A DNA stretch of 64,000 nucleotides from contig NZ_JASBQE010000003.1 in assembly GCF_029960785.1 (NCBI RefSeq), positions 62,001-126,000 of the forward strand, given 5' to 3'. Made by a program: the position numbers and the translations under genes. Positions within the stretch are counted from its first letter, which is position 1. Each line of letters begins with the position of its first letter. The notes under the pieces are model-generated. The model was not told where the DNA came from and made no database searches. It saw only the letters and a list, made by a program, of their open reading frames with translations. This document shows, piece after piece, positions 1-64,000 of the stretch. Origin of the DNA: Polyangium sp. 15x6 (GTDB lineage Bacteria; Myxococcota_A; Polyangia; Polyangiales; Polyangiaceae).

Positions 1-735
1 CGAGAAGAGATCGTCGCTCATCTCCTCGTTCACCTTCCACGCCTTGCGGATCATCTTCGTCCAGTGGCCGCCCTTCGTGTGGTCGACCATCTTGAGCTCC
101 TGCGGGCTGCAAATATTACTCTGGCAGTCGTAGGTCGTGCGCGTCTCGGTCTTCACGTGCTTGCCGGCCGCGTTGTAGTACTTGATCTCCGTCGGCAGGT
201 TCTTGTCCTTCTGGACCTTGAACTCGATCTTGCCGTGCGGGACCGTCTGGCCCGCCTTCGCCGTCGCCACGAGCGTCTGCTCCGCGGCCGCGTCCGCGGC
301 GAGCTGCGCGTCGTAGAAGGCCGCGTACGCCTGCGTCGCGAGGTCGTCCTGGCTGAAGGCGAGCCCCATGAAGCCTTGATCGGTCACGTGGCTGGCGATC
401 CGCCGGATCTTCCCGAACGCCGGGAGATACACGTACATCTGCGTGGGCGAGAGGATGAGGACCTTGGTCCCCTTCATGTCGGCGGGCGCGGTGAACTCGG
501 TCAGGCGCTTTTCGCCCTTGATGTAGACCTTGAGCCCCATCTTCTTCTCGTCTTTGCCGGGCTCTTTGTTGACGACCTCGTACTCGTAGTACTGGGTCTT
601 CGCGCGGTTCATCGCCTCTTCCATCGCCTTGAGGGCCTTGTCGCCCGGGGCGTCGGCGCCCGCATGCCCGGCCCAGAGCAGGGCCGCGAGGAGGGGAGCA
701 GAGGCGGAAAGCCAACCACGGAAAGCTGTACTCAT
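1..735 (-). CDS. Outer-membrane lipoprotein-sorting protein (LolA-like, COG2834 type), partial
   Basis: The minus-strand frame is open from an ATG at 733-735 to the window edge (245 codons), so the C-terminus is missing. It begins with a signal peptide (MSTAFRGWLSASAPLLAALL) cleaved near AGA-DAP. The mature part contains YYEYEVVNKEPGKDEKKMGL, then KGTKVLILSPTQMYVYLPAF, typical of the LolA-like beta-sheet fold that binds lipid or lipoprotein acyl chains in the periplasm. Its ATG overlaps the stop of the upstream exporter gene in an ATGA, so the two are translationally coupled. Exporter plus LolA-like partner is a recurrent pair and suggests lipid or lipoprotein traffic to the outer membrane. 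The family is fairly secure; the cargo is unknown. Confidence 0.8.
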   Translation of the reverse strand, partial: MSTAFRGWLSASAPLLAALLWAGHAGADAPGDKALKAMEEAMNRAKTQYYEYEVVNKEPGKDEKKMGLKVYIKGEKRLTEFTAPADMKGTKVLILSPTQMYVYLPAFGKIRRIASHVTDQGFMGLAFSQDDLATQAYAAFYDAQLAADAAAEQTLVATAKAGQTVPHGKIEFKVQKDKNLPTEIKYYNAAGKHVKTETRTTYDCQSNICSPQELKMVDHTKGGHWTKMIRKAWKVNEEMSDDLFS

Positions 736-3641
736 CTCGAACCTCGTTCGTTCAGGGAAGGGCTCGTGCTCGTGTCGAGAACGGTGTCCGACGCATCGGA
801 CGCAGGTGCGGCGCTCGGTATTCTAGTCCCGTCGCCGTAGTAGCGCGTTTTGCGCGCGAAGAGGGGGATCACCAGCATCGTGGCCAGGGCCGCCGCCACC
901 ATGGCCGCCGCCGTCAGGCCTCCCACGTTCTTCAGGGGCCGCGCCTCGCCGAGCGTGAGCACGAAAAAGCCGGCCGCGACCATCCACGCGCTCATCCAGA
1001 TCGCCGGCCCGGCCCGCCGCGCGGCCGTCGTGGCCGCCTCCGCGAGCGGGGACTTCTCCGGCGAGCTCCATGCGACCATCAGGTGTACCGCATAGTCCAC
1101 GCCCGCCCCGATGATCAAGCTCGGAAGCATCGACGTCCCGATGTCGAGCGGGACGCCGAGCAGCCCCATGCCGCCATAAATCACCGCCATCGTCAGCATG
1201 ATGGGAAGCACGCCGAGCAAGCCGCTCCAGAACGACCGGAACAGCCCGACCATGAGCAGCAGCACAAAACCGAGCGCGAAGAACAGGCTCTTCCAATGGT
1301 TCGACGCGACGCTCCTCGACAGGCCCGCGTGCATCACGGGCAGACCCGTCACCGCGACCGCGAGCTTCTGCTCTCCCGACGTGGAGGGCTCGGCACCCGC
1401 CGCGCCCGCGGCCGGCGGCAGCGCGAGGGCCGGCACGTCGAGGTCCATCCACGCGGCCGCGATCGCAGCGTAGAACCGTTCCCCCTTCAACCCCGCCGGC
1501 GCCGCGATCTTCGCGTCGAGGGCGAACTCTTTCGCCCGCGCCATCGCCTCGCTCCGCCGCCAGATCTCCTCCAGCGGGCGATCGACCGTGTCCGCGAGAT
1601 CGGTGACGAGCGTGTCGCCCACGGGTTTGTCGAGGGCGGCTGCGATCGCCTCCGCGAGCTTCGCCTCGTCGGGCCGCGATCCGAGCGCCGTGAGCGCGCG
1701 CGCGACCTTGTCGATCGCCTCGGGCCCTTCGAGCTCCACGCTGCACTCCTCCGAGCCGAGGAACCGCGTGAGCGCGGCGCGCGTGGCCTCCGAGGCGTCG
1801 GCCTTCGCCGGCGCCGCGAGGCGAGCCTCGAGATCCGGCTGCTCGGGCATGGGGGTGCCAAAGGCCTTCCCGACCGCGCGCATGCGGGCCGCGGCGAGAG
1901 CGCGCGCGCGGGCCGTGACCTCGTCCTTCCGGGCCCCCTTCGCCTCGGCCACCGTGTACTTCGTCGTGATCGCCGTGCTCGCGACCTCTCGAATTCGTTC
2001 GAGGACCGGCTCGGTCTCGGACGCGACGCTCGTGTCGAGCTTGACCTGCAGCAGCGCCTTCTTCCGGTCGTCCGTGACGAGCTGCGTGACCGCCTTTTTG
2101 CCTTCGAGGAAGCCGTAGAGCAGCTTCACCTTGGCCGCGGTGTCGGGGATGCGCCGATCGCCCTCCATCGCCTCGTTGATCTGCGCGACCACCGCGCCCA
2201 CGTGGTTCACCGAGCTCACGTGCGGCAGGACCACGAGGCGGTCGGCGAGGGCCTGGATCTCGCGGAGGACGACCGGATCGGTCATGTCGCCCTCGACCTG
2301 GATCTGCACGAAGAGCGAGCCGCCGAAGCCGTCGCGCAGGAAGGTCTCGGCCTGGTCGGGCGGGCTATTTTTCGAGAAAAACGCCGCGTTATCCATGCGG
2401 CTCTCGATCTTGCCGACGAACAGCGCGCTCCCGAGCGCGAGGGCGCCGAGGCTCGCGCCGACGAGGACGCGCCGCCGCTGCGGCAGCGTACAGAGCCACT
2501 CGTGCAGGCGGACCACGCCGCCCTTCGCCGCCGGCCTCCCTTTGAGCTTCACGAGGTAGGCCACCGCCGGCACGAACGTGAGCGAGAGCGCGAGCGTGAT
2601 GAGGATCCCGACGGCCGCGAACACGCCGAAGGTCCGGAGCGGCCCGATATCCATCAGCAGGAACGACAGGAGGCCGGCGACGGTCATGAGGCCGCTCGCG
2701 AGGACGGGCGGACCCATCTCGCAGATCGTCCGCACGAGGGCCGTCTCGCGGTCGTGCTCGTGCGCGAGGGTATAGTAGCGGCTCAGGATGTGGACGGCAT
2801 AGGCGCTGCCCAGGGCGAACAGAATGACGGGGAGCGAGCCGAGGATGACGTCGACGGGGACGCCGAGCGCGCCCATGAGCCCGAGCGACATCACGATGCC
2901 GAGCGCCGTCGAGAGCAGCGCGAGCCCGGCTCCGATGACGTCGCGGAACGAGATCACCGTGATGAGCACGATGACGAGCACCGCCCAGGGCGCGAGCCGC
3001 CGCATGTCGTCCTGCGTGACGCCGTAGATGTACGTCGAAATGAACGGCGCGCCGCCCCAGAACTTCGCCTCGCGCGGAAATGCCTCCTCCACCGCGGCGC
3101 GGACCTTTTGTGCCAAAACCTTTTGATCCGCCCCGTGGCCGGCGAAGCAATAGAGGAGCGCCGCCTTTCCGTCCGCCGAGATCAGGTTTCCGACCACGTG
3201 ATCCAGCGAAAGCACCTTCTCGCGCAGCGCCGCCCGCTCCTCGGGCGTCTCGGGGATCTTGCCGACGAGGTAATCGTTCGTGATGCCGCCCTTCTGCGGA
3301 TCCGCCACGAAATCGTCCATGTTCGTGAGCGTCATCGCGTAACCGACGCCGTCCGTCTCGTTCAGACGTTTCGTCAGGTCGCGCAGGCGCGTCAGGAACT
3401 CGGGAGAGAGCGCGTCGTCCGTGCTGATTCCGACGAGCGCGATGTCGAGGCTGCCGAAGCGCTTGCTCACGTCGTAGAAGACGCCGACCTCCGGGTTTTC
3501 CCGAGGCAGGAACGAAAGCACGTCGTCGTCGCGATCGACTCGAGACGCAAAAAACAGGCTCGCGAGCGAGAGCAATACGACCGCGAGGACGATGGTCCAC
3601 GCCGTCGCTCGACGAACGAGAAGATGTGCGAAGGCTTGCAT
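732..3641 (-). CDS. RND/MMPL superfamily exporter
   Basis: A 969-residue inner-membrane protein with the two-fold RND layout: a first TM helix at about 8-30, a periplasmic domain, a block of five TMs at about 225-385, a second N-terminal-type TM near 425, a long second periplasmic domain with an alanine-rich helical insert, and a final TM block at about 775-925. The repeated SYAVHI/DYAVHL-type motif at the start of each TM block is characteristic of COG1033 exporters. The frame extends upstream to 3758, but I chose ATG 3641 because the extension is arginine-rich and unlike protein, and the TM starts just after this Met. Coupled by ATGA to the LolA-like gene, so probably a lipid or hydrophobe exporter; the substrate is inference. 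Confidence 0.82.
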   Translation of the reverse strand: MQAFAHLLVRRATAWTIVLAVVLLSLASLFFASRVDRDDDVLSFLPRENPEVGVFYDVSKRFGSLDIALVGISTDDALSPEFLTRLRDLTKRLNETDGVGYAMTLTNMDDFVADPQKGGITNDYLVGKIPETPEERAALREKVLSLDHVVGNLISADGKAALLYCFAGHGADQKVLAQKVRAAVEEAFPREAKFWGGAPFISTYIYGVTQDDMRRLAPWAVLVIVLITVISFRDVIGAGLALLSTALGIVMSLGLMGALGVPVDVILGSLPVILFALGSAYAVHILSRYYTLAHEHDRETALVRTICEMGPPVLASGLMTVAGLLSFLLMDIGPLRTFGVFAAVGILITLALSLTFVPAVAYLVKLKGRPAAKGGVVRLHEWLCTLPQRRRVLVGASLGALALGSALFVGKIESRMDNAAFFSKNSPPDQAETFLRDGFGGSLFVQIQVEGDMTDPVVLREIQALADRLVVLPHVSSVNHVGAVVAQINEAMEGDRRIPDTAAKVKLLYGFLEGKKAVTQLVTDDRKKALLQVKLDTSVASETEPVLERIREVASTAITTKYTVAEAKGARKDEVTARARALAAARMRAVGKAFGTPMPEQPDLEARLAAPAKADASEATRAALTRFLGSEECSVELEGPEAIDKVARALTALGSRPDEAKLAEAIAAALDKPVGDTLVTDLADTVDRPLEEIWRRSEAMARAKEFALDAKIAAPAGLKGERFYAAIAAAWMDLDVPALALPPAAGAAGAEPSTSGEQKLAVAVTGLPVMHAGLSRSVASNHWKSLFFALGFVLLLMVGLFRSFWSGLLGVLPIMLTMAVIYGGMGLLGVPLDIGTSMLPSLIIGAGVDYAVHLMVAWSSPEKSPLAEAATTAARRAGPAIWMSAWMVAAGFFVLTLGEARPLKNVGGLTAAAMVAAALATMLVIPLFARKTRYYGDGTRIPSAAPASDASDTVLDTSTSPSLNERGSR

Positions 3642-3793
3642 CGAGAGGGACTTCCTGGCTTCGGGGCGGTCGCGGAGCAAACCCAAGCCAAAAGGGGATG
3701 TCAAGCGCGCAAAGCGCCCGGGACGTGCGCAACGCGGGTCGACACGCGTTTGATGCAATGCAGCGTTATCGCGCTGCTATCGCAATGCAAGTG

Positions 3794-5263
3794 TCAGCGA
3801 GATGCCGGTGCGGTCGGGGAGGGCGGCGCAGGCGGGCTCGTCGTGTGTTTCGCGGACCAGGCGATGCCCCCGAGCACGCCCACGAGCGCGAGGACGCCGA
3901 TCGCGAGGATCACGAAGCCGACCCATCGCCGCTCGGGCGGCGCCGGTTGCGCGGGCAGGTAGGGCACGGCGACCGGATTCTGCCCCGTCATGGCCTGAAA
4001 GCTCGGCGGCGGCGCCTGCGGATTCGGCGCGCCCCACGCCGCCATTTGCGCCTCGGGCAAACGCTGCAAGGGCGCCGTTCCCTGCGGGCTCGGCATGCCG
4101 AGCGGCGCCGTCTGGTGCGGGGCCTGGTGCGGTCCGCCGGGCCAGCCGCTCTGGGGGACGCTTCGCGGGCCGCTCTTCGGAGGCTCGTGCTGCGAAGGCG
4201 GCGCGCCCTGCGGATACGAGGGCGGCGGCCCCGGCATTTCTTTCATCGGAGGCGGGGCGCCCGGCATGGGGTTTCCCGTGAACGCCGCGAGCGGGATCGT
4301 CTTCGCCACCTTGTGGCTCGCCGGAGGCGATGCCGACGGTGGCCCCGACGTCCCCGGCCGATACACCATCGTCACCGCGAGGCCGCCCTCGTCCCCGTCG
4401 TCCGAGGCCGCGGGAGACGGCGCGTTTCGTATTCTCTCGGTGAGCGTCTCCAGCCGCGCGACGATCTCCGCGGCCGAGGCGATCCGCGCCCGTTTGTCGC
4501 GGACGATGCACCCGGCGACGAGCTCGTCGAGGGCCGGATCGATCGCGGGCATGATGTCGCGGAGCCGCGGGATCGGGGCCGTGAGCACGGCGTGGATCAG
4601 ATCCGGGCCGCGGCCCGCGAACGGCCGCTGGCCCGCGAAGAGCTCGAACATGAGCACGCCGTACGACCAGATGTCCGTGCGTGGATCGAGGTCGGGCGCG
4701 CCGGCGATCTGCTCGGGGCTCATGTACGCGGGCGAGCCGAGCAGGCCTCCGGGCGCGGTGAGCATCTCGTCGGCGCCCATCGGCTTGCAGAGGCCGAAAT
4801 CGAGCACCTTCACGAGCTCCTCCGACGCGCCCGCCTCGCGGTGCAGGAAGACGTTCGCGGGCTTGAGATCGCGATGGATGATCCCCTGCGCGTGCGCGGC
4901 GGCGAGCGCGCGGCCGACGTCCCGCGCGATGGGCAAGGCGCGCGCGAGATCCATGCGGCCGTCGCGCTTGACGTAGCCATACAGCGTGTCGCCCGAGAGC
5001 AGCTGCATGACGAGGAAGGGATCTTCCTCCGCGGTCTGCCCGACGTCGTAGACCTCGACCACGTTCCGGTGCGCGATCTGCCCGGCCGCGCGGGCCTCGC
5101 GCAAGAGGCGGGCCCGGAGGTTGTCCGTCGCGTTCACGATGAGCTTCACCGCGACGTGGCGAGAGGTCATCTCGTGCACGGCCTCCCAGACGACGCCCAT
5201 CGCGCCCTGGCCGAGCCTACGAGCGAGGCGGTACTTGCCGCCGACCAGGTCACCGGCCTTCAT
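3794..5263 (-). CDS. Membrane-anchored serine/threonine protein kinase
   Basis: A Hanks-type kinase. Counting from the ATG at 5263 it has a glycine loop LGQGAMGVV (18-25), lysine K40, HRDLKPAN (130-137), DFG (155-157) and an APE-like SPEQ segment, so all catalytic residues are present. The kinase domain ends near 275. A roughly 180-residue linker rich in Pro and Gly follows, then one TM helix (WVGFVILAIGVLALVGVLGG), so the kinase sits in the cytoplasm and the short C-terminus outside. A GTG at 5299 would add 12 residues; neither start has a clear ribosome site. Such kinases are abundant in myxobacteria. The target is unknown, and its divergent neighbour is a lipoprotein gene. Confidence 0.88.
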   Translation of the reverse strand: MKAGDLVGGKYRLARRLGQGAMGVVWEAVHEMTSRHVAVKLIVNATDNLRARLLREARAAGQIAHRNVVEVYDVGQTAEEDPFLVMQLLSGDTLYGYVKRDGRMDLARALPIARDVGRALAAAHAQGIIHRDLKPANVFLHREAGASEELVKVLDFGLCKPMGADEMLTAPGGLLGSPAYMSPEQIAGAPDLDPRTDIWSYGVLMFELFAGQRPFAGRGPDLIHAVLTAPIPRLRDIMPAIDPALDELVAGCIVRDKRARIASAAEIVARLETLTERIRNAPSPAASDDGDEGGLAVTMVYRPGTSGPPSASPPASHKVAKTIPLAAFTGNPMPGAPPPMKEMPGPPPSYPQGAPPSQHEPPKSGPRSVPQSGWPGGPHQAPHQTAPLGMPSPQGTAPLQRLPEAQMAAWGAPNPQAPPPSFQAMTGQNPVAVPYLPAQPAPPERRWVGFVILAIGVLALVGVLGGIAWSAKHTTSPPAPPSPTAPASR

Positions 5264-5353
5264 GCGAGGCAGGCATCGTACCACCGCGGCGACGTCCACC
5301 GTGAGGAATCCGTCTTCGCCACTTCGGGATCCACTCGTCTAGAGTAGGCGACC

Positions 5354-6091
5354 ATGCCGTCCTCGATCCGCCGTGTGGGCCCTTTGGCCCTCCTCGTGTC
5401 GTTCGTCCTCGCCGCCGGCTGCCGCGACGAGCCGTCTCCCGCCCCGGAGGGCCGCGCGTCCCAGGTGCCCGCGAACGAAAAGCCCGCCCCCACGTCCGTG
5501 TCCTCGGCGAGCCCGAAGGCCACGGCGCCTCCGCGGCCCACGCTCGTCGCTCCGCCCCCCGCGTCCGCCGCGCCCTCGGCGAGCGCCGCGCCCTCGGCGA
5601 GCGCCTCCGCGGCCGTCGTCGAGCCCCCGGCCTTGCCGCCCGATCCGCCCTTCGACTGCGACGTGGTTCTCACGCCCGAGGAGATCAAGGCCGCGTGCGG
5701 CATCGCGGTCGAGGCCGATCCGAAGCAGCCCACCGAGGACATCGGCGCTGAGCGCACGTGCAGCCGTCGTTGGAACAGCAAGGATGCGGGCACGTTGAGC
5801 CTGCTCGTCGTGCGCCACGGGAGCGACGCCGAGGCCAAGGAGCGCTTCAAGGACATCGAGGGCGAGGTGAGCGGAATCGAGGCGATTTCGGGCCTCGGCG
5901 ACGTCGCGCGCCGCTACGTGAAGAAGGGCGCGGGCGGGCACCCGATCTTCAACGTCGAGGTCGTGAAGGGTCGCTTCGACGTGCAGGTCTTCAACCCGAA
6001 GATCACGCTCGGCGACACGACCGTCGGCCCGGTGTGTGATCACGCGGGGCTCGAGAAGCTGCTCGCCAAGGCGGTGACGCGCCTGCCTTGA
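5354..6091 (+). CDS. Hypothetical lipoprotein with Pro/Ala-rich linker
   Basis: A 245-residue protein with a type II signal peptide whose lipobox is LAAGC (Cys at about residue 23). A low-complexity linker of Pro, Ala and Ser runs to about residue 95, followed by a compact C-terminal domain starting at FDCDVVLTPEEIKAACG. That domain has the pattern of small periplasmic proteins that resemble DUF3558-like lipoproteins (an acidic start, a Cys pair and a RWNSK segment), but I cannot assign a family. It stands alone, divergent from the kinase gene and convergent with the next gene, 6 bp away. Confidence 0.7.
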   Translation: MPSSIRRVGPLALLVSFVLAAGCRDEPSPAPEGRASQVPANEKPAPTSVSSASPKATAPPRPTLVAPPPASAAPSASAAPSASASAAVVEPPALPPDPPFDCDVVLTPEEIKAACGIAVEADPKQPTEDIGAERTCSRRWNSKDAGTLSLLVVRHGSDAEAKERFKDIEGEVSGIEAISGLGDVARRYVKKGAGGHPIFNVEVVKGRFDVQVFNPKITLGDTTVGPVCDHAGLEKLLAKAVTRLP

Positions 6092-6097
6092 TCGAGC

Positions 6098-7885
6098 TCA
6101 GCCGCCGGTGCTCCGGATCGGCTGGACGGTCCCGTCCGCGCCGATGCGGATCGCCTTGATGCCGCTCACCGCGTGGAGGAGCAGGATGGCCGCGTCTCCC
6201 CGCGGAAAGAGCCGCATCGCGTGCAGCTTTCCCGCGCCGTTCACGTCCTGGCTCGCCTCGTCGTAGATCACGATGTCGGGCGCGGTCATGATCGACGCGG
6301 GCGTGGCGATCCGCGCGCGCACGCCCGCGTCCAGCGTGCGCCACACGACGAGGAGACGGTCGCCGAAGGACGCCGCGAGCACGGGGCTCTCGTCGTTCGC
6401 GGGCGGCGCCGGGCGCGACATCGGATCACGTCCCCGGAAGAGCTCGTCCGCGGCGAACACGATCGGCTTGCACATATCCTTCGTGCACCACGCGCGCCGC
6501 ACCTCGTGGGCCGCGCCATCGCCGACGCCGCTCTGCAAGACGAGCGTCGTCTGCGCCGCGCGGTCGTCGCACGTCACGATCTCGGAGACCACGACCGCGC
6601 CCGCGGGACGCGGCAGCTCGTCGGCGCGCACGAGCGGAGATCCGCCGCGGGCATCTCGCCGTGTCATCCACACGGTTCCGCCGTCCCGCGCGACGATCAC
6701 GAGGCCGTTTGGCGCGTGGCACGCGGCGAGGTGCACGGCGTCGTGCGGGAGCGCGCCGGCGTCCTCGATCGGGCCTGGCGCGCCTTTGGCGGCGCCGAGC
6801 CTTCGCAAAAGGAGATGCGGTTTGCCCGCGCGCGGCTCGATCCACGCGAGCGCGTCGCCGAGGACGAACACGCTGGAGAAGCGCACCCGCGGCGGCGGAT
6901 CGATTCGCACCCGATCGAGCCGCCGCGTGCCCTCGCTCCGATCGATCCAGAGCGCGCGCTCCTCGCCCCGCTTGCCGAGCTCCATCTCGACGACGCCCAC
7001 GACCTCCTTCGCCGCCGAGAAGCCGCCGACCACGTGGTACGGCTCGCCGAACGCCTGCCCCGTGTCCGCCCGGTAAAACGTCGATCGCGCCGAGCTCCGA
7101 TCCGCGACCAGCGCCGGCCCCTCGTCGTCGGCCGCGGGCCAGAGGTGTGGCCGCGGCAAACGGGCGCGCGGCGCGAGCGGCGTGCACGAGGCCGCGCCGA
7201 GGCCTTCCGGGAACGTGCATGCCATGGGCGGCCCGCCTCGATCGCCGCGGAACACGAGGCGCAAGGTTCGTCCGGGAACGGCGTCCGCCGAGTGGTCCCC
7301 GAACGCGATGCGCTCGGCGAGGTTCGGCGCGTCGAGATCCGCCGGCGATGCGGGCGCGGGCGGCAGCGGCACCTCCATCGGCCCGCCGTCCGGATCGCAG
7401 AGGCTCCAGAGCGACGGGATCGGCAGATCCGAGCGGGTATACATGTCCCGCGCCTTTTCGATCACGCGCGCCGCGAGATCGGGCGGCGGCGCGAACGCGG
7501 CGCGCCCCCTGCGTCGCTCGGCATCCGCGAGCGCCTCGGCGTGCGCGGCGCATCGCCCCGGCCACCCCGGGCCCGTCGTCGAAAGTCGCTCCGGCTCGGA
7601 CAACGAAACGGCCGTGAGCAGGATCCTCCGCAGCCGCTCGTCCGGCGTCTCGTTTGCTGCGGGCGTCTCGCCGAAGAGGCAACGGAAGAGCGCGGCGCCC
7701 GAGCGTTTCGCGTCCCGTGCCGCCGTGACGCGCGGCACTCCGTACCGGATTGCCGCGACGGCCGCCGCGAGACCGAGCACGCCGAGCGTGGCGATCACGA
7801 GCCTCCGCCGCCGGCTCGTCCCGCCCTCGGGTTTGGCTTCGGCTTTTGCTGGGGTGGCGTCGCCCTCGGGTTTGTCTTCGCTCAC
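6098..7885 (-). CDS. Hypothetical membrane-anchored protein
   Basis: A 595-residue protein: a short charged cytoplasmic N-terminus, one TM helix at about 29-45 (LVIATLGVLGLAAAVAAIRYG), then a long extracytoplasmic part. The C-terminal 400 residues show repeated short strands with W and G turns (ALWIDRSEG, VWMTRRDARG, LLVVWRTLDAG), compatible with a beta-propeller or beta-sandwich. I recognise no catalytic motif. This kind of single-TM protein of unknown role is common in Polyangiaceae. It is monocistronic as far as can be seen. Confidence 0.65.
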   Translation of the reverse strand: MSEDKPEGDATPAKAEAKPEGGTSRRRRLVIATLGVLGLAAAVAAIRYGVPRVTAARDAKRSGAALFRCLFGETPAANETPDERLRRILLTAVSLSEPERLSTTGPGWPGRCAAHAEALADAERRRGRAAFAPPPDLAARVIEKARDMYTRSDLPIPSLWSLCDPDGGPMEVPLPPAPASPADLDAPNLAERIAFGDHSADAVPGRTLRLVFRGDRGGPPMACTFPEGLGAASCTPLAPRARLPRPHLWPAADDEGPALVADRSSARSTFYRADTGQAFGEPYHVVGGFSAAKEVVGVVEMELGKRGEERALWIDRSEGTRRLDRVRIDPPPRVRFSSVFVLGDALAWIEPRAGKPHLLLRRLGAAKGAPGPIEDAGALPHDAVHLAACHAPNGLVIVARDGGTVWMTRRDARGGSPLVRADELPRPAGAVVVSEIVTCDDRAAQTTLVLQSGVGDGAAHEVRRAWCTKDMCKPIVFAADELFRGRDPMSRPAPPANDESPVLAASFGDRLLVVWRTLDAGVRARIATPASIMTAPDIVIYDEASQDVNGAGKLHAMRLFPRGDAAILLLHAVSGIKAIRIGADGTVQPIRSTGG

Positions 7886-8223
7886 GGCTCTTGGCCCGTC
7901 TACGGCAGGGGCCTTCCAGGGACGGAGAATAGCCGGGAAACAGGGCGGGATGGGAGGTCTCGTGTGCCAGGCGTGGTGGGGCCGTCCATCCCCCCGCGGT
8001 TTGCGCCTGCCCGGATGATTTCAATGACCGTGGCGCGGTCATTGGCGTACGCGCAGCGGCCGTCATTGTTATGAGTCGAGCGGGGCGGCTCGCTGGCCAC
8101 CATCACGTCAGCCGTCGAGAGCGCGCCGTCGAGCGTTTCGGCCGTCCGTCTTGACGCCCGGACTTTTTTGGCACTAATGCTGGGGGCAGTTCCGCCCAGA
8201 AATCCCGCACCGAGAGGCCGCTC
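7886..8223. other. Intergenic region, no gene seen
   Basis: A 338-bp divergent gap. No convincing small gene or RNA is visible; it must hold the promoters of both flanking genes. A GAGAGG ribosome site lies just before the ATG at 8224. Confidence 0.5.
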
Positions 8224-8922
8224 ATGACCGACCCCCGCATGGATCCGTACGAGGCCGTCGCGTATGGCCGCTTCACCGCGGCGCAGATCAACACGCTCCT
8301 GCTCGGGCTCGATCTCGAGCTCGACGGGACCCTCCGGCTCGTGGCCAGCCGCGTCGCCACGACCACCGAGGCGCTCGAAGCCGCGCTCCTCCGCGCGGGG
8401 GTCCCCGAGCTCTTCCTCCACCGCGCCCCCGAAGGCGCGCCCGATCCGGTGCAGGCCGCGCGCGAGACGCTGCGGAGCCTGGTCCACTCCGTCGAGCCTC
8501 TCCGCGAGGGGTACATGCTCACCTCGCGTCTTTTGGAAGGAGAATCGCTCAGCACGGCGGTGCGTCGCACGCCGATGAAGCTGCTCGCGCGGCTCGAGCA
8601 CGTGCGCGAGGCGCTCGACAAGATGACGGACATGATGCCCGAGCACGGGTCCTGGTCGGCCCGCGTGGAGCAGGCGCGGGCAGCGCTCGAGGCGTTCGAC
8701 GGCGAGGTGCACGCGGGGAGGTCGGAGCGACGATCGATGACGGCGGATGTCGCCTCGGCGTGGAACACGTGGCAGCGGGCGTACGCCTCCGCCAAACACG
8801 TCGTGCTCGGGGTGCTGGCGGGGGTCGACAAGGTGGCGCTGATCCGGGAGGTATTCGACGACCTCGCGGACGAGAGCCCGTCGCGGCTCAGCCAGCTTCC
8901 GCCCATTCCGGCGACGTATTGA
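8224..8922 (+). CDS. Hypothetical helical protein
   Basis: A 232-residue protein, almost entirely predicted helix, with no signal peptide or TM segment. Features visible are long amphipathic stretches (TTTEALEAALLRAG, ARLEHVREALDKMTDMM) and a C-terminal region with AWNTWQRAYASAKHVVLG followed by ALIREVFDDLADE. The C-terminal layout (W-N, then G-x-L-A-G and a basic/acidic tail) loosely recalls the paralogous pair at 21578 and 60240, but the similarity is too weak to claim homology. The start is an ATG with GAGAGG upstream. A GCAAAC-type hexamer tract begins 1 bp after the stop. Function unknown. Confidence 0.65.
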   Translation: MTDPRMDPYEAVAYGRFTAAQINTLLLGLDLELDGTLRLVASRVATTTEALEAALLRAGVPELFLHRAPEGAPDPVQAARETLRSLVHSVEPLREGYMLTSRLLEGESLSTAVRRTPMKLLARLEHVREALDKMTDMMPEHGSWSARVEQARAALEAFDGEVHAGRSERRSMTADVASAWNTWQRAYASAKHVVLGVLAGVDKVALIREVFDDLADESPSRLSQLPPIPATY

Positions 8923-8923
8923 C

Positions 8924-9007
8924 GGGAACGGGGGCGGGGGCGGGGGCGGGAACGCAAACGCAAACGCAAACGCGAACGCGAACGCGAACGCAAACGCAAG
9001 TGGGAAC
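8924..9007. repeat. Degenerate hexanucleotide tandem tract (GCAAAC/GCGAAC/GGGAAC)
   Basis: Fourteen consecutive 6-bp units starting 1 bp after a stop codon: GGGAAC, three GGGGGC, GGGAAC, three GCAAAC, three GCGAAC, GCAAAC, GCAAGT, GGGAAC. All fit roughly G-S-R-R-R-C. The same unit family recurs on the opposite strand at 18991-19056, again directly 3' of a gene. Confidence 0.9.
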
Positions 9008-9211
9008 GGGACGCTGGGGATCCCGCTCGGGGATGGCGATCGTACCGTCGTGCTCGGTCTCTGCAAGACCAAGCCGTGCTCGCCATCCTCGCCACGCTTC
9101 GCGTGGCTCCGGGTGGCTCCGCGCGGTGCTTCGCAGTCTTGCAGAGACCTCCGCGCGACGGTCCGGGACACGGGTCCCGGCGAAAGGGTCGTCGGGCGGA
9201 GGTTTTCGCCA

Positions 9212-9382
9212 ATGCTCGAGATCTACGATGTCGTTCTGGTGATGGCAGGGGACGCGGCAAGGATCGCCGGCCTCATCGAACGGAAAGATAGGGACCTGGC
9301 CCGTCAAATGCGGCGCGCCATGCAAAGCGTGGCGTTGAACGTCGCCGAAGCGGTGGAAAGCTTTCGCCTAAAGAAGCGATAA
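9212..9382 (+). pseudogene. Four-helix-bundle (S23/23S-intervening-sequence type) protein, N-terminal half
   Basis: Starts with ATG at 9212, with GGAGG about 10 bp upstream. The 56 codons read MLEIYDVVLVMAGDAARIAG, then DRDLARQMRRAMQSVALNVAE, which matches from memory the first two helices of the small four-helix-bundle family (usually about 120 residues). The match stops at AE; the remaining residues AVESFRLKKR are unlike the family and run into a TAA. The missing half (AEGMGS onward) is found in the same reading phase at 18047-18244. This is the left remnant of a gene interrupted by the island, or one of two truncated copies. Confidence 0.7.
9344..9350. repeat. 7-bp direct repeat GCCGAAG, left copy
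   Basis: GCCGAAG lies exactly where homology to the four-helix-bundle family ends. The right copy is at 18047-18053. Joining the left part through this heptamer to the right part gives an uninterrupted in-frame gene. It could be a target-site duplication or simply the conserved Ala-Glu-Gly codons. Confidence 0.5.
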
Positions 9383-9501
9383 CGCTATGAGACTACTCAG
9401 GTTCCCCGCGCGGCTTGCGGCACGCCTGGCGGCGGAGTTGTCTCCGCGTCGAACACCCTGAGCTCGCCGAGTCCCGGACTCCTTCCTGCCAACACCGTCC
9501 G

Positions 9502-10734
9502 TCAGGTGGCTCGCAGCACGATGTGCGTGATCTCTGCAGGAGCCCCGAGACGCATCGGAGGCCCCGAGTGCCCAGTCCCGCGGCTGACGTAGACTCGCGT
9601 GTCGCCCAACCTGCCGAGGCCAGCGACGAATGGATCACTCAGCCGCAAGAGCCAGCGCAGCGGCCACAGTTGTCCCCCGTGAGTGTGCCCGGATAGCTGG
9701 AGATCGACCTCGTATCGAACGGCCTCGTGGATTGCCTTGGGTTGGTGCGCGAGGAGGATCAGAGGCCGTCTCGCGTCACGCCCTTCGGTGGCTCTCGCGA
9801 GATCGGCACCGTGACCGATGTCGAAGTGGGTCGCCTCGTAGTCGTCGATGCCCGCCAGGTCCAATCCATGCCCGTCACGCTCGAGCACGACGTGCTCGTT
9901 GCGGAGTACGCGGACGCCGAGCGTCGGAAGATGTGCACACCAATTCGGCGCGCCTGAATGGTACTCGTGATTTCCCGTCACGAAGAACGTGCCGAACGTC
10001 GACTCGAGGCTGGCGAGCGGAGCGACGTCATGTGCGAGGTCCTCGACGCTTCCGTCGACCAAATCGCCGGTGATGACCACGACGTCCGCGTCGAGGTCGT
10101 TCACCTTCGAAACGACGCGCTTTAGGAACCTACGTCCGACGATGGGACCGACGTGGACGTCCGAGATTTGAGCGATTCGGAACCCATCCAGCGCTCGCGG
10201 GAGCTTCGATAGATGAATTTCCACATGCTCGACGCGAAGCGTGCGCGCTTCGAGCACTGCCAATGTCGCAGCCCCGACGCCCCACGTTGCGATGAGAGTT
10301 GCGCCCGCCTCGGGACCGATGCGCTCGATCTCCGGTTGTTCGAACGTCACGAGCTCGAGCACGAGGCGTAAGAAATCGATGATGCCTGCGGCGAGCACGA
10401 GATAGAACGCAGTCCCGATCCAGACGTAAACAGGCGCAAGCCACCAGACGGACCAACGCGGCGAAACCAGACGGCTCGCGACGACCCCGGTCGGAACGCT
10501 TGCTGCGGCGAGGACGAGCATCACCGTCAGCGCGTGGTCGATGGAGGTCGGGAAACCGACGTCGCGGACGAGACGCATCCACAGGTAGTAGTGAGTGCCG
10601 CTCACCACGGCGACACCGATCGGCAGGAACGTGACGAGTGGCCGCCAACGCCCGAGGGTCGCCCGGGTCGATTGTCGCGGTGCAGCCACTCCCACACCAA
10701 CTCGAGTCTCATCCGTACGCATCGCGCGCCTCAT
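9502..10734 (-). CDS. Membrane-bound metallophosphoesterase (YkuE/COG1408 type)
   Basis: About 410 residues. The N-terminal third has four hydrophobic helices (LVTFLPIGVAVVSG onward), placing the enzyme at the inner membrane. The catalytic domain carries the complete dimetal signature in order: ISDVHVG, ITGDLVDG, VTGNHEYH, LAHQPK and LSGHTHGGQ. These supply the Asp, His and Asn ligands of calcineurin-like phosphoesterases. The substrate is not predictable. ATG 10734 is chosen; an ATG at 10722 is also possible, and the open frame extends to 10911 through an unlikely low-complexity segment crossing a large hairpin. First gene of the island, transcribed leftward, 150 bp from the broken four-helix gene. 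Confidence 0.85.
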   Translation of the reverse strand: MRRAMRTDETRVGVGVAAPRQSTRATLGRWRPLVTFLPIGVAVVSGTHYYLWMRLVRDVGFPTSIDHALTVMLVLAAASVPTGVVASRLVSPRWSVWWLAPVYVWIGTAFYLVLAAGIIDFLRLVLELVTFEQPEIERIGPEAGATLIATWGVGAATLAVLEARTLRVEHVEIHLSKLPRALDGFRIAQISDVHVGPIVGRRFLKRVVSKVNDLDADVVVITGDLVDGSVEDLAHDVAPLASLESTFGTFFVTGNHEYHSGAPNWCAHLPTLGVRVLRNEHVVLERDGHGLDLAGIDDYEATHFDIGHGADLARATEGRDARRPLILLAHQPKAIHEAVRYEVDLQLSGHTHGGQLWPLRWLLRLSDPFVAGLGRLGDTRVYVSRGTGHSGPPMRLGAPAEITHIVLRAT

Positions 10735-10778
10735 ACTTGCGGTCGTGTTTCCTTGCGGTTCATCTGAGCAGGCGTGCG

Positions 10779-10870
10779 ATCGCGCCGCGCGGCCACTGCC
10801 CGACGCTTCCGACTCGTCCCCTTCCTTCGTTGGGGTCGGCGGTGTCGGGCAGTGGCCAGGCGCGATCCGA
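10779..10870. terminator. Long imperfect inverted repeat (hairpin)
   Basis: GGCCACTGCCCGAC (10791-10804) and its exact complement GTCGGGCAGTGGCC (10844-10857) form a 14-bp stem. ATCGCGCC and GGCGCGAT extend it outward after a small asymmetric bulge. Inside the loop CCGA/TCGG and CCCC/GGGG can also pair. It lies between the end of the ALDH gene and the start of the metallophosphoesterase gene, so it may end ALDH operon transcription. It could also be a small non-autonomous repeat. Confidence 0.6.
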
Positions 10871-10952
10871 TGTGCTTGCACGCTGACGCGCTCGAGTTGG
10901 AGCGCGAACATCGAATCATCGAATGACGCGAGCGGCGTCCGATAGGCAGCCG

Positions 10953-12458
10953 TTACGGCGAGGTGTGGGCGATCGCGGCCGTCGGAAACTCGACCGGAAC
11001 CGCGATCGTCTTCGTCTCCAGATACTCTTCGAAACCTTCGATCCCCATCTCGCGGCCAATGCCCGATTGCTTGTAGCCGCCGAAGGGAGCGTTGGAAGAG
11101 AAGAAGAACGCCCCGTTCACGTTCATGGAACCCGTGCGGATACGGCGGGCAACCTTCATTGCGCGTTCGGGAGAGGCCGAGATCACCGACCCGGAAAGGC
11201 CGTAGATCGAGTCGTTCGCGATCCGGATTGCGTCTTCATCATCTTCGAAGGGGATGACGACGAGGACGGGACCGAAGATCTCTTCTTGCGCGATCGTCAT
11301 CGTGTTCTCGACGTCGGCGAAGAGAGTGGGCTCGATGTAGTAGCCTTTCGCGAAGCGCTGAGGCTTGCCCCCGCCCACGACGAGCCGCGCCCCCTCGGCC
11401 TTTCCCTTCTCGATGTAGGCGAGAACTCGCTCACGCTGTGCGGCGTTGATCATCGGCCCCATGATGTTTTTCATGTCGGTCGGGTCGCCGTAGGGCACGT
11501 TGCGATAGATCGACTCCAAAATGGAGATTGCCTCGTCGTAACGCGAGCGCGGAACGAGAAGCCGCGTGTTCAGCACGCAGCCCTGGCCGGCGTTCGCGCA
11601 CACGAAGCTGGCGCCGATCAGAGCTTGAGAGAAATCCGCATCGTCGAGGATGATCATCGCGGACTTACCGCCGAGCTCGAGCAGCGTCCTCTTGATGGTT
11701 TTCGCGGCGCTCTCCATGACGCGACGTCCCGTGGCCGTCGACCCAGTGAACGAGACGACGTCCACTCGAGGGTCGGCGGTGAGCATGGCGCCGAGCCTCC
11801 CGTCGGCCGTCGACGTCAGCACGTTGAACGCTCCCGGCGGCAGGTCCGGGCACTGCGACGCGACGCGCCCCAACATCGTGGCCGCCCACGGCGTGTCGTG
11901 AGCGGCCTTGAGCACGACCGTGCAGCCGGCCGCCAGCGCGGGAATGGTCTTCTGCAGGTTCGTTTGCACCGGCGCGTTCCAAGGCGTGATGGCCACCACC
12001 ACGCCAGCGGCCTCCTTGCACACCAGGCGACGCGCGGCGCCGCCCATGGGCGAGCCAAGGTCCTCGAGCTCGCGCTCGAACGGATAGGTGGCCAGCAACC
12101 GGAGCGAGAAGTCGATGTCCGCGACCGAGCTGTCGAGCATCGGTCCGTGCGTGAAGGCGATCGGGCATCCGCTCTCGGCGACGATCTGACGCCGCCACTC
12201 GTCGGACGCGGCCTTGAGGCCATCGCGAAGCTGGATCAGAGCTCGGATGCGCCGTGCCTTGTTGGTCGACCAATCCGACTCGTCAAAGCAGCGACGAGCG
12301 GCAGCGAGCGCGCGATCGGCATCTGCCAAGGAAGCCGCGGCCACGACCCCTGCGACCTCTTCGGTCGCTGGATTGATAACGTCGTAGGTTCGCCCCCCCT
12401 CCGCATCGACCAATGCGCCGTTGATGAAGAGCCGACGTTCTGCGTTCAGGTTTTCCAT
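10953..12458 (-). CDS. NAD(P)-dependent aldehyde dehydrogenase
   Basis: A 501-residue ALDH superfamily enzyme that oxidises an aldehyde to its acid. Visible catalytic residues are Asn161 in ITPWNAPV, Glu261 in LLELGGKS and Cys294 in NAGQGC, with FTGSTATGR for cofactor binding and FGGYKQSGIGRE near the C-terminus. The usual GQVC is GQGC here. Length is normal for the family. It is the last gene of a leftward cluster with an SDR and an antibiotic-biosynthesis-type monooxygenase, which suggests stepwise oxidation of an alcohol or aldehyde, perhaps aromatic or terpenoid. The specific substrate is inference. Confidence 0.9.
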   Translation of the reverse strand: MENLNAERRLFINGALVDAEGGRTYDVINPATEEVAGVVAAASLADADRALAAARRCFDESDWSTNKARRIRALIQLRDGLKAASDEWRRQIVAESGCPIAFTHGPMLDSSVADIDFSLRLLATYPFERELEDLGSPMGGAARRLVCKEAAGVVVAITPWNAPVQTNLQKTIPALAAGCTVVLKAAHDTPWAATMLGRVASQCPDLPPGAFNVLTSTADGRLGAMLTADPRVDVVSFTGSTATGRRVMESAAKTIKRTLLELGGKSAMIILDDADFSQALIGASFVCANAGQGCVLNTRLLVPRSRYDEAISILESIYRNVPYGDPTDMKNIMGPMINAAQRERVLAYIEKGKAEGARLVVGGGKPQRFAKGYYIEPTLFADVENTMTIAQEEIFGPVLVVIPFEDDEDAIRIANDSIYGLSGSVISASPERAMKVARRIRTGSMNVNGAFFFSSNAPFGGYKQSGIGREMGIEGFEEYLETKTIAVPVEFPTAAIAHTSP

Positions 12459-12525
12459 GGTTCGAATCTCACTTTGTCGAGCTGTCTATTTCTTCTTTTC
12501 GGAGCGACTCTTTCGATTGCGATCG

Positions 12526-13266
12526 CTAGACGAGCGCCAAAGCGTCCGCGCCCGCCGGAAAGCGGAGTTGACTGGAAACGTCGTTCGCGGCTCTCCACAC
12601 GGCTTCGGCGACGTCCGATGGAGTGGTCACCGCGCGCGGATTCGCGAACCCTGCGAAGATGGGTTCGGCGAACGCGGCGTAGGCCGCGGGAATCAGGTCC
12701 GCGACCGGGATGTCCGTGTTCTGAGCGAAATTCGTGGACGGTCCGTATCCGGGTTCAACGAGCTTGGCGCGCACGTTGAATGCCTGAAGCTCCAGCGCCA
12801 ACGACCCCGTGAAACCTTCGATTGCCATCTTGCTGGCGGTGTAGGCCGACGCGAGCGGCATCGGGGTGAGCGTCACGCTGGAGGTCACGTTCACGACCAC
12901 ACCCGACTTGCGCGAGCGAAACTGCGGGATGACGGCTTGGGTCATCGCCATCACGCCGAACGTGTTCGTCTCGAAGACCTTGCGGACGTGCGACATCGGC
13001 GTCGCCTCGAATGCTCCGACGACGCCGATGCCGGCGTTGTTGACGAGCGCGTCGAGTGGTCCGCTCGCGTCGATTGCGTGTGCAATGCTCGCTGCGCTCG
13101 TTACGTCGAGCGCGATGACGCGCATACGCTCCGAACGCGGAAAGAGATCTTCGCGTGGCGTTCGCATCGTCGCGATCACCCGCCAGCCGCGCTCGTGAAA
13201 GTAGCGCGCCGTCTCGAGCCCGTACCCAGACGAGCAACCCGTGATCAATACAGTTTTCATGCTCAT
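12526..13266 (-). CDS. Short-chain dehydrogenase/reductase (SDR)
   Basis: A 246-residue classical SDR. The cofactor loop is TGCSSGYG (9-16), the structural motif NNAG is at 76-79, and the catalytic residues are Ser near 129, Tyr142 and Lys146 in YTASK. It would interconvert an alcohol and a carbonyl with NAD(P)(H). It sits 67 bp upstream of the aldehyde dehydrogenase on the same strand, so alcohol to aldehyde to acid is a natural reading of the pair. It starts at MSMKTVLITG; a second ATG two codons on is possible. Confidence 0.9.
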   Translation of the reverse strand: MSMKTVLITGCSSGYGLETARYFHERGWRVIATMRTPREDLFPRSERMRVIALDVTSAASIAHAIDASGPLDALVNNAGIGVVGAFEATPMSHVRKVFETNTFGVMAMTQAVIPQFRSRKSGVVVNVTSSVTLTPMPLASAYTASKMAIEGFTGSLALELQAFNVRAKLVEPGYGPSTNFAQNTDIPVADLIPAAYAAFAEPIFAGFANPRAVTTPSDVAEAVWRAANDVSSQLRFPAGADALALV

Positions 13267-13372
13267 GCTCCGTTTCCGACGTGGTTAGAAGTGGACGACC
13301 CATTCGGGTCGCGTTGCGTAGTGCGTCGCGCTGCTGCTCCGTTTCGCCGCTCGCAGCGGTCCGCGAGAACTG

Positions 13373-13693
13373 TCATTCGCGTACGATCCCGCCGACGGGC
13401 AGGACGTCCTGGTAGTGCCCGGCATCGACGAGCAATGGGCCGATCTTGGCGACCAGGGCTTTCGTCTCCTCTCGCGCGAAGTGCTCGGCGTGGGCGTCCC
13501 TCGTCGTCCAGCCCTCCGTCACGTGGATCACGCTCGGGTCGTCGACCGAGCGGAAGACGAGGTAGAGAACGCAGTCCGGATTGCCCGTCGGCGTGCCGCT
13601 TAGGAGGAGATGGATCAGCTCATCCGACTTTCCGTCGCGGGCTCTGATCGTCGCCTGGAAGCCGTGAGTCGCGCTCATTCTGCATTGGGACAT
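13373..13693 (-). CDS. Antibiotic-biosynthesis monooxygenase (ABM/YgiN-like) protein
   Basis: A 106-residue protein of the ferredoxin-like ABM fold, related to quinol monooxygenase YgiN. The typical strands are visible: GFQATIRARDGKSDELIHLL, CVLYLVFRSVDDPSVIHVTE, then GWTTRDAHAEHFA. The His-bearing HVTEGW and AHAEHF segments are the family hallmark. The start is set by AGGAG 8 bp before the ATG at 13693; the open frame runs further upstream without coding character. It heads the leftward SDR/ALDH cluster. These proteins act on quinones or as detoxifying partners; the exact reaction here is unknown. Confidence 0.8.
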   Translation of the reverse strand: MSQCRMSATHGFQATIRARDGKSDELIHLLLSGTPTGNPDCVLYLVFRSVDDPSVIHVTEGWTTRDAHAEHFAREETKALVAKIGPLLVDAGHYQDVLPVGGIVRE

Positions 13694-13793
13694 CTCTGTT
13701 CTCCTTGTCGCTGGGCGAGGGCCCCCGGTCGCGTTCTCGCCATCCCTACGTAAGCCCGACGATCCGACGACCAATAACGCGCAGTCCATTCTT

Positions 13794-13811
13794 CATTCTC
13801 GATCGTCTAGA
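13794..13811 (-). promoter_or_regulatory. Candidate operator CATTCTCGATCGTCTAGA
   Basis: About 100 bp upstream of the monooxygenase start. It matches 15 of 18 positions with CATTCGCGATCGTCCAAA at 17066-17083, about 150 bp upstream of the FixJ-like regulator. Same orientation relative to both leftward genes. Confidence 0.35.
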
Positions 13812-14075
13812 GTGTCGAGCGCGATTCGCCGTCGCGGGCGCGCGGGCGCACCCACGGCTGTCGCGTGCAAGCGATTACCAATGAATCGATCGCGAGCGAT
13901 CCCTGCTCACGATAGACTGCGACGCCGGCGACGATTCGAACGCGCAACACGCGGCTCGCTCGTCGGGAACGACGCTGATTCGTGCCCTTAACCTATAGGC
14001 CGAGGCGCGCCCCTTCCACCCTCTCTTGGTAGGGTTTGGCGCGTCTCGTCGTGCTCGTCGCAGCGCGAGAGGAGC
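13812..14075. other. Intergenic part of the island
   Basis: Together with 13694-13811 this makes a 382-bp gap between the monooxygenase start and the histidine kinase stop. Apart from the two candidate operators annotated separately, I see no gene. It is richer in A and T than the core. Confidence 0.5.
14018..14035. promoter_or_regulatory. 18-bp imperfect inverted repeat, site 1
   Basis: ACCCTCTCTTGGTAGGGT, an inverted repeat with half-site ACCCT/AGGGT. It differs at three positions from the copy at 15809-15826. It lies upstream of the monooxygenase-SDR-ALDH genes and just past the kinase stop. The layout recalls the 16-18 bp inverted repeats bound by FixJ/TodT-family regulators. Confidence 0.45.
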
Positions 14076-15641
14076 TCAGAGGCGAGGCAGGACCAGATGC
14101 ACGGCCATGCCAAACGGCTGCATGGGCTCCGCCCAGATACGGCCTCCGTGGGCCAACACGATCTTGCGCGTGATCGTCAGACCGAAGCCGAGCCCATCCA
14201 CCTTCGTCGTGAACAACGGCTCGAACAGCTTCGCTTGCTGCGCGGGGGAGATCGGATCTCCGACGTCCACGATCGAAACCCGCACTGCGTCACCGTCTAC
14301 CGCGCTGCGAAGCGTGAGGAGTCGCTCGCGACCCGCCACGACTTTGAGCACGTCGATGGCGTTTCGGATGAGATTGAAGATGGCCTGCTGCAACTGCGTG
14401 ACGTCACCGTCGACCTCCGGAACGTCTTCCAGCTCCACCTGCGTTCGAATGCGCGCCCGGTCGAGCTCCACGCGCGTCATGGCCAGCACGTTGCGCAACA
14501 GGTCGTTGATTCGGACTCGGCTCCGTTGAAGGTCGCTGCCCCTCACGAGCGACCTCAGACCGTTCACCACTGCCACGACACGGTGGACGTCCCGGACCGC
14601 GCCTTCCGCGGCTTCTCTCGCCTCGTCGAGCTCCGGAGGCGAGTGGGCGAGCCAGCGCAGGCTGGCCTCGGCACTCGCCGCGATCGCAGTGAGCGGCTGA
14701 TTGATTTCGTGAATGATGGAACCCGCGAGCTCCCCGAGCGACGCTAGACGAAGCGCGTTCTCGAGCTCGGACTGCTGCCGGCGGAGGGCCGCCTCGGTCT
14801 CCCGCCGTTCCGTTACGTCGGTGAGCACGCCGTAGTAGTAGAGGTCGCCGTGGTGATCGCGGTCCACGTCACCCATGCACTGGAGCCGGCGAATCTGCCC
14901 ATCGAGAACGATCCGATACTCGAAGTTCATGGGCAGCAGGTTGGCGACACTCGTGGTGAGCTCGTCCACCGTGCGTTGTCGGTCTTCGGGGATGATCTTC
15001 TCGGCCCACACCTCGAAATCGACCACTGCGAGCGTCGGATCCAGACCGAAGAGCTTGTAGCACTCGAGCGAAGCGAACGACTGCCGCGTGCGAGTGTTGT
15101 ACCGGAAGTCTCCCATCCTCCCGACCTGCTGATGCTTCACGAGCATGCTCGTGGTCTCGCGCAACACGGTCTCGGCATCGAGCCGTGCGCGTCGCTCACG
15201 CTCGAGCATGGCGCCGAGGCGTGCTCTCTCGTGAGCGGCAGCAAATCGTTCGACGAGCGGTAAGAGTGCGGCCATCGTTTCGTTTCCCACCGAACGGCCA
15301 TGCTCGAAAACGATCTGCAACACCCCAATCGGCCCGAGTTGGTGGCGCAGCGGAATCAGTAGCTGCTCACCGATCTCGCCTGCCGTCGCGAGCCGCAGGG
15401 CCTCGCTCCCGTTCCACACGAGCTCGAGGAGCTCACGCGGGAGCTCTCCGTCGACGCGTTCCTTCGCCATCGCGGGTGTCTCGGGCGTTGCGAGGTACAC
15501 CGCCCCGCCGAATGCGTTCGCTTGGTCCAGAGCGCGCTCGAGCAGCTCCTCGGCCAGACGAGCGACTTCCGCTTCGGGTGGCGTCTGAAACTCCGCGAAC
15601 GAACTACGTAGCGCGATACGCTCAAGAATCATGGTCGCCAT
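14076..15641 (-). CDS. Soluble PAS sensor histidine kinase (FixL/NodV-like)
   Basis: 521 residues without TM helices, so cytosolic. A GAF-like region fills about 25-140 (GGAVYLATPETP, IGVLQIVFEHG), a PAS domain about 175-280 (ending GVLTDVTERRETE), HisKA holds the phosphorylated His311 in HEINQPLTAI, and the ATPase domain follows with QQAIFNLIRNAID (N box), LFEPLFTTK (F box) and GLGFGLT (G2). This is the HisKA/HATPase pattern of FixL- and TodS-type kinases. The FixJ/TodT-like regulator at 16308 and the single-domain receiver at 15921 are its likely partners, and the neighbouring oxidation genes the likely targets. Confidence 0.88.
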   Translation of the reverse strand: MATMILERIALRSSFAEFQTPPEAEVARLAEELLERALDQANAFGGAVYLATPETPAMAKERVDGELPRELLELVWNGSEALRLATAGEIGEQLLIPLRHQLGPIGVLQIVFEHGRSVGNETMAALLPLVERFAAAHERARLGAMLERERRARLDAETVLRETTSMLVKHQQVGRMGDFRYNTRTRQSFASLECYKLFGLDPTLAVVDFEVWAEKIIPEDRQRTVDELTTSVANLLPMNFEYRIVLDGQIRRLQCMGDVDRDHHGDLYYYGVLTDVTERRETEAALRRQQSELENALRLASLGELAGSIIHEINQPLTAIAASAEASLRWLAHSPPELDEAREAAEGAVRDVHRVVAVVNGLRSLVRGSDLQRSRVRINDLLRNVLAMTRVELDRARIRTQVELEDVPEVDGDVTQLQQAIFNLIRNAIDVLKVVAGRERLLTLRSAVDGDAVRVSIVDVGDPISPAQQAKLFEPLFTTKVDGLGFGLTITRKIVLAHGGRIWAEPMQPFGMAVHLVLPRL

Positions 15642-15808
15642 CCCTTACTCCCGAGCTGCGCGGGCCGCGCACGGCTCAGCTCCCGACGTGCGCATTCCGG
15701 CGTGCTTCGCCCGCTCCACGAATCGAGCGCCCCCATGCCCGCCAGGAGCTGGCGCGACCGATCGGCGACCTGCACCCGGCCCCGCGAGCTCTGCGGTGCC
15801 GCACCTCG

Positions 15809-15826
15809 ACCCTACCTTGGTGGGGT
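15809..15826. promoter_or_regulatory. 18-bp imperfect inverted repeat, site 2
   Basis: ACCCTACCTTGGTGGGGT, near-perfect dyad ACCC(T)ACC-TT-GGT(G)GGGT, in the 279-bp divergent gap between the histidine kinase and the single-domain receiver. It matches site 1 (14018-14035) at 15 of 18 positions. Confidence 0.5.
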
Positions 15827-15920
15827 GGAGCGGCAGCGACGGATCGGCTAGCCTGCACCAGGTGGTGGCCTCGCACGTACAGCCCGTGCCGGCGTTAGCA
15901 CGCTCGAACGTGAGGAATAC

Positions 15921-16301
15921 GTGCGCGCGTCTGCCCGCGAACTGATTGCCGTCGTCGACGACGATCCCGGAATCCTGAAGTCTCTCAGCAGCCTGTTGAG
16001 ATCCGCCGGCTTCCGCGTCGCGACGTTCGGGAGCGCCGAAGCCTTCCTCGCGAGTGCGGAGCGAGACGAGGCTCGATGCCTGATTCTCGACTTGGAAATG
16101 GCCGGAATGGGCGGGCTCGCGCTTTTGGCGCAGCTTGGAAAGCCACTCACGATTCCGACGGTCGTGCTCACGGCGCGGCAGAACGAAGAACTGCGCACCC
16201 GCGCCCTCGACGCCGGGGCGCACGCCTTCCTGCTGAAGCCGCCCGTGGCGGCCGTGCTCTTCGACACGATCGCCGAGGCGGTCGCGCGCACCGCGCCCTA
16301 G
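15921..16301 (+). CDS. Single-domain response regulator
   Basis: 126 residues forming only a receiver domain: acidic pocket VVDDDP (11-16), phospho-acceptor Asp57 in LILDLEM, Thr in VVLTARQ, and Lys in FLLKPP. There is no output domain. GTG start at 15921, with GAGGA 6-10 bp upstream. Divergent from the histidine kinase and convergent with the FixJ-like regulator, so it is probably a phosphate sink or a modulator in the same phosphorelay. Confidence 0.87.
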   Translation: MRASARELIAVVDDDPGILKSLSSLLRSAGFRVATFGSAEAFLASAERDEARCLILDLEMAGMGGLALLAQLGKPLTIPTVVLTARQNEELRTRALDAGAHAFLLKPPVAAVLFDTIAEAVARTAP

Positions 16302-16307
16302 CGGCAT

Positions 16308-16919
16308 TCAGCGCCCCAGCCGGGCGGACATGCGCACGAGCTCGGCCAGTGACCCCGCCTTCATCTTGCGCATCACGTGACCGCGTTGCTCCTTGACTGT
16401 GAACTCCGCGGTGCCGAACTCCGCCGCGATCTGCTTGTTGAGCAGTCCGTCGACGACACGCGCCATCACTTCGCGCTCACGTGGCGTGAGCGCTTCGTAT
16501 CGCCCACGCAACTCCAAGAGCTCCCGCCGACTGGCGCGTGCTTGCCTGTCCCGCTCGATGGCGGTCGCGACCGCGGCCGCGAGCTCGTCCGCGACGACCG
16601 GCTTGGTCAGAAAATCGTCGGCGCCCGCCTTGATGGCTCGCACCGAGGTCGGAATGTCCCCCCGTCCAGTGAGGAAGACGATGGGGAGCGGTCGATCCTG
16701 CGCCAGGAGCTGACGCTGAAGCTCGAGCCCATCGATGCCGGGTAGTTGCAGGTCCAGCAACAGGCAGGATGCACAATCCTCCAACGTGGCCCTGAGAAAC
16801 TGGTCCGCGTCTTCGAAGAGGGTGACGCGGTACCCGAGAGCACGGAGCAACGTGGAGAGCCCGGCACGGACGCGCGCGTCGTCGTCGACGACGTAGACCG
16901 TCGCGTCGTCTCGACTCAC
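16308..16919 (-). CDS. FixJ/TodT-family response regulator (receiver + LuxR HTH)
   Basis: About 203 residues from a GTG at 16919. The receiver has VVDDDARV and phospho-acceptor Asp56 in [12 protein letters not shown], plus LTGRGD and LTKP. The DNA-binding domain begins [20 protein letters not shown] and ends [18 protein letters not shown], diagnostic of the FixJ/TodT branch of LuxR-type regulators. The open frame extends to 17162 but the added residues look random. No clear ribosome site precedes the GTG. Likely the output of the kinase at 14076, acting on the ACCC-dyad sites nearby; that link is inference. Confidence 0.87.
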
Positions 16920-17065
16920 GTGGCACCGCCGCGGTCGCCCTGGTTGCGCATGCGCTCCCAGTGAAGGTCGGCTTCCCCGAGGCGCGCTCCCCGTAGCGAG
17001 ACGAACGTCATATCCCGAGCCTACCACGACGACGCGACGTCTTCCATCTTCGGTCGTCGATGATC

Positions 17066-17083
17066 CATTCGCGATCGTCCAAA
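17066..17083 (-). promoter_or_regulatory. Candidate operator CATTCGCGATCGTCCAAA
   Basis: About 150 bp upstream of the FixJ-like regulator. 15 of 18 positions agree with the site at 13794-13811 before the monooxygenase gene. Confidence 0.35.
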
Positions 17084-17146
17084 CCAACGGAGACGGTCGC
17101 CGGACCTCAGAGGGACTGGCGCGGTGGCTTGCGCGTGATTGCTGGG

Positions 17147-17296
17147 TACGACCGGCAATCATGTGCGCTCGTGGTGGATGCGTTTGTTCGGGAATTGCAG
17201 CGAAGCTATCGCTGGCGAGCGAAGCGCGCGTTTGGCTTGTCCAGCGTGAAAGAGGCCTTCACGGGCACAGCGACGGTGATTCAGCGGTTCGACTCG
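17147..17296 (+). pseudogene. IS91-type (Y2/ISCR-like) transposase remnant
   Basis: About 50 codons read [20 protein letters not shown] followed by [13 protein letters not shown]. From memory this corresponds to the segment just before the HUH metal motif of IS91-family transposases, where family members continue SALRLNVHFH. Here the homology breaks at FDS, and the next residues (VDVASPRYLAAHP) do not belong. No zinc-binding N-terminus or catalytic tyrosines are visible, so this is a decayed fragment. It lies at the right end of the island. Confidence 0.5.
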
Positions 17297-17661
17297 GTCG
17301 ACGTCGCTTCGCCCCGCTATCTCGCCGCCCACCCGCGCATCAAGGAGCCCGCAGGCCCGCCGATCTCGCCAAGCACCAAATCATTTCGGGCTCGATTCCT
17401 GGGTCTTCACGCCAGCCAAGGGCTCGTCGAAACCCCGCACCGTCCAGTTCGCGCCGCGATTCACTGTCGATCGTCCCCGCCGACGCGGAGCATCCGCCGC
17501 TGCCGGTGCATCTGCTTGCCCCGCAAGGCCGCATGGCGGTGCCCAAGGTCATGGCATCCTTGAAATGTGCTGGTAGCGACCGGGAGCGAAGTCCGCGAGC
17601 TCTACGACCGTCAGCTCGGACGTGATGAGCGACTGAGTAACCTCTCGGGGCCACCCGGTCG
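17297..17661. other. Region without a recognisable gene
   Basis: 365 bp between the transposase remnant and the CxCGCG gene. Several short frames are open but none has family similarity or a ribosome site. Possibly further decayed mobile-element DNA. Confidence 0.4.
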
Positions 17662-18045
17662 TCACTGCCGCGAACGACGATTGCGGTGATCGTGCCCTCG
17701 CAAATACCGCGGAATCCCTACGCCGGGCCGATGATGCCGCGGCAGCACCCGAATCGGCTTCCCGCACCCACAAGCGCATACGCGCCGTCCCTTCGCATTT
17801 TCAGCATCCGCCCAGGCTGTAGACAGATCCGGCTGATGCCACCGGATGAACCGCGGGATCCCCACGCAGTGGTGCCACGGCTTCACCACGACCCGCCCCC
17901 CGCACCCGCAGGCGCACACGTGCCCCTTCGCGTTTTCAGCCTCCGCCCACGCCTCCGCGGCACCTGCGGGCGTCGGTCTTGTTGGCAGATTCACTGTTTC
18001 TTTTAACAGTAGAGGCGGTGTCGTCGTTTGGTGAAAGGTTAACAT
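17662..18045 (-). CDS. Small CxCGCG tandem-repeat protein (putative zinc-binding)
   Basis: 127 residues from the ATG at 18045. Two tandem repeats of about 45 residues: AEAENAKGHVCACGCGG ending GIPRFIRWHQ, then ADAENAKGRRVCACGCGKP ending GIPRYLRGHDHR. Each carries a C-x-C-x-C cluster followed by His residues (WHH, RHH, GHDH), a plausible zinc site. Similar CxCGCG-then-RGH modules occur, to my memory, beside or within HNH endonucleases of phages and mobile elements, but no HNH motif is present here. The start codon lies inside the DNA of the broken four-helix-bundle gene, at the island's right edge. Confidence 0.55.
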   Translation of the reverse strand: MLTFHQTTTPPLLLKETVNLPTRPTPAGAAEAWAEAENAKGHVCACGCGGRVVVKPWHHCVGIPRFIRWHQPDLSTAWADAENAKGRRVCACGCGKPIRVLPRHHRPGVGIPRYLRGHDHRNRRSRQ

Positions 18046-18244
18046 TGCCGAAGGCATGGGCAGCCTCCACGGGCACAAACGGCAGCGCTATTCCTCGGCG
18101 CTCGGTTCGGCCCGGGAGGTGCTGGCCTGCGTCCAGGTCGCCCAGGCCATGCATTACATCGATACGGTCAGCCCCAACGTGCTCGATCGCATGAACCACA
18201 TCATCGCCACCCTGGCCCGCCTCGTCTACCGCCGCGCATCCTGA
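18035..18244 (+). pseudogene. Four-helix-bundle (S23-type) protein, C-terminal half
   Basis: Open from after a TGA at 18032 to a TGA at 18242. It reads KVNIAEGMGSLHGHKRQRY, then ALGSAREVLACVQVA, and ends RMNHIIATLARLVYRRAS, the family's third and fourth helices. It has no start of its own with a ribosome site. Fused through the heptamer GCCGAAG to the N-terminal half at 9212-9350, it restores a protein of about 110 residues. Three extra family-like residues (V-N-I) precede the heptamer, which leaves room for the alternative that this is a separate truncated copy. Confidence 0.7.
18047..18053. repeat. 7-bp direct repeat GCCGAAG, right copy
   Basis: Partner of the copy at 9344-9350; in the same reading phase of the four-helix-bundle gene. 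Confidence 0.5.
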
Positions 18245-18251
18245 ACCAGCA

Positions 18252-18284
18252 GGGCGGGCCGTCCCCTCCACGGGCGGCCCGCCC
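18252..18284. terminator. Hairpin terminator after the four-helix-bundle gene
   Basis: GGGCGGGCCG and CGGCCCGCCC form a perfect 10-bp stem with a 13-nt loop, starting 7 bp after the stop of the C-terminal half. No T-tract follows. It is probably the original terminator of the intact gene. Confidence 0.65.
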
Positions 18285-18437
18285 GTTCCGCCGGGATCAC
18301 AGCCCCATTGCGGTGCTCCTCGTCCCTTTCGCCATTGCCTTCCCCCACGATTCATGAGACAAAGCAAGCGACGCCAGCCGGTGCAGGAACACCGACCGGC
18401 GTCTCCCCACAACCCCGCACAACCCGGAGTCATGAGT

Positions 18438-18980
18438 ATGGCTACGATACCGCTCCATCCGCCGCCGGCAAACTTTACGGCGGAGCACGCCCTCCTCGGG
18501 CGCCTTTACCTCGAACACCGCGATTTCCTGCGCCGCCTTCTTCTTGGTCAGGCCATCCCTCCCCGCGACGTGGACGACGTCGTGCAGGAGGTCTTCATCA
18601 CGGCGTGGCGCAGGCTCGAATGTCTCGTGAGACCGGAGCAGGCCCGCCCGTGGCTTTTGGTGATCGGGCTCAACCATGCGCGCAACCATCGAAAGCTGGT
18701 GCGTTGCGAACGCGAGGTCTTCGCGGGCCTGGCCGATGATTTTCCCGAGCGGGAAGACTCGTCGGAGTCGACGGAGGCGCTCGTGCAGGCGACGTACGGG
18801 CTCTTCCGGCTCAAGCGGTTCCTCTGGAAGATCGGCCCGCGCATCCGCGCGGTGGTCCTACCGTACCTGGAAGGCCATTCGATCCGGGAGATCGCCGAAG
18901 CGCTCGGCATCAAGACGAAGACCGCCCACGCCCGCCTGCACCTCGCCCGGGAGCACCTGAAGACGCTCGCGCTCGCGTAA
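18438..18980 (+). CDS. ECF-type RNA polymerase sigma factor
   Basis: About 180 residues with the two conserved regions of extracytoplasmic-function sigma factors. Region 2 is seen in DVDDVVQEVFITAWRRLE and region 4 in HSIREIAEALGIKTKTAHARL. It directs RNA polymerase to a specific promoter set. ATG 18438 is preferred because GGAG lies 8 bp upstream; an ATG at 18432 is only 2 bp from it, and the longer frame to 18354 is not supported. No anti-sigma gene is adjacent, which is common in myxobacteria. A hexamer tract follows 10 bp after the stop. Confidence 0.87.
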   Translation: MATIPLHPPPANFTAEHALLGRLYLEHRDFLRRLLLGQAIPPRDVDDVVQEVFITAWRRLECLVRPEQARPWLLVIGLNHARNHRKLVRCEREVFAGLADDFPEREDSSESTEALVQATYGLFRLKRFLWKIGPRIRAVVLPYLEGHSIREIAEALGIKTKTAHARLHLAREHLKTLALA

Positions 18981-18990
18981 CTCCGCGTGC

Positions 18991-19056
18991 GTTTGCATTT
19001 GCGTTTGCGTTTGCGTTTGCGTTTGCGTTTGCGTTCCCGCTTCCGCTCCCGACTCC
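18991..19056. repeat. Degenerate hexanucleotide tandem tract (GTTTGC type)
   Basis: Eleven 6-bp units: GTTTGC, ATTTGC, five GTTTGC, GTTCCC, GCTTCC, GCTCCC, GACTCC. Read on the minus strand the units are GCAAAC, GGGAAC and similar, the same family as the tract at 8924-9007 but in opposite orientation. It starts 10 bp after the sigma factor stop. Confidence 0.9.
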
Positions 19057-19138
19057 GCTTTGCGTCGAGGTAGGTTGATCGGTGGGAGCTTGCGCCTTCA
19101 TTTTGGGAGACGAGTCACCGCAAAAAAGGGTTGGCCCG

Positions 19139-19960
19139 TCATGTCGGCTCCTCGGGGATCTCGGGCGAACCGGGCCAGGTGATGCCCACCTTCTGAAGCC
19201 CGCGCTGGGCGCCGCGCACGCGCTCTGGGTCGGCCGTGGGGCGAAGGAGCGTATCGAGCTCGGCGGGCGTGAGCTCCGTGGGGCCTTTCAAGGCGCGATC
19301 GGTCACCGCATCGATGGCCGCGTGGGCGGGGACGTCTTCCGCGCGGTTGTGGTTCGTCACGATCCACCCGGGGCGTGGATTGTACGACTCACACGACAGC
19401 GGCAAGAGCCGCCCATTGTGGAGCAAACCCCACGCGGCCAGCCGGACGGCGCCGTGGGCCCGCGTCGGATCGCGAACGTCGAGGAGCGTGCCTCCCGCGC
19501 GATCGCCGTGAAGCCAGAAGCCCACGCCGGCCAGCTTCTCCCCATACACCACATCATCGTCTCTCGCCTCTCCCGTGGCGAGCATGCCGACGGCCATCAC
19601 GAACGCGGACTCGAGCTTGGAAGGAAGGCCCGGCACGGCCCCACGCACGTCATCCGGGCCGCGGGTCACCGCATCGAGCGACAGGCCGAGCTGCTCGATC
19701 GGACCTTGCCCGGACTGATACGCGAGGCCGACGACCCCCGCCTCGTTCCACGCCACGACCTCGTAGTTTCCTTCTCCGTCGGCGTTGTAGATGACGCCCC
19801 GCTTGGGGTCGCCCGTCCACCCGATGCAGTCCGAGGCTGGGTACCAAAAGCGCGCGATCGGCTCGAGCTCGGCTTCGACGTACGCGCGCAGCGCGGCGCG
19901 CACGATGGCGTCTCGGTCGAAGACGAGGCGTCCGAAGCGAGCGGTGACCCGTTCGATCAT
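19139..19960 (-). CDS. Hypothetical protein
   Basis: 273 residues from ATG 19960; the frame extends to 20284 but the extra residues are arginine-rich shadow sequence. No signal peptide or TM helix. Visible segments are FWYPASDCIGWTGDPKRGVI, YEVVAWNEAGVVGLAYQSG and SAFVMAVGMLATGEA. The early part (W-N-E-AGVVGLAYQSG) has the feel of an enzyme or immunity-like sensor fold, but I recognise no family. No operon partner on the same strand closer than 60 bp. Confidence 0.6.
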   Translation of the reverse strand: MIERVTARFGRLVFDRDAIVRAALRAYVEAELEPIARFWYPASDCIGWTGDPKRGVIYNADGEGNYEVVAWNEAGVVGLAYQSGQGPIEQLGLSLDAVTRGPDDVRGAVPGLPSKLESAFVMAVGMLATGEARDDDVVYGEKLAGVGFWLHGDRAGGTLLDVRDPTRAHGAVRLAAWGLLHNGRLLPLSCESYNPRPGWIVTNHNRAEDVPAHAAIDAVTDRALKGPTELTPAELDTLLRPTADPERVRGAQRGLQKVGITWPGSPEIPEEPT

Positions 19961-20027
19961 GGTGTTTCGCCTAGACCCCGTCGGTCTCGGCGTCAACGCG
20001 GCTCGCCGCCTGCGTCCGCCTACCGCG

Positions 20028-20964
20028 TCACGGCGTGTAGGGCGGAACCTTGTTGATCTGATCCACCTCTTTGATTGGCGGGACCTTATTGCGGAGATAC
20101 AGGTTGAGCCTCGTCGAGATGACGGCCGCGTTCTTGTACGCGTTCGTGCCCCACCGGCAACCGCGCGGGTCCAGCCTGGGCACCACGTGGTGCACCTCCG
20201 CGCGCTCTGGGTCGTTTTTAGGCGTGCCTTTCGCAGCCGGATCGAGGAGTGACGAGGTTCTCCGTGCACGTCGTTGGCTTGCACTTCTCATCCTTGCAAG
20301 GCCACGTGAAGCCCGCGAGATCGGAGTGAATCTTGCCGCCGTGCGCCTTGCGGTTGACCTCCAAGATCCACTTCCTCTGACTGAGCGTCTTGCCATCGCT
20401 GCCGACCTGGCCGCTGGAGCAGTCGAAGCCCTTGTCCGGCTTGACGGTCGTGACCTCGACCAAGTTCCGATACGGACCGTTCACCTCCGTCGGGACGGTC
20501 TTGACCTCGATGAGCGACGACTGCAGCGGCGCGTCCTCGTGTTTGATGATGATCCTGATCGAGGAATCCGGGCCGACCTGGCGCCAGTCGTCCTCCGTGC
20601 CTTCGATACGCTCGCACGCCGGGTAGTCCTTGTCGTAGGGCGCCGCTCCGAAGCTCTCTGGGACCAACACGCCATCCTCACACGCTTTCTGCGGATCCTC
20701 GTAGAAGCAGTCGAACGTACCGGCCTCGGACATGTAACAAGCGCTGCCGAACGCGGCGATGTACTTGCCCCGCAGCGCGACGTCGTCCTTCGGGTTCCCC
20801 AGGAGCGGGATGCGGTAACGCATGCACGCATCCTCCACGGGCTCCGCGCATTCGGTCGACGTGTCGGTCGGGGTGTCGGATGGAGTCGAGCACGAATCGG
20901 CAGGCCCTGGATCGAGAGGCCCTCCGCACGCCCCCGTCATCCATGCCCCAACGAAGCTCGACAC
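20028..20964 (-). pseudogene. Secreted HNH-like protein, frameshifted
   Basis: The first frame (GTG 20964 to TAA 20218, 248 codons) encodes a Cys-rich extracytoplasmic protein with a short hydrophobic N-terminus (WMTGACGG, possible lipobox), then GKTLSQRKWILEVNRKAHGG and LAGFTWPCKDEKCKPTTC. The expected C-terminal domain continues in the +1 frame: AEVHHVVPRLDPRGC, then WGTNAYKNAAVISTRLN, which looks like a His-His-Val-Val-Pro HNH-type nuclease end and stops at 20028. The shift maps close to the TAA within CCTAAAAAC. It could be a mutation, a sequencing error at the A-run or a +1 recoding site. A separate short gene starting at ATG 20291 is the other option. Confidence 0.55.
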
Positions 20965-21184
20965 CAGCCCCCCAGCATTGCCCAGCGGCGTCTCCTCCGT
21001 GCTGGCATGGAGGACCGAATCTCACGTTGATCGGCCGAGCGACAAGGGAAAACGAGCAAGGGGGCTCACGCTGCGCCCGGGAACCGAGCGTCCCATGACG
21101 ATGACCGGGTCGGCGGGAGCCGGCTGGACGGCCGCGGCTCCGCACACCCCTGGAAGCAACAAACCTCACCAATTCTCCCCTCCG
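20965..21184. other. Intergenic region left of the tandem array
   Basis: Part of a 613-bp gap between the HNH-like gene and the helical protein at 21578. No gene is evident here. The rest of the gap is the 41-42 bp array (21185-21434) and about 140 bp of leader ending in GAGGAGG. Confidence 0.5.
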
Positions 21185-21434
21185 CGACGCCCGCGAAGCC
21201 GCCGCGTCCCGAAAAATCCGCCTCTCGACGCCCGCGAAGCCGTCGTCTTCGAACCGATCTCCCCGATCGACCCCCGCGCCTCCGCCGTGGCGGTACGAAA
21301 GTCCCGATCGACCCTCGCGACGCCGCCGATGCCCGAACGAACCTCCCGATCGACCCCCGCGGCGCCGCCGTTTTGTGTACGGAACCACGGATCGGACCCC
21401 GCGACGCCGCCGTTTCGGTTGCGGAGCGTCTTCG
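21185..21434. repeat. Six-unit tandem array, 41-42 bp period
   Basis: Units begin at 21185, 21226, 21268, 21309, 21351 and 21393. Each starts with a conserved core close to CGACCCCCGCGNNGCCGCCG and continues with about 21 bp that differ from unit to unit. Because periods of 41 and 42 alternate, no single reading frame is kept, so the array is not coding. A degenerate partial copy may follow at about 21445. Confidence 0.8.
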
Positions 21435-21577
21435 CGACCGTCGCGATCGTGCCCCTTTTCTTGCGGGACGCCTCCGCGGCACGTCCAGCCTGGACAAGTG
21501 TGGGCTGTAACGCGTAAGGTCTCTCGCTTCTGTGCCCGGTCGGGAGGCTCGGGTGCATTTCGTGAGGAGGCGCGTTC

Positions 21578-22360
21578 GTGGCGAAGAAGTCCAAGGTGAT
21601 CGACAATCGCATTCAATCGAGCGCGCACGTCATCGGCGCGGCGAAGACGCACGCGGAGCAGGTCGCCGAGAGGCTCGCGGCGCGCGCGGTCTCCGTGCAA
21701 GGGGCGCATACGAAGGCAACGAAAGAGGTTTTTCTCGTCCTCCTCGCATACTTGACGGATACCCTCGGCGCCTCGGCCGCTTCCCTCGACGAGGCAGAAC
21801 ATCGTGTCCTCGCGGAGCGCGCCGACGATGTGGGCCTGCGCGAGGAGCGCGACGCGGCCGCGAGCGACCTCGTCCGCTCCGCCGTGCGTATCAAATCGAT
21901 GGTGTCGGATGCGCTCGGCCCGGAGGGGCTGCGTTCCTATGGCCTCGAGGGAGATACGCCGCGCGCCCCCCGCGAGCTCGTGAGCCACGTGCAGAGCGTC
22001 TCCAAGCTGATGAAGAAGAAGCCATTCCTCGTCACCGTCGAGGGCGTCACCTTCGACAGCGCCGCCATGGCGCAGACGCTCGACAAGAAGGCCGAGACCC
22101 TCGACAAGGCGCTCGTCACCATGCAACGCGAGGAGCAGGAGCTCGCCGATGAGATCGGCCGCCGCGAGCAGCAAGTGCTCGCGTGGATCGAGGACCACCA
22201 GGGCATCGCCGATACCCTCGTCGGCCTCTTCCGCCTGGCCGGTCGAAAAGACCTCTCCGAGCGTGTACGCCCGACGAGCCGCGCGCTCACGGGCGAAGAG
22301 GTCACGCCACCCGTCGGCACGACGAGCGAAGACCCGTCGAGCGGGCCGGTCCTCGGCTGA
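21578..22360 (+). CDS. Hypothetical coiled-coil-rich protein, paralogue of 60240
   Basis: 260 residues, GTG start with GAGGAGG 8 bp upstream. Nearly all helix, no signal peptide or TM. The centre has IKSMVSDALGPEGLRSYGLE, followed by a heptad-like stretch (KKAETLDKALVTMQREEQEL) and a conserved tail GIADTLVGLFRLAGRKDLSE-RVRPT. The protein at 60240 shares the same order of segments (SAYGLSGETP, then GVADTLTGLFELAGKGELAD-RVRPT), so the two are clear paralogues. The role is unknown; a cytoplasmic structural or signalling role is possible but unsupported. The upstream tandem array may affect its expression. Confidence 0.7.
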   Translation: MAKKSKVIDNRIQSSAHVIGAAKTHAEQVAERLAARAVSVQGAHTKATKEVFLVLLAYLTDTLGASAASLDEAEHRVLAERADDVGLREERDAAASDLVRSAVRIKSMVSDALGPEGLRSYGLEGDTPRAPRELVSHVQSVSKLMKKKPFLVTVEGVTFDSAAMAQTLDKKAETLDKALVTMQREEQELADEIGRREQQVLAWIEDHQGIADTLVGLFRLAGRKDLSERVRPTSRALTGEEVTPPVGTTSEDPSSGPVLG

Positions 22361-22362
22361 CC

Positions 22363-25300
22363 TTACGACAGCGTCCGTTTTCGCTTCATCAATTGGGCGA
22401 CGGTCGCGACGAATCCGAGCGGATCGATCGGCTTCGTCACGTGCGCGTCGTAGCCGGCCTCGAGCGATCGTGCCTTGTCCTCGGGGCGCGCGAACGCCGT
22501 CACCGCGACGGCGGCAAGATCGCCGGGCCCGGCGGCGCGGCGTGCGCGCACCTCTCGAATGAGGGCGAATCCGTCCATTCCAGGCATCCCCAGGTCGCTC
22601 ACCATCACGTCCGGCTCGTTCTCGGGATTCTCCAGCAAATCGAGCGCTTCGAATGCCGAGGCCGCCGTGATGACCTTTGCCCGGCTATCCTCCAGCAATC
22701 GCTCGACGAGCTCCCGCGCGTCCGGCTCGTCGTCCACGACGAGGACACGAATCCCCTCCAGGCTCGTCGTATCGGCCACTTGCGGGCGGGAGAGGCTCGG
22801 CCACGGGGGCGGGAGCCCCTCGTGCTCGGGACCCGGGGCATAGGCGTGCATCGTCGGCAGATCGACCACGAACGTCGCCCCTCTTCCGAGCCCGGCGCTC
22901 TCCGCGTGCACGCACCCGCCGTGAAGCTCGACCAGGTGTTTCACGATCGAAAGCCCGAGGCCGAGCCCGCCATACCGGCGCGACGCGGACGAGTCGGCCT
23001 GGCGGAAGCGGTCGAAGAGGAGCGGCAGAAACTCGGGCGCGATTCCCTGTCCCGTATCCGCGACCGTGAGCCGGAGATAGCCATTCGACCGTGAAAGCGT
23101 GATGTCCACGCGACCTTTCTGGGGCGTGAATTTGATCGCGTTCGCGACCAGGTTCCACACGACCTGCTGCAGGCGATCCGGATCCGCCACCACCGTCGTG
23201 TCCGCCGGCTCGTACGTCGCGCGGATCGCGATCCCTTTCACCTCGGCGGCGTGACGAACGGACTCGAGCGCGGAATCGATCACCTTCGGCAGATCGACCC
23301 GCTGCACGTTGAGGCGCAGCTTCCCGGAGACGATCCGGCTCACGTCCAGCAGATCCGAGATGAGCTGCAGCTGCAATCGCGCGTTCCGCTCGATGACGGA
23401 CAAACCTTTTTCGATGTTCCCGGGCGCCTGCTGCGACGTGCGGAGCAGCTCGATCCAGCCGAGGATGGGGGTGAGCGGCGTCCGGAGCTCGTGCGACATC
23501 GTGGCCAAAAACTCGTCTTTCATCCGGTTCGCTCGCTCGGCCTCGCTTCGCGCGGCCCGCTCGCTCCCGAGGAGCCATTCGCGCTCCGCCTCCGCCGCCT
23601 CCCGCTCCGTGATGTCGCGGATGACGCCCGCGAAAAATCTCCGCTCGCCCACGAAAAACTCGCTGACGGCGAGCTCGAGGGGAAACTCCGTCCCCTCCTT
23701 TCGCCGCCCGCGCACCTTGCGCCCGATTCCGATGATCTTTCGGACCCCGGTGCGCAGATAGTTCGCGAGGTACGTGTCGTGCTCGGTTCGGTAGGGTTCG
23801 GGCATGACCGTCTTGATGTTTTGACCGATGAGCTCGTCCGCGCCGTAACCGAACATCCGCTCGGCTGCGGGGTTCATCGTCTCGATCGTGCCGCGCTCGT
23901 CGATGGTGATGATGCCATCGACGGCGGTGTCCACGATGGCCCGGAGGCGCGCCGCGGCGTCCCGCGCCGCCTCGACGGCCTGCTTTCGTTCGGTCACGTC
24001 GCGCGTCAGATTCGCGAATCCGCGGAGCGCGCCGGTCTCGTCCCGCACGGCCGTCAAGACGACGTTCGCCCAGAAACGCGTGCCGTCCTTGCGAAGGTGC
24101 ATCCCTTCGTCCTCGAAGCGCCCGTGCTTCGCCGCCAGGATGAGCAATCGATCCGGTTTGCCCTGGGCGACGTCCTCGGCGGGGTAAAACTGTGAGAAAT
24201 GCTGGCCGACGACCTCCGCGGCCGTATAGCCCTTGAACCGCTCGGCGCCGGCGTTCCAGCTCTCCACGCGGCCTTCGGGGTCGAGCATGTAGATCGCGTA
24301 ATCGCGCACGCTCTCGACCAGCAGGCGATACCGCTCCTCGCCCTCGCGCAGGGCCCGCTCGACCTGCAGCTGCCGCAGGGAGGCCGCCAGGATGTTCGCG
24401 ATCGACTCGAGAAAGACGATGTCGTCGCGGGTGAAGATCCGCTTTCGTCGCGTATGCGCGCCGAGCACGCCGAAAGGCCGGTCTTCATCGCCGGCGATCG
24501 TCACGCTCATCCCGCTGATGACGCCGTGATCGAAGAGGAGCGGCGGCCCGCGAAAGCGCGGTTCGGTCCGGAAATCTTCCACGATCACGGGCCCGTTCGA
24601 TTGCAGCGTGAATCCGGCCTGCGAGTCCAGATCGGTCCCCACGGTCGCGTGCCCGACGAGGCTCGTCGCCCATCCCACGCCGGCGCGCAGCAGGAGTCGT
24701 TGCTCCCCGGGCAACAATTCCAGGACCTTGCAAAGCTCGATTTCCAGCGTCTCGGCGACGAGCTGGACCGCGCGATCCATGAGGCGCTGGACGTTCCTCT
24801 CCACGAGCGCCATGTGCCCGAGCGCGGCCACGGCCGCCTGCTGGCGTGCCCGCGCGCGCGCTTGCTCCTCGGCCCGCTTCATGCCGGTGACCTCCAGGAC
24901 GACGGTGCCGACCGAGGCGACCGTTCCATCGAGCGCCTGGACCGGAAAATGTGCGGTCAGCCAATGCCGGCGTTCGCCGGGCTGCGCCGCGGTCTCCCCG
25001 CTGATCTCCACATTCGCGACGGGCTCGCCGCTCCGGAAGACGTCGTGCAGCGCCGTGGTGACCGTGATGTTGGGCAGGATCTCGTGAACGGGATGGCCGA
25101 GGTGAGCCTCGACGGGCAGGCCATTGCTCCTGGCGAGCCACTCGTTGATGCGGAGGAATCGCCCCTCCCGATCGAGGAAGGCGAACCCGACGGGCGCATG
25201 CAAAAACAGGGATTCGAGCTCGGCCGTGCGTCCATTGAGACGCTCCTCCAGGGCGTCATTCTCCCGGCGGCTCGCCGCGAGGGCCCGGCGCATGCGCTCG

Positions 25301-25617
25301 CCGAGGGTCGAAAGGACGAGGCCGACCGCGAGGAACAGGGCGGCGACGATGCCTTCGAGCGACCTGAAGAAATACGCGCCGGCGAGCGCTGCCATGGTCG
25401 TCGCGGCGAGCCCGGGGCCGAAGCCGCCGTGCGCCGCGACGGTGACTCCGAGGATGAGCAGGAGAACGATCGCAGGAGCGCCCAGGACGGCCTGCAAGCT
25501 CGAGCAGAGCGTCACGGCGGCCGCGGTCACGACGATTGCGACGCCGTAGCGGTACGGAATCCCCTTATCTGACATTTCCGATTTCAGCGATGGCGGCTCG
25601 TATTTCCGATCCGTCAT
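22363..25617 (-). CDS. Multi-PAS/GAF hybrid sensor histidine kinase with C-terminal receiver
   Basis: About 1,084 residues from ATG 25617 (an ATG at 25575 is also possible). Order: hydrophobic KdpD-like (DUF4118-type) membrane block at about 20-110, PAS at about 130-245, GAF at about 275-430 (GVLGAHTRRKRIFTRDDI), two PAS domains at about 440-560 and 570-690 (each ending in a DVTERK/DITERE-type linker), HisKA with His in MSHELRTPLTP, HATPase with NLVANAIKFTP and GLGLGLSIVKHLVELHGG, then a receiver with VVDDEPD and Asp in VSDLGMPGMDG. A complete hybrid kinase; the phosphate probably passes on through a separate relay. The 3' end is 3 bp from the convergent paralogue gene. Confidence 0.9.
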   Translation of the reverse strand: MTDRKYEPPSLKSEMSDKGIPYRYGVAIVVTAAAVTLCSSLQAVLGAPAIVLLLILGVTVAAHGGFGPGLAATTMAALAGAYFFRSLEGIVAALFLAVGLVLSTLGERMRRALAASRRENDALEERLNGRTAELESLFLHAPVGFAFLDREGRFLRINEWLARSNGLPVEAHLGHPVHEILPNITVTTALHDVFRSGEPVANVEISGETAAQPGERRHWLTAHFPVQALDGTVASVGTVVLEVTGMKRAEEQARARARQQAAVAALGHMALVERNVQRLMDRAVQLVAETLEIELCKVLELLPGEQRLLLRAGVGWATSLVGHATVGTDLDSQAGFTLQSNGPVIVEDFRTEPRFRGPPLLFDHGVISGMSVTIAGDEDRPFGVLGAHTRRKRIFTRDDIVFLESIANILAASLRQLQVERALREGEERYRLLVESVRDYAIYMLDPEGRVESWNAGAERFKGYTAAEVVGQHFSQFYPAEDVAQGKPDRLLILAAKHGRFEDEGMHLRKDGTRFWANVVLTAVRDETGALRGFANLTRDVTERKQAVEAARDAAARLRAIVDTAVDGIITIDERGTIETMNPAAERMFGYGADELIGQNIKTVMPEPYRTEHDTYLANYLRTGVRKIIGIGRKVRGRRKEGTEFPLELAVSEFFVGERRFFAGVIRDITEREAAEAEREWLLGSERAARSEAERANRMKDEFLATMSHELRTPLTPILGWIELLRTSQQAPGNIEKGLSVIERNARLQLQLISDLLDVSRIVSGKLRLNVQRVDLPKVIDSALESVRHAAEVKGIAIRATYEPADTTVVADPDRLQQVVWNLVANAIKFTPQKGRVDITLSRSNGYLRLTVADTGQGIAPEFLPLLFDRFRQADSSASRRYGGLGLGLSIVKHLVELHGGCVHAESAGLGRGATFVVDLPTMHAYAPGPEHEGLPPPWPSLSRPQVADTTSLEGIRVLVVDDEPDARELVERLLEDSRAKVITAASAFEALDLLENPENEPDVMVSDLGMPGMDGFALIREVRARRAAGPGDLAAVAVTAFARPEDKARSLEAGYDAHVTKPIDPLGFVATVAQLMKRKRTLS

Positions 25618-25618
25618 G

Positions 25619-25630
25619 GTGGCATGCCAC
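25619..25630. promoter_or_regulatory. 12-bp perfect palindrome GTGGCATGCCAC
   Basis: Immediately upstream of the hybrid kinase ATG at 25617, at the expected ribosome-site position. It could be an operator or could fold in the mRNA leader. No Shine-Dalgarno sequence is visible there. Confidence 0.35.
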
Positions 25631-25771
25631 GGAAGCCGCGCTGGCCCCCACGAATCCACGATCTTAGTGCGACCGTGCTTGAACGTACGATCTCGTACGA
25701 CGACGAGCACGAAATTCGCAGGCGCGCGGGCGAACTCCGGCGCGATGCGGCAGAGGACGGCCGGGTGGGTA

Positions 25772-26362
25772 TCAATGCAGCGGGGCTGGCACCCCGCCGA
25801 GCGGCAATCGCGCCACGGCCTCGTAACGCGCGCCTGCGGCCGAAATCACGCTCTCGTAAAGCACGAGCTCTCGCACGCTCACCTCGCCGAACGATTCTCC
25901 GGCGAGCGATCGCGCCGCCGCCCAGAGCCCCGCGTCCGTGCCGCCGAACCCGGCGCGGGCCAGGGTGAGGTGCGGCGAAAAGACCCGCTCCTCCGGCACG
26001 TACCCGACCTCCGTGAGCGTCTCGGAGAGCTCTTTTTGCACGAGCCCGAGCGCCGGCACGTCACCGTCGACCCCGATCCACAAGACGCGCGGCTTTCGCC
26101 CGCCGAAGCACCCGGCGCCCTCGAATCGCAGCGTGAGCGGCGCGTGCCGGACGGCGACGCCCTCCGCTTTCGCCACGACCGCGGGCACGAGCGATTCCTC
26201 CACCGCGCCGAGGAACACGAGCGTCACATGAATGCCCTCGGTCCGCACCCATCGCGCCCGCGGGGCGTGCGCGCGCGCCCGGCTCACGGCCTCGGCGATA
26301 CGCGCGTGGCAGTCATCGCCGGGATCGACGGCGAGAAAGAGGCGCCTCGTCGCGAGGACCAC
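25772..26362 (-). CDS. thpR: RNA 2',3'-cyclic phosphodiesterase (2H family)
   Basis: 196 residues, normal for ThpR/LigT. The two catalytic H-x-T motifs are HVTL (His45) and HLTL (His131), and RRLFLAVDPG at the N-terminus is typical. These enzymes open 2',3'-cyclic phosphate termini of RNA. The GTG start at 26362 has GGGGGA upstream, which is also the end of the preceding yjbQ-like gene, whose stop lies 1 bp away. The two genes are therefore a tight leftward operon. Confidence 0.9.
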   Translation of the reverse strand: MVLATRRLFLAVDPGDDCHARIAEAVSRARAHAPRARWVRTEGIHVTLVFLGAVEESLVPAVVAKAEGVAVRHAPLTLRFEGAGCFGGRKPRVLWIGVDGDVPALGLVQKELSETLTEVGYVPEERVFSPHLTLARAGFGGTDAGLWAAARSLAGESFGEVSVRELVLYESVISAAGARYEAVARLPLGGVPAPLH

Positions 26363-26363
26363 G

Positions 26364-26777
26364 TCATTCCCCCATGGCCTTGACCACCAGGCGTTTTCTG
26401 CGCTGGCCGTCGAATTCGGCGTAAAAGATCTGCTGCCAGGGGCCGAGGTCGAGCTTGCCTTTCGTGATGGGGACGATCACCTGGTGGTGGACGAGGATCG
26501 ACTTGAGGTGCGCGTCGCCGTTGTCCTCGCCGGTCCGATGGTGCTTGTAATCGGGGCCGGCCGGCGCGAGCGTTTGCAGCCACGACCAGATGTCCTCCCA
26601 GAGCCCGGGCTCGTGGTCGTTCACGAAGACGCCTGCCGTGATGTGCATCGCGCTGACGAGGACCATGCCCTCGGCGATGCCGCTGCCGGAGACGATCGTC
26701 TCGACGCGGTCGGTGATGTTGACGAGCTCGCGCCGCTGCTTGGTCTCGAACCAGAGGTATTCGGTGACGGATCGCAT
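26364..26777 (-). CDS. YjbQ/UPF0047 family protein
   Basis: 137 residues of the secondary-thiamine-phosphate-synthase-like YjbQ family. The conserved segments are [20 protein letters not shown], the central D-Y[16 protein letters not shown] and the end [20 protein letters not shown]. His residues in [12 protein letters not shown] and AHLK form the metal-like site of the family. The cellular role of YjbQ proteins is not settled. First gene of the yjbQ-thpR operon. Confidence 0.88.
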
Positions 26778-26884
26778 GTGCGGCGATCGTCGTCGCGCGG
26801 AGGGCGGGGGGCGTCAAGAGGGGAGGGGTTCGGGGGCGTGGCTCGGCGCGTCCGAGCGTAGCCCCCGAGCGTCGAACGAAGGGA

Positions 26885-29065
<2,181 letters not shown>

Positions 29066-29092
29066 GGAAAGACCTCCGCGCGCGATGGTACC

Positions 29093-30448
29093 TCAGAAGG
29101 GCGGCTCGGGAAGCTCGAACTCGGCGAGCGCGCTCCGGTCCTCGACCTCTCGTTTCTTGTTGCGCAGATACACCGCCTCGCGCCAGCCGTGATCGAGCAC
29201 GGTCCAGGCCGCGAGGGTCGCCTTCGTGATCACGTCGATCCGCTTGCCGAAGCGCGCGACGACCTCCCAGTCGATCTCGACGCCGAGCCCCGGCTCGTCG
29301 GGAATCCGGATCCGGCCCTCGTCATCCCGCGCGAAGCCATTGCGAAGGAACCGCGCCCATTGCGGCATTTGCCAGTGGCGGTCGTGCGGCAGCTCGAGGA
29401 GGCCCCGCTCCTCCTGCGGGAGCAGGCCGAAGAGATGGAGGTTCACGGCAAAGCCGAGGCCGTTCGTCCAGGTGTGCGGCGTGTATCGGAGCGGCCGCGT
29501 CTCCGGCCCGCGCGCGGCGTTGCGCCGCCGGATCTCACGCACGAGCCAGCGAACGACGCTCACGCCGCCCGCATACGTGCCGCCCGAGAGCACCGCGTCC
29601 GGCTGGTAGATGTCGAGGCTCCCGGCGTCGAGCATCGATCGGAAATCGCGCCACGAGGGCGTGACCTCGCCGCCCGCGATCGGGATCTTCGAGCGCGCGC
29701 GCAGCCGCGCGAGCCCCTCGTGGTCGGCCCGGTGGAGCGGCTCTTCGAGCCACGAGACCCGATACGGCGCGATCCCTTCGCTGAAGCGGGCCGCAAAGTC
29801 CTCGTCCCAGCGCGGGCTCGGTTCGAGCAGCTCCACGGGCCAGCCGAGATTGGCGTCGACCATGAGCTCCATCGAATCACCCGCCGCCTCCCGCGCGGCC
29901 GCGACGACGTCGACCATCTTCGCGAGATCGTCGCTCTTCACGCGGATCTTGACGCCCCCGAAGCCCTCGCTCCGGCGCTCGGTGACGAGCTCTGCCACGA
30001 CGCGTGGATCGTGATCGTGGTTCGAGCCGAGCGAGGCATACGGCACGGCGAAGCCGCCCGTGCCGCCGAGGACTTTCCACAAGGGCTCGCGCCGGTACTT
30101 GCCGACGAGATCCCAGAACGCGGCGTCGATCCAACCATTGCGCATGCCGAGGATCGAGAACTCCTCGATGCGCTGGTTCACGAGGCGCATGTCGAGCGGG
30201 TTCAATCCGAGCAGGTAGGCGCCGAGCAAGGCGCCGAGCGACTCGCGTTCGCGGCCCATCGCCGGGATCGCCGCGACGCCGTCGAGCCCCGCGTCGGTCA
30301 CGAGGCGCAGGAGGTAAAAGCGCAGGTCGATCTGGTGGTAGCCGGGGATCCAGTTCGGCTCGAAGACGACCCGATCATCGAAGAACCCCGGCCGGTCTCC
30401 GGAGAGCGGGATCTTGACGTAGTAGAGCTCGATCCGCTCGATCTTCAT
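29093..30448 (-). CDS. Enolase-superfamily (mandelate racemase/MLE type) dehydratase
   Basis: 451 residues; ATG 30448 is set by AGGAG 6 bp upstream. The barrel has the K-x-x-x-K pair near KIRVK (167-171) and the three metal ligands: Asp198 (LMVDANLGW), a Glu in WLEEP (235/236) and Glu261 (AGGEVTP). A His in YTPHTW is the likely second base. These enzymes abstract a proton next to a carboxylate, usually dehydrating sugar acids. Being upstream of the GH9 cellulase suggests a carbohydrate-utilisation unit, but the sugar acid is unknown. Confidence 0.85.
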   Translation of the reverse strand: MKIERIELYYVKIPLSGDRPGFFDDRVVFEPNWIPGYHQIDLRFYLLRLVTDAGLDGVAAIPAMGRERESLGALLGAYLLGLNPLDMRLVNQRIEEFSILGMRNGWIDAAFWDLVGKYRREPLWKVLGGTGGFAVPYASLGSNHDHDPRVVAELVTERRSEGFGGVKIRVKSDDLAKMVDVVAAAREAAGDSMELMVDANLGWPVELLEPSPRWDEDFAARFSEGIAPYRVSWLEEPLHRADHEGLARLRARSKIPIAGGEVTPSWRDFRSMLDAGSLDIYQPDAVLSGGTYAGGVSVVRWLVREIRRRNAARGPETRPLRYTPHTWTNGLGFAVNLHLFGLLPQEERGLLELPHDRHWQMPQWARFLRNGFARDDEGRIRIPDEPGLGVEIDWEVVARFGKRIDVITKATLAAWTVLDHGWREAVYLRNKKREVEDRSALAEFELPEPPF

Positions 30449-30568
30449 GGTGGGCTCCTGCCTTTCCGGACAACGGCGGCTGCCCCTGGTTTCTGACACT
30501 TCTTCTTGGCGGAGCGCGGGGCCTTGGGCAAGATCCGCGCGCTCGATCTCGTGCCCGGGAGGGTTTTC

Positions 30569-32443
30569 TTGCGTGCGTCCCTCGCTGCCCGTCTCGGGCT
30601 CCCTTTCATGCTCCTCGCCTGCGGCAACGTCCCGCCGCCCGAGCCCATGCCCACGCCGCTGCCGAAGTTCCCGGCTCTGCCCGGGGCGGCGACGACGGCG
30701 GCCGCGCCGCGGGTCGATCCTTCACGCACGCTCGAAGGCCGCGCGCTCGAGAACGTGGTCGCATTCACGCAGCTCTACAATGACGTGCGTTTCTTCCATC
30801 CGAGCGACGAGGCCGCGCGGGCCGATTGGAACGCGATCGCCGTGGACGGCGCGAAGCGCGTCGAGGGGGCCACGTCGGCGGAGGAGCTCGCGAGGATCCT
30901 CGGGGAGATCTTCGGCCCCGTGGCGCCGACGCTCCGCGTCTTCCCGACGGGCCTGCGGCAAGACTTGCCCGAGGCGATCCTGCCGCCGAAGGACGGCTCG
31001 AAGCCGAAGATCGTCGCGTGGCGGCACGACGGGGTCGATCTGCGGATGGGAGCTCCGGTTTATCGGAGCGAGCGCGTGAACGACCCGGATCGGCTTCCGA
31101 GCGAGGTCTACGAGGCCGAGCTCGGCGGCGGCGTGTCGTGCAGGATGCCGATCACGCTGTATGCCGACGATCGCGGGACGTTGCCGCATGGCAATGCCGC
31201 GCCCTCCGGGCCGCCGCCGGGCGGCATCCCTCCGACGCTCGCATATTCGCTGCTGGACCGGGAGACGCGCCTCGCCGACATCACGATCGCGTGGGGTATC
31301 CTGCAGCATTTTTACCCCTACTTCGACATCGTCGGGACGGATTGGCCCGCGGTCCTGCGAAAGAGTTTGTCCGAGGCGGCCACGGCCCTCGACGAGCAAG
31401 GCATGGTCGCGGCCATGGAGCGTATGATCGCAAAGCTCCACGACGGCCACGGCAGCGTGGTGCGGATGCTGAAGCAGCCCGAGGGACCGCCCGTTCCCGA
31501 GGCGTCGACCCGTGGGTTCTTGCCGCTCGACTTCACCTGGATCGAGGGGCAGCTCGTCGTGACGAACGTGCACCCGAGCGCGGGCGCCGAGGTTCGTCCG
31601 GGCGATATCGTGCTCGCGATCGACAACAAGCCGGTCGACGCGTGGATGGCCGTGTTCGAGCCGCGGACGTCGGCCGCGACGCCGGGATGGAAGCGGCGCG
31701 TCGCGACGGCGCCGCTGCGCGCGGGGAAAAAGGGCGACGCCGCCACCGTGACGCTGAAGGACCAGCGAGGCGAGCCCGTGACGACGCGCCTCGAGCGCTC
31801 CCTCGGCATGATGGATCGATGGCCGCAGGAGAAGAGGCCGGAGCCTTTGGCCGAGGTCGCGCCCGGCGTCTCGTACGTCGATCTCGAACGGGTGACGCCG
31901 GAGCAATTCGACGCGGCCTTGCCGAAGCTCGCGAAGGCGAGAGGCGTGATCTTCGATCTGCGCGGGTCCTCGAAGATCGATCCCGAGAAGCTCGGTCACC
32001 TCTCGTCGACGAAGCTCGCGAGCCCGGAATGGAAGGTCCCGCGGGTCGTCCGGCCAAACCGCGAGGGGATGACGTTCGAGGTGCAGAGGTGGTTCGTCGA
32101 GCCGAAGGCGCCGCGCATCCGCGGCCGGGTCGTGTTTCTGACGGACGAGCGGGCGGTAAGCCAGGCCGAGACCTGGATGAGCATGGTCGACCAGTACAAG
32201 CTCGGAAAGATCGTGGGCGCGTCGACGGCGGGCACGAATGGAAACGTCAATCCGTTCGCCGTGCCCGGCGGGCTCGTGATCAGCTGGACCGGCATGCGCG
32301 TCGATCGTCACGACGGCTCGCGCTTCCACGGCGTGGGCGTGCGGCCGAACATCCCCGCGACGCGGACGGTGAAGGGCATCCGCGAGGGGCGCGACGAGGT
32401 GCTGGAGGTGGGGATCGAGGTCGTGACCGGGAAGGTGAAATGA
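30569..32443 (+). CDS. S41-family (C-terminal processing type) peptidase lipoprotein
   Basis: About 624 residues. I chose TTG 30569 because GGGAGG lies 7 bp upstream and the following residues form a lipoprotein signal ending MLLAC; a TTG at 30506 would add 21 residues. An N-terminal helical domain, then a PDZ-like part (LVVTNVHPSAGAEVRPGDIV), then the S41 core: VVFLTDERAVSQAETWMSMV with the nucleophile Ser, and KLGKIVGASTAGTNGN with the general-base Lys. The substrate is unknown. It is divergent from the enolase-family gene and convergent with pdxH. Confidence 0.8.
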   Translation: MRASLAARLGLPFMLLACGNVPPPEPMPTPLPKFPALPGAATTAAAPRVDPSRTLEGRALENVVAFTQLYNDVRFFHPSDEAARADWNAIAVDGAKRVEGATSAEELARILGEIFGPVAPTLRVFPTGLRQDLPEAILPPKDGSKPKIVAWRHDGVDLRMGAPVYRSERVNDPDRLPSEVYEAELGGGVSCRMPITLYADDRGTLPHGNAAPSGPPPGGIPPTLAYSLLDRETRLADITIAWGILQHFYPYFDIVGTDWPAVLRKSLSEAATALDEQGMVAAMERMIAKLHDGHGSVVRMLKQPEGPPVPEASTRGFLPLDFTWIEGQLVVTNVHPSAGAEVRPGDIVLAIDNKPVDAWMAVFEPRTSAATPGWKRRVATAPLRAGKKGDAATVTLKDQRGEPVTTRLERSLGMMDRWPQEKRPEPLAEVAPGVSYVDLERVTPEQFDAALPKLAKARGVIFDLRGSSKIDPEKLGHLSSTKLASPEWKVPRVVRPNREGMTFEVQRWFVEPKAPRIRGRVVFLTDERAVSQAETWMSMVDQYKLGKIVGASTAGTNGNVNPFAVPGGLVISWTGMRVDRHDGSRFHGVGVRPNIPATRTVKGIREGRDEVLEVGIEVVTGKVK

Positions 32444-32447
32444 CCGC

Positions 32448-33035
32448 TCAGGGGTGGAGCCGCTCGCAGCGCCACCCCTCGCCTTCGCGGACGTAGACGA
32501 AGCGGTCGTGCAGGCGGCTGTCCCTGCCAAACCAGAACTCGATCCGGTCGGGGACCACGCGATACCCGCTCCAGTGCGGCGGCCTCGGGACAGGGCCGCC
32601 CTCGAAGCGCGTGGTCACTTCGGCAATGCGCGCTTCGAGCTCCTCGCGCGAGTGGAGCGGGCGGCTCTGATCGGAGGCCCAGGCGCCGATCTGGCTGCCG
32701 CGCACGCGCGAGGCGAAGTAGGCGTCCGCTTCCTCGGCGGAGACGGGCTCGACGCGGCCCTCGACGCGGATCTGCTCGGCGGCCTTCGGCCAGTGAATGC
32801 AGAGCGCGGCCCAAGGGTTTTTCGCGAGCGCCCGGCCTTTGCGGCTCTCCAGGTTCGTGTAGAAAGAAAAGCCGCGCTCGTCCACGCCCTTCAAGAGCAC
32901 CATGCGCGCCGAGGGACGGCCGTCCTCGTCGACGGTGGCGAGGGTCATGGCCGTGGGGTCGTGGTCCTCGCGCTCCTGGGCGCGGGCGAACGCCTCGCGG
33001 AACGCGGCAATGGGGTCCGATGCGGGATGGCTCAT
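32448..33035 (-). CDS. pdxH: Pyridoxamine 5'-phosphate oxidase
   Basis: 195 residues from ATG 33035, a normal PdxH length; the longer frame has a Pro/Ser-rich leader without support. Family segments present: TAMTLATVDEDGRPSARMVL-LKG, GFSFYTNLESRKGRALA, RVEGRVEPVS, SRVRGSQIGAWAS-QS and the end VPDRIEFWFGRDSRLHDRF. It oxidises pyridoxamine or pyridoxine phosphate to pyridoxal phosphate with FMN. Its stop is 4 bp from the end of the convergent S41 gene. Confidence 0.92.
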   Translation of the reverse strand: MSHPASDPIAAFREAFARAQEREDHDPTAMTLATVDEDGRPSARMVLLKGVDERGFSFYTNLESRKGRALAKNPWAALCIHWPKAAEQIRVEGRVEPVSAEEADAYFASRVRGSQIGAWASDQSRPLHSREELEARIAEVTTRFEGGPVPRPPHWSGYRVVPDRIEFWFGRDSRLHDRFVYVREGEGWRCERLHP

Positions 33036-33141
33036 CGCGGCGCAGCATAGGGGCCGGGTGCCCGTTGGAAAAGGGCGAAACGTAGCCCTCCCCCTGACAG
33101 GCACGTCTCCGGGAACGATGTGTTCGGGCGGGGAGGGCGTC

Positions 33142-33834
33142 ATGATGTGGAAGGACCGGGAAGAGGCAGGCGAGCTGCTCGGGCAGCACCTGCGGGGCAT
33201 CGGCGGGCTCGAGGGCGCGGTGGTGCTCGGCATTCCGCGCGGCGGCGTGGTCGTGGCGGCGGGCGTGGCCGATGCGCTCGGGGGCGAGCTCGGCGTGATC
33301 GTGGCGCGCAAGCTGCGCGCGCCGCACCAGCCCGAGCTCGCGATTGGCGCGGTCACCTCCGACGGCTCGGTCTGGGTCGAGCCGCGCGCGCTCCGGGTGC
33401 TCGGCGTGGACCCGGAGTACCTCGAAGCCGAGCGAATGCATCAATCGGAAGAGGCGCGGCGGCGGGAGACGCTCTTCGGCGGGCACCGGCCCTCGCTCGC
33501 CGGAAAGCCGGTCATCGTGGTGGACGACGGCATCGCGACGGGCGCGACGGCGATGGCGGCGCTGCGCGCGGCGCGGGCGGCGGGGGCGACGACGGTCGTG
33601 CTGGCGGCGCCGGTGGCCTCGCCGGAGCGGGCGGACATGCTCCGCGGGGAGGCGGATCTCGTGGTTTGTCTGATCGAGGATCCGAACCTTTATGCGGTGG
33701 GCCAGTATTACGAGGATTTCCGGGCCATCGAGGACGACGAGGTCATGAGCCTGCTCGAGAGCCACGGCAGGAAGCCCTCGACGGAGAGGCGGACGTCGAC
33801 GCGGGGCATGGCGCGTCGGCCGAGCGGGGCGTGA
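33142..33834 (+). CDS. Phosphoribosyltransferase-like protein (COG1926)
   Basis: 230 residues. The PRPP-binding motif is VIVVDDGIATGATAMAAL, and the start has AVVLGIPRGGVVVAAGVADA, both typical of the COG1926 predicted phosphoribosyltransferases. GGGGAGG precedes the ATG at 33142 (a second ATG at 33145). These proteins often occur with dienelactone hydrolases or stress genes, and their substrate is not established. Divergent from pdxH. The 3' tail is a basic extension. Confidence 0.85.
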   Translation: MMWKDREEAGELLGQHLRGIGGLEGAVVLGIPRGGVVVAAGVADALGGELGVIVARKLRAPHQPELAIGAVTSDGSVWVEPRALRVLGVDPEYLEAERMHQSEEARRRETLFGGHRPSLAGKPVIVVDDGIATGATAMAALRAARAAGATTVVLAAPVASPERADMLRGEADLVVCLIEDPNLYAVGQYYEDFRAIEDDEVMSLLESHGRKPSTERRTSTRGMARRPSGA

Positions 33835-34101
33835 GGGCCGACCTCGCCGCTTCGGTGGAGATGCGGAAAGGAAATGTTCAGGAAAATGACGATTCGAAAG
33901 GTTGGGGCCGACATGGCCCTTACCGTCGTATCATTGCCGCGTCCGTTTTCCTTGTCGGGAGGGTCCCGAATCCGGGTGCTCCGTCACACCCGAAGGTTGT
34001 CCGGCGGCCCTGCATCCGTGACGCATGAAACGCCCTCGACGCGGCGCTTCCCTGAACGCTCGGGCCGGGGTAGGGTGCGGGCCTTCCGTGGAGGTCCGCC
34101 C

Positions 34102-35178
34102 ATGAGGTTCGTTGCGCTCGCCGTGGTCACGCTCGCCGTGGCGTGGCCCGTCGTGAGCTACGCCGAAGCCTGAGGCGCTTGAAGCAATCCGAACCTGCCG
34201 GTCGGCGGGTCCGAAGTGCGAGCGTTCGAGCCCGGGAGGCTCGAAGTGCGCCTGGGTGCGTCCGGGCTCGCCGGTTCGGCGGGGCATCTCGCAGAATGCC
34301 CCGACCTCGGGCCCGCGTGCGCCGAGACGCCGCCGCCCGTGCCGTACCACCACCACGTGGCGTTGTGGATGACGGACGTGACGGCGGACGTGTCGTACCA
34401 GGTCACGCCGTGGCTCGCGGCCGAGGCGCGTTTGCTGCTTCGCATCGTGGATACGTTTCCCACGTACACGGAGCTCGACGGCACGCCGAAGCTCGTCCCC
34501 GGCGACATTCACCATCACGATCGGACGATCGTGGGGCCCGGGGATCCGTGGCTCATCGCGCGTTTTTCGGGCGGCATCGGCAAGCTCTCGTCGGCGGCGC
34601 GGCTTGGACTCTCGTTTCCGCTGGGGCGAACGGAGCCGGATCCGTATCGGCTCGGCGCGGCGGGGGAATGGCACGAGCATACACAGCTCGGGACGGGGAC
34701 GTTCGTGCCGATCGTGGGCGTCGGGCTCACGTATGCGCTGGATTCCGTGGAGATCTCGGCCTCGGCGCTGGGGCTCTTCAGTGTGTACGAGAATGACCAG
34801 GGGTTTCGGGCGCCAACCCGCATTTTCGGCGGCGCGCGCGTGGGCGTGCCGCTGCTCGAAGGGAAGGTCACGCCGTATGCGACGGTGGATCTCGCCCACG
34901 AGAGCGCGGAGATCTGGAATGGCGCGTATGCGCTCGAAGGATTCAATGCGCGCACGGATCTGCTCGTCGGCGTGGGCGCCAGGTGGGCGATCACGCCCGC
35001 GTGGACGCTCGAAGGCAGCGTGCGGGCGCGGGTCTTGCGGCTGACGGACGCCGCCGCGTTCAATTATCCGGGAATGGCCCAAATCTCGATTTCACGTGCC
35101 TGGGACCTCGGCGGCAAAGACGAGGATGAGCACGGGCACGAGGACGAGGACGAACACGGGCACGGGCACGGGCACTGA
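34102..35178 (+). CDS. Candidate UxxU selenoprotein: secreted, probably outer-membrane, His-rich protein with two in-frame TGA codons
   Basis: ATG 34102 has GGAGG 7 bp upstream and opens a signal peptide (MRFVALAVVTLAVAWPVVSY, cleaved near AEA). Codons 24 and 27 are TGA (34171-34173 and 34180-34182), in the frame of a long open region that reads SNPNLPVGGSEVRAFEPG and continues to 35178. With Sec at both, the N-terminus is U-G-A-U-SNPNLP, matching the C-x-x-C-SNPNLP start I recall in Cys homologues. A SECIS-like hairpin follows the second TGA. The mature part has HHH clusters (PYHHHVALW, DIHHHDRT), GDPW, beta-strands like an outer-membrane protein, and a His/Asp/Glu tail (HGHEDEDEHGHGHGH) suited to metal binding. 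Initiation at GTG 34216 would lose the signal peptide. Confidence 0.75.
34190..34213 (+). promoter_or_regulatory. SECIS-like hairpin
   Basis: CCTGCC-GGTC-GGCGGG (34194-34209) forms a 6-bp stem (one G-U pair) with apical loop GGTC. An A-T pair, one mismatch and two G-C pairs extend it outward. The loop starts 17 nt after the second TGA. In E. coli fdhF the GGUCU loop starts about 18 nt after its UGA, so spacing and loop sequence both agree with a bacterial selenocysteine insertion element. Confidence 0.7.
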
Positions 35179-35291
35179 CGATGCTCTCCGAAGCGGACGA
35201 GCCCGACGGTGACGCGTCGCCACCCGCGTTTTTCGCCCTTCGCGCCGCGCGCTCGCCGTGCTTCGCTCCGTCCGAGGAGACCGGAAGACCC

Positions 35292-35471
35292 ATGAAAGCC
35301 ATGTCGCTCGTGCTCGTCGCCCTTGCAGCGTTTGCCCTCGCCGGTTGCGAGGACAACGCCAAACCCTCGGCGGATCCTGCGTCGGCGAAGGCCGCGGAGA
35401 GCGCCAAGCCCGCAGCGAGCGCCGCGCCCGCGGCGAAGCCCGCCTCGACCGGGGAGAGCGGCGGCTGGTAG
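35292..35471 (+). CDS. Small lipoprotein
   Basis: 59 residues from ATG 35292 with GGAAG upstream. The signal peptide MKAMSLVLVALAAFALAGC ends in lipobox LAGC. The mature peptide is only EDN followed by an Ala/Lys/Pro/Ser-rich tail ending GESGGW, so it is a tether or spacer rather than an enzyme. It lies between the candidate selenoprotein and the di-heme gene and is probably co-transcribed with them. Confidence 0.72.
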   Translation: MKAMSLVLVALAAFALAGCEDNAKPSADPASAKAAESAKPAASAAPAAKPASTGESGGW

Positions 35472-35488
35472 GAATCGAAGCGCGGGTG

Positions 35489-37564
35489 ATGCAATCCGAG
35501 GGAGGCGGAGCACGCCGCGTCGCGCGTCTCGGGCTCTTGCTGCTCGCGCTCGGCGCGGGGTGCAAGCGAGAGGATCCGCACGCCGAGGCGACGAGCGCCG
35601 CCGATCCGGATCCGCTGCCGGCGCTGCGTGCGTTCGAGGCGGAGCGCAGGGCCGCGACCGATTTCGCGGCCCTGCCGCCGAGCGACGCCGCGTTCGGCGC
35701 CGATCCGTACGCGATCGCCGCGCTTCCGGGGGGTGAACGATTCGTCGCGCTGCTCCGCGGGCGGGACGCGATCGTGGTGCTCGACGCGTCGATGCGGGAG
35801 CTCGCGCGTTTGCCCGCGCCCGCTTCGCCGAGCGGGCTCGCGGTGACGCCCGATGGCCGCAGCGTGTTCGTCGTGGGCGAGCGCGACGCCGGCGTCCGGT
35901 GGTTCGAGATCCAGGAGACCGCGCCGTACCTCGCGCGGAAGGACGACGACCTGGTCACGAGTACGCGGGGGCTGCGGGACGTCGCCGCGGGGCCCGAGGG
36001 GGCGGTGTACGCGGTCGAGGAGGACAAGGGGCGGCTCTTCACGCTCTGGCCCACCGTCCCGAAGACGGTGGGAGAAGATGTGACGATCGGCGGCGGGCCG
36101 ATCCACGTCGAGCGCGTGGGCTCGTTCGTCGTGATCGACGCGCTCCACGCACATGCGCTCGTGATCCGGCCCGTGGACGAGGCAGGTCGCGTCCTGGAAG
36201 CGGGCGAAGCGCGCATCGTCCATGACGGCCCGATCTGGGGTTTTTCCGCGGTGCCCGACGGCGAGGGGCTGTTCGTGCTCGCGGGCGGCGTCGAGGATCG
36301 GCCGCTCGATCGGAAGGGCGGATTCTTCGGCTACATCGACTCGTTCGTCTTCCTGTACCGCGTCGAGCGCGGCGCGGCGCGGCTGCTCTCCGCGGTGAAC
36401 GTGGGCGAGCTCGGCGTGGTGACGCCGAAGGCGCTCGACCTCGCGAAGGCGAAGGACGGCACGCTCGCGGCGCTCGTCACGGGGTACGGCGGCGAGGCAT
36501 CGGCGCGGCTCGTGTTCGACGCGAGCGGGAAAACGCTCGCGATCCCGGCGAAAACGAGCCCCACGGTGCCGGGCATCCGAGACCTCGTGATGCTCCCCGG
36601 AGGCGGGTTCGTCGGGGCGAACCCTCTGCTCGATGCGTTCGTGCTCGTGCGTCCGGACGAACCACGCGAGACGATCGTGCCCGTCGTGGATCGGGGGGGC
36701 CCTGCGCCGCCGAGCGCGGAGGCGCGCCTCGGCGAGGCGCTCTTCTTCACGACGCTGATGGCCCCCGAGAACGGCACGGAGGACGCGCACAGCCGCTTCA
36801 CCTGCGAAACGTGCCACTTCGAGGGCTACGTCGATGGGCGCATCCACCACACGGGCCGCGGCGAGGTGCGTGTCGTGACGAAGCCGCTCGTCGGCCTCTT
36901 CAACAACCGCCCGCATTTCTCGCGCGCGCTCGATCCGGATCTGTCCTCGGTCGCGCACGCCGAATTCCGCGTGGCAGGCGCCGGGAGCGGGCACTCCCCC
37001 TGGTTTTCGCTCGACGCCCGGACGCACCCGGTGCTCGCCGCGCTCGGTCGATCGGAGGCCGAAGTCATCGAGCCGCTCGCGCTTCGCCGCGCACTCATGA
37101 CGTTCCTCATGGGCTTCTCACACCGGCAGAACCCGACGACCGTGAGGCGAACCTCGTTCTCGGAGCTCGAGCACGAGGGGGCGAAGCTCTTCGAGGCGCG
37201 CTGCGAGGGCTGCCACGAGGCGCGGCTCTCGGCCGACGAGAAGGGCAGCCGCGTGCCCTTCGAGCGCTGGGAAAGCCTGATTTTCACGCCCGCGGGGCCG
37301 ATCGTTTGGTGCTCGAACGAATACCAGAAGACGGGCGTCGTCCCGTACGTGCACGAGCGTGGCGCGCGCGTGCCGTCCTTGCGCAGGCTCGGCAAGAAGC
37401 GCCCGTACCTGACGAGCGGCGCGGCGAAGGATCTCGCGGATCTGCTGACACGAGCGAGGTGGGCCGCGGATGGAGGGTTTTTCCACGACGGCGCGCCCGA
37501 GGGCGCGTCGGGGCTCGAAGCGCGCGAGCGCGAGGCGCTGCGGACGTTCCTGGAGCTGCTCTAG
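35489..37564 (+). CDS. Di-heme c-type cytochrome (MauG/cytochrome c peroxidase-like) lipoprotein
   Basis: About 691 residues from ATG 35489 (a GTG 3 bp earlier is possible). Lipobox LGAGC. The first 400 residues look like a beta-propeller (VTPDGRSVFVVGERDAGVRW, VIDALHAHALV). The C-terminal part has two heme c sites, C439-ET-C442-H443 and C572-EG-C575-H576, with a LGEALFFTTLM-like start typical of the CCP/MauG family (RLGEALFF). Such proteins act in the periplasm or at the surface in oxidation chemistry or metal handling. Downstream of the candidate selenoprotein. Its TAG stop shares the tetramer CTAG with the convergent kinase's stop. Confidence 0.85.
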   Translation: MQSEGGGARRVARLGLLLLALGAGCKREDPHAEATSAADPDPLPALRAFEAERRAATDFAALPPSDAAFGADPYAIAALPGGERFVALLRGRDAIVVLDASMRELARLPAPASPSGLAVTPDGRSVFVVGERDAGVRWFEIQETAPYLARKDDDLVTSTRGLRDVAAGPEGAVYAVEEDKGRLFTLWPTVPKTVGEDVTIGGGPIHVERVGSFVVIDALHAHALVIRPVDEAGRVLEAGEARIVHDGPIWGFSAVPDGEGLFVLAGGVEDRPLDRKGGFFGYIDSFVFLYRVERGAARLLSAVNVGELGVVTPKALDLAKAKDGTLAALVTGYGGEASARLVFDASGKTLAIPAKTSPTVPGIRDLVMLPGGGFVGANPLLDAFVLVRPDEPRETIVPVVDRGGPAPPSAEARLGEALFFTTLMAPENGTEDAHSRFTCETCHFEGYVDGRIHHTGRGEVRVVTKPLVGLFNNRPHFSRALDPDLSSVAHAEFRVAGAGSGHSPWFSLDARTHPVLAALGRSEAEVIEPLALRRALMTFLMGFSHRQNPTTVRRTSFSELEHEGAKLFEARCEGCHEARLSADEKGSRVPFERWESLIFTPAGPIVWCSNEYQKTGVVPYVHERGARVPSLRRLGKKRPYLTSGAAKDLADLLTRARWAADGGFFHDGAPEGASGLEAREREALRTFLELL

Positions 37565-39903
37565 GCCGCGTCTTCGAGCGGCAACGTGAACCAGAAACGC
37601 GTGCCCACGCCGGGCTCGCTCTCGACGTGGATCGTGCCGCCGTGCGCGCGCACGAGGCCGTCGGCGATGAAGAGGCCGAGCCCGGTGCCGGAGGCCTTGT
37701 TCGTCTCGGCGTGGAAGTACCGGTCGAAGACGTGCGGCAGGTGATCACTCCGGATGCCCGGCCCGCTGTCGGCGACGTCGATGCGCGCGCACGCTCCTTC
37801 CCGCGCGAGGCGCATGGTCACGAGGCCTCCCTCGGGCGTGAACTTGATCGCGTTGCCCACGAGGTTCCACAGGACCTGCAGCACGCGCTCGCGATCGATC
37901 TGCGCGAAGAGCGCCTCGTCCGGCAGCGACTCCTCGATCTGGATCGCCTTCGGCGTGGCGAGTGGCTTGAAGTGATCGATCGCCTCGCGCACGACCGCGC
38001 GCACGTCCTCGCGCCCGATCGACAGCGCGAGTCCGCCCGTCTCGATGCGCGAGGCGTCGAGCAGATCGCGGATCATGCGATCCATGCGGTCCGCCGAGCG
38101 CAGGATGAGCGCGGTCTTGTTCAGGATTCGCGCGCTGTCCCCCGCGTCCCGCCCGATCTGCGCGGCGCCGAGCTTGATGGCGACGAGCGGGTTTCGGAGA
38201 TCGTGCGATACGATCGCCAGCAGGTCCTCGCGCGCCCGCACGGCCGCCTGCGACGCCCGGTAGAGCCGATCGTTGTCCTCCCGCGCGCGACGCTCGACGT
38301 CGTAGAGGCGCGCGCGTTCGAGCGCCTGCGCGCAGTGCTCCGCCACCGACTCCAGAAAGCGCTGCTCCGCCTCGTCGAGCCGCCGCGTCCCCGCGAGCGA
38401 GAGCCCGATCGCCCCGAGCACGCGATCGTGCGCGATGAGCGGGAGCGCCGCGAAGGCGAGGCTCTTCTGCTCACGCTCCACCTCGCCGAGGTGCGGGTAA
38501 CGCGTGAGGCACTCCTCGACCGTCGAGAGAAAGATCGGCTGGCGACCTCGCACGGCGTCCGTGAGGGGAACATGCGTCTCGAGCGGGATCACCTGGAAGG
38601 GGTCGACGACGCGGCCCGCATACCCCGCGGCGCGCGCGATCACGAGCGCCTCGCGCTCCTCGTCGAGCAGGCACACCGAGCCTGCATGCGCGCCCATCTC
38701 GGTCCGGGCCTGCTCCACGACCACCTCGGCCACCTGCGCGGTCGTGAGCGCGAACGAGAGCCGCCGCGTGATCGAGTGCAGCCGCTTCGTCCGATCCATC
38801 GCCGCGCGCGCTGCCTGCGTCGCTTCGCGCTCGTCCCGCGTCGCTCGATCCGTCACCACGGCGAGCGCGATCCTCCGCGCGAGCTCCTCGGCGACCCGCA
38901 CGTCCGTGCTCATGACCCGCCGCTCCTTGTGGCTCGCCGCGAGCGTGAGCGCCCCGAGCGCTCGCCCCTGCCACACGATCGGCACGAGCATCCCCGCCGT
39001 GATGGCGACCGCGCGCAGGACCGCGAGCGCCTCGTCATCCTCGATGGTCGCGGCGAGCATCGCGTCGGACGCCTCGGGGATGACCTGCGCCACGCCGCTG
39101 CGCATCACGTGCGCGAGCGGGCTCTTCGTCGAGTCGAGCGCCGGGCCCCTTTGCATGCACGGCTGCCGCAGGAGCGCGGACTTCGCCGGGTCCTCGTGGT
39201 CCACCGCGGCGAGCCGCGCGCCGCCCGCTTCGAGCAGGTGAACGAGGCAAAACCCTCGGATCCAGCGCGCCGCGCGCGAGGCCACCGCAGCGAGCCGGGG
39301 CCCGAGCTCCGTCACGCTCCCGAGCGCTTGCCCCGTGTCGAGCAAGAGAGCGAGCGATTCATCCACGCGGCCTCGCTCCTCGGCGCCGGAGACGCGCGCG
39401 AGGCCGAGCGCGAGCGGCGCTTCGAGCGCGGCCATCACCCCGAGCTCCGGCGCATCCGGGACGCGCGCCTTCCGATCGTAGAGCTCGAGCACGCCGGTGA
39501 CCTCGCCGCCGAGGTGGATCGGGAACGCCACTGCCGTCCGGAGCTTTGCGGGCTCCGCGGCCGCGCGGCGCAGGAACAGCGGCTCGGCGGCCAGCTCGGG
39601 CACGAACGTCGTCGCGCCGCGCGCCCAGGTGAACCCGGGCAAACCTTCGCCGTATCCGAACGTCCGCCGTGACGACTCCGCCTCGAACGCGGGCGCGACG
39701 GGCCGATCCGGATCCTGCCACGCCCCGGCCCAGCGCAGCACGAAGGCTTCGCGATCGAGGCGCCACGCGACGGCCACCTCGAAGCCCGAGGTGATCACGG
39801 CCTCACGCAGGATCGATCGGATGGCGACATCGGGCGCCTCTTCGGAGAGGGCGCGCAGGGCTGCGATGGGCAGCACGCGTGGCTCGACGTCGGCATTCAG
39901 CAT
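37561..39903 (-). CDS. Multi-GAF sensor histidine kinase
   Basis: 780 residues without TM helices. Three GAF domains in series (about 25-170, 185-345 and 370-530, with FPIHLGGEVTGVLELYD, VPIVWQGRALGALTLAA and LPLIAHDRVLGAIGLSL) precede HisKA with His567 in VSHDLRNPL. The ATPase domain has WNLVGNAIKFTPEGG, DSGPGI and GTGLGLFIADGLV. A cytosolic sensor of small ligands or redox state through its GAFs; the partner regulator is not adjacent. Its end overlaps the cytochrome gene stop by 4 bp. Confidence 0.9.
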   Translation of the reverse strand: MLNADVEPRVLPIAALRALSEEAPDVAIRSILREAVITSGFEVAVAWRLDREAFVLRWAGAWQDPDRPVAPAFEAESSRRTFGYGEGLPGFTWARGATTFVPELAAEPLFLRRAAAEPAKLRTAVAFPIHLGGEVTGVLELYDRKARVPDAPELGVMAALEAPLALGLARVSGAEERGRVDESLALLLDTGQALGSVTELGPRLAAVASRAARWIRGFCLVHLLEAGGARLAAVDHEDPAKSALLRQPCMQRGPALDSTKSPLAHVMRSGVAQVIPEASDAMLAATIEDDEALAVLRAVAITAGMLVPIVWQGRALGALTLAASHKERRVMSTDVRVAEELARRIALAVVTDRATRDEREATQAARAAMDRTKRLHSITRRLSFALTTAQVAEVVVEQARTEMGAHAGSVCLLDEEREALVIARAAGYAGRVVDPFQVIPLETHVPLTDAVRGRQPIFLSTVEECLTRYPHLGEVEREQKSLAFAALPLIAHDRVLGAIGLSLAGTRRLDEAEQRFLESVAEHCAQALERARLYDVERRAREDNDRLYRASQAAVRAREDLLAIVSHDLRNPLVAIKLGAAQIGRDAGDSARILNKTALILRSADRMDRMIRDLLDASRIETGGLALSIGREDVRAVVREAIDHFKPLATPKAIQIEESLPDEALFAQIDRERVLQVLWNLVGNAIKFTPEGGLVTMRLAREGACARIDVADSGPGIRSDHLPHVFDRYFHAETNKASGTGLGLFIADGLVRAHGGTIHVESEPGVGTRFWFTLPLEDAA

Positions 39904-40084
39904 GCAGAGGGAGGGATGGCATCGACGAAGCAGCGGGCCTTGCGAAGACGCGGCGCCCCTCGGCTACCGGGATCTCTTCCTAAGCTGGCCTCCTCCGCGT
40001 CGCAACCGGTTTCACCCGCCAACCGTCGACGCGTGCCCGGATGCTTTGATCTGCAACAGCCTGCCTCTGCCCGGCTGCTCGTCG

Positions 40085-40759
40085 TCAAGGCACCTTGGGG
40101 TGCAGGACGGCGATCGCGTCGAGATCGAAGCCCGCATTCGGCGCCGCGCCGATGCCCTGGAGATCCCGGATGCGGACGAACCGAGCCTCGCTCACCCCGA
40201 GCTCCGCGAGGTCGAACGTGTCACCGCCCGAGACGCTGGGATCGAGGGAGGAGACGCCCAGATCGCCGTTCGCGAAGACCGGCGAATACCCTGCGCACCC
40301 GGCCGGCGGCTTCGCGTCTTCCGCACAAGGGAACACGTGCCAGCTCTCCCCGTCGGCGCTCACGGAGACCTCGGCGAGCTCGGCGTACACGTTGTTCGGA
40401 TCGTCCGACACGAAGAACGGATTCTCGAACACCACGAAGTCCGGGCCTTCGCCGTCGATGATCGCGTTTCCCCCGAAGCCGAGCACGATCGAGCCGCCTC
40501 GGCCGAGCGAGAGCACGTCGAGCCCGCCCGACGTCGAGCCGTTCCCGAGCGGCTCGCCGTAGATGACCTCGGGGAACCGATCCGCCCCGAACCCGGCGTC
40601 GTCGCCGGGCTCGAACGCGACCACGCAGGACGCCGCTCGGGTCGGCGCGGCGTCCGCGGAGCAGCCGTACGGCTCGTTCGTGGTGCCCGCCCCGCTCGCG
40701 GGCCCCTCGTCTCCACACCCCACGCCGGCGAGGCCCAGCGCGCCCAGGAAGACAACCAT
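40085..40759 (-). CDS. Putative cell-surface lipoprotein
   Basis: About 224 residues from ATG 40759 (GTG 40762 or 40771 are alternatives). Signal peptide MVVFLGALGLAGVGC with lipobox AGVGC. The mature part contains FPEVIYGEPLGNGSTSGGLD, GFGGNAIIDGEGPDFVVFEN and VSVSADGESWHVFPCAED. This pattern (DFVVFEN-F, then VSVS-DG-W) is shared with large surface proteins of Bacteroidetes and myxobacteria that have a jelly-roll or discoidin-like fold. Ligand unknown. Confidence 0.7.
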   Translation of the reverse strand: MVVFLGALGLAGVGCGDEGPASGAGTTNEPYGCSADAAPTRAASCVVAFEPGDDAGFGADRFPEVIYGEPLGNGSTSGGLDVLSLGRGGSIVLGFGGNAIIDGEGPDFVVFENPFFVSDDPNNVYAELAEVSVSADGESWHVFPCAEDAKPPAGCAGYSPVFANGDLGVSSLDPSVSGGDTFDLAELGVSEARFVRIRDLQGIGAAPNAGFDLDAIAVLHPKVP

Positions 40760-40849
40760 CACGCGATGCACGGCCCCTCGATACCAGGCCGCAGAGGACG
40801 TGCAAAGGGGACCATCGCCGCGGCCCGAGATCCATACTAGAAATCGTTC

Positions 40850-42277
40850 GTGCTTCGTCGCGCGCCTTTCCCCCGACCCTCCGCCGCCGCCGTCGACAAG
40901 GCGCGGCGCTTGCTCGATCACGCCCTCGGGCCCTCGAAGGTGATCACGTCGCCCGACGGCTGCGAGGCGTACGCGGGCGACGAGTCCGATCAGGAGCCCG
41001 TGATCCCCGACGCGGTCGTCGTCGCCGAGACGCCGGACGACATTCTCCGCGCGCTCGCGGCGGCAAGCGCTGCCGAGGTCCCGATCGTCCCGCGCGGCGC
41101 CGGCAGCGGCAAATCGGGCGGCGCGGTGCCCGTCGGCGGAGGCATCGTCGTCACCACGCTCGGCATGAGCCGCATCAAGGAGATCGATCGCGAAGAGCTC
41201 GTCGCGGTCGTCGAGCCGGGCGTCATCCTCGGCGACTTCCACGCCGCGGTCGAGGCCGAGGGCCTCTTTTATCCGCCCGATCCGAACTCGCTCAAGATGT
41301 GCGCCCTCGGCGGCAACCTCGCCGAAAACGCGGGCGGCCCACGCGCGTTCAAGTACGGCGTCACGCGCGAATACGTGCTCGGCCTCGAAGCGCTCCTCGT
41401 CGATGGAACCCGCCTCCGCACCGGCCGCCGCACGGTCAAGGGCGTCACGGGCTACGACGTCACGAGCCTCCTCGTCGGCAGCGAGGGCACGCTCGCTGTC
41501 TTCACGGAGGCCACGCTCCAGCTCATCCCGAAGCCCCCGAGCGTCGCCACGCTCCTCGGCCACTTCGACACCGCGCTCGCCTCCGGCCGCGCCGTCTCCG
41601 CCATCATCGCGGCCGGCCTCGTCCCGCGTTGCCTCGAACTCCTCGACGCGGGCGCTATCTCCGCCGTCCGCGCCCGCGGCGTCCCCGTCGATGCGCGCGC
41701 CCATGCGCTCCTGCTCATCGAGGTCGACGGTGATCCCGCCTCGTGCGAGGCCGCGATGGAGCGCATCGGCGAGGCGTGTGTCGCCGAGGGCGCGCTCGAC
41801 GTCCTCGTCGCGCAGGACGCCGCGCAACGCGAGCGCCTCTGGGAAGCGCGCCGCGCCCTCTCCCCGGCGACCCGCGCGATGGCCCGCTACAAGATCTCCG
41901 AGGACGTCGTCGTCCCTCGCACGCGCCTGCCCGACCTCCTCCGCGAGATCGATCGCATCAGCGAGGAGACCTCGATCCGCATGCTCTCCTACGGCCACGC
42001 TGGCGACGGTAACCTCCACGTGAACTTCCTCTGGGACGACCCCGACGCCGGCTCGCGCGTCGAGCGCGGCCTCGATCGCCTCTTCCGCGCCGTCGTCGGC
42101 ATGCGCGGCACGCTCACGGGTGAGCATGGCGTCGGCACCTCCAAGGCCGAGTACCTCCCGCTAGAACAGGGCCCGGAGCTCATCGAGCTGCAGCGCCGCT
42201 TGAAGGCCGTCTTCGATCCGAAGAACCTCCTGAACCCCCACAAGATCTTCCCCCGCCGCGGCCACGGGGTCTGCTAG
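40850..42277 (+). CDS. FAD-linked oxidase, glycolate oxidase GlcD type
   Basis: 475 residues, GTG start. The FAD-binding domain shows VPIVPRGAGSGKSGGAVPVG and GGNLAENAGGPRAFKYGVTR, the linker GVTGYDVTSLLVGSEGTLAV, and the C-terminal cap has YGHAGDGNLHVNF with the active-site His and LTGEHGVGTSKAEYL. These are the landmarks of GlcD/D-lactate dehydrogenases, which oxidise D-2-hydroxy acids. No glcE or glcF partner is adjacent, so the physiological substrate could be D-lactate, glycolate or another 2-hydroxy acid. It ends 10 bp before ruvC. Confidence 0.9.
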   Translation: MLRRAPFPRPSAAAVDKARRLLDHALGPSKVITSPDGCEAYAGDESDQEPVIPDAVVVAETPDDILRALAAASAAEVPIVPRGAGSGKSGGAVPVGGGIVVTTLGMSRIKEIDREELVAVVEPGVILGDFHAAVEAEGLFYPPDPNSLKMCALGGNLAENAGGPRAFKYGVTREYVLGLEALLVDGTRLRTGRRTVKGVTGYDVTSLLVGSEGTLAVFTEATLQLIPKPPSVATLLGHFDTALASGRAVSAIIAAGLVPRCLELLDAGAISAVRARGVPVDARAHALLLIEVDGDPASCEAAMERIGEACVAEGALDVLVAQDAAQRERLWEARRALSPATRAMARYKISEDVVVPRTRLPDLLREIDRISEETSIRMLSYGHAGDGNLHVNFLWDDPDAGSRVERGLDRLFRAVVGMRGTLTGEHGVGTSKAEYLPLEQGPELIELQRRLKAVFDPKNLLNPHKIFPRRGHGVC

Positions 42278-42287
42278 AACGCCCCGC

Positions 42288-42818
42288 GTGCGTGTCCTCG
42301 GCATCGATCCTGGCAGCCGTCACCTCGGGTGGGGCGTGCTCGAGCGCGTCGGCACGCGGGTCGAGCACGTCGCCCACGGCGTCATCGACGTCGACCTCGA
42401 CGGAACCTTCGCCGACCGCCTCGTCGACATCGACGACCGCCTCGGCGAGGTCATCGCGGCGCACGCGCCCTCGCACGCCGCGGTCGAAAGCATCTTTTTC
42501 TCCAAGGACGCGCAGAGCGCGGCCAAGCTCGGCCATGCGCGTGGCGTCGTCCTGCTCCGGCTCGCCCGCGCGTCCGTCCAGACGTTCGAGTACCCCCCTG
42601 CGCTCGTGAAGCGCACCGTCGCGGGCAAGGGCGCGGCGGACAAGCGCCAGGTGGCCATGGTCGTGACGGCCATCCTCCGGCTTGGCACGCCGCCTCGGTC
42701 GGACGCCGCCGACGCCCTCGCCATCGCGCTCACGCACTGCAACGTCGTCGGTTTCCAGACGGCCCTCGCCGCGTCCGCGCCCGCCCGCCCGGCGAGGCGC
42801 CGCGCGAACGTCCCGTGA
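42288..42818 (+). CDS. ruvC: Holliday junction resolvase RuvC
   Basis: 176 residues, GTG start 10 bp after the GlcD-type gene. The four acidic catalytic residues are present: Asp7 (GIDPGSR), Glu67 (AVESIFFSKDAQSA), Asp139 and Asp142 (RSDAADALAIALTH). It cuts Holliday junctions with RuvAB, whose genes are not in this window. The C-terminus has a short basic tail (ARPARRRA). Confidence 0.93.
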   Translation: MRVLGIDPGSRHLGWGVLERVGTRVEHVAHGVIDVDLDGTFADRLVDIDDRLGEVIAAHAPSHAAVESIFFSKDAQSAAKLGHARGVVLLRLARASVQTFEYPPALVKRTVAGKGAADKRQVAMVVTAILRLGTPPRSDAADALAIALTHCNVVGFQTALAASAPARPARRRANVP

Positions 42819-42896
42819 TCTTGCATCGCCTGGGGGCGCCCTGCGTCCAACCCCGCGGCACCCTCGGTCCGGCCAACTACGCGGAACAGGAAGAAA

Positions 42897-43622
42897 ATGA
42901 TGCGTAAGGTAAGGTTCCTCTCGATTCCCTCCCTCCTCGCGGCGTGCGCCGTGGTCCCTGCTCTGCTGCTCTGCTCGACCGACGGCCACACCCAGGCCGC
43001 CGCGCCCGCCGCGCCTGCTGCGGCGCCTGCGAAGGGCCCCACGGCCGAGGAGATCGGCCGCCGCGTCCAGGCGTTCTACGACTCCACGAAGACCTTCAAG
43101 GCCACGTTCGCGCAGACCTATACGATCAAGGTCCAGAACGTGAAGAAGGAGTCGAAGGGCACGGTCACCTTCGAGAAGCCCGGCAAGATGAGCTGGGCGT
43201 ACGACGCGCCGAACGGCAACCGCGTCGTGTCCGACGGCAAGGTCATCCGCGTCTACGAGAAAGAAAACGAGCAGATGTTCGAGACGCCGGTCAAAAACTC
43301 GCAATACCCGGCGGCGCTCGCTTTCTTGATGGGCACGGGCCAGCTCGTGAAGGACTTCAACCTCAAGTTGCTCGACGCCGCGCAGATGAAGTTCGAGGGC
43401 GGATACGTGCTCGAGGGCACGCCCAAGGACGCGACGCCCGCTTACCAGAAGGTCCTCCTTTACGTCGACGCCGCGACGAACCAGGTTCGCCGCGTGCTCA
43501 TCCTCGACGCGCAGGGCAACAAGAACCGGTTCGACTTCAGCGCGCCCGTCGTCAACCAGCCCGTCGCCAAGGGCGAGTTCGACTTCACGCCGCCGCCGGG
43601 CACGCGCGTCGTCAAGCCCTGA
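42897..43622 (+). CDS. lolA: Outer-membrane lipoprotein carrier protein LolA
   Basis: 241 residues. Signal peptide (SIPSLLAACAVVPALLLCS) then an Ala/Pro linker, then the LolA fold: VQAFYDSTKTFKATFAQTYT, GTVTFEKPGKMSWAYDAPNG, VSDGKVIRVYEKENEQM and an end FDFTPPPGTRV. LolA carries lipoproteins through the periplasm to the outer membrane, which fits the many lipoproteins of this window. It is distinct from the LolA-like protein at 1-735. Two ATGs in tandem; AGGAAG lies upstream. Confidence 0.9.
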   Translation: MMRKVRFLSIPSLLAACAVVPALLLCSTDGHTQAAAPAAPAAAPAKGPTAEEIGRRVQAFYDSTKTFKATFAQTYTIKVQNVKKESKGTVTFEKPGKMSWAYDAPNGNRVVSDGKVIRVYEKENEQMFETPVKNSQYPAALAFLMGTGQLVKDFNLKLLDAAQMKFEGGYVLEGTPKDATPAYQKVLLYVDAATNQVRRVLILDAQGNKNRFDFSAPVVNQPVAKGEFDFTPPPGTRVVKP

Positions 43623-43690
43623 CCCCGCGACGTCGGAAAGAATGCAAGGGGACGGAAAGTCTGGTAGATCGACAGATGCTTGGAGGTGCG

Positions 43691-44122
43691 ATGAACGCGC
43701 ATAGCTGGATGGGTCGCGGGATGCTTTCGGTCGCCTTTGCGCTGCTTCTCGCGGCGTGTGGTGGCCCGCTCGAGTACATGGCCAAGGGCACGCCGCGCGC
43801 GCCCGACGCCGACGCGAAGATCGTGGCCGAGGTCAACAGCAGCACGGTTCTGACCACCGTGAGCATCGAGGCGGAGCACCTCGCCCCTCCCGATCGGCTC
43901 ATGCCGGGCGCCACGGCGTATGTCGTGTGGGCCCGCAAGGACTCGAGCAGCCAGTGGCAGCGCATCGGGTCGCTCGCGTACAACGCGGACAAGCGCACGG
44001 GCTCGCTCCCCACGGCGACCGTGCCGCTCACGAGCTTCGAGCTCATCGTGAGCGCCGAGCAACAGAACGCGCCGACCTCGCCCTCGCCGCACGTGGTCAT
44101 CCAGCAGAAGGTCGCCGACTGA
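43691..44122 (+). CDS. Hypothetical lipoprotein
   Basis: 143 residues. GGAGG lies 4 bp before the ATG at 43691; an ATG at 43676 is the alternative. Lipobox LLAAC. The mature part is a small beta-rich domain (AKIVAEVNSSTVLTTVSIEA, PGATAYVVWARKDSSSQWQR, LTSFELIVSAEQ) recalling an immunoglobulin-like or anti-sigma-sensor fold. Transcribed with lolA and PrsW on the same strand, 68 bp after lolA. Function unknown. Confidence 0.72.
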   Translation: MNAHSWMGRGMLSVAFALLLAACGGPLEYMAKGTPRAPDADAKIVAEVNSSTVLTTVSIEAEHLAPPDRLMPGATAYVVWARKDSSSQWQRIGSLAYNADKRTGSLPTATVPLTSFELIVSAEQQNAPTSPSPHVVIQQKVAD

Positions 44123-44190
44123 CCTCGCGCTCGCGTCGGCACAGACGGTAGGATGAGCGAACGCCCGGCCCTCGCGTCGGGCGTTGCGCC

Positions 44191-45438
44191 ATGAACAACC
44201 CCTACGGACCGCCGCCCGGGCCCTACGGCCACGCTCCCTACCCGCAGCAGCAAAGGCCCCCGTACCCCGGCCAGGCGCCGTATCCACCCCAAGGCTACGG
44301 CGCGCCGCAGCCCCCCGTGACCACCGAGCCCGACCCGGACAAGCGCCGGCGCGCGGCGGGGCTCGCGATCTGGATCCTCGGCATGATCGCGGGCGTCGTG
44401 CTGAACATCCTGTTCACGCTGGCCGAGATCTTCCTGTCGAAGGCGCCGGGGCAGATGATGTCGGCCGTCCTGAAGGGCGCGCTCTTCGCGTTTTTGCCGC
44501 TCGGCTTCTACCTCTTCGTGCCCATGGTGCTCGACCGGTACGATCCCGAGCCGTGGTGGTGCCTCGCGATGGCGTTCCTCTGGGGCGCGGTCGTGGCGAC
44601 GGGCTTCGCCGGGATGATCAACACGGGCGTGCACATCGTGTTCGCGGGGCTCTTCGGGCCCACCGTCGGCAATTTCGTGACGACCGTCATGAGCGCGCCG
44701 CTCTCGGAAGAGCTCTTCAAAGGGCTCGCCATCCTGGGCTTTTTCTACTTCCTCCGGCGCGAGTTCGACGGCGTCGTCGACGGCATCATCTACGCGACCT
44801 TCTGCGCGCTCGGGTTCGCGGCGGTCGAGAACGTCAGTTATTACGCCCGCGCGGACATGGCCGATCAGCTCGGCACGACGTTCTTCCTCCGCGGCGTCCT
44901 CGCGCCGTGGGGGCACCCGCTCTACACGTCGATGACCGGCATCGGGTTCGGCATCGCGCGCGAGTCGAGCCGGACGTGGGTGCGGTGGCTCGCGCCGATC
45001 GGCGGGTTTTTCGCGGGCGTCTTCCTGCATGCGCTCTGGAACTTCGTGCCCACGGTCATCCCCGACGCGTTCGTCATCATGCTGCTCTTCTGGCTGCTCT
45101 TCGTGGCGATGTTCTTCTGCATCATCATCGCCCTCGTCATCCGCAAAGGCCGCACGATCCGCCAGTTTCTCCGCGACGAGGTGCTGATCGGCAACCTGAC
45201 GAACGAGGAGCTCGAGCTCGTCTGTTCGCCCGTCGGCCGCATCCAGTGCACGTTCTCGTGGCGCGGCGCCGAGGGGCGCGCGTTCATCCGCGCCGCGTCG
45301 CGGCTCGCGCTCAGCAAGTGGCACACCGCGCGAGCGATGAAGGGGCAGAAGCGCACCATCAGCGCTGATTTCATCGCCCCGCTCCGCCGCGAGCTCGCCA
45401 CCTTGCGCGCCGCGCTCCTCGCCAAAGCTCCCCGCTGA
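44191..45438 (+). CDS. PrsW-family intramembrane metalloprotease
   Basis: 415 residues: a Pro/Tyr/Gln-rich N-terminal tail (1-45), about eight TM helices, and a cytoplasmic C-terminal domain. The catalytic motifs of the PrsW/CPBP type are present: EELFK (Glu173-Glu174...Lys177), FAAVENVSYYA, GHPLYTSMTG and FLHALWNF, supplying Glu and His ligands for zinc. PrsW proteases cut anti-sigma factors or other membrane proteins within the bilayer. The preceding lipoprotein is a possible partner, by position only. Confidence 0.85.
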   Translation: MNNPYGPPPGPYGHAPYPQQQRPPYPGQAPYPPQGYGAPQPPVTTEPDPDKRRRAAGLAIWILGMIAGVVLNILFTLAEIFLSKAPGQMMSAVLKGALFAFLPLGFYLFVPMVLDRYDPEPWWCLAMAFLWGAVVATGFAGMINTGVHIVFAGLFGPTVGNFVTTVMSAPLSEELFKGLAILGFFYFLRREFDGVVDGIIYATFCALGFAAVENVSYYARADMADQLGTTFFLRGVLAPWGHPLYTSMTGIGFGIARESSRTWVRWLAPIGGFFAGVFLHALWNFVPTVIPDAFVIMLLFWLLFVAMFFCIIIALVIRKGRTIRQFLRDEVLIGNLTNEELELVCSPVGRIQCTFSWRGAEGRAFIRAASRLALSKWHTARAMKGQKRTISADFIAPLRRELATLRAALLAKAPR

Positions 45439-45457
45439 AAAGCCCTCGACACCTCGA

Positions 45458-45479
45458 ATTCACGCATTCGTCACGCGCG
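45458..45479 (+). promoter_or_regulatory. TCACG-N6-TCACG box 1 (Pho-box-like)
   Basis: ATTCACGCATTCGTCACG plus CGCG. Two 7-bp direct repeats with an 11-bp centre spacing, the geometry of a PhoB-type operator. About 120 bp upstream of the PhoB-like regulator gene. Confidence 0.6.
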
Positions 45480-45508
45480 GGCCGCGCCTCGCCGTTTCGA
45501 CACGTCCC

Positions 45509-45530
45509 ATTCACGAATTCGTCACGCACG
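45509..45530 (+). promoter_or_regulatory. TCACG-N6-TCACG box 2 (Pho-box-like)
   Basis: ATTCACGAATTCGTCACG plus CACG, differing from box 1 at two positions, 51 bp downstream of it and 71 bp before the regulator ATG. Suggests autoregulation. Confidence 0.6.
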
Positions 45531-45601
45531 CCGCATTTCCCCGCCAACCTGCAACACGGGCTTCATCGGGTCGTAACAGGAAGAGGATAGACACGGGTGC
45601 G

Positions 45602-46309
45602 ATGGCACGCATCCTGGTCGTCGAGGACGAGCCCGCGCTCCTCAAGGTGCTCGATTACAACTTCCGGCAGGCGGGGCACGAGGTGCTGCTCGCGGCGCGC
45701 GGCGAGGAGGGGATCCGGCTCGCGCGCGAGCGGCGTCCGGACGTCATTCTGCTCGATATGATGCTCCCGGACGTCATGGGCACCGAGGTCTGTCGGAGCC
45801 TGCAACAAAGCGAGGAGACCCGCGAGACCCCCGTCGTCATCGTGTCGGCGCGGGGCGACGAGGTCGACCGCGTCGTCGGCTTCGAGCTCGGCGCCGTCGA
45901 TTACGTGGTGAAGCCCTTCAGCGTCCGCGAGCTCCTGCTCCGGGTGCAGGCGATCCTGCGGCGGGTGAAGGCGCGGACGACCGAGCGGCGCGTCCTCCAG
46001 TTCGGCCGGCTGCGCATCGACGACGAGGCGCACCGGGTATGGGTCGACGGCGTCGAGATCGAGCTCACGTTGCTCGAGTTCAAGCTCCTGCTCGCTCTTT
46101 ACGAGAATCGCGAGCGTGTGCAGACGCGCGGCGCGCTGCTCGAGGGCGTGTGGGGCATGGAGGTCGATATCACGACCCGCACGGTGGACACGCACGTGAA
46201 GCGGCTGCGCGACAAGCTCGGGCCTGCCGGAGACTACGTGCAGACGGTGCGGGGGATCGGGTATCGATTCGGCGGTTCTCCCGATCTGCCCGGCTCGCAC
46301 CCCGATTGA
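45602..46309 (+). CDS. PhoB/OmpR-family response regulator
   Basis: 235 residues. The receiver has VVEDEPALL, phospho-acceptor Asp in ILLDMMLPDVMG and Lys in YVVKPF. The winged-helix domain has LTLLEFKLLLALYENRERVQ and RTVDTHVKRLRDKLG, close to PhoB. No histidine kinase is adjacent, so it is an orphan in this window. Two TCACG-type boxes precede it and a third stands between it and the tonB operon, so autoregulation and control of the TonB operon are likely. Whether the signal is phosphate is inference from box geometry and domain type. Confidence 0.9.
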   Translation: MARILVVEDEPALLKVLDYNFRQAGHEVLLAARGEEGIRLARERRPDVILLDMMLPDVMGTEVCRSLQQSEETRETPVVIVSARGDEVDRVVGFELGAVDYVVKPFSVRELLLRVQAILRRVKARTTERRVLQFGRLRIDDEAHRVWVDGVEIELTLLEFKLLLALYENRERVQTRGALLEGVWGMEVDITTRTVDTHVKRLRDKLGPAGDYVQTVRGIGYRFGGSPDLPGSHPD

Positions 46310-46348
46310 AAAATGCGTCATGCGGCGCGCACGTGAACGTTTCCCGAC

Positions 46349-46370
46349 GTTCACGAGGTTGTCACGAACG
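46349..46370 (+). promoter_or_regulatory. TCACG-N6-TCACG box 3 (Pho-box-like)
   Basis: GTTCACGAGGTTGTCACG plus AACG, ending 32 bp before the tonB ATG. Its left half is also the right arm of a 9-bp inverted repeat CGTGAACGT/ACGTTCACG (46332-46355). Confidence 0.6.
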
Positions 46371-46402
46371 AACGTCAAGGTGGGGGCCGAGGAAAGACGG
46401 CA

Positions 46403-47164
46403 ATGGGCTTCGAGGCGTGGAGCGTCGGGGAGACCGATCCCGGGCGCGGCAGGAGGCTTCTGATCGGATACGCGACGGCGATTGCCATTTGCACGGCCGT
46501 CGGCGTCGTCGGGGCGACGATCAAATCGAGCGCGCCCGCCGTGGAAGAAGAGGAGGAGGTCGTCGCCGTCGAGCTCACGCCCACCGTGGAGCCACCCAAA
46601 CCGCCGCCTCCGCCGCCGCCCGTGGACGCGGCGCCCAAAGCGCCGGAGCCGCCCGGGCCGAAACACAAGCCGATCGCCGTGCCGGTGGAAGTGCCGACGG
46701 AAATGCCCAAGGAGGCGGATCCCAGCAAGGCAAAGGCGAGCGACGACGATTATGGAGAGGGCTCGGGTGAGGGCTCGGGCGGAACGCCCGGCGGAACGGG
46801 GACCACGACGGCTGCTGCGCCGCCGCCGCCTCCGCCGCCGCCTCCTCCTCCGCCGCCTCCGCCCAAAGCGGCGGGACCCGTCGTCCTCGGCGAGGACGGC
46901 ACGCCGCCTTCGCCGATATCGAAGCCGCAGCCTCCTTATCCCGAGGACCTGAAGAGCCAGGGGATCGAGGGCACGATCATCGTGCGGTTCGTCGTGACCG
47001 AATCGGGAGACGTCTCGAACGTGACCGTGGTGCGAGGGGATCCGCGGCTCGCCGCGCACGTGGTCGCGACCGTGAAGACCTGGCGCTTCAAGCCCGCCAT
47101 GGTCGAGGGCCGCCCCGTGGCCACGTATCAGAACGCAAGGTTCAATTTCAAGATCAAGATCTAG
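46403..47164 (+). CDS. tonB: TonB energy-transducing protein
   Basis: 253 residues. One TM helix at about 18-40 (LIGYATAIAICTAVGVVG), a periplasmic Pro-rich spacer with a run of 15 prolines near 138-152, and the C-terminal TonB domain beginning PQPPYPEDLKSQGIEGTIIV and ending RFNFKI. It transmits proton-motive force from ExbB/ExbD to outer-membrane receptors. GAGGAAAG lies about 8 bp before the ATG. First gene of a five-gene operon. Confidence 0.9.
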   Translation: MGFEAWSVGETDPGRGRRLLIGYATAIAICTAVGVVGATIKSSAPAVEEEEEVVAVELTPTVEPPKPPPPPPPVDAAPKAPEPPGPKHKPIAVPVEVPTEMPKEADPSKAKASDDDYGEGSGEGSGGTPGGTGTTTAAAPPPPPPPPPPPPPPPKAAGPVVLGEDGTPPSPISKPQPPYPEDLKSQGIEGTIIVRFVVTESGDVSNVTVVRGDPRLAAHVVATVKTWRFKPAMVEGRPVATYQNARFNFKIKI

Positions 47165-47200
47165 TTCGTCGGGCATTACCGTTCGACAAGGAGCAAAACC

Positions 47201-47902
47201 ATGCAATTCGATCTCGCGCACATCTGGGCGAGCATGGGCCTCGTCTCGAAGCTCATCGCCTTCGTGCTCGTGCTCATGTCGATCGCGACCATCGCGGTCG
47301 TCGTCGAGCGGGTGATCGCGCTCGCGCGCATGAACGCCGAGACGCGCGCCTTCGTGAAGGAAGCGCAGCCGCTGCTCGACGCCTGGGATACGGAGGCGCT
47401 CCTCCGCGTCGCGGACCGATATCGACTCTCGGCGCTCGCGCGGCTCGTCTCCTCGGCCATGCGGCGGTTTCTTCGCGCGGAGAGCGAGGGCGATGGGAAT
47501 CTGACGCCGGTCGAGCTCGCGCGGCGCGAGGTCGAGCGCAGGCGCGAGGCGCTCTCGGCGGATTTGCGCCGTGGGCTCTCGGTGCTCGCTTCGGTCGGAT
47601 CGGTCGCGCCGTTCGTGGGGCTGCTCGGCACGGTCGTCGGTATCATCACGGCGTTCCAGAGCATCGCGACGACGGGCTCGGGCGGGCTCGGCGCCGTCAG
47701 CGCGGGCATTTCGGAGGCGCTCATCGAGACGGCGCTCGGCCTCTCGGTCGCCATTCCGTCGGTGCTCTTCTTCAATTACCTGACCGGCAAGATCGCGGCG
47801 GTCGAGGCGGCGCTCGAGCGGAGCGCGGGCGAATTGCTCGACGACATGGAGAACCAGCATGGGCGCCAGAGTGAAGAGCGGATCCTCGAAGAAGCAGCCT
47901 GA
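47201..47902 (+). CDS. exbB: ExbB/TolQ-family proton channel subunit
   Basis: 233 residues with three TM helices (about 13-35, 128-150, 170-195). Family landmarks: LSVLASVGSVAPFVGLLGTV and GISEALIETALGLSVAIPSV, where the conserved polar residues line the proton path. It forms the motor with ExbD for TonB. It overlaps exbD by 44 bp, indicating translational coupling. Located between tonB and two exbD genes. Confidence 0.9.
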   Translation: MQFDLAHIWASMGLVSKLIAFVLVLMSIATIAVVVERVIALARMNAETRAFVKEAQPLLDAWDTEALLRVADRYRLSALARLVSSAMRRFLRAESEGDGNLTPVELARREVERRREALSADLRRGLSVLASVGSVAPFVGLLGTVVGIITAFQSIATTGSGGLGAVSAGISEALIETALGLSVAIPSVLFFNYLTGKIAAVEAALERSAGELLDDMENQHGRQSEERILEEAA

Positions 47903-48302
47903 GCCGGAGATCAACATCACGCCGCTCGTCGACGTGGTCCTCGTGCTGCTCATCATTTTCATGGTCATCGCGCCGGAGCTCGAGCACGGCGAGCGCGTGG
48001 AGCTGCCGACCGTGATTCAGCCGGACGAGAACAAATCGAAGCTCGATCCGATCACGGTGACGCTCACGGCGCGCGGCAACCTCTTTCTCGAAAAGGAGGT
48101 CCTCGCGGACGTGCCGGCGCTCGAAGCGCGATTGAAAGCGATGCACGGGACGGAGCCGGATCGTCGTGTCGTCCTCAAGGGCGACGCGACGGTGCAATAC
48201 GCGAAGATGCGTGACGCGTTCGCCGCGTGCCAGCGCGCCGGCTACACGGGCGTCGCGCTCAGCGTGAGCCAAAAAGGCAAGAGCGCGGGGGAGGAGAGCT
48301 AG
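47859..48302 (+). CDS. exbD: ExbD/TolR-family protein 1
   Basis: 147 residues. A single TM at about 22-42 (PLVDVVLVLLIIFMVIAP) with the functional Asp in NITPLVDVVLVLL, followed by the periplasmic domain (ITVTLTARGNLFLEKEVLAD). It pairs with ExbB. It begins inside the end of exbB. Confidence 0.9.
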   Translation: MGARVKSGSSKKQPEPEINITPLVDVVLVLLIIFMVIAPELEHGERVELPTVIQPDENKSKLDPITVTLTARGNLFLEKEVLADVPALEARLKAMHGTEPDRRVVLKGDATVQYAKMRDAFAACQRAGYTGVALSVSQKGKSAGEES

Positions 48303-48304
48303 CC

Positions 48305-48739
48305 ATGGCGATGAACGTCTCCTCGGGCGGGAAAAAGGGCGCCATCGCGCCGGCGATGAACGTCACGCCGCTCGTCGACGTGGTCCTCGTGCTGCTCATC
48401 ATCTTCATGGTGGTGACGCCGCTGCTCAACAAGCAGCTATGGCTGAACCTGCCGAAGAAGGACGAGGACGCGAAGAACGAGCCGCCGCCGCCGGACGCGG
48501 ACAAACCCGTGGTGCTCACGGTGGACACGAAGGGCGCGATCCGCATCAATCAAACCGAGGTCTCGCGCGCCGAGCTGCGAGATCGGCTCACGCGGATCTT
48601 CGCGGCACGCGCCGACAAGCTCCTCTACTTCGACGCGGCCGACGACGCGCCGTACGGGATCACCGTCGAGGTGATGGATATCGCGAAGAGGGGCGGGGCC
48701 AAGGGCATTGCAATCTTGACCGAGAAGCTCGGCGGCTGA
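48305..48739 (+). CDS. exbD: ExbD/TolR-family protein 2
   Basis: 144 residues from ATG 48305, with GGAGG before it in the end of the first exbD. It carries the same NVTPLVDVVLVLLIIFMVV motif with the key Asp, then a shorter periplasmic domain (VVLTVDTKGAIRINQTEVSR). Two ExbD paralogues with one ExbB is a known arrangement in several TonB systems, where they may form a hetero-oligomeric plug. Confidence 0.9.
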   Translation: MAMNVSSGGKKGAIAPAMNVTPLVDVVLVLLIIFMVVTPLLNKQLWLNLPKKDEDAKNEPPPPDADKPVVLTVDTKGAIRINQTEVSRAELRDRLTRIFAARADKLLYFDAADDAPYGITVEVMDIAKRGGAKGIAILTEKLGG

Positions 48740-48746
48740 TTTCTCC

Positions 48747-51629
48747 ATGCGAAAAACCATTGCGACACTCGCCTCGGCGCTCACGCTGTTCTTGCCGGCG
48801 CTCTCGCCGGCCCAGGAGGGCGTGGACGAGGCGCTGCTCGGCGAGGAGGATCCGTCCCGCCCCGCGCCCGCCGGAAAAGGCGTCGTCTGGGGCGTCGTCA
48901 CGGACGCGAAGACCAAGGAGCCCGTGATCGACGCGCAGGTCTCGGTCGTCGGGACGAACAAGAAGGTGATCGCGGATTTCGACGGTCGATACCGGCTCGA
49001 GCTCGCGCCAGGCAATTACGAATTGCGCGTCTTTTATCAGCTCTACAAGGCGCAACGCGTGCAGAACGTGCGCGTCACGAGCGGCGCGGTCGAGAAGGTC
49101 GACGTCGCGCTGTCGACGGAGGAGAGCAAGCAGGAGATCGTGGTCGAGATCGAGGCGGACCCGGACCGGGCCTCGGCCGCCGCGCAGACGCTCCTCCGAA
49201 AGAACGCGGCGCACACGGGCGACGCGGTGAGCGCGCAGGAGATCGCGCGGACGCCGGATCGCAATGCGGCGGACGCGGCGCGGCGCGTGGTCGGCGCGTC
49301 CGTCGTCGGGCAACGGTACGTGATCGTGCGCGGTCTCGGCGATAGGTACACGAATGCGCTCTTGAATGGCGTGCCGCTGCCGAGCCCCGAGCCGGATCGG
49401 CAGGCGGTGCCGTTCGATCTCTTCCCGACGACGGTCCTCAGCGATCTGACGATCGTGAAGACGTTCACGCCCGACATGCCGGGCGATTTCACGGGCGGCT
49501 CGGTGCGCGTCTCGACGCGCGAGCTGCCCGAGAAGTTCACGATCAGCGGTACGTTTTACCTCGGGGCCAACTCGGAGACGACGTTCCGGAGCCGGCTCAC
49601 GTATGCCGGGGGCGGGACCGATTTCCTCGGCATCGACGACGGGACGCGGGCGCTGCCGCCGGGCTTCCCCACCGATTACAAGGTCGGGAAGGGCGAGGAG
49701 AAGCCGGATGGGTCGCTCATGTCTTCCCGTGAGGCGGACGAGCTCGGCCGCGCGCTCAATCGCCCGATGACGACCTCGCGTACGACGGCGCTGCCGAACA
49801 TGAGCGGCAACTTCACGATCGGCAATACGCACAGGTTCGGCGGGGATCACGAACTCGGGTACATGGCGGCGCTGACGTACGGGCGGCGATTCCAGATCCG
49901 GCAGGGCGAGATCCTCCGGACGTTCACGATCGATACCAACATATCGGACGATCTGGCCCTGCAGAACGATTACCGTGTGGATACGGGCCTCGACGTCGTG
50001 TCCTGGGGCGGCTTCGCGGGGCTCACCTACCGCTACGCGAAGGACCACAAGGTCTCGCTCATCGGCTTGCACAGCCGTTCGTCGGAGAACGAGGCGCGCG
50101 AGATCGGGGGGCACGCCGAGGAGGGCGGCCCGGGGCGCACGGCCTACGACACGCGCCTCCGTTTCGTGAGCCGCTCGCTCACGTTCGGTCAGCTCGCGGG
50201 CGAGCACAAGATTCGCAAGGCGAACGACGCGACGCTCGAATGGAACCTGACGGCGTCCGTCGCGACGAGCGATGAGCCGGGCACGCGGGAGAACGTGTAC
50301 CTGGCGGACGATGGACCGAAGGCGTGGCAAAGCACGACGCTCTCCGGATTGCATTTCTACGCGAACCAGGCCGAGACGGCCGTCGGCGGAGCCGTGCATT
50401 ACACGCAGCCCATCCGGAAGGGGGATTCGCCGACGCGCGTGAAGGTGGGCGGCCTCGTGCAGGTTCGCAGCCGCGCCTTCGACGCGCGCCGCCTGCGGTA
50501 CATCCCGACGGCGGACACGACGGAAGAGGCCGCGGCGTTTTCGCTGCCGCCGGATCAACTTTTCACGAACGAATACATCGGGAGCTCCCTCTCGCTGACG
50601 GAGTACACGCGACCGAGCGACACGTACGACGCCACGCAGCGCATGTTTTCGGGGTACTTCATGACGGACACCTCGATCCGTCCGTGGATGCGCGTCGTGC
50701 TCGGCGCGCGTGTCGAGGCGTCGACGCAGCGCCTCGACACGTTCGATGGGTCGATGAATCCGCAGCAGGTCGAGCTCTCCACGACGGACCTGCTCCCTTC
50801 GCTCGGGCTCGTCTTCAAGACGACCGATCGGTCGAACCTGCGCGCCTCCGTGACGCGCACGCTCGCGCGTCCGCAGCTCCGCGAGCTCGCGCCGTTCACG
50901 TTCACCGATTACTTTGGCGCCCGCGAGAACCAGGGCAACCCCGATCTCGACCGCACGACGATCGTGAATGCGGATCTGCGCTTCGAGTTTTTTCCAACGC
51001 TCGCCGAGGTCGCGGCGATCAGCGTGTTCTACAAGGACTTCACGAAGCCGATCGAGCAGATCATCATGCCGTCGAACCGGGGCATCGTGTCGTACCGGAA
51101 CGCGAAGGGGGCGCAGAACGCCGGCATCGAGCTCGAATTGCGGAAAAACCTCGGGTTCGTGAGCCCCATCCTCGCGGATCTCGGGGTACTCACGAATTTG
51201 ACGCTCGTGCATTCGCGCGTCTCCCTCGATGGAGACGAGGGGGTGCAGACGAGCGACGTCCGCCCGCTCGCGGGTCAATCGCCCTACGTGGTGAACGCGG
51301 GGCTCGATTACGCCAGCGACAAGCTCGGTACGCGGCTGCGCGTGCTCTACAACGTCTATGGTCGGCGCATCGCGCAGGTGGGCGCGTACGAGTTGCCGGA
51401 CGTCTACGAGCAGCCGCGCCACCTGCTCGACGTGACCGTCGCGCAGCGCATCGGCAAATACGTCGATTTGAAGCTCTCGGCGGAGAACCTCCTGCTCGCG
51501 CCCGTCGTGTTCACGCAGGGGCCGAGCGCGAAGAGCGTCCCACACCCCGACATCGCCGGCTTGACGAACGTCGTGCAGCAATACCAGCCCGGCGCGACCT
51601 TCACCTTGAGCGCCACCATCCAGAATTGA
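48747..51629 (+). CDS. TonB-dependent outer-membrane receptor with carboxypeptidase-like N-terminal domain
   Basis: 960 residues. Signal peptide (TIATLASALTLFLPALSPAQ), a carboxypeptidase-regulatory-like domain at about 45-125 (GVVTDAKTKEPVIDAQVSVV), a plug at about 150-290 (RNAADAARRVVGASVVGQ, VRGLGDRYTNALLNGVPLPS) and a beta-barrel to the end, finishing with an aromatic-rich strand ATFTLSATIQN. The last gene of the tonB-exb operon, 7 bp after exbD. The ligand is unknown; co-control with the beta-helix lipoprotein at 51714 suggests they work as a pair at the surface, perhaps for phosphorus acquisition. Confidence 0.88.
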   Translation: MRKTIATLASALTLFLPALSPAQEGVDEALLGEEDPSRPAPAGKGVVWGVVTDAKTKEPVIDAQVSVVGTNKKVIADFDGRYRLELAPGNYELRVFYQLYKAQRVQNVRVTSGAVEKVDVALSTEESKQEIVVEIEADPDRASAAAQTLLRKNAAHTGDAVSAQEIARTPDRNAADAARRVVGASVVGQRYVIVRGLGDRYTNALLNGVPLPSPEPDRQAVPFDLFPTTVLSDLTIVKTFTPDMPGDFTGGSVRVSTRELPEKFTISGTFYLGANSETTFRSRLTYAGGGTDFLGIDDGTRALPPGFPTDYKVGKGEEKPDGSLMSSREADELGRALNRPMTTSRTTALPNMSGNFTIGNTHRFGGDHELGYMAALTYGRRFQIRQGEILRTFTIDTNISDDLALQNDYRVDTGLDVVSWGGFAGLTYRYAKDHKVSLIGLHSRSSENEAREIGGHAEEGGPGRTAYDTRLRFVSRSLTFGQLAGEHKIRKANDATLEWNLTASVATSDEPGTRENVYLADDGPKAWQSTTLSGLHFYANQAETAVGGAVHYTQPIRKGDSPTRVKVGGLVQVRSRAFDARRLRYIPTADTTEEAAAFSLPPDQLFTNEYIGSSLSLTEYTRPSDTYDATQRMFSGYFMTDTSIRPWMRVVLGARVEASTQRLDTFDGSMNPQQVELSTTDLLPSLGLVFKTTDRSNLRASVTRTLARPQLRELAPFTFTDYFGARENQGNPDLDRTTIVNADLRFEFFPTLAEVAAISVFYKDFTKPIEQIIMPSNRGIVSYRNAKGAQNAGIELELRKNLGFVSPILADLGVLTNLTLVHSRVSLDGDEGVQTSDVRPLAGQSPYVVNAGLDYASDKLGTRLRVLYNVYGRRIAQVGAYELPDVYEQPRHLLDVTVAQRIGKYVDLKLSAENLLLAPVVFTQGPSAKSVPHPDIAGLTNVVQQYQPGATFTLSATIQN

Positions 51630-51634
51630 CGGGT

Positions 51635-51656
51635 TGTCGCGAAATCGTTACGCGCG
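51635..51656 (+). promoter_or_regulatory. TCACG-N6-TCACG box 4 (weaker)
   Basis: TGTCGCGAAATCGTTACG plus CGCG; 16 of 22 positions agree with box 1. It lies 57 bp before the beta-helix lipoprotein gene. Confidence 0.45.
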
Positions 51657-51713
51657 CCCTGCAATGACGTCACGCGGCATCACCAGAATGCGCGGGCGGA
51701 GGAATCAAAGGCC

Positions 51714-53027
51714 ATGCGATCGAAGGTATTGCTTGCGACGAGCGCGCTCTTTGCGGCCAGCCTCATGGGCTGCGGCGGGGACGACGATAACGGACAAACC
51801 CCGGCGCCTCCGGCGAAGAGCAACGAGATCCCGACGAGCATCACGTCGGATCTGACGCTCACGGCCGACCAGGACTGGCTCTTGAAGGGAATCGTGCACG
51901 TGCGCGCGGGCGCGACGCTCACGATCGAGCCGGGCACCACGATCAAGGGCGACAAGTCCACGCTCGGCACGCTCGTCATCGACCCGGGCGCTCGTATCCA
52001 CGCCGAGGGCACGAAGGACGAGCCCATCGTCTTCACGAGCCGCGCCGAGCCCGGCGACCGCGCCCCCGGCGATTGGGGCGGCGTCATCCTGCTCGGCAAA
52101 GCGCCGATCAACGTGCCCGGCGGAAAAGCGAACGTCGAGGGAATCGAGGCGACCGCGGAGACCGAGTATGGCGGTGACAATCCCGCCGATAGCAGCGGCG
52201 TGCTGAAGTACGTCCGGATCGAGTTCGGCGGGATTCTCCTTTCGACGGACAACGAGATCAACGGGCTCACGTTCGCCGGCGTCGGCACCGGAACGATCGT
52301 CGATTACGTCCAGGTCCGCTACACGCTCGACGATTGCTTCGAGTTCTTCGGCGGCACGGTGAACGCGAAACACCTGGTTTGCACGTACAACCAGGACGAC
52401 GGGATCGACTGGGATCTCGGGTATACCGGAAAACTCCAGTTCGTCGTGGTCCAGCAGGATCCGGCCGCGGTGGACGACACGAACGGCTTCGAGGGCGACA
52501 ACGACGCGATGGGCACGACGAACGCGCCGCTCTCGGAGCCCACGATCTACAACGCCACGCTCGTCGGCAAGAACGTGGACGTCGACAAGCAGCAATACGC
52601 GATGCTCTTGCGCCGCGCGACGAAGGCGAGCCTGTACAACATCGTCGCCACGGGCTTCGAAGCCGGCGTCGATGTCCGCGACGCGTCGACGACCGTGTCG
52701 CTCGAAGGGTCCATCTTCCACGGAAATCTCGCGCAGAACGTCGCGTACGTGGAGACGCCCGAAGGCGAAGGTTCCGAGAAGGACGACGACATGGGCTTCG
52801 ACGAGGTCAAGTGGTTCACCGACGGCGGCAACGTCGAGGTCGACCCGATGCTCCTCGCTCCCTACGATCGCGAAGCGCCTGATTTCCGGCCGAAAACGAC
52901 GCTCACGACGGGCGCCGTGACGCCGCCGAGCGACGGCTTCTTCGACACGAAGGCGAGCTACGTGGGCGCGTTCTCGCAGGACGACACGTGGCTCGACGGC
53001 GCCTGGATCTCGTTCACGCCGCACTAG
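51714..53027 (+). CDS. Surface lipoprotein with parallel beta-helix (receptor partner)
   Basis: 437 residues. Lipobox LMGC then a Gly/Asp/Pro linker. The body has VRAGATLTIEPGTTIKGDKS, APGDWGGVILLGKAPINVPG, GVLKYVRIEFGGI and FFGGTVNAKHLV, the landmarks of a widespread family of beta-helix lipoproteins that I remember as usually encoded next to TonB-dependent receptors in Bacteroidetes and other groups. It probably presents or processes a ligand for the receptor at 48747. Expression from its own weaker TCACG box is plausible. Confidence 0.82.
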   Translation: MRSKVLLATSALFAASLMGCGGDDDNGQTPAPPAKSNEIPTSITSDLTLTADQDWLLKGIVHVRAGATLTIEPGTTIKGDKSTLGTLVIDPGARIHAEGTKDEPIVFTSRAEPGDRAPGDWGGVILLGKAPINVPGGKANVEGIEATAETEYGGDNPADSSGVLKYVRIEFGGILLSTDNEINGLTFAGVGTGTIVDYVQVRYTLDDCFEFFGGTVNAKHLVCTYNQDDGIDWDLGYTGKLQFVVVQQDPAAVDDTNGFEGDNDAMGTTNAPLSEPTIYNATLVGKNVDVDKQQYAMLLRRATKASLYNIVATGFEAGVDVRDASTTVSLEGSIFHGNLAQNVAYVETPEGEGSEKDDDMGFDEVKWFTDGGNVEVDPMLLAPYDREAPDFRPKTTLTTGAVTPPSDGFFDTKASYVGAFSQDDTWLDGAWISFTPH

Positions 53028-53138
53028 CCGAAGAAGCTCCGTAGAGCCCGCTCGCCAAACGGCCGCGCCCGTACGATCGCGTGTGATCTCGCCGTGGATC
53101 GCTCTTTGCGTGCGCGCCCCCGAGTGCGTTCGGCGATC

Positions 53139-56100
53139 ATGAAGTGGCGCGCCCTCACCCGAGGGCGAGCGTCAATGGGACATGCTGGCAAGCCCTCTGG
53201 GCGCGTGGTGCACAGCGCGCAGCGCCTCAGGGTCGAGGTGGCCGGGCTCTTCGGAGAGCCCGTGCGCGCGAGGCGGATCGAGCGCGCCCTGGGCGAGTTG
53301 CCGGGCGTGACCGAGGCGCGAGCAAACGAGCATACGGGGACCGTGCTCTGCGTGCTCGCGCCGAACGCGGAGACGTCGCGCGAGGAGGTGCTCGCGATCC
53401 TCGCGGAGCACGAGGACTCGCAAGGGCCGCCGCCGCCCTCGCTGTCGCGGCTCGCCGAGAGCGCGGCCGTCTCGGTGCATGACGTGATCCGCACATACGG
53501 GGCGAACGGCCGCGTCGAGGACGAGGAGGAAGCGACCCCGACGACGCCGTGGCACGCGCGCTCGAGCGACGAGCTCATGCAGACGTTCTCGGTGAATCTG
53601 GAACGCGGCCTCTCGGCGATCGAGGCGCACCGGATCCTGCGCGAGGTCGGTCCGAACGTGCTCGCGGGCATCGCGCCGCGCACGTCGCTCGAGATCCTCG
53701 CGGGCCAGGTCTTCACGGTGCCGACGGCGCTGCTCGCAGGCGCCGCGGGCCTGTCCGTGCTGCTCGGCGATCTGCTCGAAGCAGGCGCGATCCTGCTCGT
53801 CGTGGGCTCGAACGTGGTCGTCGGATACTTCACGGAGTCGCGCGCGGAGGAGCTGCTCGATGCGTGGAGCAAGTTCCGCGTGGAGTGGGCGCGCGTGCTG
53901 CGCGACGGCGTGGAGACGACCGTCGCGGCGAGCGAGGTCGTTCCGGGCGACGTGCTCTGCGTGCGCGCCGGCGACGCGATCGCGGCGGACGCGCGGATCG
54001 TGCAGGCCTCGGATCTGACGGTCGACGAGAGCACGCTGACGGGCGAGAGCGAGCCCGCGGAGAAGGGGACGGCCGCGGTGGCCGAGGGCGCTCCGCTCGC
54101 GGATCGCGACGACATGCTCTACGCGGGCACGGTCGTGGCGACGGGCTGCGCGCGCGCGATCGTCGTGGCGACGGGCAGGGCGACGGAGCTCGGCGCGATC
54201 CAGCGCGCGCTGTCGCACACGGCCGATCGCGCGGCTCCACTCGAGCTGCAGCTCGATCAGCTCGGCCGCAGGGTCGCGACGCTCGCGCTCGGGAGCTCGA
54301 TCGCGGTGACGGCGCTTGGCCTCTTGCGTGGTCAGCCGATCGCGGCGCTCGCGCGCTCGGCCGTGGCGCTCGGCGTGGCGGCGATCCCCGAAGGGTTCCC
54401 CGCGGTGGGGACGACGGCGCTCGCGCTCGCGAGCCAGCGGCTGAACCGCAAGGGCATCGTGATCCGCAGGCTCGCGGCGGCCGAGACGCTCGGCGCGGTG
54501 AGCGTGGTTTGCGCGGACAAGACGGGGACGCTCACCGAGAATCGCATGCGCGTCGCGGAGGTGTTCCTGCCGGGCGAGGGACTCGTGCGGGTCGAGTACG
54601 GCGCGACGTCGGCCGAGAACGGGTCGCCTCCGTCGCTCGGGCTCATCGGCGAAGACGGCCGGCGCGTGCCGGTCTCGTCGCTGCGGGAGATTGGACGCAT
54701 CGCGGCGCTGAACGCGGACGTGGAGCTCGACGAGCGTGACGAGATCACGAGCGGCAGCGGCACGGAGCGCGCGCTCGTCGAGTTCGCGATGGCGATCGGC
54801 TACCCGGTGCGGCGTCGAAGGGGCGCGGCGAAGCGGGTGCGCGAGGAGCGTCGCAGCGCGGATCGGCCGTTCATGGTGACGGTGCACGAGCACCCGGATC
54901 TCGGCCGGATCGAGCTCGTGAAGGGCGCGCCGGAGCCGGTGATCGAGCGCGCGAGCGTGGACCCTGCCGAGCGCGAGCGGCTCCTCGCGATGAACGACGC
55001 GATGGCGTCGCGGGGCCTGCGCGTGCTCGCGCTCGCGTGGCGGAAGGACGGCGATCCGACGAGGACCCAGGAAGCGCCGCTCGTGCTCGCGGGTCTCGTG
55101 GGGATGCGTGATCCGCCGCGGCGCGGGGTGCGCGAGGCGCTCGCGGTGCTCGCCGGCGCCGGCGTGCGGACGATGATGCTGACGGGCGATCAGGCGCGGA
55201 CCGCGCAGGCGATCGGCGCCGAGCTCGGGATCAGCGCGGACGATGTCTACAGCCGCGTGACACCCGAGGCGAAGCTCGACGTCGTGCGCGAGCTGCAGGA
55301 CGGCGGAGCGATCGTCGCGATGACCGGCGACGGCGTGAACGACGGGCCTGCGCTGAAGGCCGCGGACGTCGGCGTGGCGATGGGCGAGCGCGGCACGGAC
55401 ATCGCGCGCGCGGTCGCGGACGTGGTGCTCGCGCACGACGATCTCGGCAGCCTCGCGGATGCGGTGAGCGAGGGGCGGAGGCTCTACGACAACGTGCGGC
55501 GCGCGATCGAGTACCTCGTCGCGACGAACGCGAGCGAGGTGATGGTGATGCTCGCCGGCTCGGTCGTCGGCGCCGAGCCGCTCGGGCCGCTGCAGCTCCT
55601 CTGGATCAACATGCTGACGGACGTCGCGCCCGCGCTCGCGCTGGCGATCGAGCCTGCGGACGTGGACGTGATGCGCAGGCCCCCGCGTGATCCGCAGGCG
55701 CCGCTCTTCGGGCCGGCGCGTGGAAAGATGCTCGCGCGCGAGGCCTCGAAGATGGCGGCGATCTCGCTCGCCGCGTATGGCATCGGGGCCGTCGGGCCCG
55801 GCGCAAGCTTGCAGCGTGCCCGCACGATGTCGTTCGCGTCGCTCGTCGTGGCGCAGCTCCTTCACGCGCGATCGTGTCGATCGAGCGGATCGCAGCCGAA
55901 CCCGGAGCTACAGCGCGCGCTCGTGGCGAGCCTGGGCCTGCAGGCGGCGGCGCTCGGCCTGCCCGGCCTGCGTCGCGTGCTCGGCACGACGCCGCTCGGC
56001 CCGATCGATCTCTCGATCGCGGTGCTGCTCGGCCTGCTCCCGACGCTCGCGCGGGAGGGGAAATCGCTGTTCAACCCGGAGGCTCCGATCGTGGTGGAGC

Positions 56101-56207
56101 GACGCGGCATGCCGGCGGGATCGAGCCCGATCCAAGGGGCCGATCGGTACGCGCCGGGCTCGTGGGCGTCGTCGCCCGTGATGTTCGAGGAGGAGGCTCG
56201 TCGATGA
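53139..56207 (+). CDS. Cation-transporting P-type ATPase with N-terminal HMA-like domain
   Basis: About 1,022 residues from ATG 53139 (ATG 53175 is possible). N-terminal HMA-like region (RLRVEVAGLFGEPVRARRIE) without a CxxC. Then the P-type core: TGES in the actuator domain, PEGFP in the TM4 segment, phosphorylated Asp460 in DKTGTLTEN, and TGDGVNDGPALKAADVGVAM. The TM4 PEGFP (not CPC) argues against a copper pump and resembles CtpE/CtpI-type or SERCA-like transporters. The transported ion is unknown. It is coupled by ATGA to a small gene downstream. Confidence 0.9.
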   Translation: MKWRALTRGRASMGHAGKPSGRVVHSAQRLRVEVAGLFGEPVRARRIERALGELPGVTEARANEHTGTVLCVLAPNAETSREEVLAILAEHEDSQGPPPPSLSRLAESAAVSVHDVIRTYGANGRVEDEEEATPTTPWHARSSDELMQTFSVNLERGLSAIEAHRILREVGPNVLAGIAPRTSLEILAGQVFTVPTALLAGAAGLSVLLGDLLEAGAILLVVGSNVVVGYFTESRAEELLDAWSKFRVEWARVLRDGVETTVAASEVVPGDVLCVRAGDAIAADARIVQASDLTVDESTLTGESEPAEKGTAAVAEGAPLADRDDMLYAGTVVATGCARAIVVATGRATELGAIQRALSHTADRAAPLELQLDQLGRRVATLALGSSIAVTALGLLRGQPIAALARSAVALGVAAIPEGFPAVGTTALALASQRLNRKGIVIRRLAAAETLGAVSVVCADKTGTLTENRMRVAEVFLPGEGLVRVEYGATSAENGSPPSLGLIGEDGRRVPVSSLREIGRIAALNADVELDERDEITSGSGTERALVEFAMAIGYPVRRRRGAAKRVREERRSADRPFMVTVHEHPDLGRIELVKGAPEPVIERASVDPAERERLLAMNDAMASRGLRVLALAWRKDGDPTRTQEAPLVLAGLVGMRDPPRRGVREALAVLAGAGVRTMMLTGDQARTAQAIGAELGISADDVYSRVTPEAKLDVVRELQDGGAIVAMTGDGVNDGPALKAADVGVAMGERGTDIARAVADVVLAHDDLGSLADAVSEGRRLYDNVRRAIEYLVATNASEVMVMLAGSVVGAEPLGPLQLLWINMLTDVAPALALAIEPADVDVMRRPPRDPQAPLFGPARGKMLAREASKMAAISLAAYGIGAVGPGASLQRARTMSFASLVVAQLLHARSCRSSGSQPNPELQRALVASLGLQAAALGLPGLRRVLGTTPLGPIDLSIAVLLGLLPTLAREGKSLFNPEAPIVVERRGMPAGSSPIQGADRYAPGSWASSPVMFEEEARR

Positions 56208-56506
56208 AGTTTCACACGCCATCGTTCATTCTCGGCTTCGGTAGCGCGGTCGTCGTGATGGGGACCGCGCGTCGGCTCAAGCCTGCGGTCGTGGAGATCG
56301 GGGCGCTCGGCCTGCACCTCGCGCGGCTGGGTCGCGCCGTCGTGGAGCGGCAACGCGAGCATGCGGAGGATCTCTGGGCCGAGGTGGAAGAGCGCGCGCG
56401 TCATCTGCGAGAGGCGCCGCGCCGCCGTCGCGCGGGCGCGACGACGGGCAACGGCAAACACGTGCCGGGCGCGGCGAACGCGCAGCCCGGAGCCGCGTCG
56501 CACTGA
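56204..56506 (+). CDS. Small membrane protein (DUF5132-like)
   Basis: 100 residues; its ATG overlaps the ATPase stop (ATGA) and GGAGGAGG lies upstream in the ATPase gene. One hydrophobic segment (SFILGFGSAVVVMGTA) then a helical basic tail. Small proteins of this type, beginning MKFHTPSFILG, are often encoded by P-type ATPase operons with HMA_2-type genes, to my memory. Probable subunit or regulator of the pump; the family name is tentative. Confidence 0.7.
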   Translation: MKFHTPSFILGFGSAVVVMGTARRLKPAVVEIGALGLHLARLGRAVVERQREHAEDLWAEVEERARHLREAPRRRRAGATTGNGKHVPGAANAQPGAASH

Positions 56507-56540
56507 GCGAAGTCGAGCGAGAGGGGAGGGGAGGAGAGAC

Positions 56541-57113
56541 GTGATACCCAGCGAGCAGTGGAGTGAGCTCGTCCATAGCCTTCCGCGCCGCGTGCGGCTG
56601 CGATCCCGTGCGATCGTGGGCCACCGCGACGCGTGCGTGCGCGTCGCGGAGAAGCTCGCGATGATGGATCCGAGCTGCGAGCGCGTGGAGGTGCGTCCGT
56701 GGACGGGCTCGGTGATCGTGGAGCGCGAGGATGGGACGCTCGACGCCGAGGCGGTGCGCGCGATGCTGGCGCGGCTCGTGGCCGACGAGCGCGACGAGCA
56801 AGGTCGCAAGCTGACGGATCTCGGCTACGAGGCCCTGCCGGGCCCGACGCGCGTGGCGAAGGCCGTGGCGCACGCGTTCGCCGAGATCAACAGCGATGTG
56901 CGGAGCGCGCTCGATCACCGCGCGGACCTCGGGACGCTGATGCCGGTCTTGTTCTTCTCGCTCGGCCTGGTGGAGATCGGCGTGACGCGGAAGCTGCCGG
57001 CGCCGGCCTGGTTCAACCTGGTGTGGTGGTCGATCCGGTCGTTCATGACGTTCAACGCCGGAGCGGTGGAGCAGGAGGGGAGGGCGGTCGCGGCGGATGG
57101 GGGGCTGGATTAG
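56541..57113 (+). CDS. HMA_2-like metal-associated domain protein
   Basis: 190 residues from GTG 56541, preceded by GGGGAGGAG. It starts with a ferredoxin-like HMA domain lacking CxxC (HSLPRRVRLRSRAIVGHRDA, VEVRPWTGSVIVERE), then a C-terminal hydrophobic pair (LMPVLFFSLGLVEIGV). Together with the ATPase and the small membrane gene it makes a three-gene operon. Its TAG stop overlaps the stop of the convergent caspase-like gene (57110-57113). Confidence 0.72.
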   Translation: MIPSEQWSELVHSLPRRVRLRSRAIVGHRDACVRVAEKLAMMDPSCERVEVRPWTGSVIVEREDGTLDAEAVRAMLARLVADERDEQGRKLTDLGYEALPGPTRVAKAVAHAFAEINSDVRSALDHRADLGTLMPVLFFSLGLVEIGVTRKLPAPAWFNLVWWSIRSFMTFNAGAVEQEGRAVAADGGLD

Positions 57114-57851
57114 AAGCCAGCGACGAATCCGCGGGCGTGAGGTCGCGTTCGACCCTTTCCCACCAGTTCGATTTCTGCACCAGCGAACGCATCCGTGAGG
57201 GGCTGGCATGGGATGGGCGGGCGGCCAGGAAGGACCGCCCCGGCGCCATTTTCCGAGCAGCAGGTGCAAAAACGGCGAGTGGGGCGTCTCCTCGTCCTCG
57301 ACGTAGTACCGCTCTTCTGCCGAGCAGGCCGTCAGCACCGCGCGGTTCGGTCGTTCGCCGAGCGGAAGGAAGATCCCCGCAAAGCAGGTCGCGATGACGA
57401 GGATTTGAGGGCCCGTGTGAGGGGCGAGGCAACCGGCGAGAGCCTCGGGCGTCAAGTAGATCGGGCCCTCGTTCTCCGGCTCGGCGAACTCGTCGATGGG
57501 AGCTGCCACGAAGAGCCCTTCGCGCTCGCCGTGGTTCGATGCGAGGAACAGGAGCAGATCGTCCGGTTGGGAAGAGCCTGCGAGGCTCGTGGTCAACTGC
57601 GCCAGCGCATCGCGCGTCGGCGGGTGGATGCCGCCGCCGAACCCAGGCGGCAAGAGGTCGTCCCGACACACGAAGGCGTGGACGTCTCGCGCCGCGACGC
57701 CGAAGGTATGGGCGGCGGTGACGGCGAGCTCCAGGTCATGAACCGAAGCCGCGAAGTCGTAATCGGTGTGCTCGCCGCGCGAGCCATGTTTCTCGCGCTG
57801 AAACCGGGCAGGCTTGACGTAACCGCACCAGAGGATGGCTCGGGTCCTCAC
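57110..57851 (-). pseudogene. Caspase-like (clan CD) protease, frameshifted near its C-terminus
   Basis: GTG 57851 overlaps the previous stop (GTGA). The first 200 codons give a caspase-fold protein: dyad His107 in FLASNHGEREG and Cys156 in VIATCFAGIF. After LLLGKW (near 57245) the zero frame loses sense and runs into antisense of the HMA_2 gene. The +1 frame continues PLTDAFAGAEIELVGKGRTR and ends RGFVAGF at TAA 57110. One extra base within GGAAAATGGCGCC explains this. Both catalytic residues precede the shift, so activity could remain. It could also be a sequence error. Last gene of the four-gene overlapping operon. Confidence 0.7.
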
Positions 57852-58264
57852 GGCTCCTCCGGCGCGGGCAGGAACAACACCGCGCTCTTGCCGTGCTCGG
57901 GCAGGTTCGTCTCCGTGAAGGCGACCTCGCCCTCGCCATCGGCTGGCACGAACGCCCAGTGCGCGGGATGGCCCCAGCGAGCCATCGGCTCCGGGTCGAC
58001 GAGCGCGACGTAGCAGCGTTCGTAGGCCGCTCCTTCGGGAAACGGGACGCGCACGTTCGCCGCGTTGAAGAGCGTTCCTCGTCGCACCGGCGCGTCGGAG
58101 ATCTCCAGGCGGGCGCAGGGGATGTTTTTTTGCGCGATCCCTTCGCGGATGCGGAGCGTCGCCTCCTGGATGCCGAGGCTCGGCGTGGGAGGGACGTGGA
58201 AGGCGTTGCGGAGGATGTTGTCGATGCCCGCGGCGGTGCCGGGGGTTTTCGTCTCACTGCCCAT
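57848..58264 (-). CDS. Hypothetical protein of the ATPase/caspase operon
   Basis: 138 residues. It overlaps the ATPase gene by 11 bp and the caspase-like gene by 4 bp (GTGA). No TM or signal. Segments LGIQEATLRIREGIAQKNIP, LEISDAPVRRGTLFNAANVR and NLPEHGKSAVLFLPAP suggest a compact alpha/beta protein. I recognise no family. Its position between the ATPase and protease makes an adaptor or regulator of the protease likely, by inference only. Confidence 0.65.
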   Translation of the reverse strand: MGSETKTPGTAAGIDNILRNAFHVPPTPSLGIQEATLRIREGIAQKNIPCARLEISDAPVRRGTLFNAANVRVPFPEGAAYERCYVALVDPEPMARWGHPAHWAFVPADGEGEVAFTETNLPEHGKSAVLFLPAPEEP

Positions 58265-59303
58265 CGCGCTTCCAGTCTCCGATCTCGATGACGTCGTCGG
58301 GGGCGCAGGCCGCGAGGTAGGGAGACTGCGTGGCGAGGATGAGCTGCGCGGTCGGCACGAGCGAGGAGAGCGCTTCCAGGAGCGTGCGCTGCCACCGGGG
58401 GTGGAGGTGCTGCTCGGGCTCGTCGATCAGGACGATCCCTCCCTGGGGAGGACGGAGCGCGATCTCGCCGAGGAGGAGCAGCAGGGCGCGTTCGCCGTCG
58501 CTCAAGGATTCGAGCCGAACGAGCGAGCCGCGTTGTGTCCTGTAGGGGGACGCGGGGTTCGTCGGATCCTCGGGGCGCGGGAGGTCGGGGAAGTATTTGT
58601 CGAGCACCTTCCGCATCCGCGCGATCGTGCCTTGGGAATCGTATCGCTTGGGATCGAGTGCGGCGAAGGCGAGGCGCGCAGCAACCGGGGCGAAGCGTCG
58701 ACGACGCGGAGAGAGGCACTGCTGGCGCGGATCGAAGGAGAACAGATCGGCAACGCGCGTGCTGTCGGCAGGTTCGAGGATGCCGCGATCGGCGGGCAGG
58801 AGGACGCAGGGCGGGCGGGCGTTCAGCGTTGCGGCGCGCGCGACGTTGAAAAAGGGATCGGTGGGAGACTTCGTCGCGACGATTCCCGCGAGGAAATCAT
58901 CGAAACTCGTGACGTCGCCGCCGACATGGAGGGGGAGCGTGCCTTGGAGTGGTGCGTCCGGGGCCACGCGCTTCGCGGCGGCGCGTTCGTCCTCCGAGAG
59001 CGATAGCTCCAGCGCCATGACGCCATATCGTGGGGATGCCGAGGAGCTTTGCAGGGCGGATGGGTCGGCGGGCGTGTCGCGTACGTCCCCTGCGGCGAAC
59101 CTGTGCGCGCCGAGCTTGACGCCGCTTCCCTCGGACAGGACGTCGAAGGCATGGATGATCGACCCGAGGATGGTCGTCTTGCCGGCGCCGTTCGCTCCGA
59201 GGAAGATCACGCGCCGCCGGGGTCCTCCGAGGGGCGTGGAGAAATCCAGCGAGAGCTTCTCGACGGCGCGGATGCGCTCGATGTCGAGGCGGAGGAGGTG
59301 CAT
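58254..59303 (-). CDS. AAA ATPase (AAA_21/AAA_15, ABC-like)
   Basis: 349 residues. Walker A GANGAGKTT (36-44), ABC signature LSDGERALL (267-275), Walker B IVLIDEPEQHLHP with Asp294 and Glu295, and a switch segment LILATQSPYLA. This is the SMC/ABC-type ATPase head used in RecF-like and defence proteins, with a short helical insert instead of a long coiled coil. No TOPRIM nuclease is fused. Its ATG overlaps the upstream stop in TGATG. With a caspase-like protease two genes on, it could be the sensor or energy module of a defence system. Confidence 0.87.
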   Translation of the reverse strand: MHLLRLDIERIRAVEKLSLDFSTPLGGPRRRVIFLGANGAGKTTILGSIIHAFDVLSEGSGVKLGAHRFAAGDVRDTPADPSALQSSSASPRYGVMALELSLSEDERAAAKRVAPDAPLQGTLPLHVGGDVTSFDDFLAGIVATKSPTDPFFNVARAATLNARPPCVLLPADRGILEPADSTRVADLFSFDPRQQCLSPRRRRFAPVAARLAFAALDPKRYDSQGTIARMRKVLDKYFPDLPRPEDPTNPASPYRTQRGSLVRLESLSDGERALLLLLGEIALRPPQGGIVLIDEPEQHLHPRWQRTLLEALSSLVPTAQLILATQSPYLAACAPDDVIEIGDWKRDGQ

Positions 59304-60001
59304 CAGGAATCCTCAGCGGCGCCGAGATCGAGGCCATGAAAAAGAACCGCGCCGACGGCATCGTTCATGGCCCGGGCTGCCCGTACATAGCGTTCGAATG
59401 TCTCGAGATATCGGCTGCCCGCATCGAAGTGAGGAGGCTCGGAGAACGGCGGCTTGCCCATCTTCGAGGCCTCGAAGACGGGGCGCGCGGGAGCCGTGCC
59501 AGCTCGGCAGAGCATCGCCACGCTCCGTAGCTCGCCGGGAGGGCAAGGCCGCCGTAACATGTCGAGTGCTACGCTGAGCGAAACCCACGCCATATTGAAA
59601 AACGGAACACCGACTTCACGTCTAGGCGAAGGCAACTCCGTGAAATGCGCAGCGAACGTGCTGGGTTTTCGGGAGTCTGTCTCCTCGAGAAGGGCTTCCA
59701 CCGCCATGACCAAGTCGGGACGCGCGGCCTCCCACGCCGGTGGCCAGTCGAGCGTGATGAGCAGCGGCATCACCGCAGCCGCGAAGAGTGCCCGATCGTC
59801 TGGCGTCATCCCCTCGCCGGCTTCAGCCAGCCGTTTGACGTCCTCTCGGTTCGACCGCGCCGCCTGCCGCTTGAACTCCCTCCAGACGACGGCCGGCGTG
59901 AGCGCTTTTCCGCCCTCCTGCCGTTCTTGCAGGCTCTTCAACAGCTCTGCCCAGCTCGCCGCCACGCGCGCAACATAGGCTTGGGAGCGCCTACGGGCCA
60001 A
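59303..60001 (-). CDS. Hypothetical helical protein, first gene of the ATPase/caspase operon
   Basis: 232 residues from a TTG at 60001 with GGGA upstream; a GTG 11 codons on is possible. Mostly helix (WAELLKSLQERQEGGKALTP, LFAAAVMPLLITLDWPPAWE) and no TM. No family recognised. Its TGA stop overlaps the ATPase ATG (TGATG), so the two are translationally coupled and it may be the ATPase's partner. Confidence 0.65.
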   Translation of the reverse strand: MARRRSQAYVARVAASWAELLKSLQERQEGGKALTPAVVWREFKRQAARSNREDVKRLAEAGEGMTPDDRALFAAAVMPLLITLDWPPAWEAARPDLVMAVEALLEETDSRKPSTFAAHFTELPSPRREVGVPFFNMAWVSLSVALDMLRRPCPPGELRSVAMLCRAGTAPARPVFEASKMGKPPFSEPPHFDAGSRYLETFERYVRAARAMNDAVGAVLFHGLDLGAAEDS

Positions 60002-60239
60002 GCATCATCCCGGAACGCGCACCCCAAACACGCCCAGAGCGCTCCTGCAACCCTCGACGTCGACGCAAGACCGTCTGCGACGTCTCCTTCGCCAGCGCGA
60101 CCCGTCCTGAACCCTTTCCCCCCACCCCCGCACCTCCGCCCCTCCTCGAAGCCACTTCCCAACGCCTCTTTCAAAACAAAACCCGCCCCTCAAACTCGTA
60201 AGCCTGTGTACGCTCCCGTCCCAAACGAAAGGAGCTTTC

Positions 60240-60998
60240 ATGGCTGACGTCTCCAAACTCGTCTCTGATCGGGTTGCGATCACGCGCACCTTGACCTCGG
60301 CCGTCTCCGTGCACGGCACCGAGACGGCCGCGGCGATCGAGAGAGCCTTGTTCCCCGATGGTTCGCCGCCCGACTTCAAGGTGACCGTCTTCCTCCAGGC
60401 GCTCGGCGCGCTCGCGCAGCGCTCCGTGGACGAGCTCTCCGCCGCGAATCAGGCGCACGCGACCGAGCTCGCCGACGACGGCGAGCCGCGGGCCACGCGC
60501 GACGCGGCCAAGGACGAGCTCCGCGCGCGCATGATCGGCATCCGCAGCACGCTCTCGGGCGTGTACGGCGCGGCCATCCTGAGCGCGTACGGGCTCTCCG
60601 GCGAGACGCCGAGCGAAGCGGAGCACCTCATCGAGGCCGCCTGCACCACCGAGCGCCTCTTGCGCAACCGTCCTCTCACCGAGGCGCCGAAGCAGGAGGG
60701 CGTCTCCGTGGATCCGAAGACGCTGGCGGACAGCTTGAAGACGCGCGTCGACGCGCTTCGTACGGCGCTCGGCGACGTGCGCCGGGAGGAGCGCGAGGCG
60801 CAGGTGACGCTGCAGCGGCGGAACACGGCGACCGCAGCTTGGAACGGGGTTTATCAGGGGGTCGCAGACACCCTGACGGGGCTCTTCGAGCTCGCGGGAA
60901 AGGGAGAGCTCGCCGACCGGGTGAGGCCCACGGCGCGCAGGCGTGCAGGTTTGACCGAGGCGGAGGACGTCGAGGGCGGAGTGGCAGGGGAGGGGTGA
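60240..60998 (+). CDS. Hypothetical coiled-coil-rich protein, paralogue of 21578
   Basis: 252 residues, ATG with GAAAGGAG upstream. Helical, soluble. It shares with the 21578 protein, in the same order, IRSTLSGVYGAAILSAYGLS, a heptad-like helix (RVDALRTALGDVRREEREAQ) and the tail GVADTLTGLFELAGKGELAD-RVRPT. This is a lineage-specific paralogous family with a conserved C-terminal signature. Function unknown. Confidence 0.72.
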   Translation: MADVSKLVSDRVAITRTLTSAVSVHGTETAAAIERALFPDGSPPDFKVTVFLQALGALAQRSVDELSAANQAHATELADDGEPRATRDAAKDELRARMIGIRSTLSGVYGAAILSAYGLSGETPSEAEHLIEAACTTERLLRNRPLTEAPKQEGVSVDPKTLADSLKTRVDALRTALGDVRREEREAQVTLQRRNTATAAWNGVYQGVADTLTGLFELAGKGELADRVRPTARRRAGLTEAEDVEGGVAGEG

Positions 60999-61062
60999 CT
61001 TCGCGCTTGCGTCACGCCACCTCCCCACGCAGATCGCGTACGATGTCAAGCGGAACTTGCGC

Positions 61063-61713
61063 ATGCGCCTCGTGATCGTCGCCGCCTGCTCCGTCACGCT
61101 CCTCCCCGCCTGCGGCTCCCGCGCCGAATCCCAGCCCCTGGTCATCGACCCGCTCCCCCCGCGTCGCGGCCGCTCCTCCGTCCCCGTCGTCGCATCCGCC
61201 TCCGCATCCGCGCCTGCCTCCACGGCCGCCACGGCGCCCGAGCGCGTCCCCGATCCCGAGGCCATGCGCCTCTTCCTCGAGCGTTACGCCGCGCCCGCGC
61301 TCCCGCTCCTCCCTGACGTCAAGCCTTCGCGCGTCCTCGCGCTCGCCTTCGATGGATCGGTGCGTGGCGAAACGGCGGGCATGTCCGCGGAGGGAGCCCG
61401 GTTCGGCGCGACGCTCGCCGAGGGAGAGCGCGCGTGGGTGCCCGTCTCGTATCCGGTCGGCGCTTGCGTCACCGTCGTCGCGCAGGGCGGCATCGGCGTC
61501 GTCGAGCTCGACGTCTTCCTCACCACGGGCGAGCCTGTGCCTGTGAAGATCGTCGCGCAGGACGCGCGCGAGGGACCGACGGCCGTCATCGGCGGCAGGG
61601 ACGACTGCTTCCCCCTCCTCGAGCCCTTCATCGGCAACCTCTCGGTCACCGTACGCAAGGGCTCCGGCATGGTCCTCGTCCAGCAGTTCCGACCCGTCAC
61701 GCGCGATCGCTGA
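61063..61713 (+). CDS. Hypothetical lipoprotein
   Basis: 216 residues from ATG 61063 (a TTG at 61057 is in frame). Signal peptide MRLVIVAACSVTLLPAC with lipobox LLPAC, an Ala/Ser/Pro-rich spacer to about residue 65, and a C-terminal domain with FGATLAEGERAWVPVSYPVG, CVTVVAQGGIGVVELDVFLT and DDCFPLLEPFIGNLSVTV. It is similar in layout to other Polyangiaceae lipoproteins with a beta-sandwich end. Role unknown. Confidence 0.7.
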   Translation: MRLVIVAACSVTLLPACGSRAESQPLVIDPLPPRRGRSSVPVVASASASAPASTAATAPERVPDPEAMRLFLERYAAPALPLLPDVKPSRVLALAFDGSVRGETAGMSAEGARFGATLAEGERAWVPVSYPVGACVTVVAQGGIGVVELDVFLTTGEPVPVKIVAQDAREGPTAVIGGRDDCFPLLEPFIGNLSVTVRKGSGMVLVQQFRPVTRDR

Positions 61714-61756
61714 GACGAACGATTCCACGCAACTCGCGGGCGCGTGATGTCGATGG

Positions 61757-62677
61757 ATGCGCGTGCCTCCCTCCATCGTCCTCGCGCCCGACACGCCTGC
61801 TTACCCCGCCGTCCTCCGTGCCCTCGCCACCCCCGAGCGCGCCCCGCCGACCTTGTACCTCCGCGGCGCTCTTCCCACCTTGCCCGGCGTCGCCGTCGTC
61901 GGCCGCCGCGCGGCCTGCGCCGAGGCTCGTGCCTTCACCCGCGCGCTCGTACGCGACCTCGTCTCCGCTGGCTTCGCGATCTGGTCCGGCGGCGCGTTCG
62001 GCATCGACGCCGCTGCGCACGAGGCCGCGCTCGAGGCTTCTGGGCGCACCGTCGTCGTCACCGGCGCCGGGCTCGACTGCCCGTATCCCCTCGAGCACGT
62101 GCCCCTCTTCGATCGGGTCCTCGCCTCGGGCGGCGCGCTCCTCTCGCGCTTGCCCGATCCGAGCCCCCCGCGTCCGCAGCATTTTCTCGCGCGAAATCAC
62201 GTCCTTGCCGCGCTCACGCTCGCGACCGTCGTCGTCGAGGCGGGCCTGAAGAGCGGCGCTCGTTCGGCGGCTGCGGCGGCGCGCAAGCTCGGCCGGCCGC
62301 TCGGCGTCGTCCCGCATCCTCCGTGGTCCGAGGCTGGCGCGGGCTGCGCGGAGGAGCTAGCCATGGGGGCCCGCGCGGTCACCTGTGCGGCGGACGTCCT
62401 CGGCGCCGTGGGTCACGGCCCCTCTCCTCGCCGAAAGCGTACGGAGACGGAGTCCAGGCTCCCTGCTCGGGACCTCCCCCTCCCCTTCGAGGGGACCTTC
62501 GGCCCTCTCGAAAAAGCCGTTCTTGGTGTTTTGGGGGACACCCCGATGCACTTAGACGTGATCTGCGATACGATCAGGGCGCCTCTTCCTGCGGTCGCTG
62601 GGGCGCTCTTGACGTTGACACTACAGGCCGTAGTAGTAGAGGGCCCCGCCGGCTCATACCGGCGGGGCAAGCGCTAG
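61757..62677 (+). CDS. dprA: DNA processing protein DprA
   Basis: 306 residues. The Rossmann-like DprA domain has VAVVGRRAACAEARA, GFAIWSGGAFGIDAAAHEAA, VVVTGAGLDCPYPLEH and VVEAGLKSGARSAAAAARKL; the C-terminal winged helix starts near GPLEKAVLGVLGDTP. The usual N-terminal SAM-like domain is short. DprA loads RecA onto single-stranded DNA during transformation. It lies 86 bp before topA, the usual dprA-topA neighbourhood of proteobacteria. Confidence 0.92.
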   Translation: MRVPPSIVLAPDTPAYPAVLRALATPERAPPTLYLRGALPTLPGVAVVGRRAACAEARAFTRALVRDLVSAGFAIWSGGAFGIDAAAHEAALEASGRTVVVTGAGLDCPYPLEHVPLFDRVLASGGALLSRLPDPSPPRPQHFLARNHVLAALTLATVVVEAGLKSGARSAAAAARKLGRPLGVVPHPPWSEAGAGCAEELAMGARAVTCAADVLGAVGHGPSPRRKRTETESRLPARDLPLPFEGTFGPLEKAVLGVLGDTPMHLDVICDTIRAPLPAVAGALLTLTLQAVVVEGPAGSYRRGKR

Positions 62678-62763
62678 ATGGGCCCACCTGCTCGTTCATC
62701 GAGCCGAGCGGGCCCACGGGTTTTCCCCTCGTCCTCACGCAATTTGCTCATCAGAAGGTGGTG

Positions 62764-64000
62764 ATGGCCAAGACGCTCGTCATCGTGGAGTCGCCGGCCA
62801 AGGCGAAGACGATCAAGAAGTACCTCGGCTCGGGGTACGACGTCGTCGCCTCCAAGGGGCATTTGAAGGATTTGCCCAAGAACCAGAACGCCGTCGACGT
62901 CGCGAACGACTTCACCGAGAAGTACGAGGTCATCGTCGGGAAGGAGAAAGTCCTCCAGGAGCTGAAGGACGCGGCCAAGAAGGTGGACGCGGTGCTCCTG
63001 GCGACCGACCCTGATCGCGAGGGCGAGGCGATCGCTTGGCACATCCTCGAGGAGATCCAGGACGACAAGCTCCGGGTCGAGCGGGTGGAGTTCCACGAGA
63101 TCACGAAGAAGGGCGTCGACCACGGCGTCCAGCACCCCCGACCGCTCGACATCAACCTCTACGACGCCCAGCGCGCTCGCCGCGTGCTCGATCGCATCGT
63201 CGGCTACGACGTATCCGCGCTCGTCTGGTCGAAGCTCGCCTTCGGCCTGTCCGCCGGCCGCGTGCAGTCCGTGGCGCTCCGGCTGATCGTCGACCGCGAG
63301 CGCGAGATCGAGGCGTTCGTCCCCGAGGAGTACTGGAACGTCTCCGCCGGCCTCTCGGCGCCGAGCGGCGCGGCCTTCGTGGCCAAGCTCGCCGCGGCCG
63401 AGGGCGAGAAGATCGAGGTGAAAAACGGCGAGACCGCGGCCCTCGTGCGCGCCGATCTCGAGAGCGCGAGCTGCAAGGTCGCGAAGGTCACGCGTCGCGA
63501 GCAGAGGCGCAACCCGCCCGCGCCGTACACCACGTCGAAGCTCCAGCAGGACGCGACGAACATCCTGCATTTCGGCACGAAGCGCACGATGCAGGTCGCG
63601 CAGGGGCTCTACGAGGGCGTCGACCTCAAGCAGGACGGCGGCCCGGTCGGCCTCATCACCTACATCCGTACTGACTCGACGCGCGTCAGCGACGACGCCA
63701 TCGCCGAGGTGCGCCAGGCGATCGAGAAGCGTTACGGCAAGTCCTTCGTCCCGGACAAACCGAACGTCTACAAGTCCAAGAAGAACGCGCAGGACGCACA
63801 CGAGGCGATCCGGCCGACGGACGTCAACATCCACCCGGACTCCGTCAAGAAGCACCTCAAGGACGAGCAGTACAAGCTGTACAAGCTCATCTGGAACCGG
63901 TTCGTCGCTTCGCAGATGACGCCCGCCGTCTACGATCGGACGACGGTCGAGATCCAGGCGGAGCCGACGCGCGGCGATGCGTCGCGCAAGTCGTACATGC
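62764..64000 (+). CDS. topA: DNA topoisomerase I, partial
   Basis: ATG 62764 with AAGG upstream; 412 codons before the window ends. The TOPRIM domain begins LVIVESPAKAKTIKKYLGSG and has ATDPDREGEAIAWHI (acidic metal site). Then RVLDRIVGYDVSALVWSKL, GLSAGRVQSVALRLI and the catalytic Tyr300 in LITYIRTDSTRVS. The enzyme relaxes negative supercoils by single-strand passage. The C-terminal zinc or basic domains are beyond the window. Confidence 0.93.
   Translation, partial: MAKTLVIVESPAKAKTIKKYLGSGYDVVASKGHLKDLPKNQNAVDVANDFTEKYEVIVGKEKVLQELKDAAKKVDAVLLATDPDREGEAIAWHILEEIQDDKLRVERVEFHEITKKGVDHGVQHPRPLDINLYDAQRARRVLDRIVGYDVSALVWSKLAFGLSAGRVQSVALRLIVDREREIEAFVPEEYWNVSAGLSAPSGAAFVAKLAAAEGEKIEVKNGETAALVRADLESASCKVAKVTRREQRRNPPAPYTTSKLQQDATNILHFGTKRTMQVAQGLYEGVDLKQDGGPVGLITYIRTDSTRVSDDAIAEVRQAIEKRYGKSFVPDKPNVYKSKKNAQDAHEAIRPTDVNIHPDSVKKHLKDEQYKLYKLIWNRFVASQMTPAVYDRTTVEIQAEPTRGDASRKSYM

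Follow-up and report, generated by a model that had tools for sequence, protein, structure and literature searches.

A candidate family of outer-membrane selenoproteins with a U-x-x-U motif and a thioredoxin-domain partner in Myxococcota

We analyzed a stretch of 64 000 nt, hereafter the window, from Polyangium sp. 15x6 (assembly GCF_029960785.1, contig NZ_JASBQE010000003.1, positions 62 001 to 126 000 of the forward strand). The source genome has 13.4 Mb in 275 contigs; the named close relatives appearing in our searches were Polyangium. With TGA read as selenocysteine (Sec, U), the frame 34102-35178 is translated as MRFVALAVVTLAVAWPVVSYAEA-UGAU-SNPNLPVGG and onwards. The DNA between the signal peptide and SNPNLPVGG is TGA-GGC-GCT-TGA, the two TGA codons being nine bases apart (Table 1). 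A preliminary description, made from the letters of the window, had placed a ribosome site, a signal peptide, these four codons and an outer-membrane protein in one frame; we saw the same arrangement, with GGAGG at 34090-34094, ATG at 34102 and the frame open to 35175. It had also predicted that automatic gene calling would begin at GTG 34216, and the mechanical ORF of 320 aa, obtained without readthrough, begins exactly there.

The product of the gene further downstream (35489-37564) is lipoprotein-like and has CxxCH twice, perhaps for haem binding; the Pfam search returned no match for this product at 1e-5. A similar gene adjoins the barrel gene in another genome, G086.

Table 1. Features of the proposed selenoprotein gene (window coordinates)
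Feature	Position	Strand	Basis and remarks
Shine-Dalgarno-like GGAGG	34090..34094	+	7 nt upstream of ATG 34102; sequence
Probable selenoprotein gene, 358 codons and stop TGA (35176-35178), two internal TGA read as Sec	34102..35178	+	Homologue comparison
Likely signal peptide MRFVALAVVTLAVAWPVVSYA	34102..34164	+	Sequence, cleavage site read by eye; relatives start similarly
First probable Sec codon TGA (U24)	34171..34173	+	Column: TGA in 60/74 rows, Cys in 14/74
Second probable Sec codon TGA (U27)	34180..34182	+	Column: TGA in 63/74 rows, Cys in 11/74
Putative SECIS upper hairpin A-CCTGCC-GGTC-GGCGGG-T (core 34194-34209)	34193..34210	+	Comparison, SECIS rule, codon constancy
Predicted outer-membrane beta-barrel, residues 46-335, six conserved His	34237..35106	+	Alignment A3, predicted model, structure match
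C-terminal Asp/Glu/His-rich tail, residues 337-358	35110..35175	+	Sequence; some relatives without conservation

With the window protein as a query, homologues were found in 22 of 108 genomes of Polyangiaceae and in 23 of 183 genomes of the order. A profile made from 24 rows was matched at E <= 1e-5 by 81 of the 377 genomes sampled across the phylum, a count that takes in weak and partial matches. We read the N-termini for the strong matches, i.e. in the 22 Polyangiaceae genomes and in 52 genomes outside the family (>80 bits), 74 genomes in total; weak matches (<80 bits) missing the N-terminal part were left out, as was G227, with a match that had no N-terminus and no locus, and rows repeating other rows (L069-L077, L107) were dropped. 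A scan of genome contigs with the window protein alone returned only three Polyangium records; since the phylum profile search found many more, such a one-protein scan is no measure of spread. The plasmid records searched gave no match.

The start of the protein was readable in 73 genomes: (i) 59 have TGA at both positions; (ii) two have Cys followed by TGA (G159, in two copies, and G426); (iii) 11 have Cys at both; (iv) one, G464, has lost the first residue. Counted as aligned rows (n = 74), these are 60 UxxU (from 59 genomes), three CxxU and 11 CxxC. The preliminary description had expected homologues with C-x-x-C at this place, and every one of the 74 rows carries Cys or Sec at both columns; neither TAA nor TAG occurs at either column in any examined row. 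In alignment A3 (46 rows) the most divergent U row is 24% identical to the window protein. In the 72-row tree, which omits L006 and L140, the well-supported branches require two or more separate changes for CxxC and likewise for CxxU; thus Sec and Cys have replaced each other on more than one occasion. As both TGA codons recur in independent genomes, including three named Polyangium records, an error in a single assembly, a concern raised at the outset, is not their source.

Two barrel relatives, L088 (G464) and L109 (G488), have RATC or QATC before SNP, with the first Cys/Sec missing; they were counted in neither the U nor the C group. G488 carries a UxxU copy besides L109.

The proposal of selenocysteine had been made conditional on a search for selA, selB, selC and selD. 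All of this machinery is present in the source genome, with scores above the curated cut-offs: selA (490 bits), selB (318 bits, joined over its frame), tRNA-Sec (71 bits) and selD (392 bits). The selB match ends 58 nt from the tRNA-Sec. Within Polyangiaceae selA was found in 18 of 18 UxxU genomes, in none of the four CxxC genomes and in 37 of 108 genomes overall. Outside the family 38 of 43 U-form genomes had a selA match (G383 a fragment only), as did one of seven CxxC genomes (G407). The totals were 56 of 61 U-form genomes with a selA match, and 58 of 61 with selA or tRNA-Sec, against one of 11 CxxC genomes. In G159 and G305 tRNA-Sec was found and a selA match was absent; the U-form genomes with neither, G393, G423 and G321, are 87, 77 and 78% complete. 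The genus-mate G089 has kept selA and tRNA-Sec with the barrel gene absent, so the barrel gene is not the sole reason for keeping the machinery.

The hairpin downstream of the motif starts 11 nt past the second TGA; its GGTC loop is 17 nt past the second TGA and 26 nt past the first one. The preliminary description had identified this hairpin and its loop correctly, though not the spacing: it put the hairpin start at 17 nt, which is where the loop lies. By the bSECIS rule, as worded in the legend to Fig. 2 of PMC13188914, the loop should have 3-9 nt with a G in loop positions 1-2 and lie 16-37 nt from the UGA, the upper stem should have 4-16 bp and the MFE should be <= -7.5 kcal/mol. A single hairpin of -11.1 kcal/mol conforms to this rule for both UGAs. 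With the rule as coded here, which scores a perfect hairpin only, both codons passed in 38 of 63 U rows and in none of 11 C rows; the other 25 U rows missed the -7.5 kcal/mol limit in this implementation. The rule is loose: across the window, on both strands, 138 of 1226 TGA triplets pass it, so a SECIS-like hairpin by itself is weak evidence. We found no hairpin of bSECIS type for the terminal TGA at 35176, which fits its use as a stop.

A stem with a score >=5 starting 9-13 nt after the second TGA is present in 59 of 63 U rows versus 13.2 expected under synonymous recoding with each gene's own codons; for C rows the figures are 3 of 11 versus 0.9. The stem sequences vary yet remain paired (CCUGCC/GGCGGG, CCUCCA/UGGAGG, GCUCCA/UGGAGC, CCUUC/GAAGG, CCUUCCC/GGGAAGG), with two-sided changes between relatives, e.g. 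CCUCCA..UGGAGG versus GCUCCA..UGGAGC. Furthermore, when the 47 conserved residues having four or more codons were ranked by codon constancy in the 13 LPVGG-type rows, L32, P33, V34, G35 and G36 took five of the top six places. A search of 401 nt against Rfam gave no match and the fold of 62 nt was not unusual in comparison with shuffles (z -1.36); the RNA argument therefore rests on the comparison between genomes.

The remaining one of these six most constant codons is the GCC preceding the first TGA (34168-34170), seen in 11 of 11 rows with Ala there; perhaps this is a context effect on recoding. The related CxxC rows L093, L095 and L140 have a 5-bp hairpin, GCTGC-loop-GCAGC, at the place of the SECIS, perhaps a relic or a chance occurrence.

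Because of the conservation, the exchange with Cys, the machinery and the RNA constraint we consider it nearly certain, on comparative grounds, that 34102-35178 is an intact gene with Sec encoded at both positions. DNA by itself cannot distinguish Sec from another residue, and the UGAs could be decoded as some other amino acid, by natural suppression or a changed code, with no selenium involved; however, homologues have Cys at these columns and not Trp or Arg, the U form goes together with selenocysteine genes, the hairpin is linked to U rows, and UGA terminates the same gene at 35176, so we rejected this reading as very improbable. A pseudogene or sequencing error, whether as a once intact CxxC gene hit by two nonsense mutations or as a short protein started at GTG 34216, would agree with a frame that is broken unless read through and with the 320-aa ORF, but its probability is practically negligible, given both TGAs in 59 genomes, a frame otherwise open, no TAA or TAG at these sites, an upstream signal peptide kept as protein in distant rows, and the loss of a barrel's export signal that a start at GTG 34216 would entail.

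The gene commonly found ahead of the barrel encodes a lipoprotein-like protein whose C-terminal domain is a thioredoxin (PF00085 above cut-off in all six proteins scanned; WCxPC). In Sec-type loci the N-terminal part of this protein is HMA-like: PF00403 is at the cut-off in L057 and below it in L049 and in the copy of the source genome. In four Polyangiaceae CxxC loci a Cys/His-rich twin motif takes the place of the HMA-like part. The partner was found in all 22 Polyangiaceae genomes with the barrel: adjacent in 14, fused to the barrel C-terminus in three (G039, G014, G013) and unlinked in five, which belong to the Polyangium group. In the source genome it is on another contig (G000:C11:36753-37418, 310 bits). 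Outside Polyangiaceae, 46 of 54 loci have a thioredoxin match, 39 directly upstream and seven fused or directly behind; the match is absent from eight loci, namely both copies in G159 and six more, of which some have short flanks. Fusions of partner and barrel occur in at least eight rows. No gene besides that for the thioredoxin protein recurs widely next to the barrel in the 40 neighbourhood loci. Strong partner matches were also present in seven Polyangiaceae genomes (G099-G104 and G047) where a barrel match is absent. From this comparison of gene neighbourhoods the thioredoxin protein is very probably a partner of the barrel.

An HMA-thioredoxin lipoprotein with no barrel match was seen in L141, L145 and the other genomes of genus code g47. 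In G101, by ORF reading, the partner gene lies between chorismate-binding-like and response-regulator-like genes, as it does in the source genome.

Pfam indicated weak barrel similarity for members of the family. PF13557 matches five of 46 members at E <= 0.01, and one relative, L081, reaches 25.0 bits against a cut-off of 22; the window protein has no match to it at E <= 1. A sequence search of PDB with alignment A3 also had no match at E <= 1. The model predicted from 46 rows has a mean pLDDT of 84.9 and 13 strand segments, in keeping with the 12-stranded barrel of COG4313 channels. Its best structure match is 4RL8 of COG4313 (Z 25.0, rmsd 2.6, 250 residues), followed by FapF (Z 23.0) and by autotransporter barrels at about 20; with FapF so close behind, the fold does not single out COG4313. 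On the strength of the model, an outer-membrane channel fold is very likely. Six histidines, H62, H84, H137, H138, H191 and H193, recur in 90% or more of the 46 rows; predicted strand order would place them at strand ends or between these, all on the side away from the N-terminus. Residues 10-37, with the UxxU among them, have pLDDT under 50 and are the least confident part of the model. In the 4RL8 channel the N-terminal ~14 residues fold into the barrel and occlude the pore, according to the sections of PMC4493636 cited here; by analogy we infer that the UxxU may be located in or at the pore, as part of a plug. Taken jointly, a selenoprotein channel with a thioredoxin partner is a claim that we hold with good, though not full, confidence.

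As for the function, several loci point to metals. In G466, genes for a MerR regulator, MerT-HMA and a P-type ATPase accompany one copy of the barrel-partner pair; the second copy also has a P-type ATPase, here together with HlyD and an RND pump. HlyD and RND genes are within 16 kb of one G159 copy, G407 has HlyD beside an RND-like neighbour, and a MerR gene is near the G039 copy. Fused barrel-thioredoxin forms have His-rich linkers. Still, of the 40 neighbourhood loci few have metal genes next to the barrel, and with so few cases a metal role stays a hypothesis; soft-metal handling at the outer membrane could well be the function and is our best, tentatively held, guess. The preliminary description had called U-x-x-U a redox motif, which is plausible; metal binding is at least as likely.

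In G426 a single protein (L087) combines barrel, thioredoxin and cupredoxin-like domains and has CxxU rather than UxxU.

We propose the following mechanism. SelB acting on the hairpin 34193-34210 would recode both upstream UGAs as selenocysteine, and the product would carry U24-G-A-U27 directly behind the signal peptide. The mature protein would be an outer-membrane channel of COG4313-like fold, with the diselenol/diselenide motif at, or inside, the pore's periplasmic mouth and the six conserved histidines toward the outer side, as predicted strand order suggests. The partner lipoprotein, with its HMA-like CxxC or Cys/His-rich twin motif next to thioredoxin, would reduce U-x-x-U or swap metal with it. 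At the outer membrane, the system would most likely transport a soft metal ion or detoxify it. One could speculate further that a phylum-wide family of channels works as a selenium-based metal gate, in which a diselenol pore plug binds or reduces a soft metal and an HMA-thioredoxin lipoprotein recharges it; this full version is possible, with the odds leaning against it.

The main rival to a metal role is an envelope thiol/selenol-disulfide enzyme with peroxide or disulfide chemistry, to which thioredoxin would pass electrons at U-x-x-U and in which no metal would be transported. A UxxU would make a potent redox pair, the WCxPC thioredoxin is the one neighbour widely shared, and it is fused to the barrel in at least eight rows; the six conserved histidines, the His-rich linkers, the HMA-like or Cys/His-rich domains of the partner and the occasional metal operons, however, point to metal, and we judge the enzyme reading rather unlikely. 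A channel that takes up hydrophobic or aromatic compounds, as other COG4313 proteins do, or a FapF-like secretion of protein, in which UxxU merely seals the plug, would accord with the fold matches (Z 25.0 and Z 23.0), but it leaves two Sec residues, the histidines and the thioredoxin partner unexplained, and sequence identity is about 10%; we consider it improbable.

Handling of selenium or tellurium oxyanions, linking the selenium supply of the cell to the channel, has a similarly low probability. In G013 (L064; G013:C1, about 12647-17839) the fused barrel-thioredoxin gene shares a strand with its neighbours, tRNA-Sec, selA and the gene for a SelB-type factor, and the porin-like ExtI of Geobacter is reported, in the part of PMC5877670 that we cite, to affect selenite and tellurite reduction; yet such linkage to sel genes is seen in one genome only, and CxxC forms occur in genomes that have no selA.

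Judged by the catalogues searched, the family adds a selenoprotein with two Sec residues in a putative outer-membrane channel. It is broad, with 74 genomes of a single phylum matching strongly, and includes natural Cys versions, owing to which the worth of Sec over Cys is directly testable. One SECIS hairpin serving two UGAs nine bases apart would be a testable rule for double recoding. Gene prediction that reads TGA as a stop would remove the signal peptide together with the active motif. If the metal reading is true, there would be a step of soft-metal handling at the outer membrane that is built with selenium.

No model of NCBIfam release 20.0 (June 2026) matches any of 46 members at E <= 0.01, or the window protein at E <= 1. 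The whole of the 119-family Table 1 of PMC13188914 has no fitting entry, and the sections of the deep-Sep paper used here (PMC12013277) have no such family. Literature searches returned no paper on this barrel family, and nothing on selenoprotein, Myxococcota and selenocysteine together. With the proviso that an earlier report may exist, we regard this as a selenoprotein family that is new and unusually built, within the known kind of SECIS-dependent bacterial selenoproteins.

Three inner-membrane families, as we take them to be, invite comparison: the mercuric transport protein PF02411, the E1-E2 ATPase and the SO_0444 Cu/Zn efflux protein. Their folds differ from the outer-membrane barrel of the window. 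They are metal transporters with Sec at Cys positions, and most Sec-containing metal transport proteins are tied to metal or metalloid resistance, in the account given in the cited parts of PMC13188914. Other predicted bacterial outer-membrane Sec proteins in the same account are the GSU2204-type MtrB/PioB barrel (NF041027) and the TonB-dependent receptor FCYXU (NF049945); these have one Sec each, in other motifs, and neither model matched the 46 members. Two Sec in UxxU are likewise described there for Prx-like PF00578, for NF041115 ('putative mercuric reductase', described as metal-binding) and for FmdB TIGR02605; none of the three is named a barrel in those parts of the paper and none matches the window family, the PF00578 match in thioredoxin-fused rows being confined to the thioredoxin domain. 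Closest in predicted fold are the COG4313/PF13557 (Phenol_MetA_deg) channels, e.g. Pput2725 (4RL8), with one relative, L081, above the PF13557 cut-off. At about 10% identity, and with no PF13557 match for the window protein itself, the family differs from these channels by the U/C-x-x-U/C motif, the six histidines and the thioredoxin partner, features that do not figure in the description of COG4313 as excerpted from PMC4493636.
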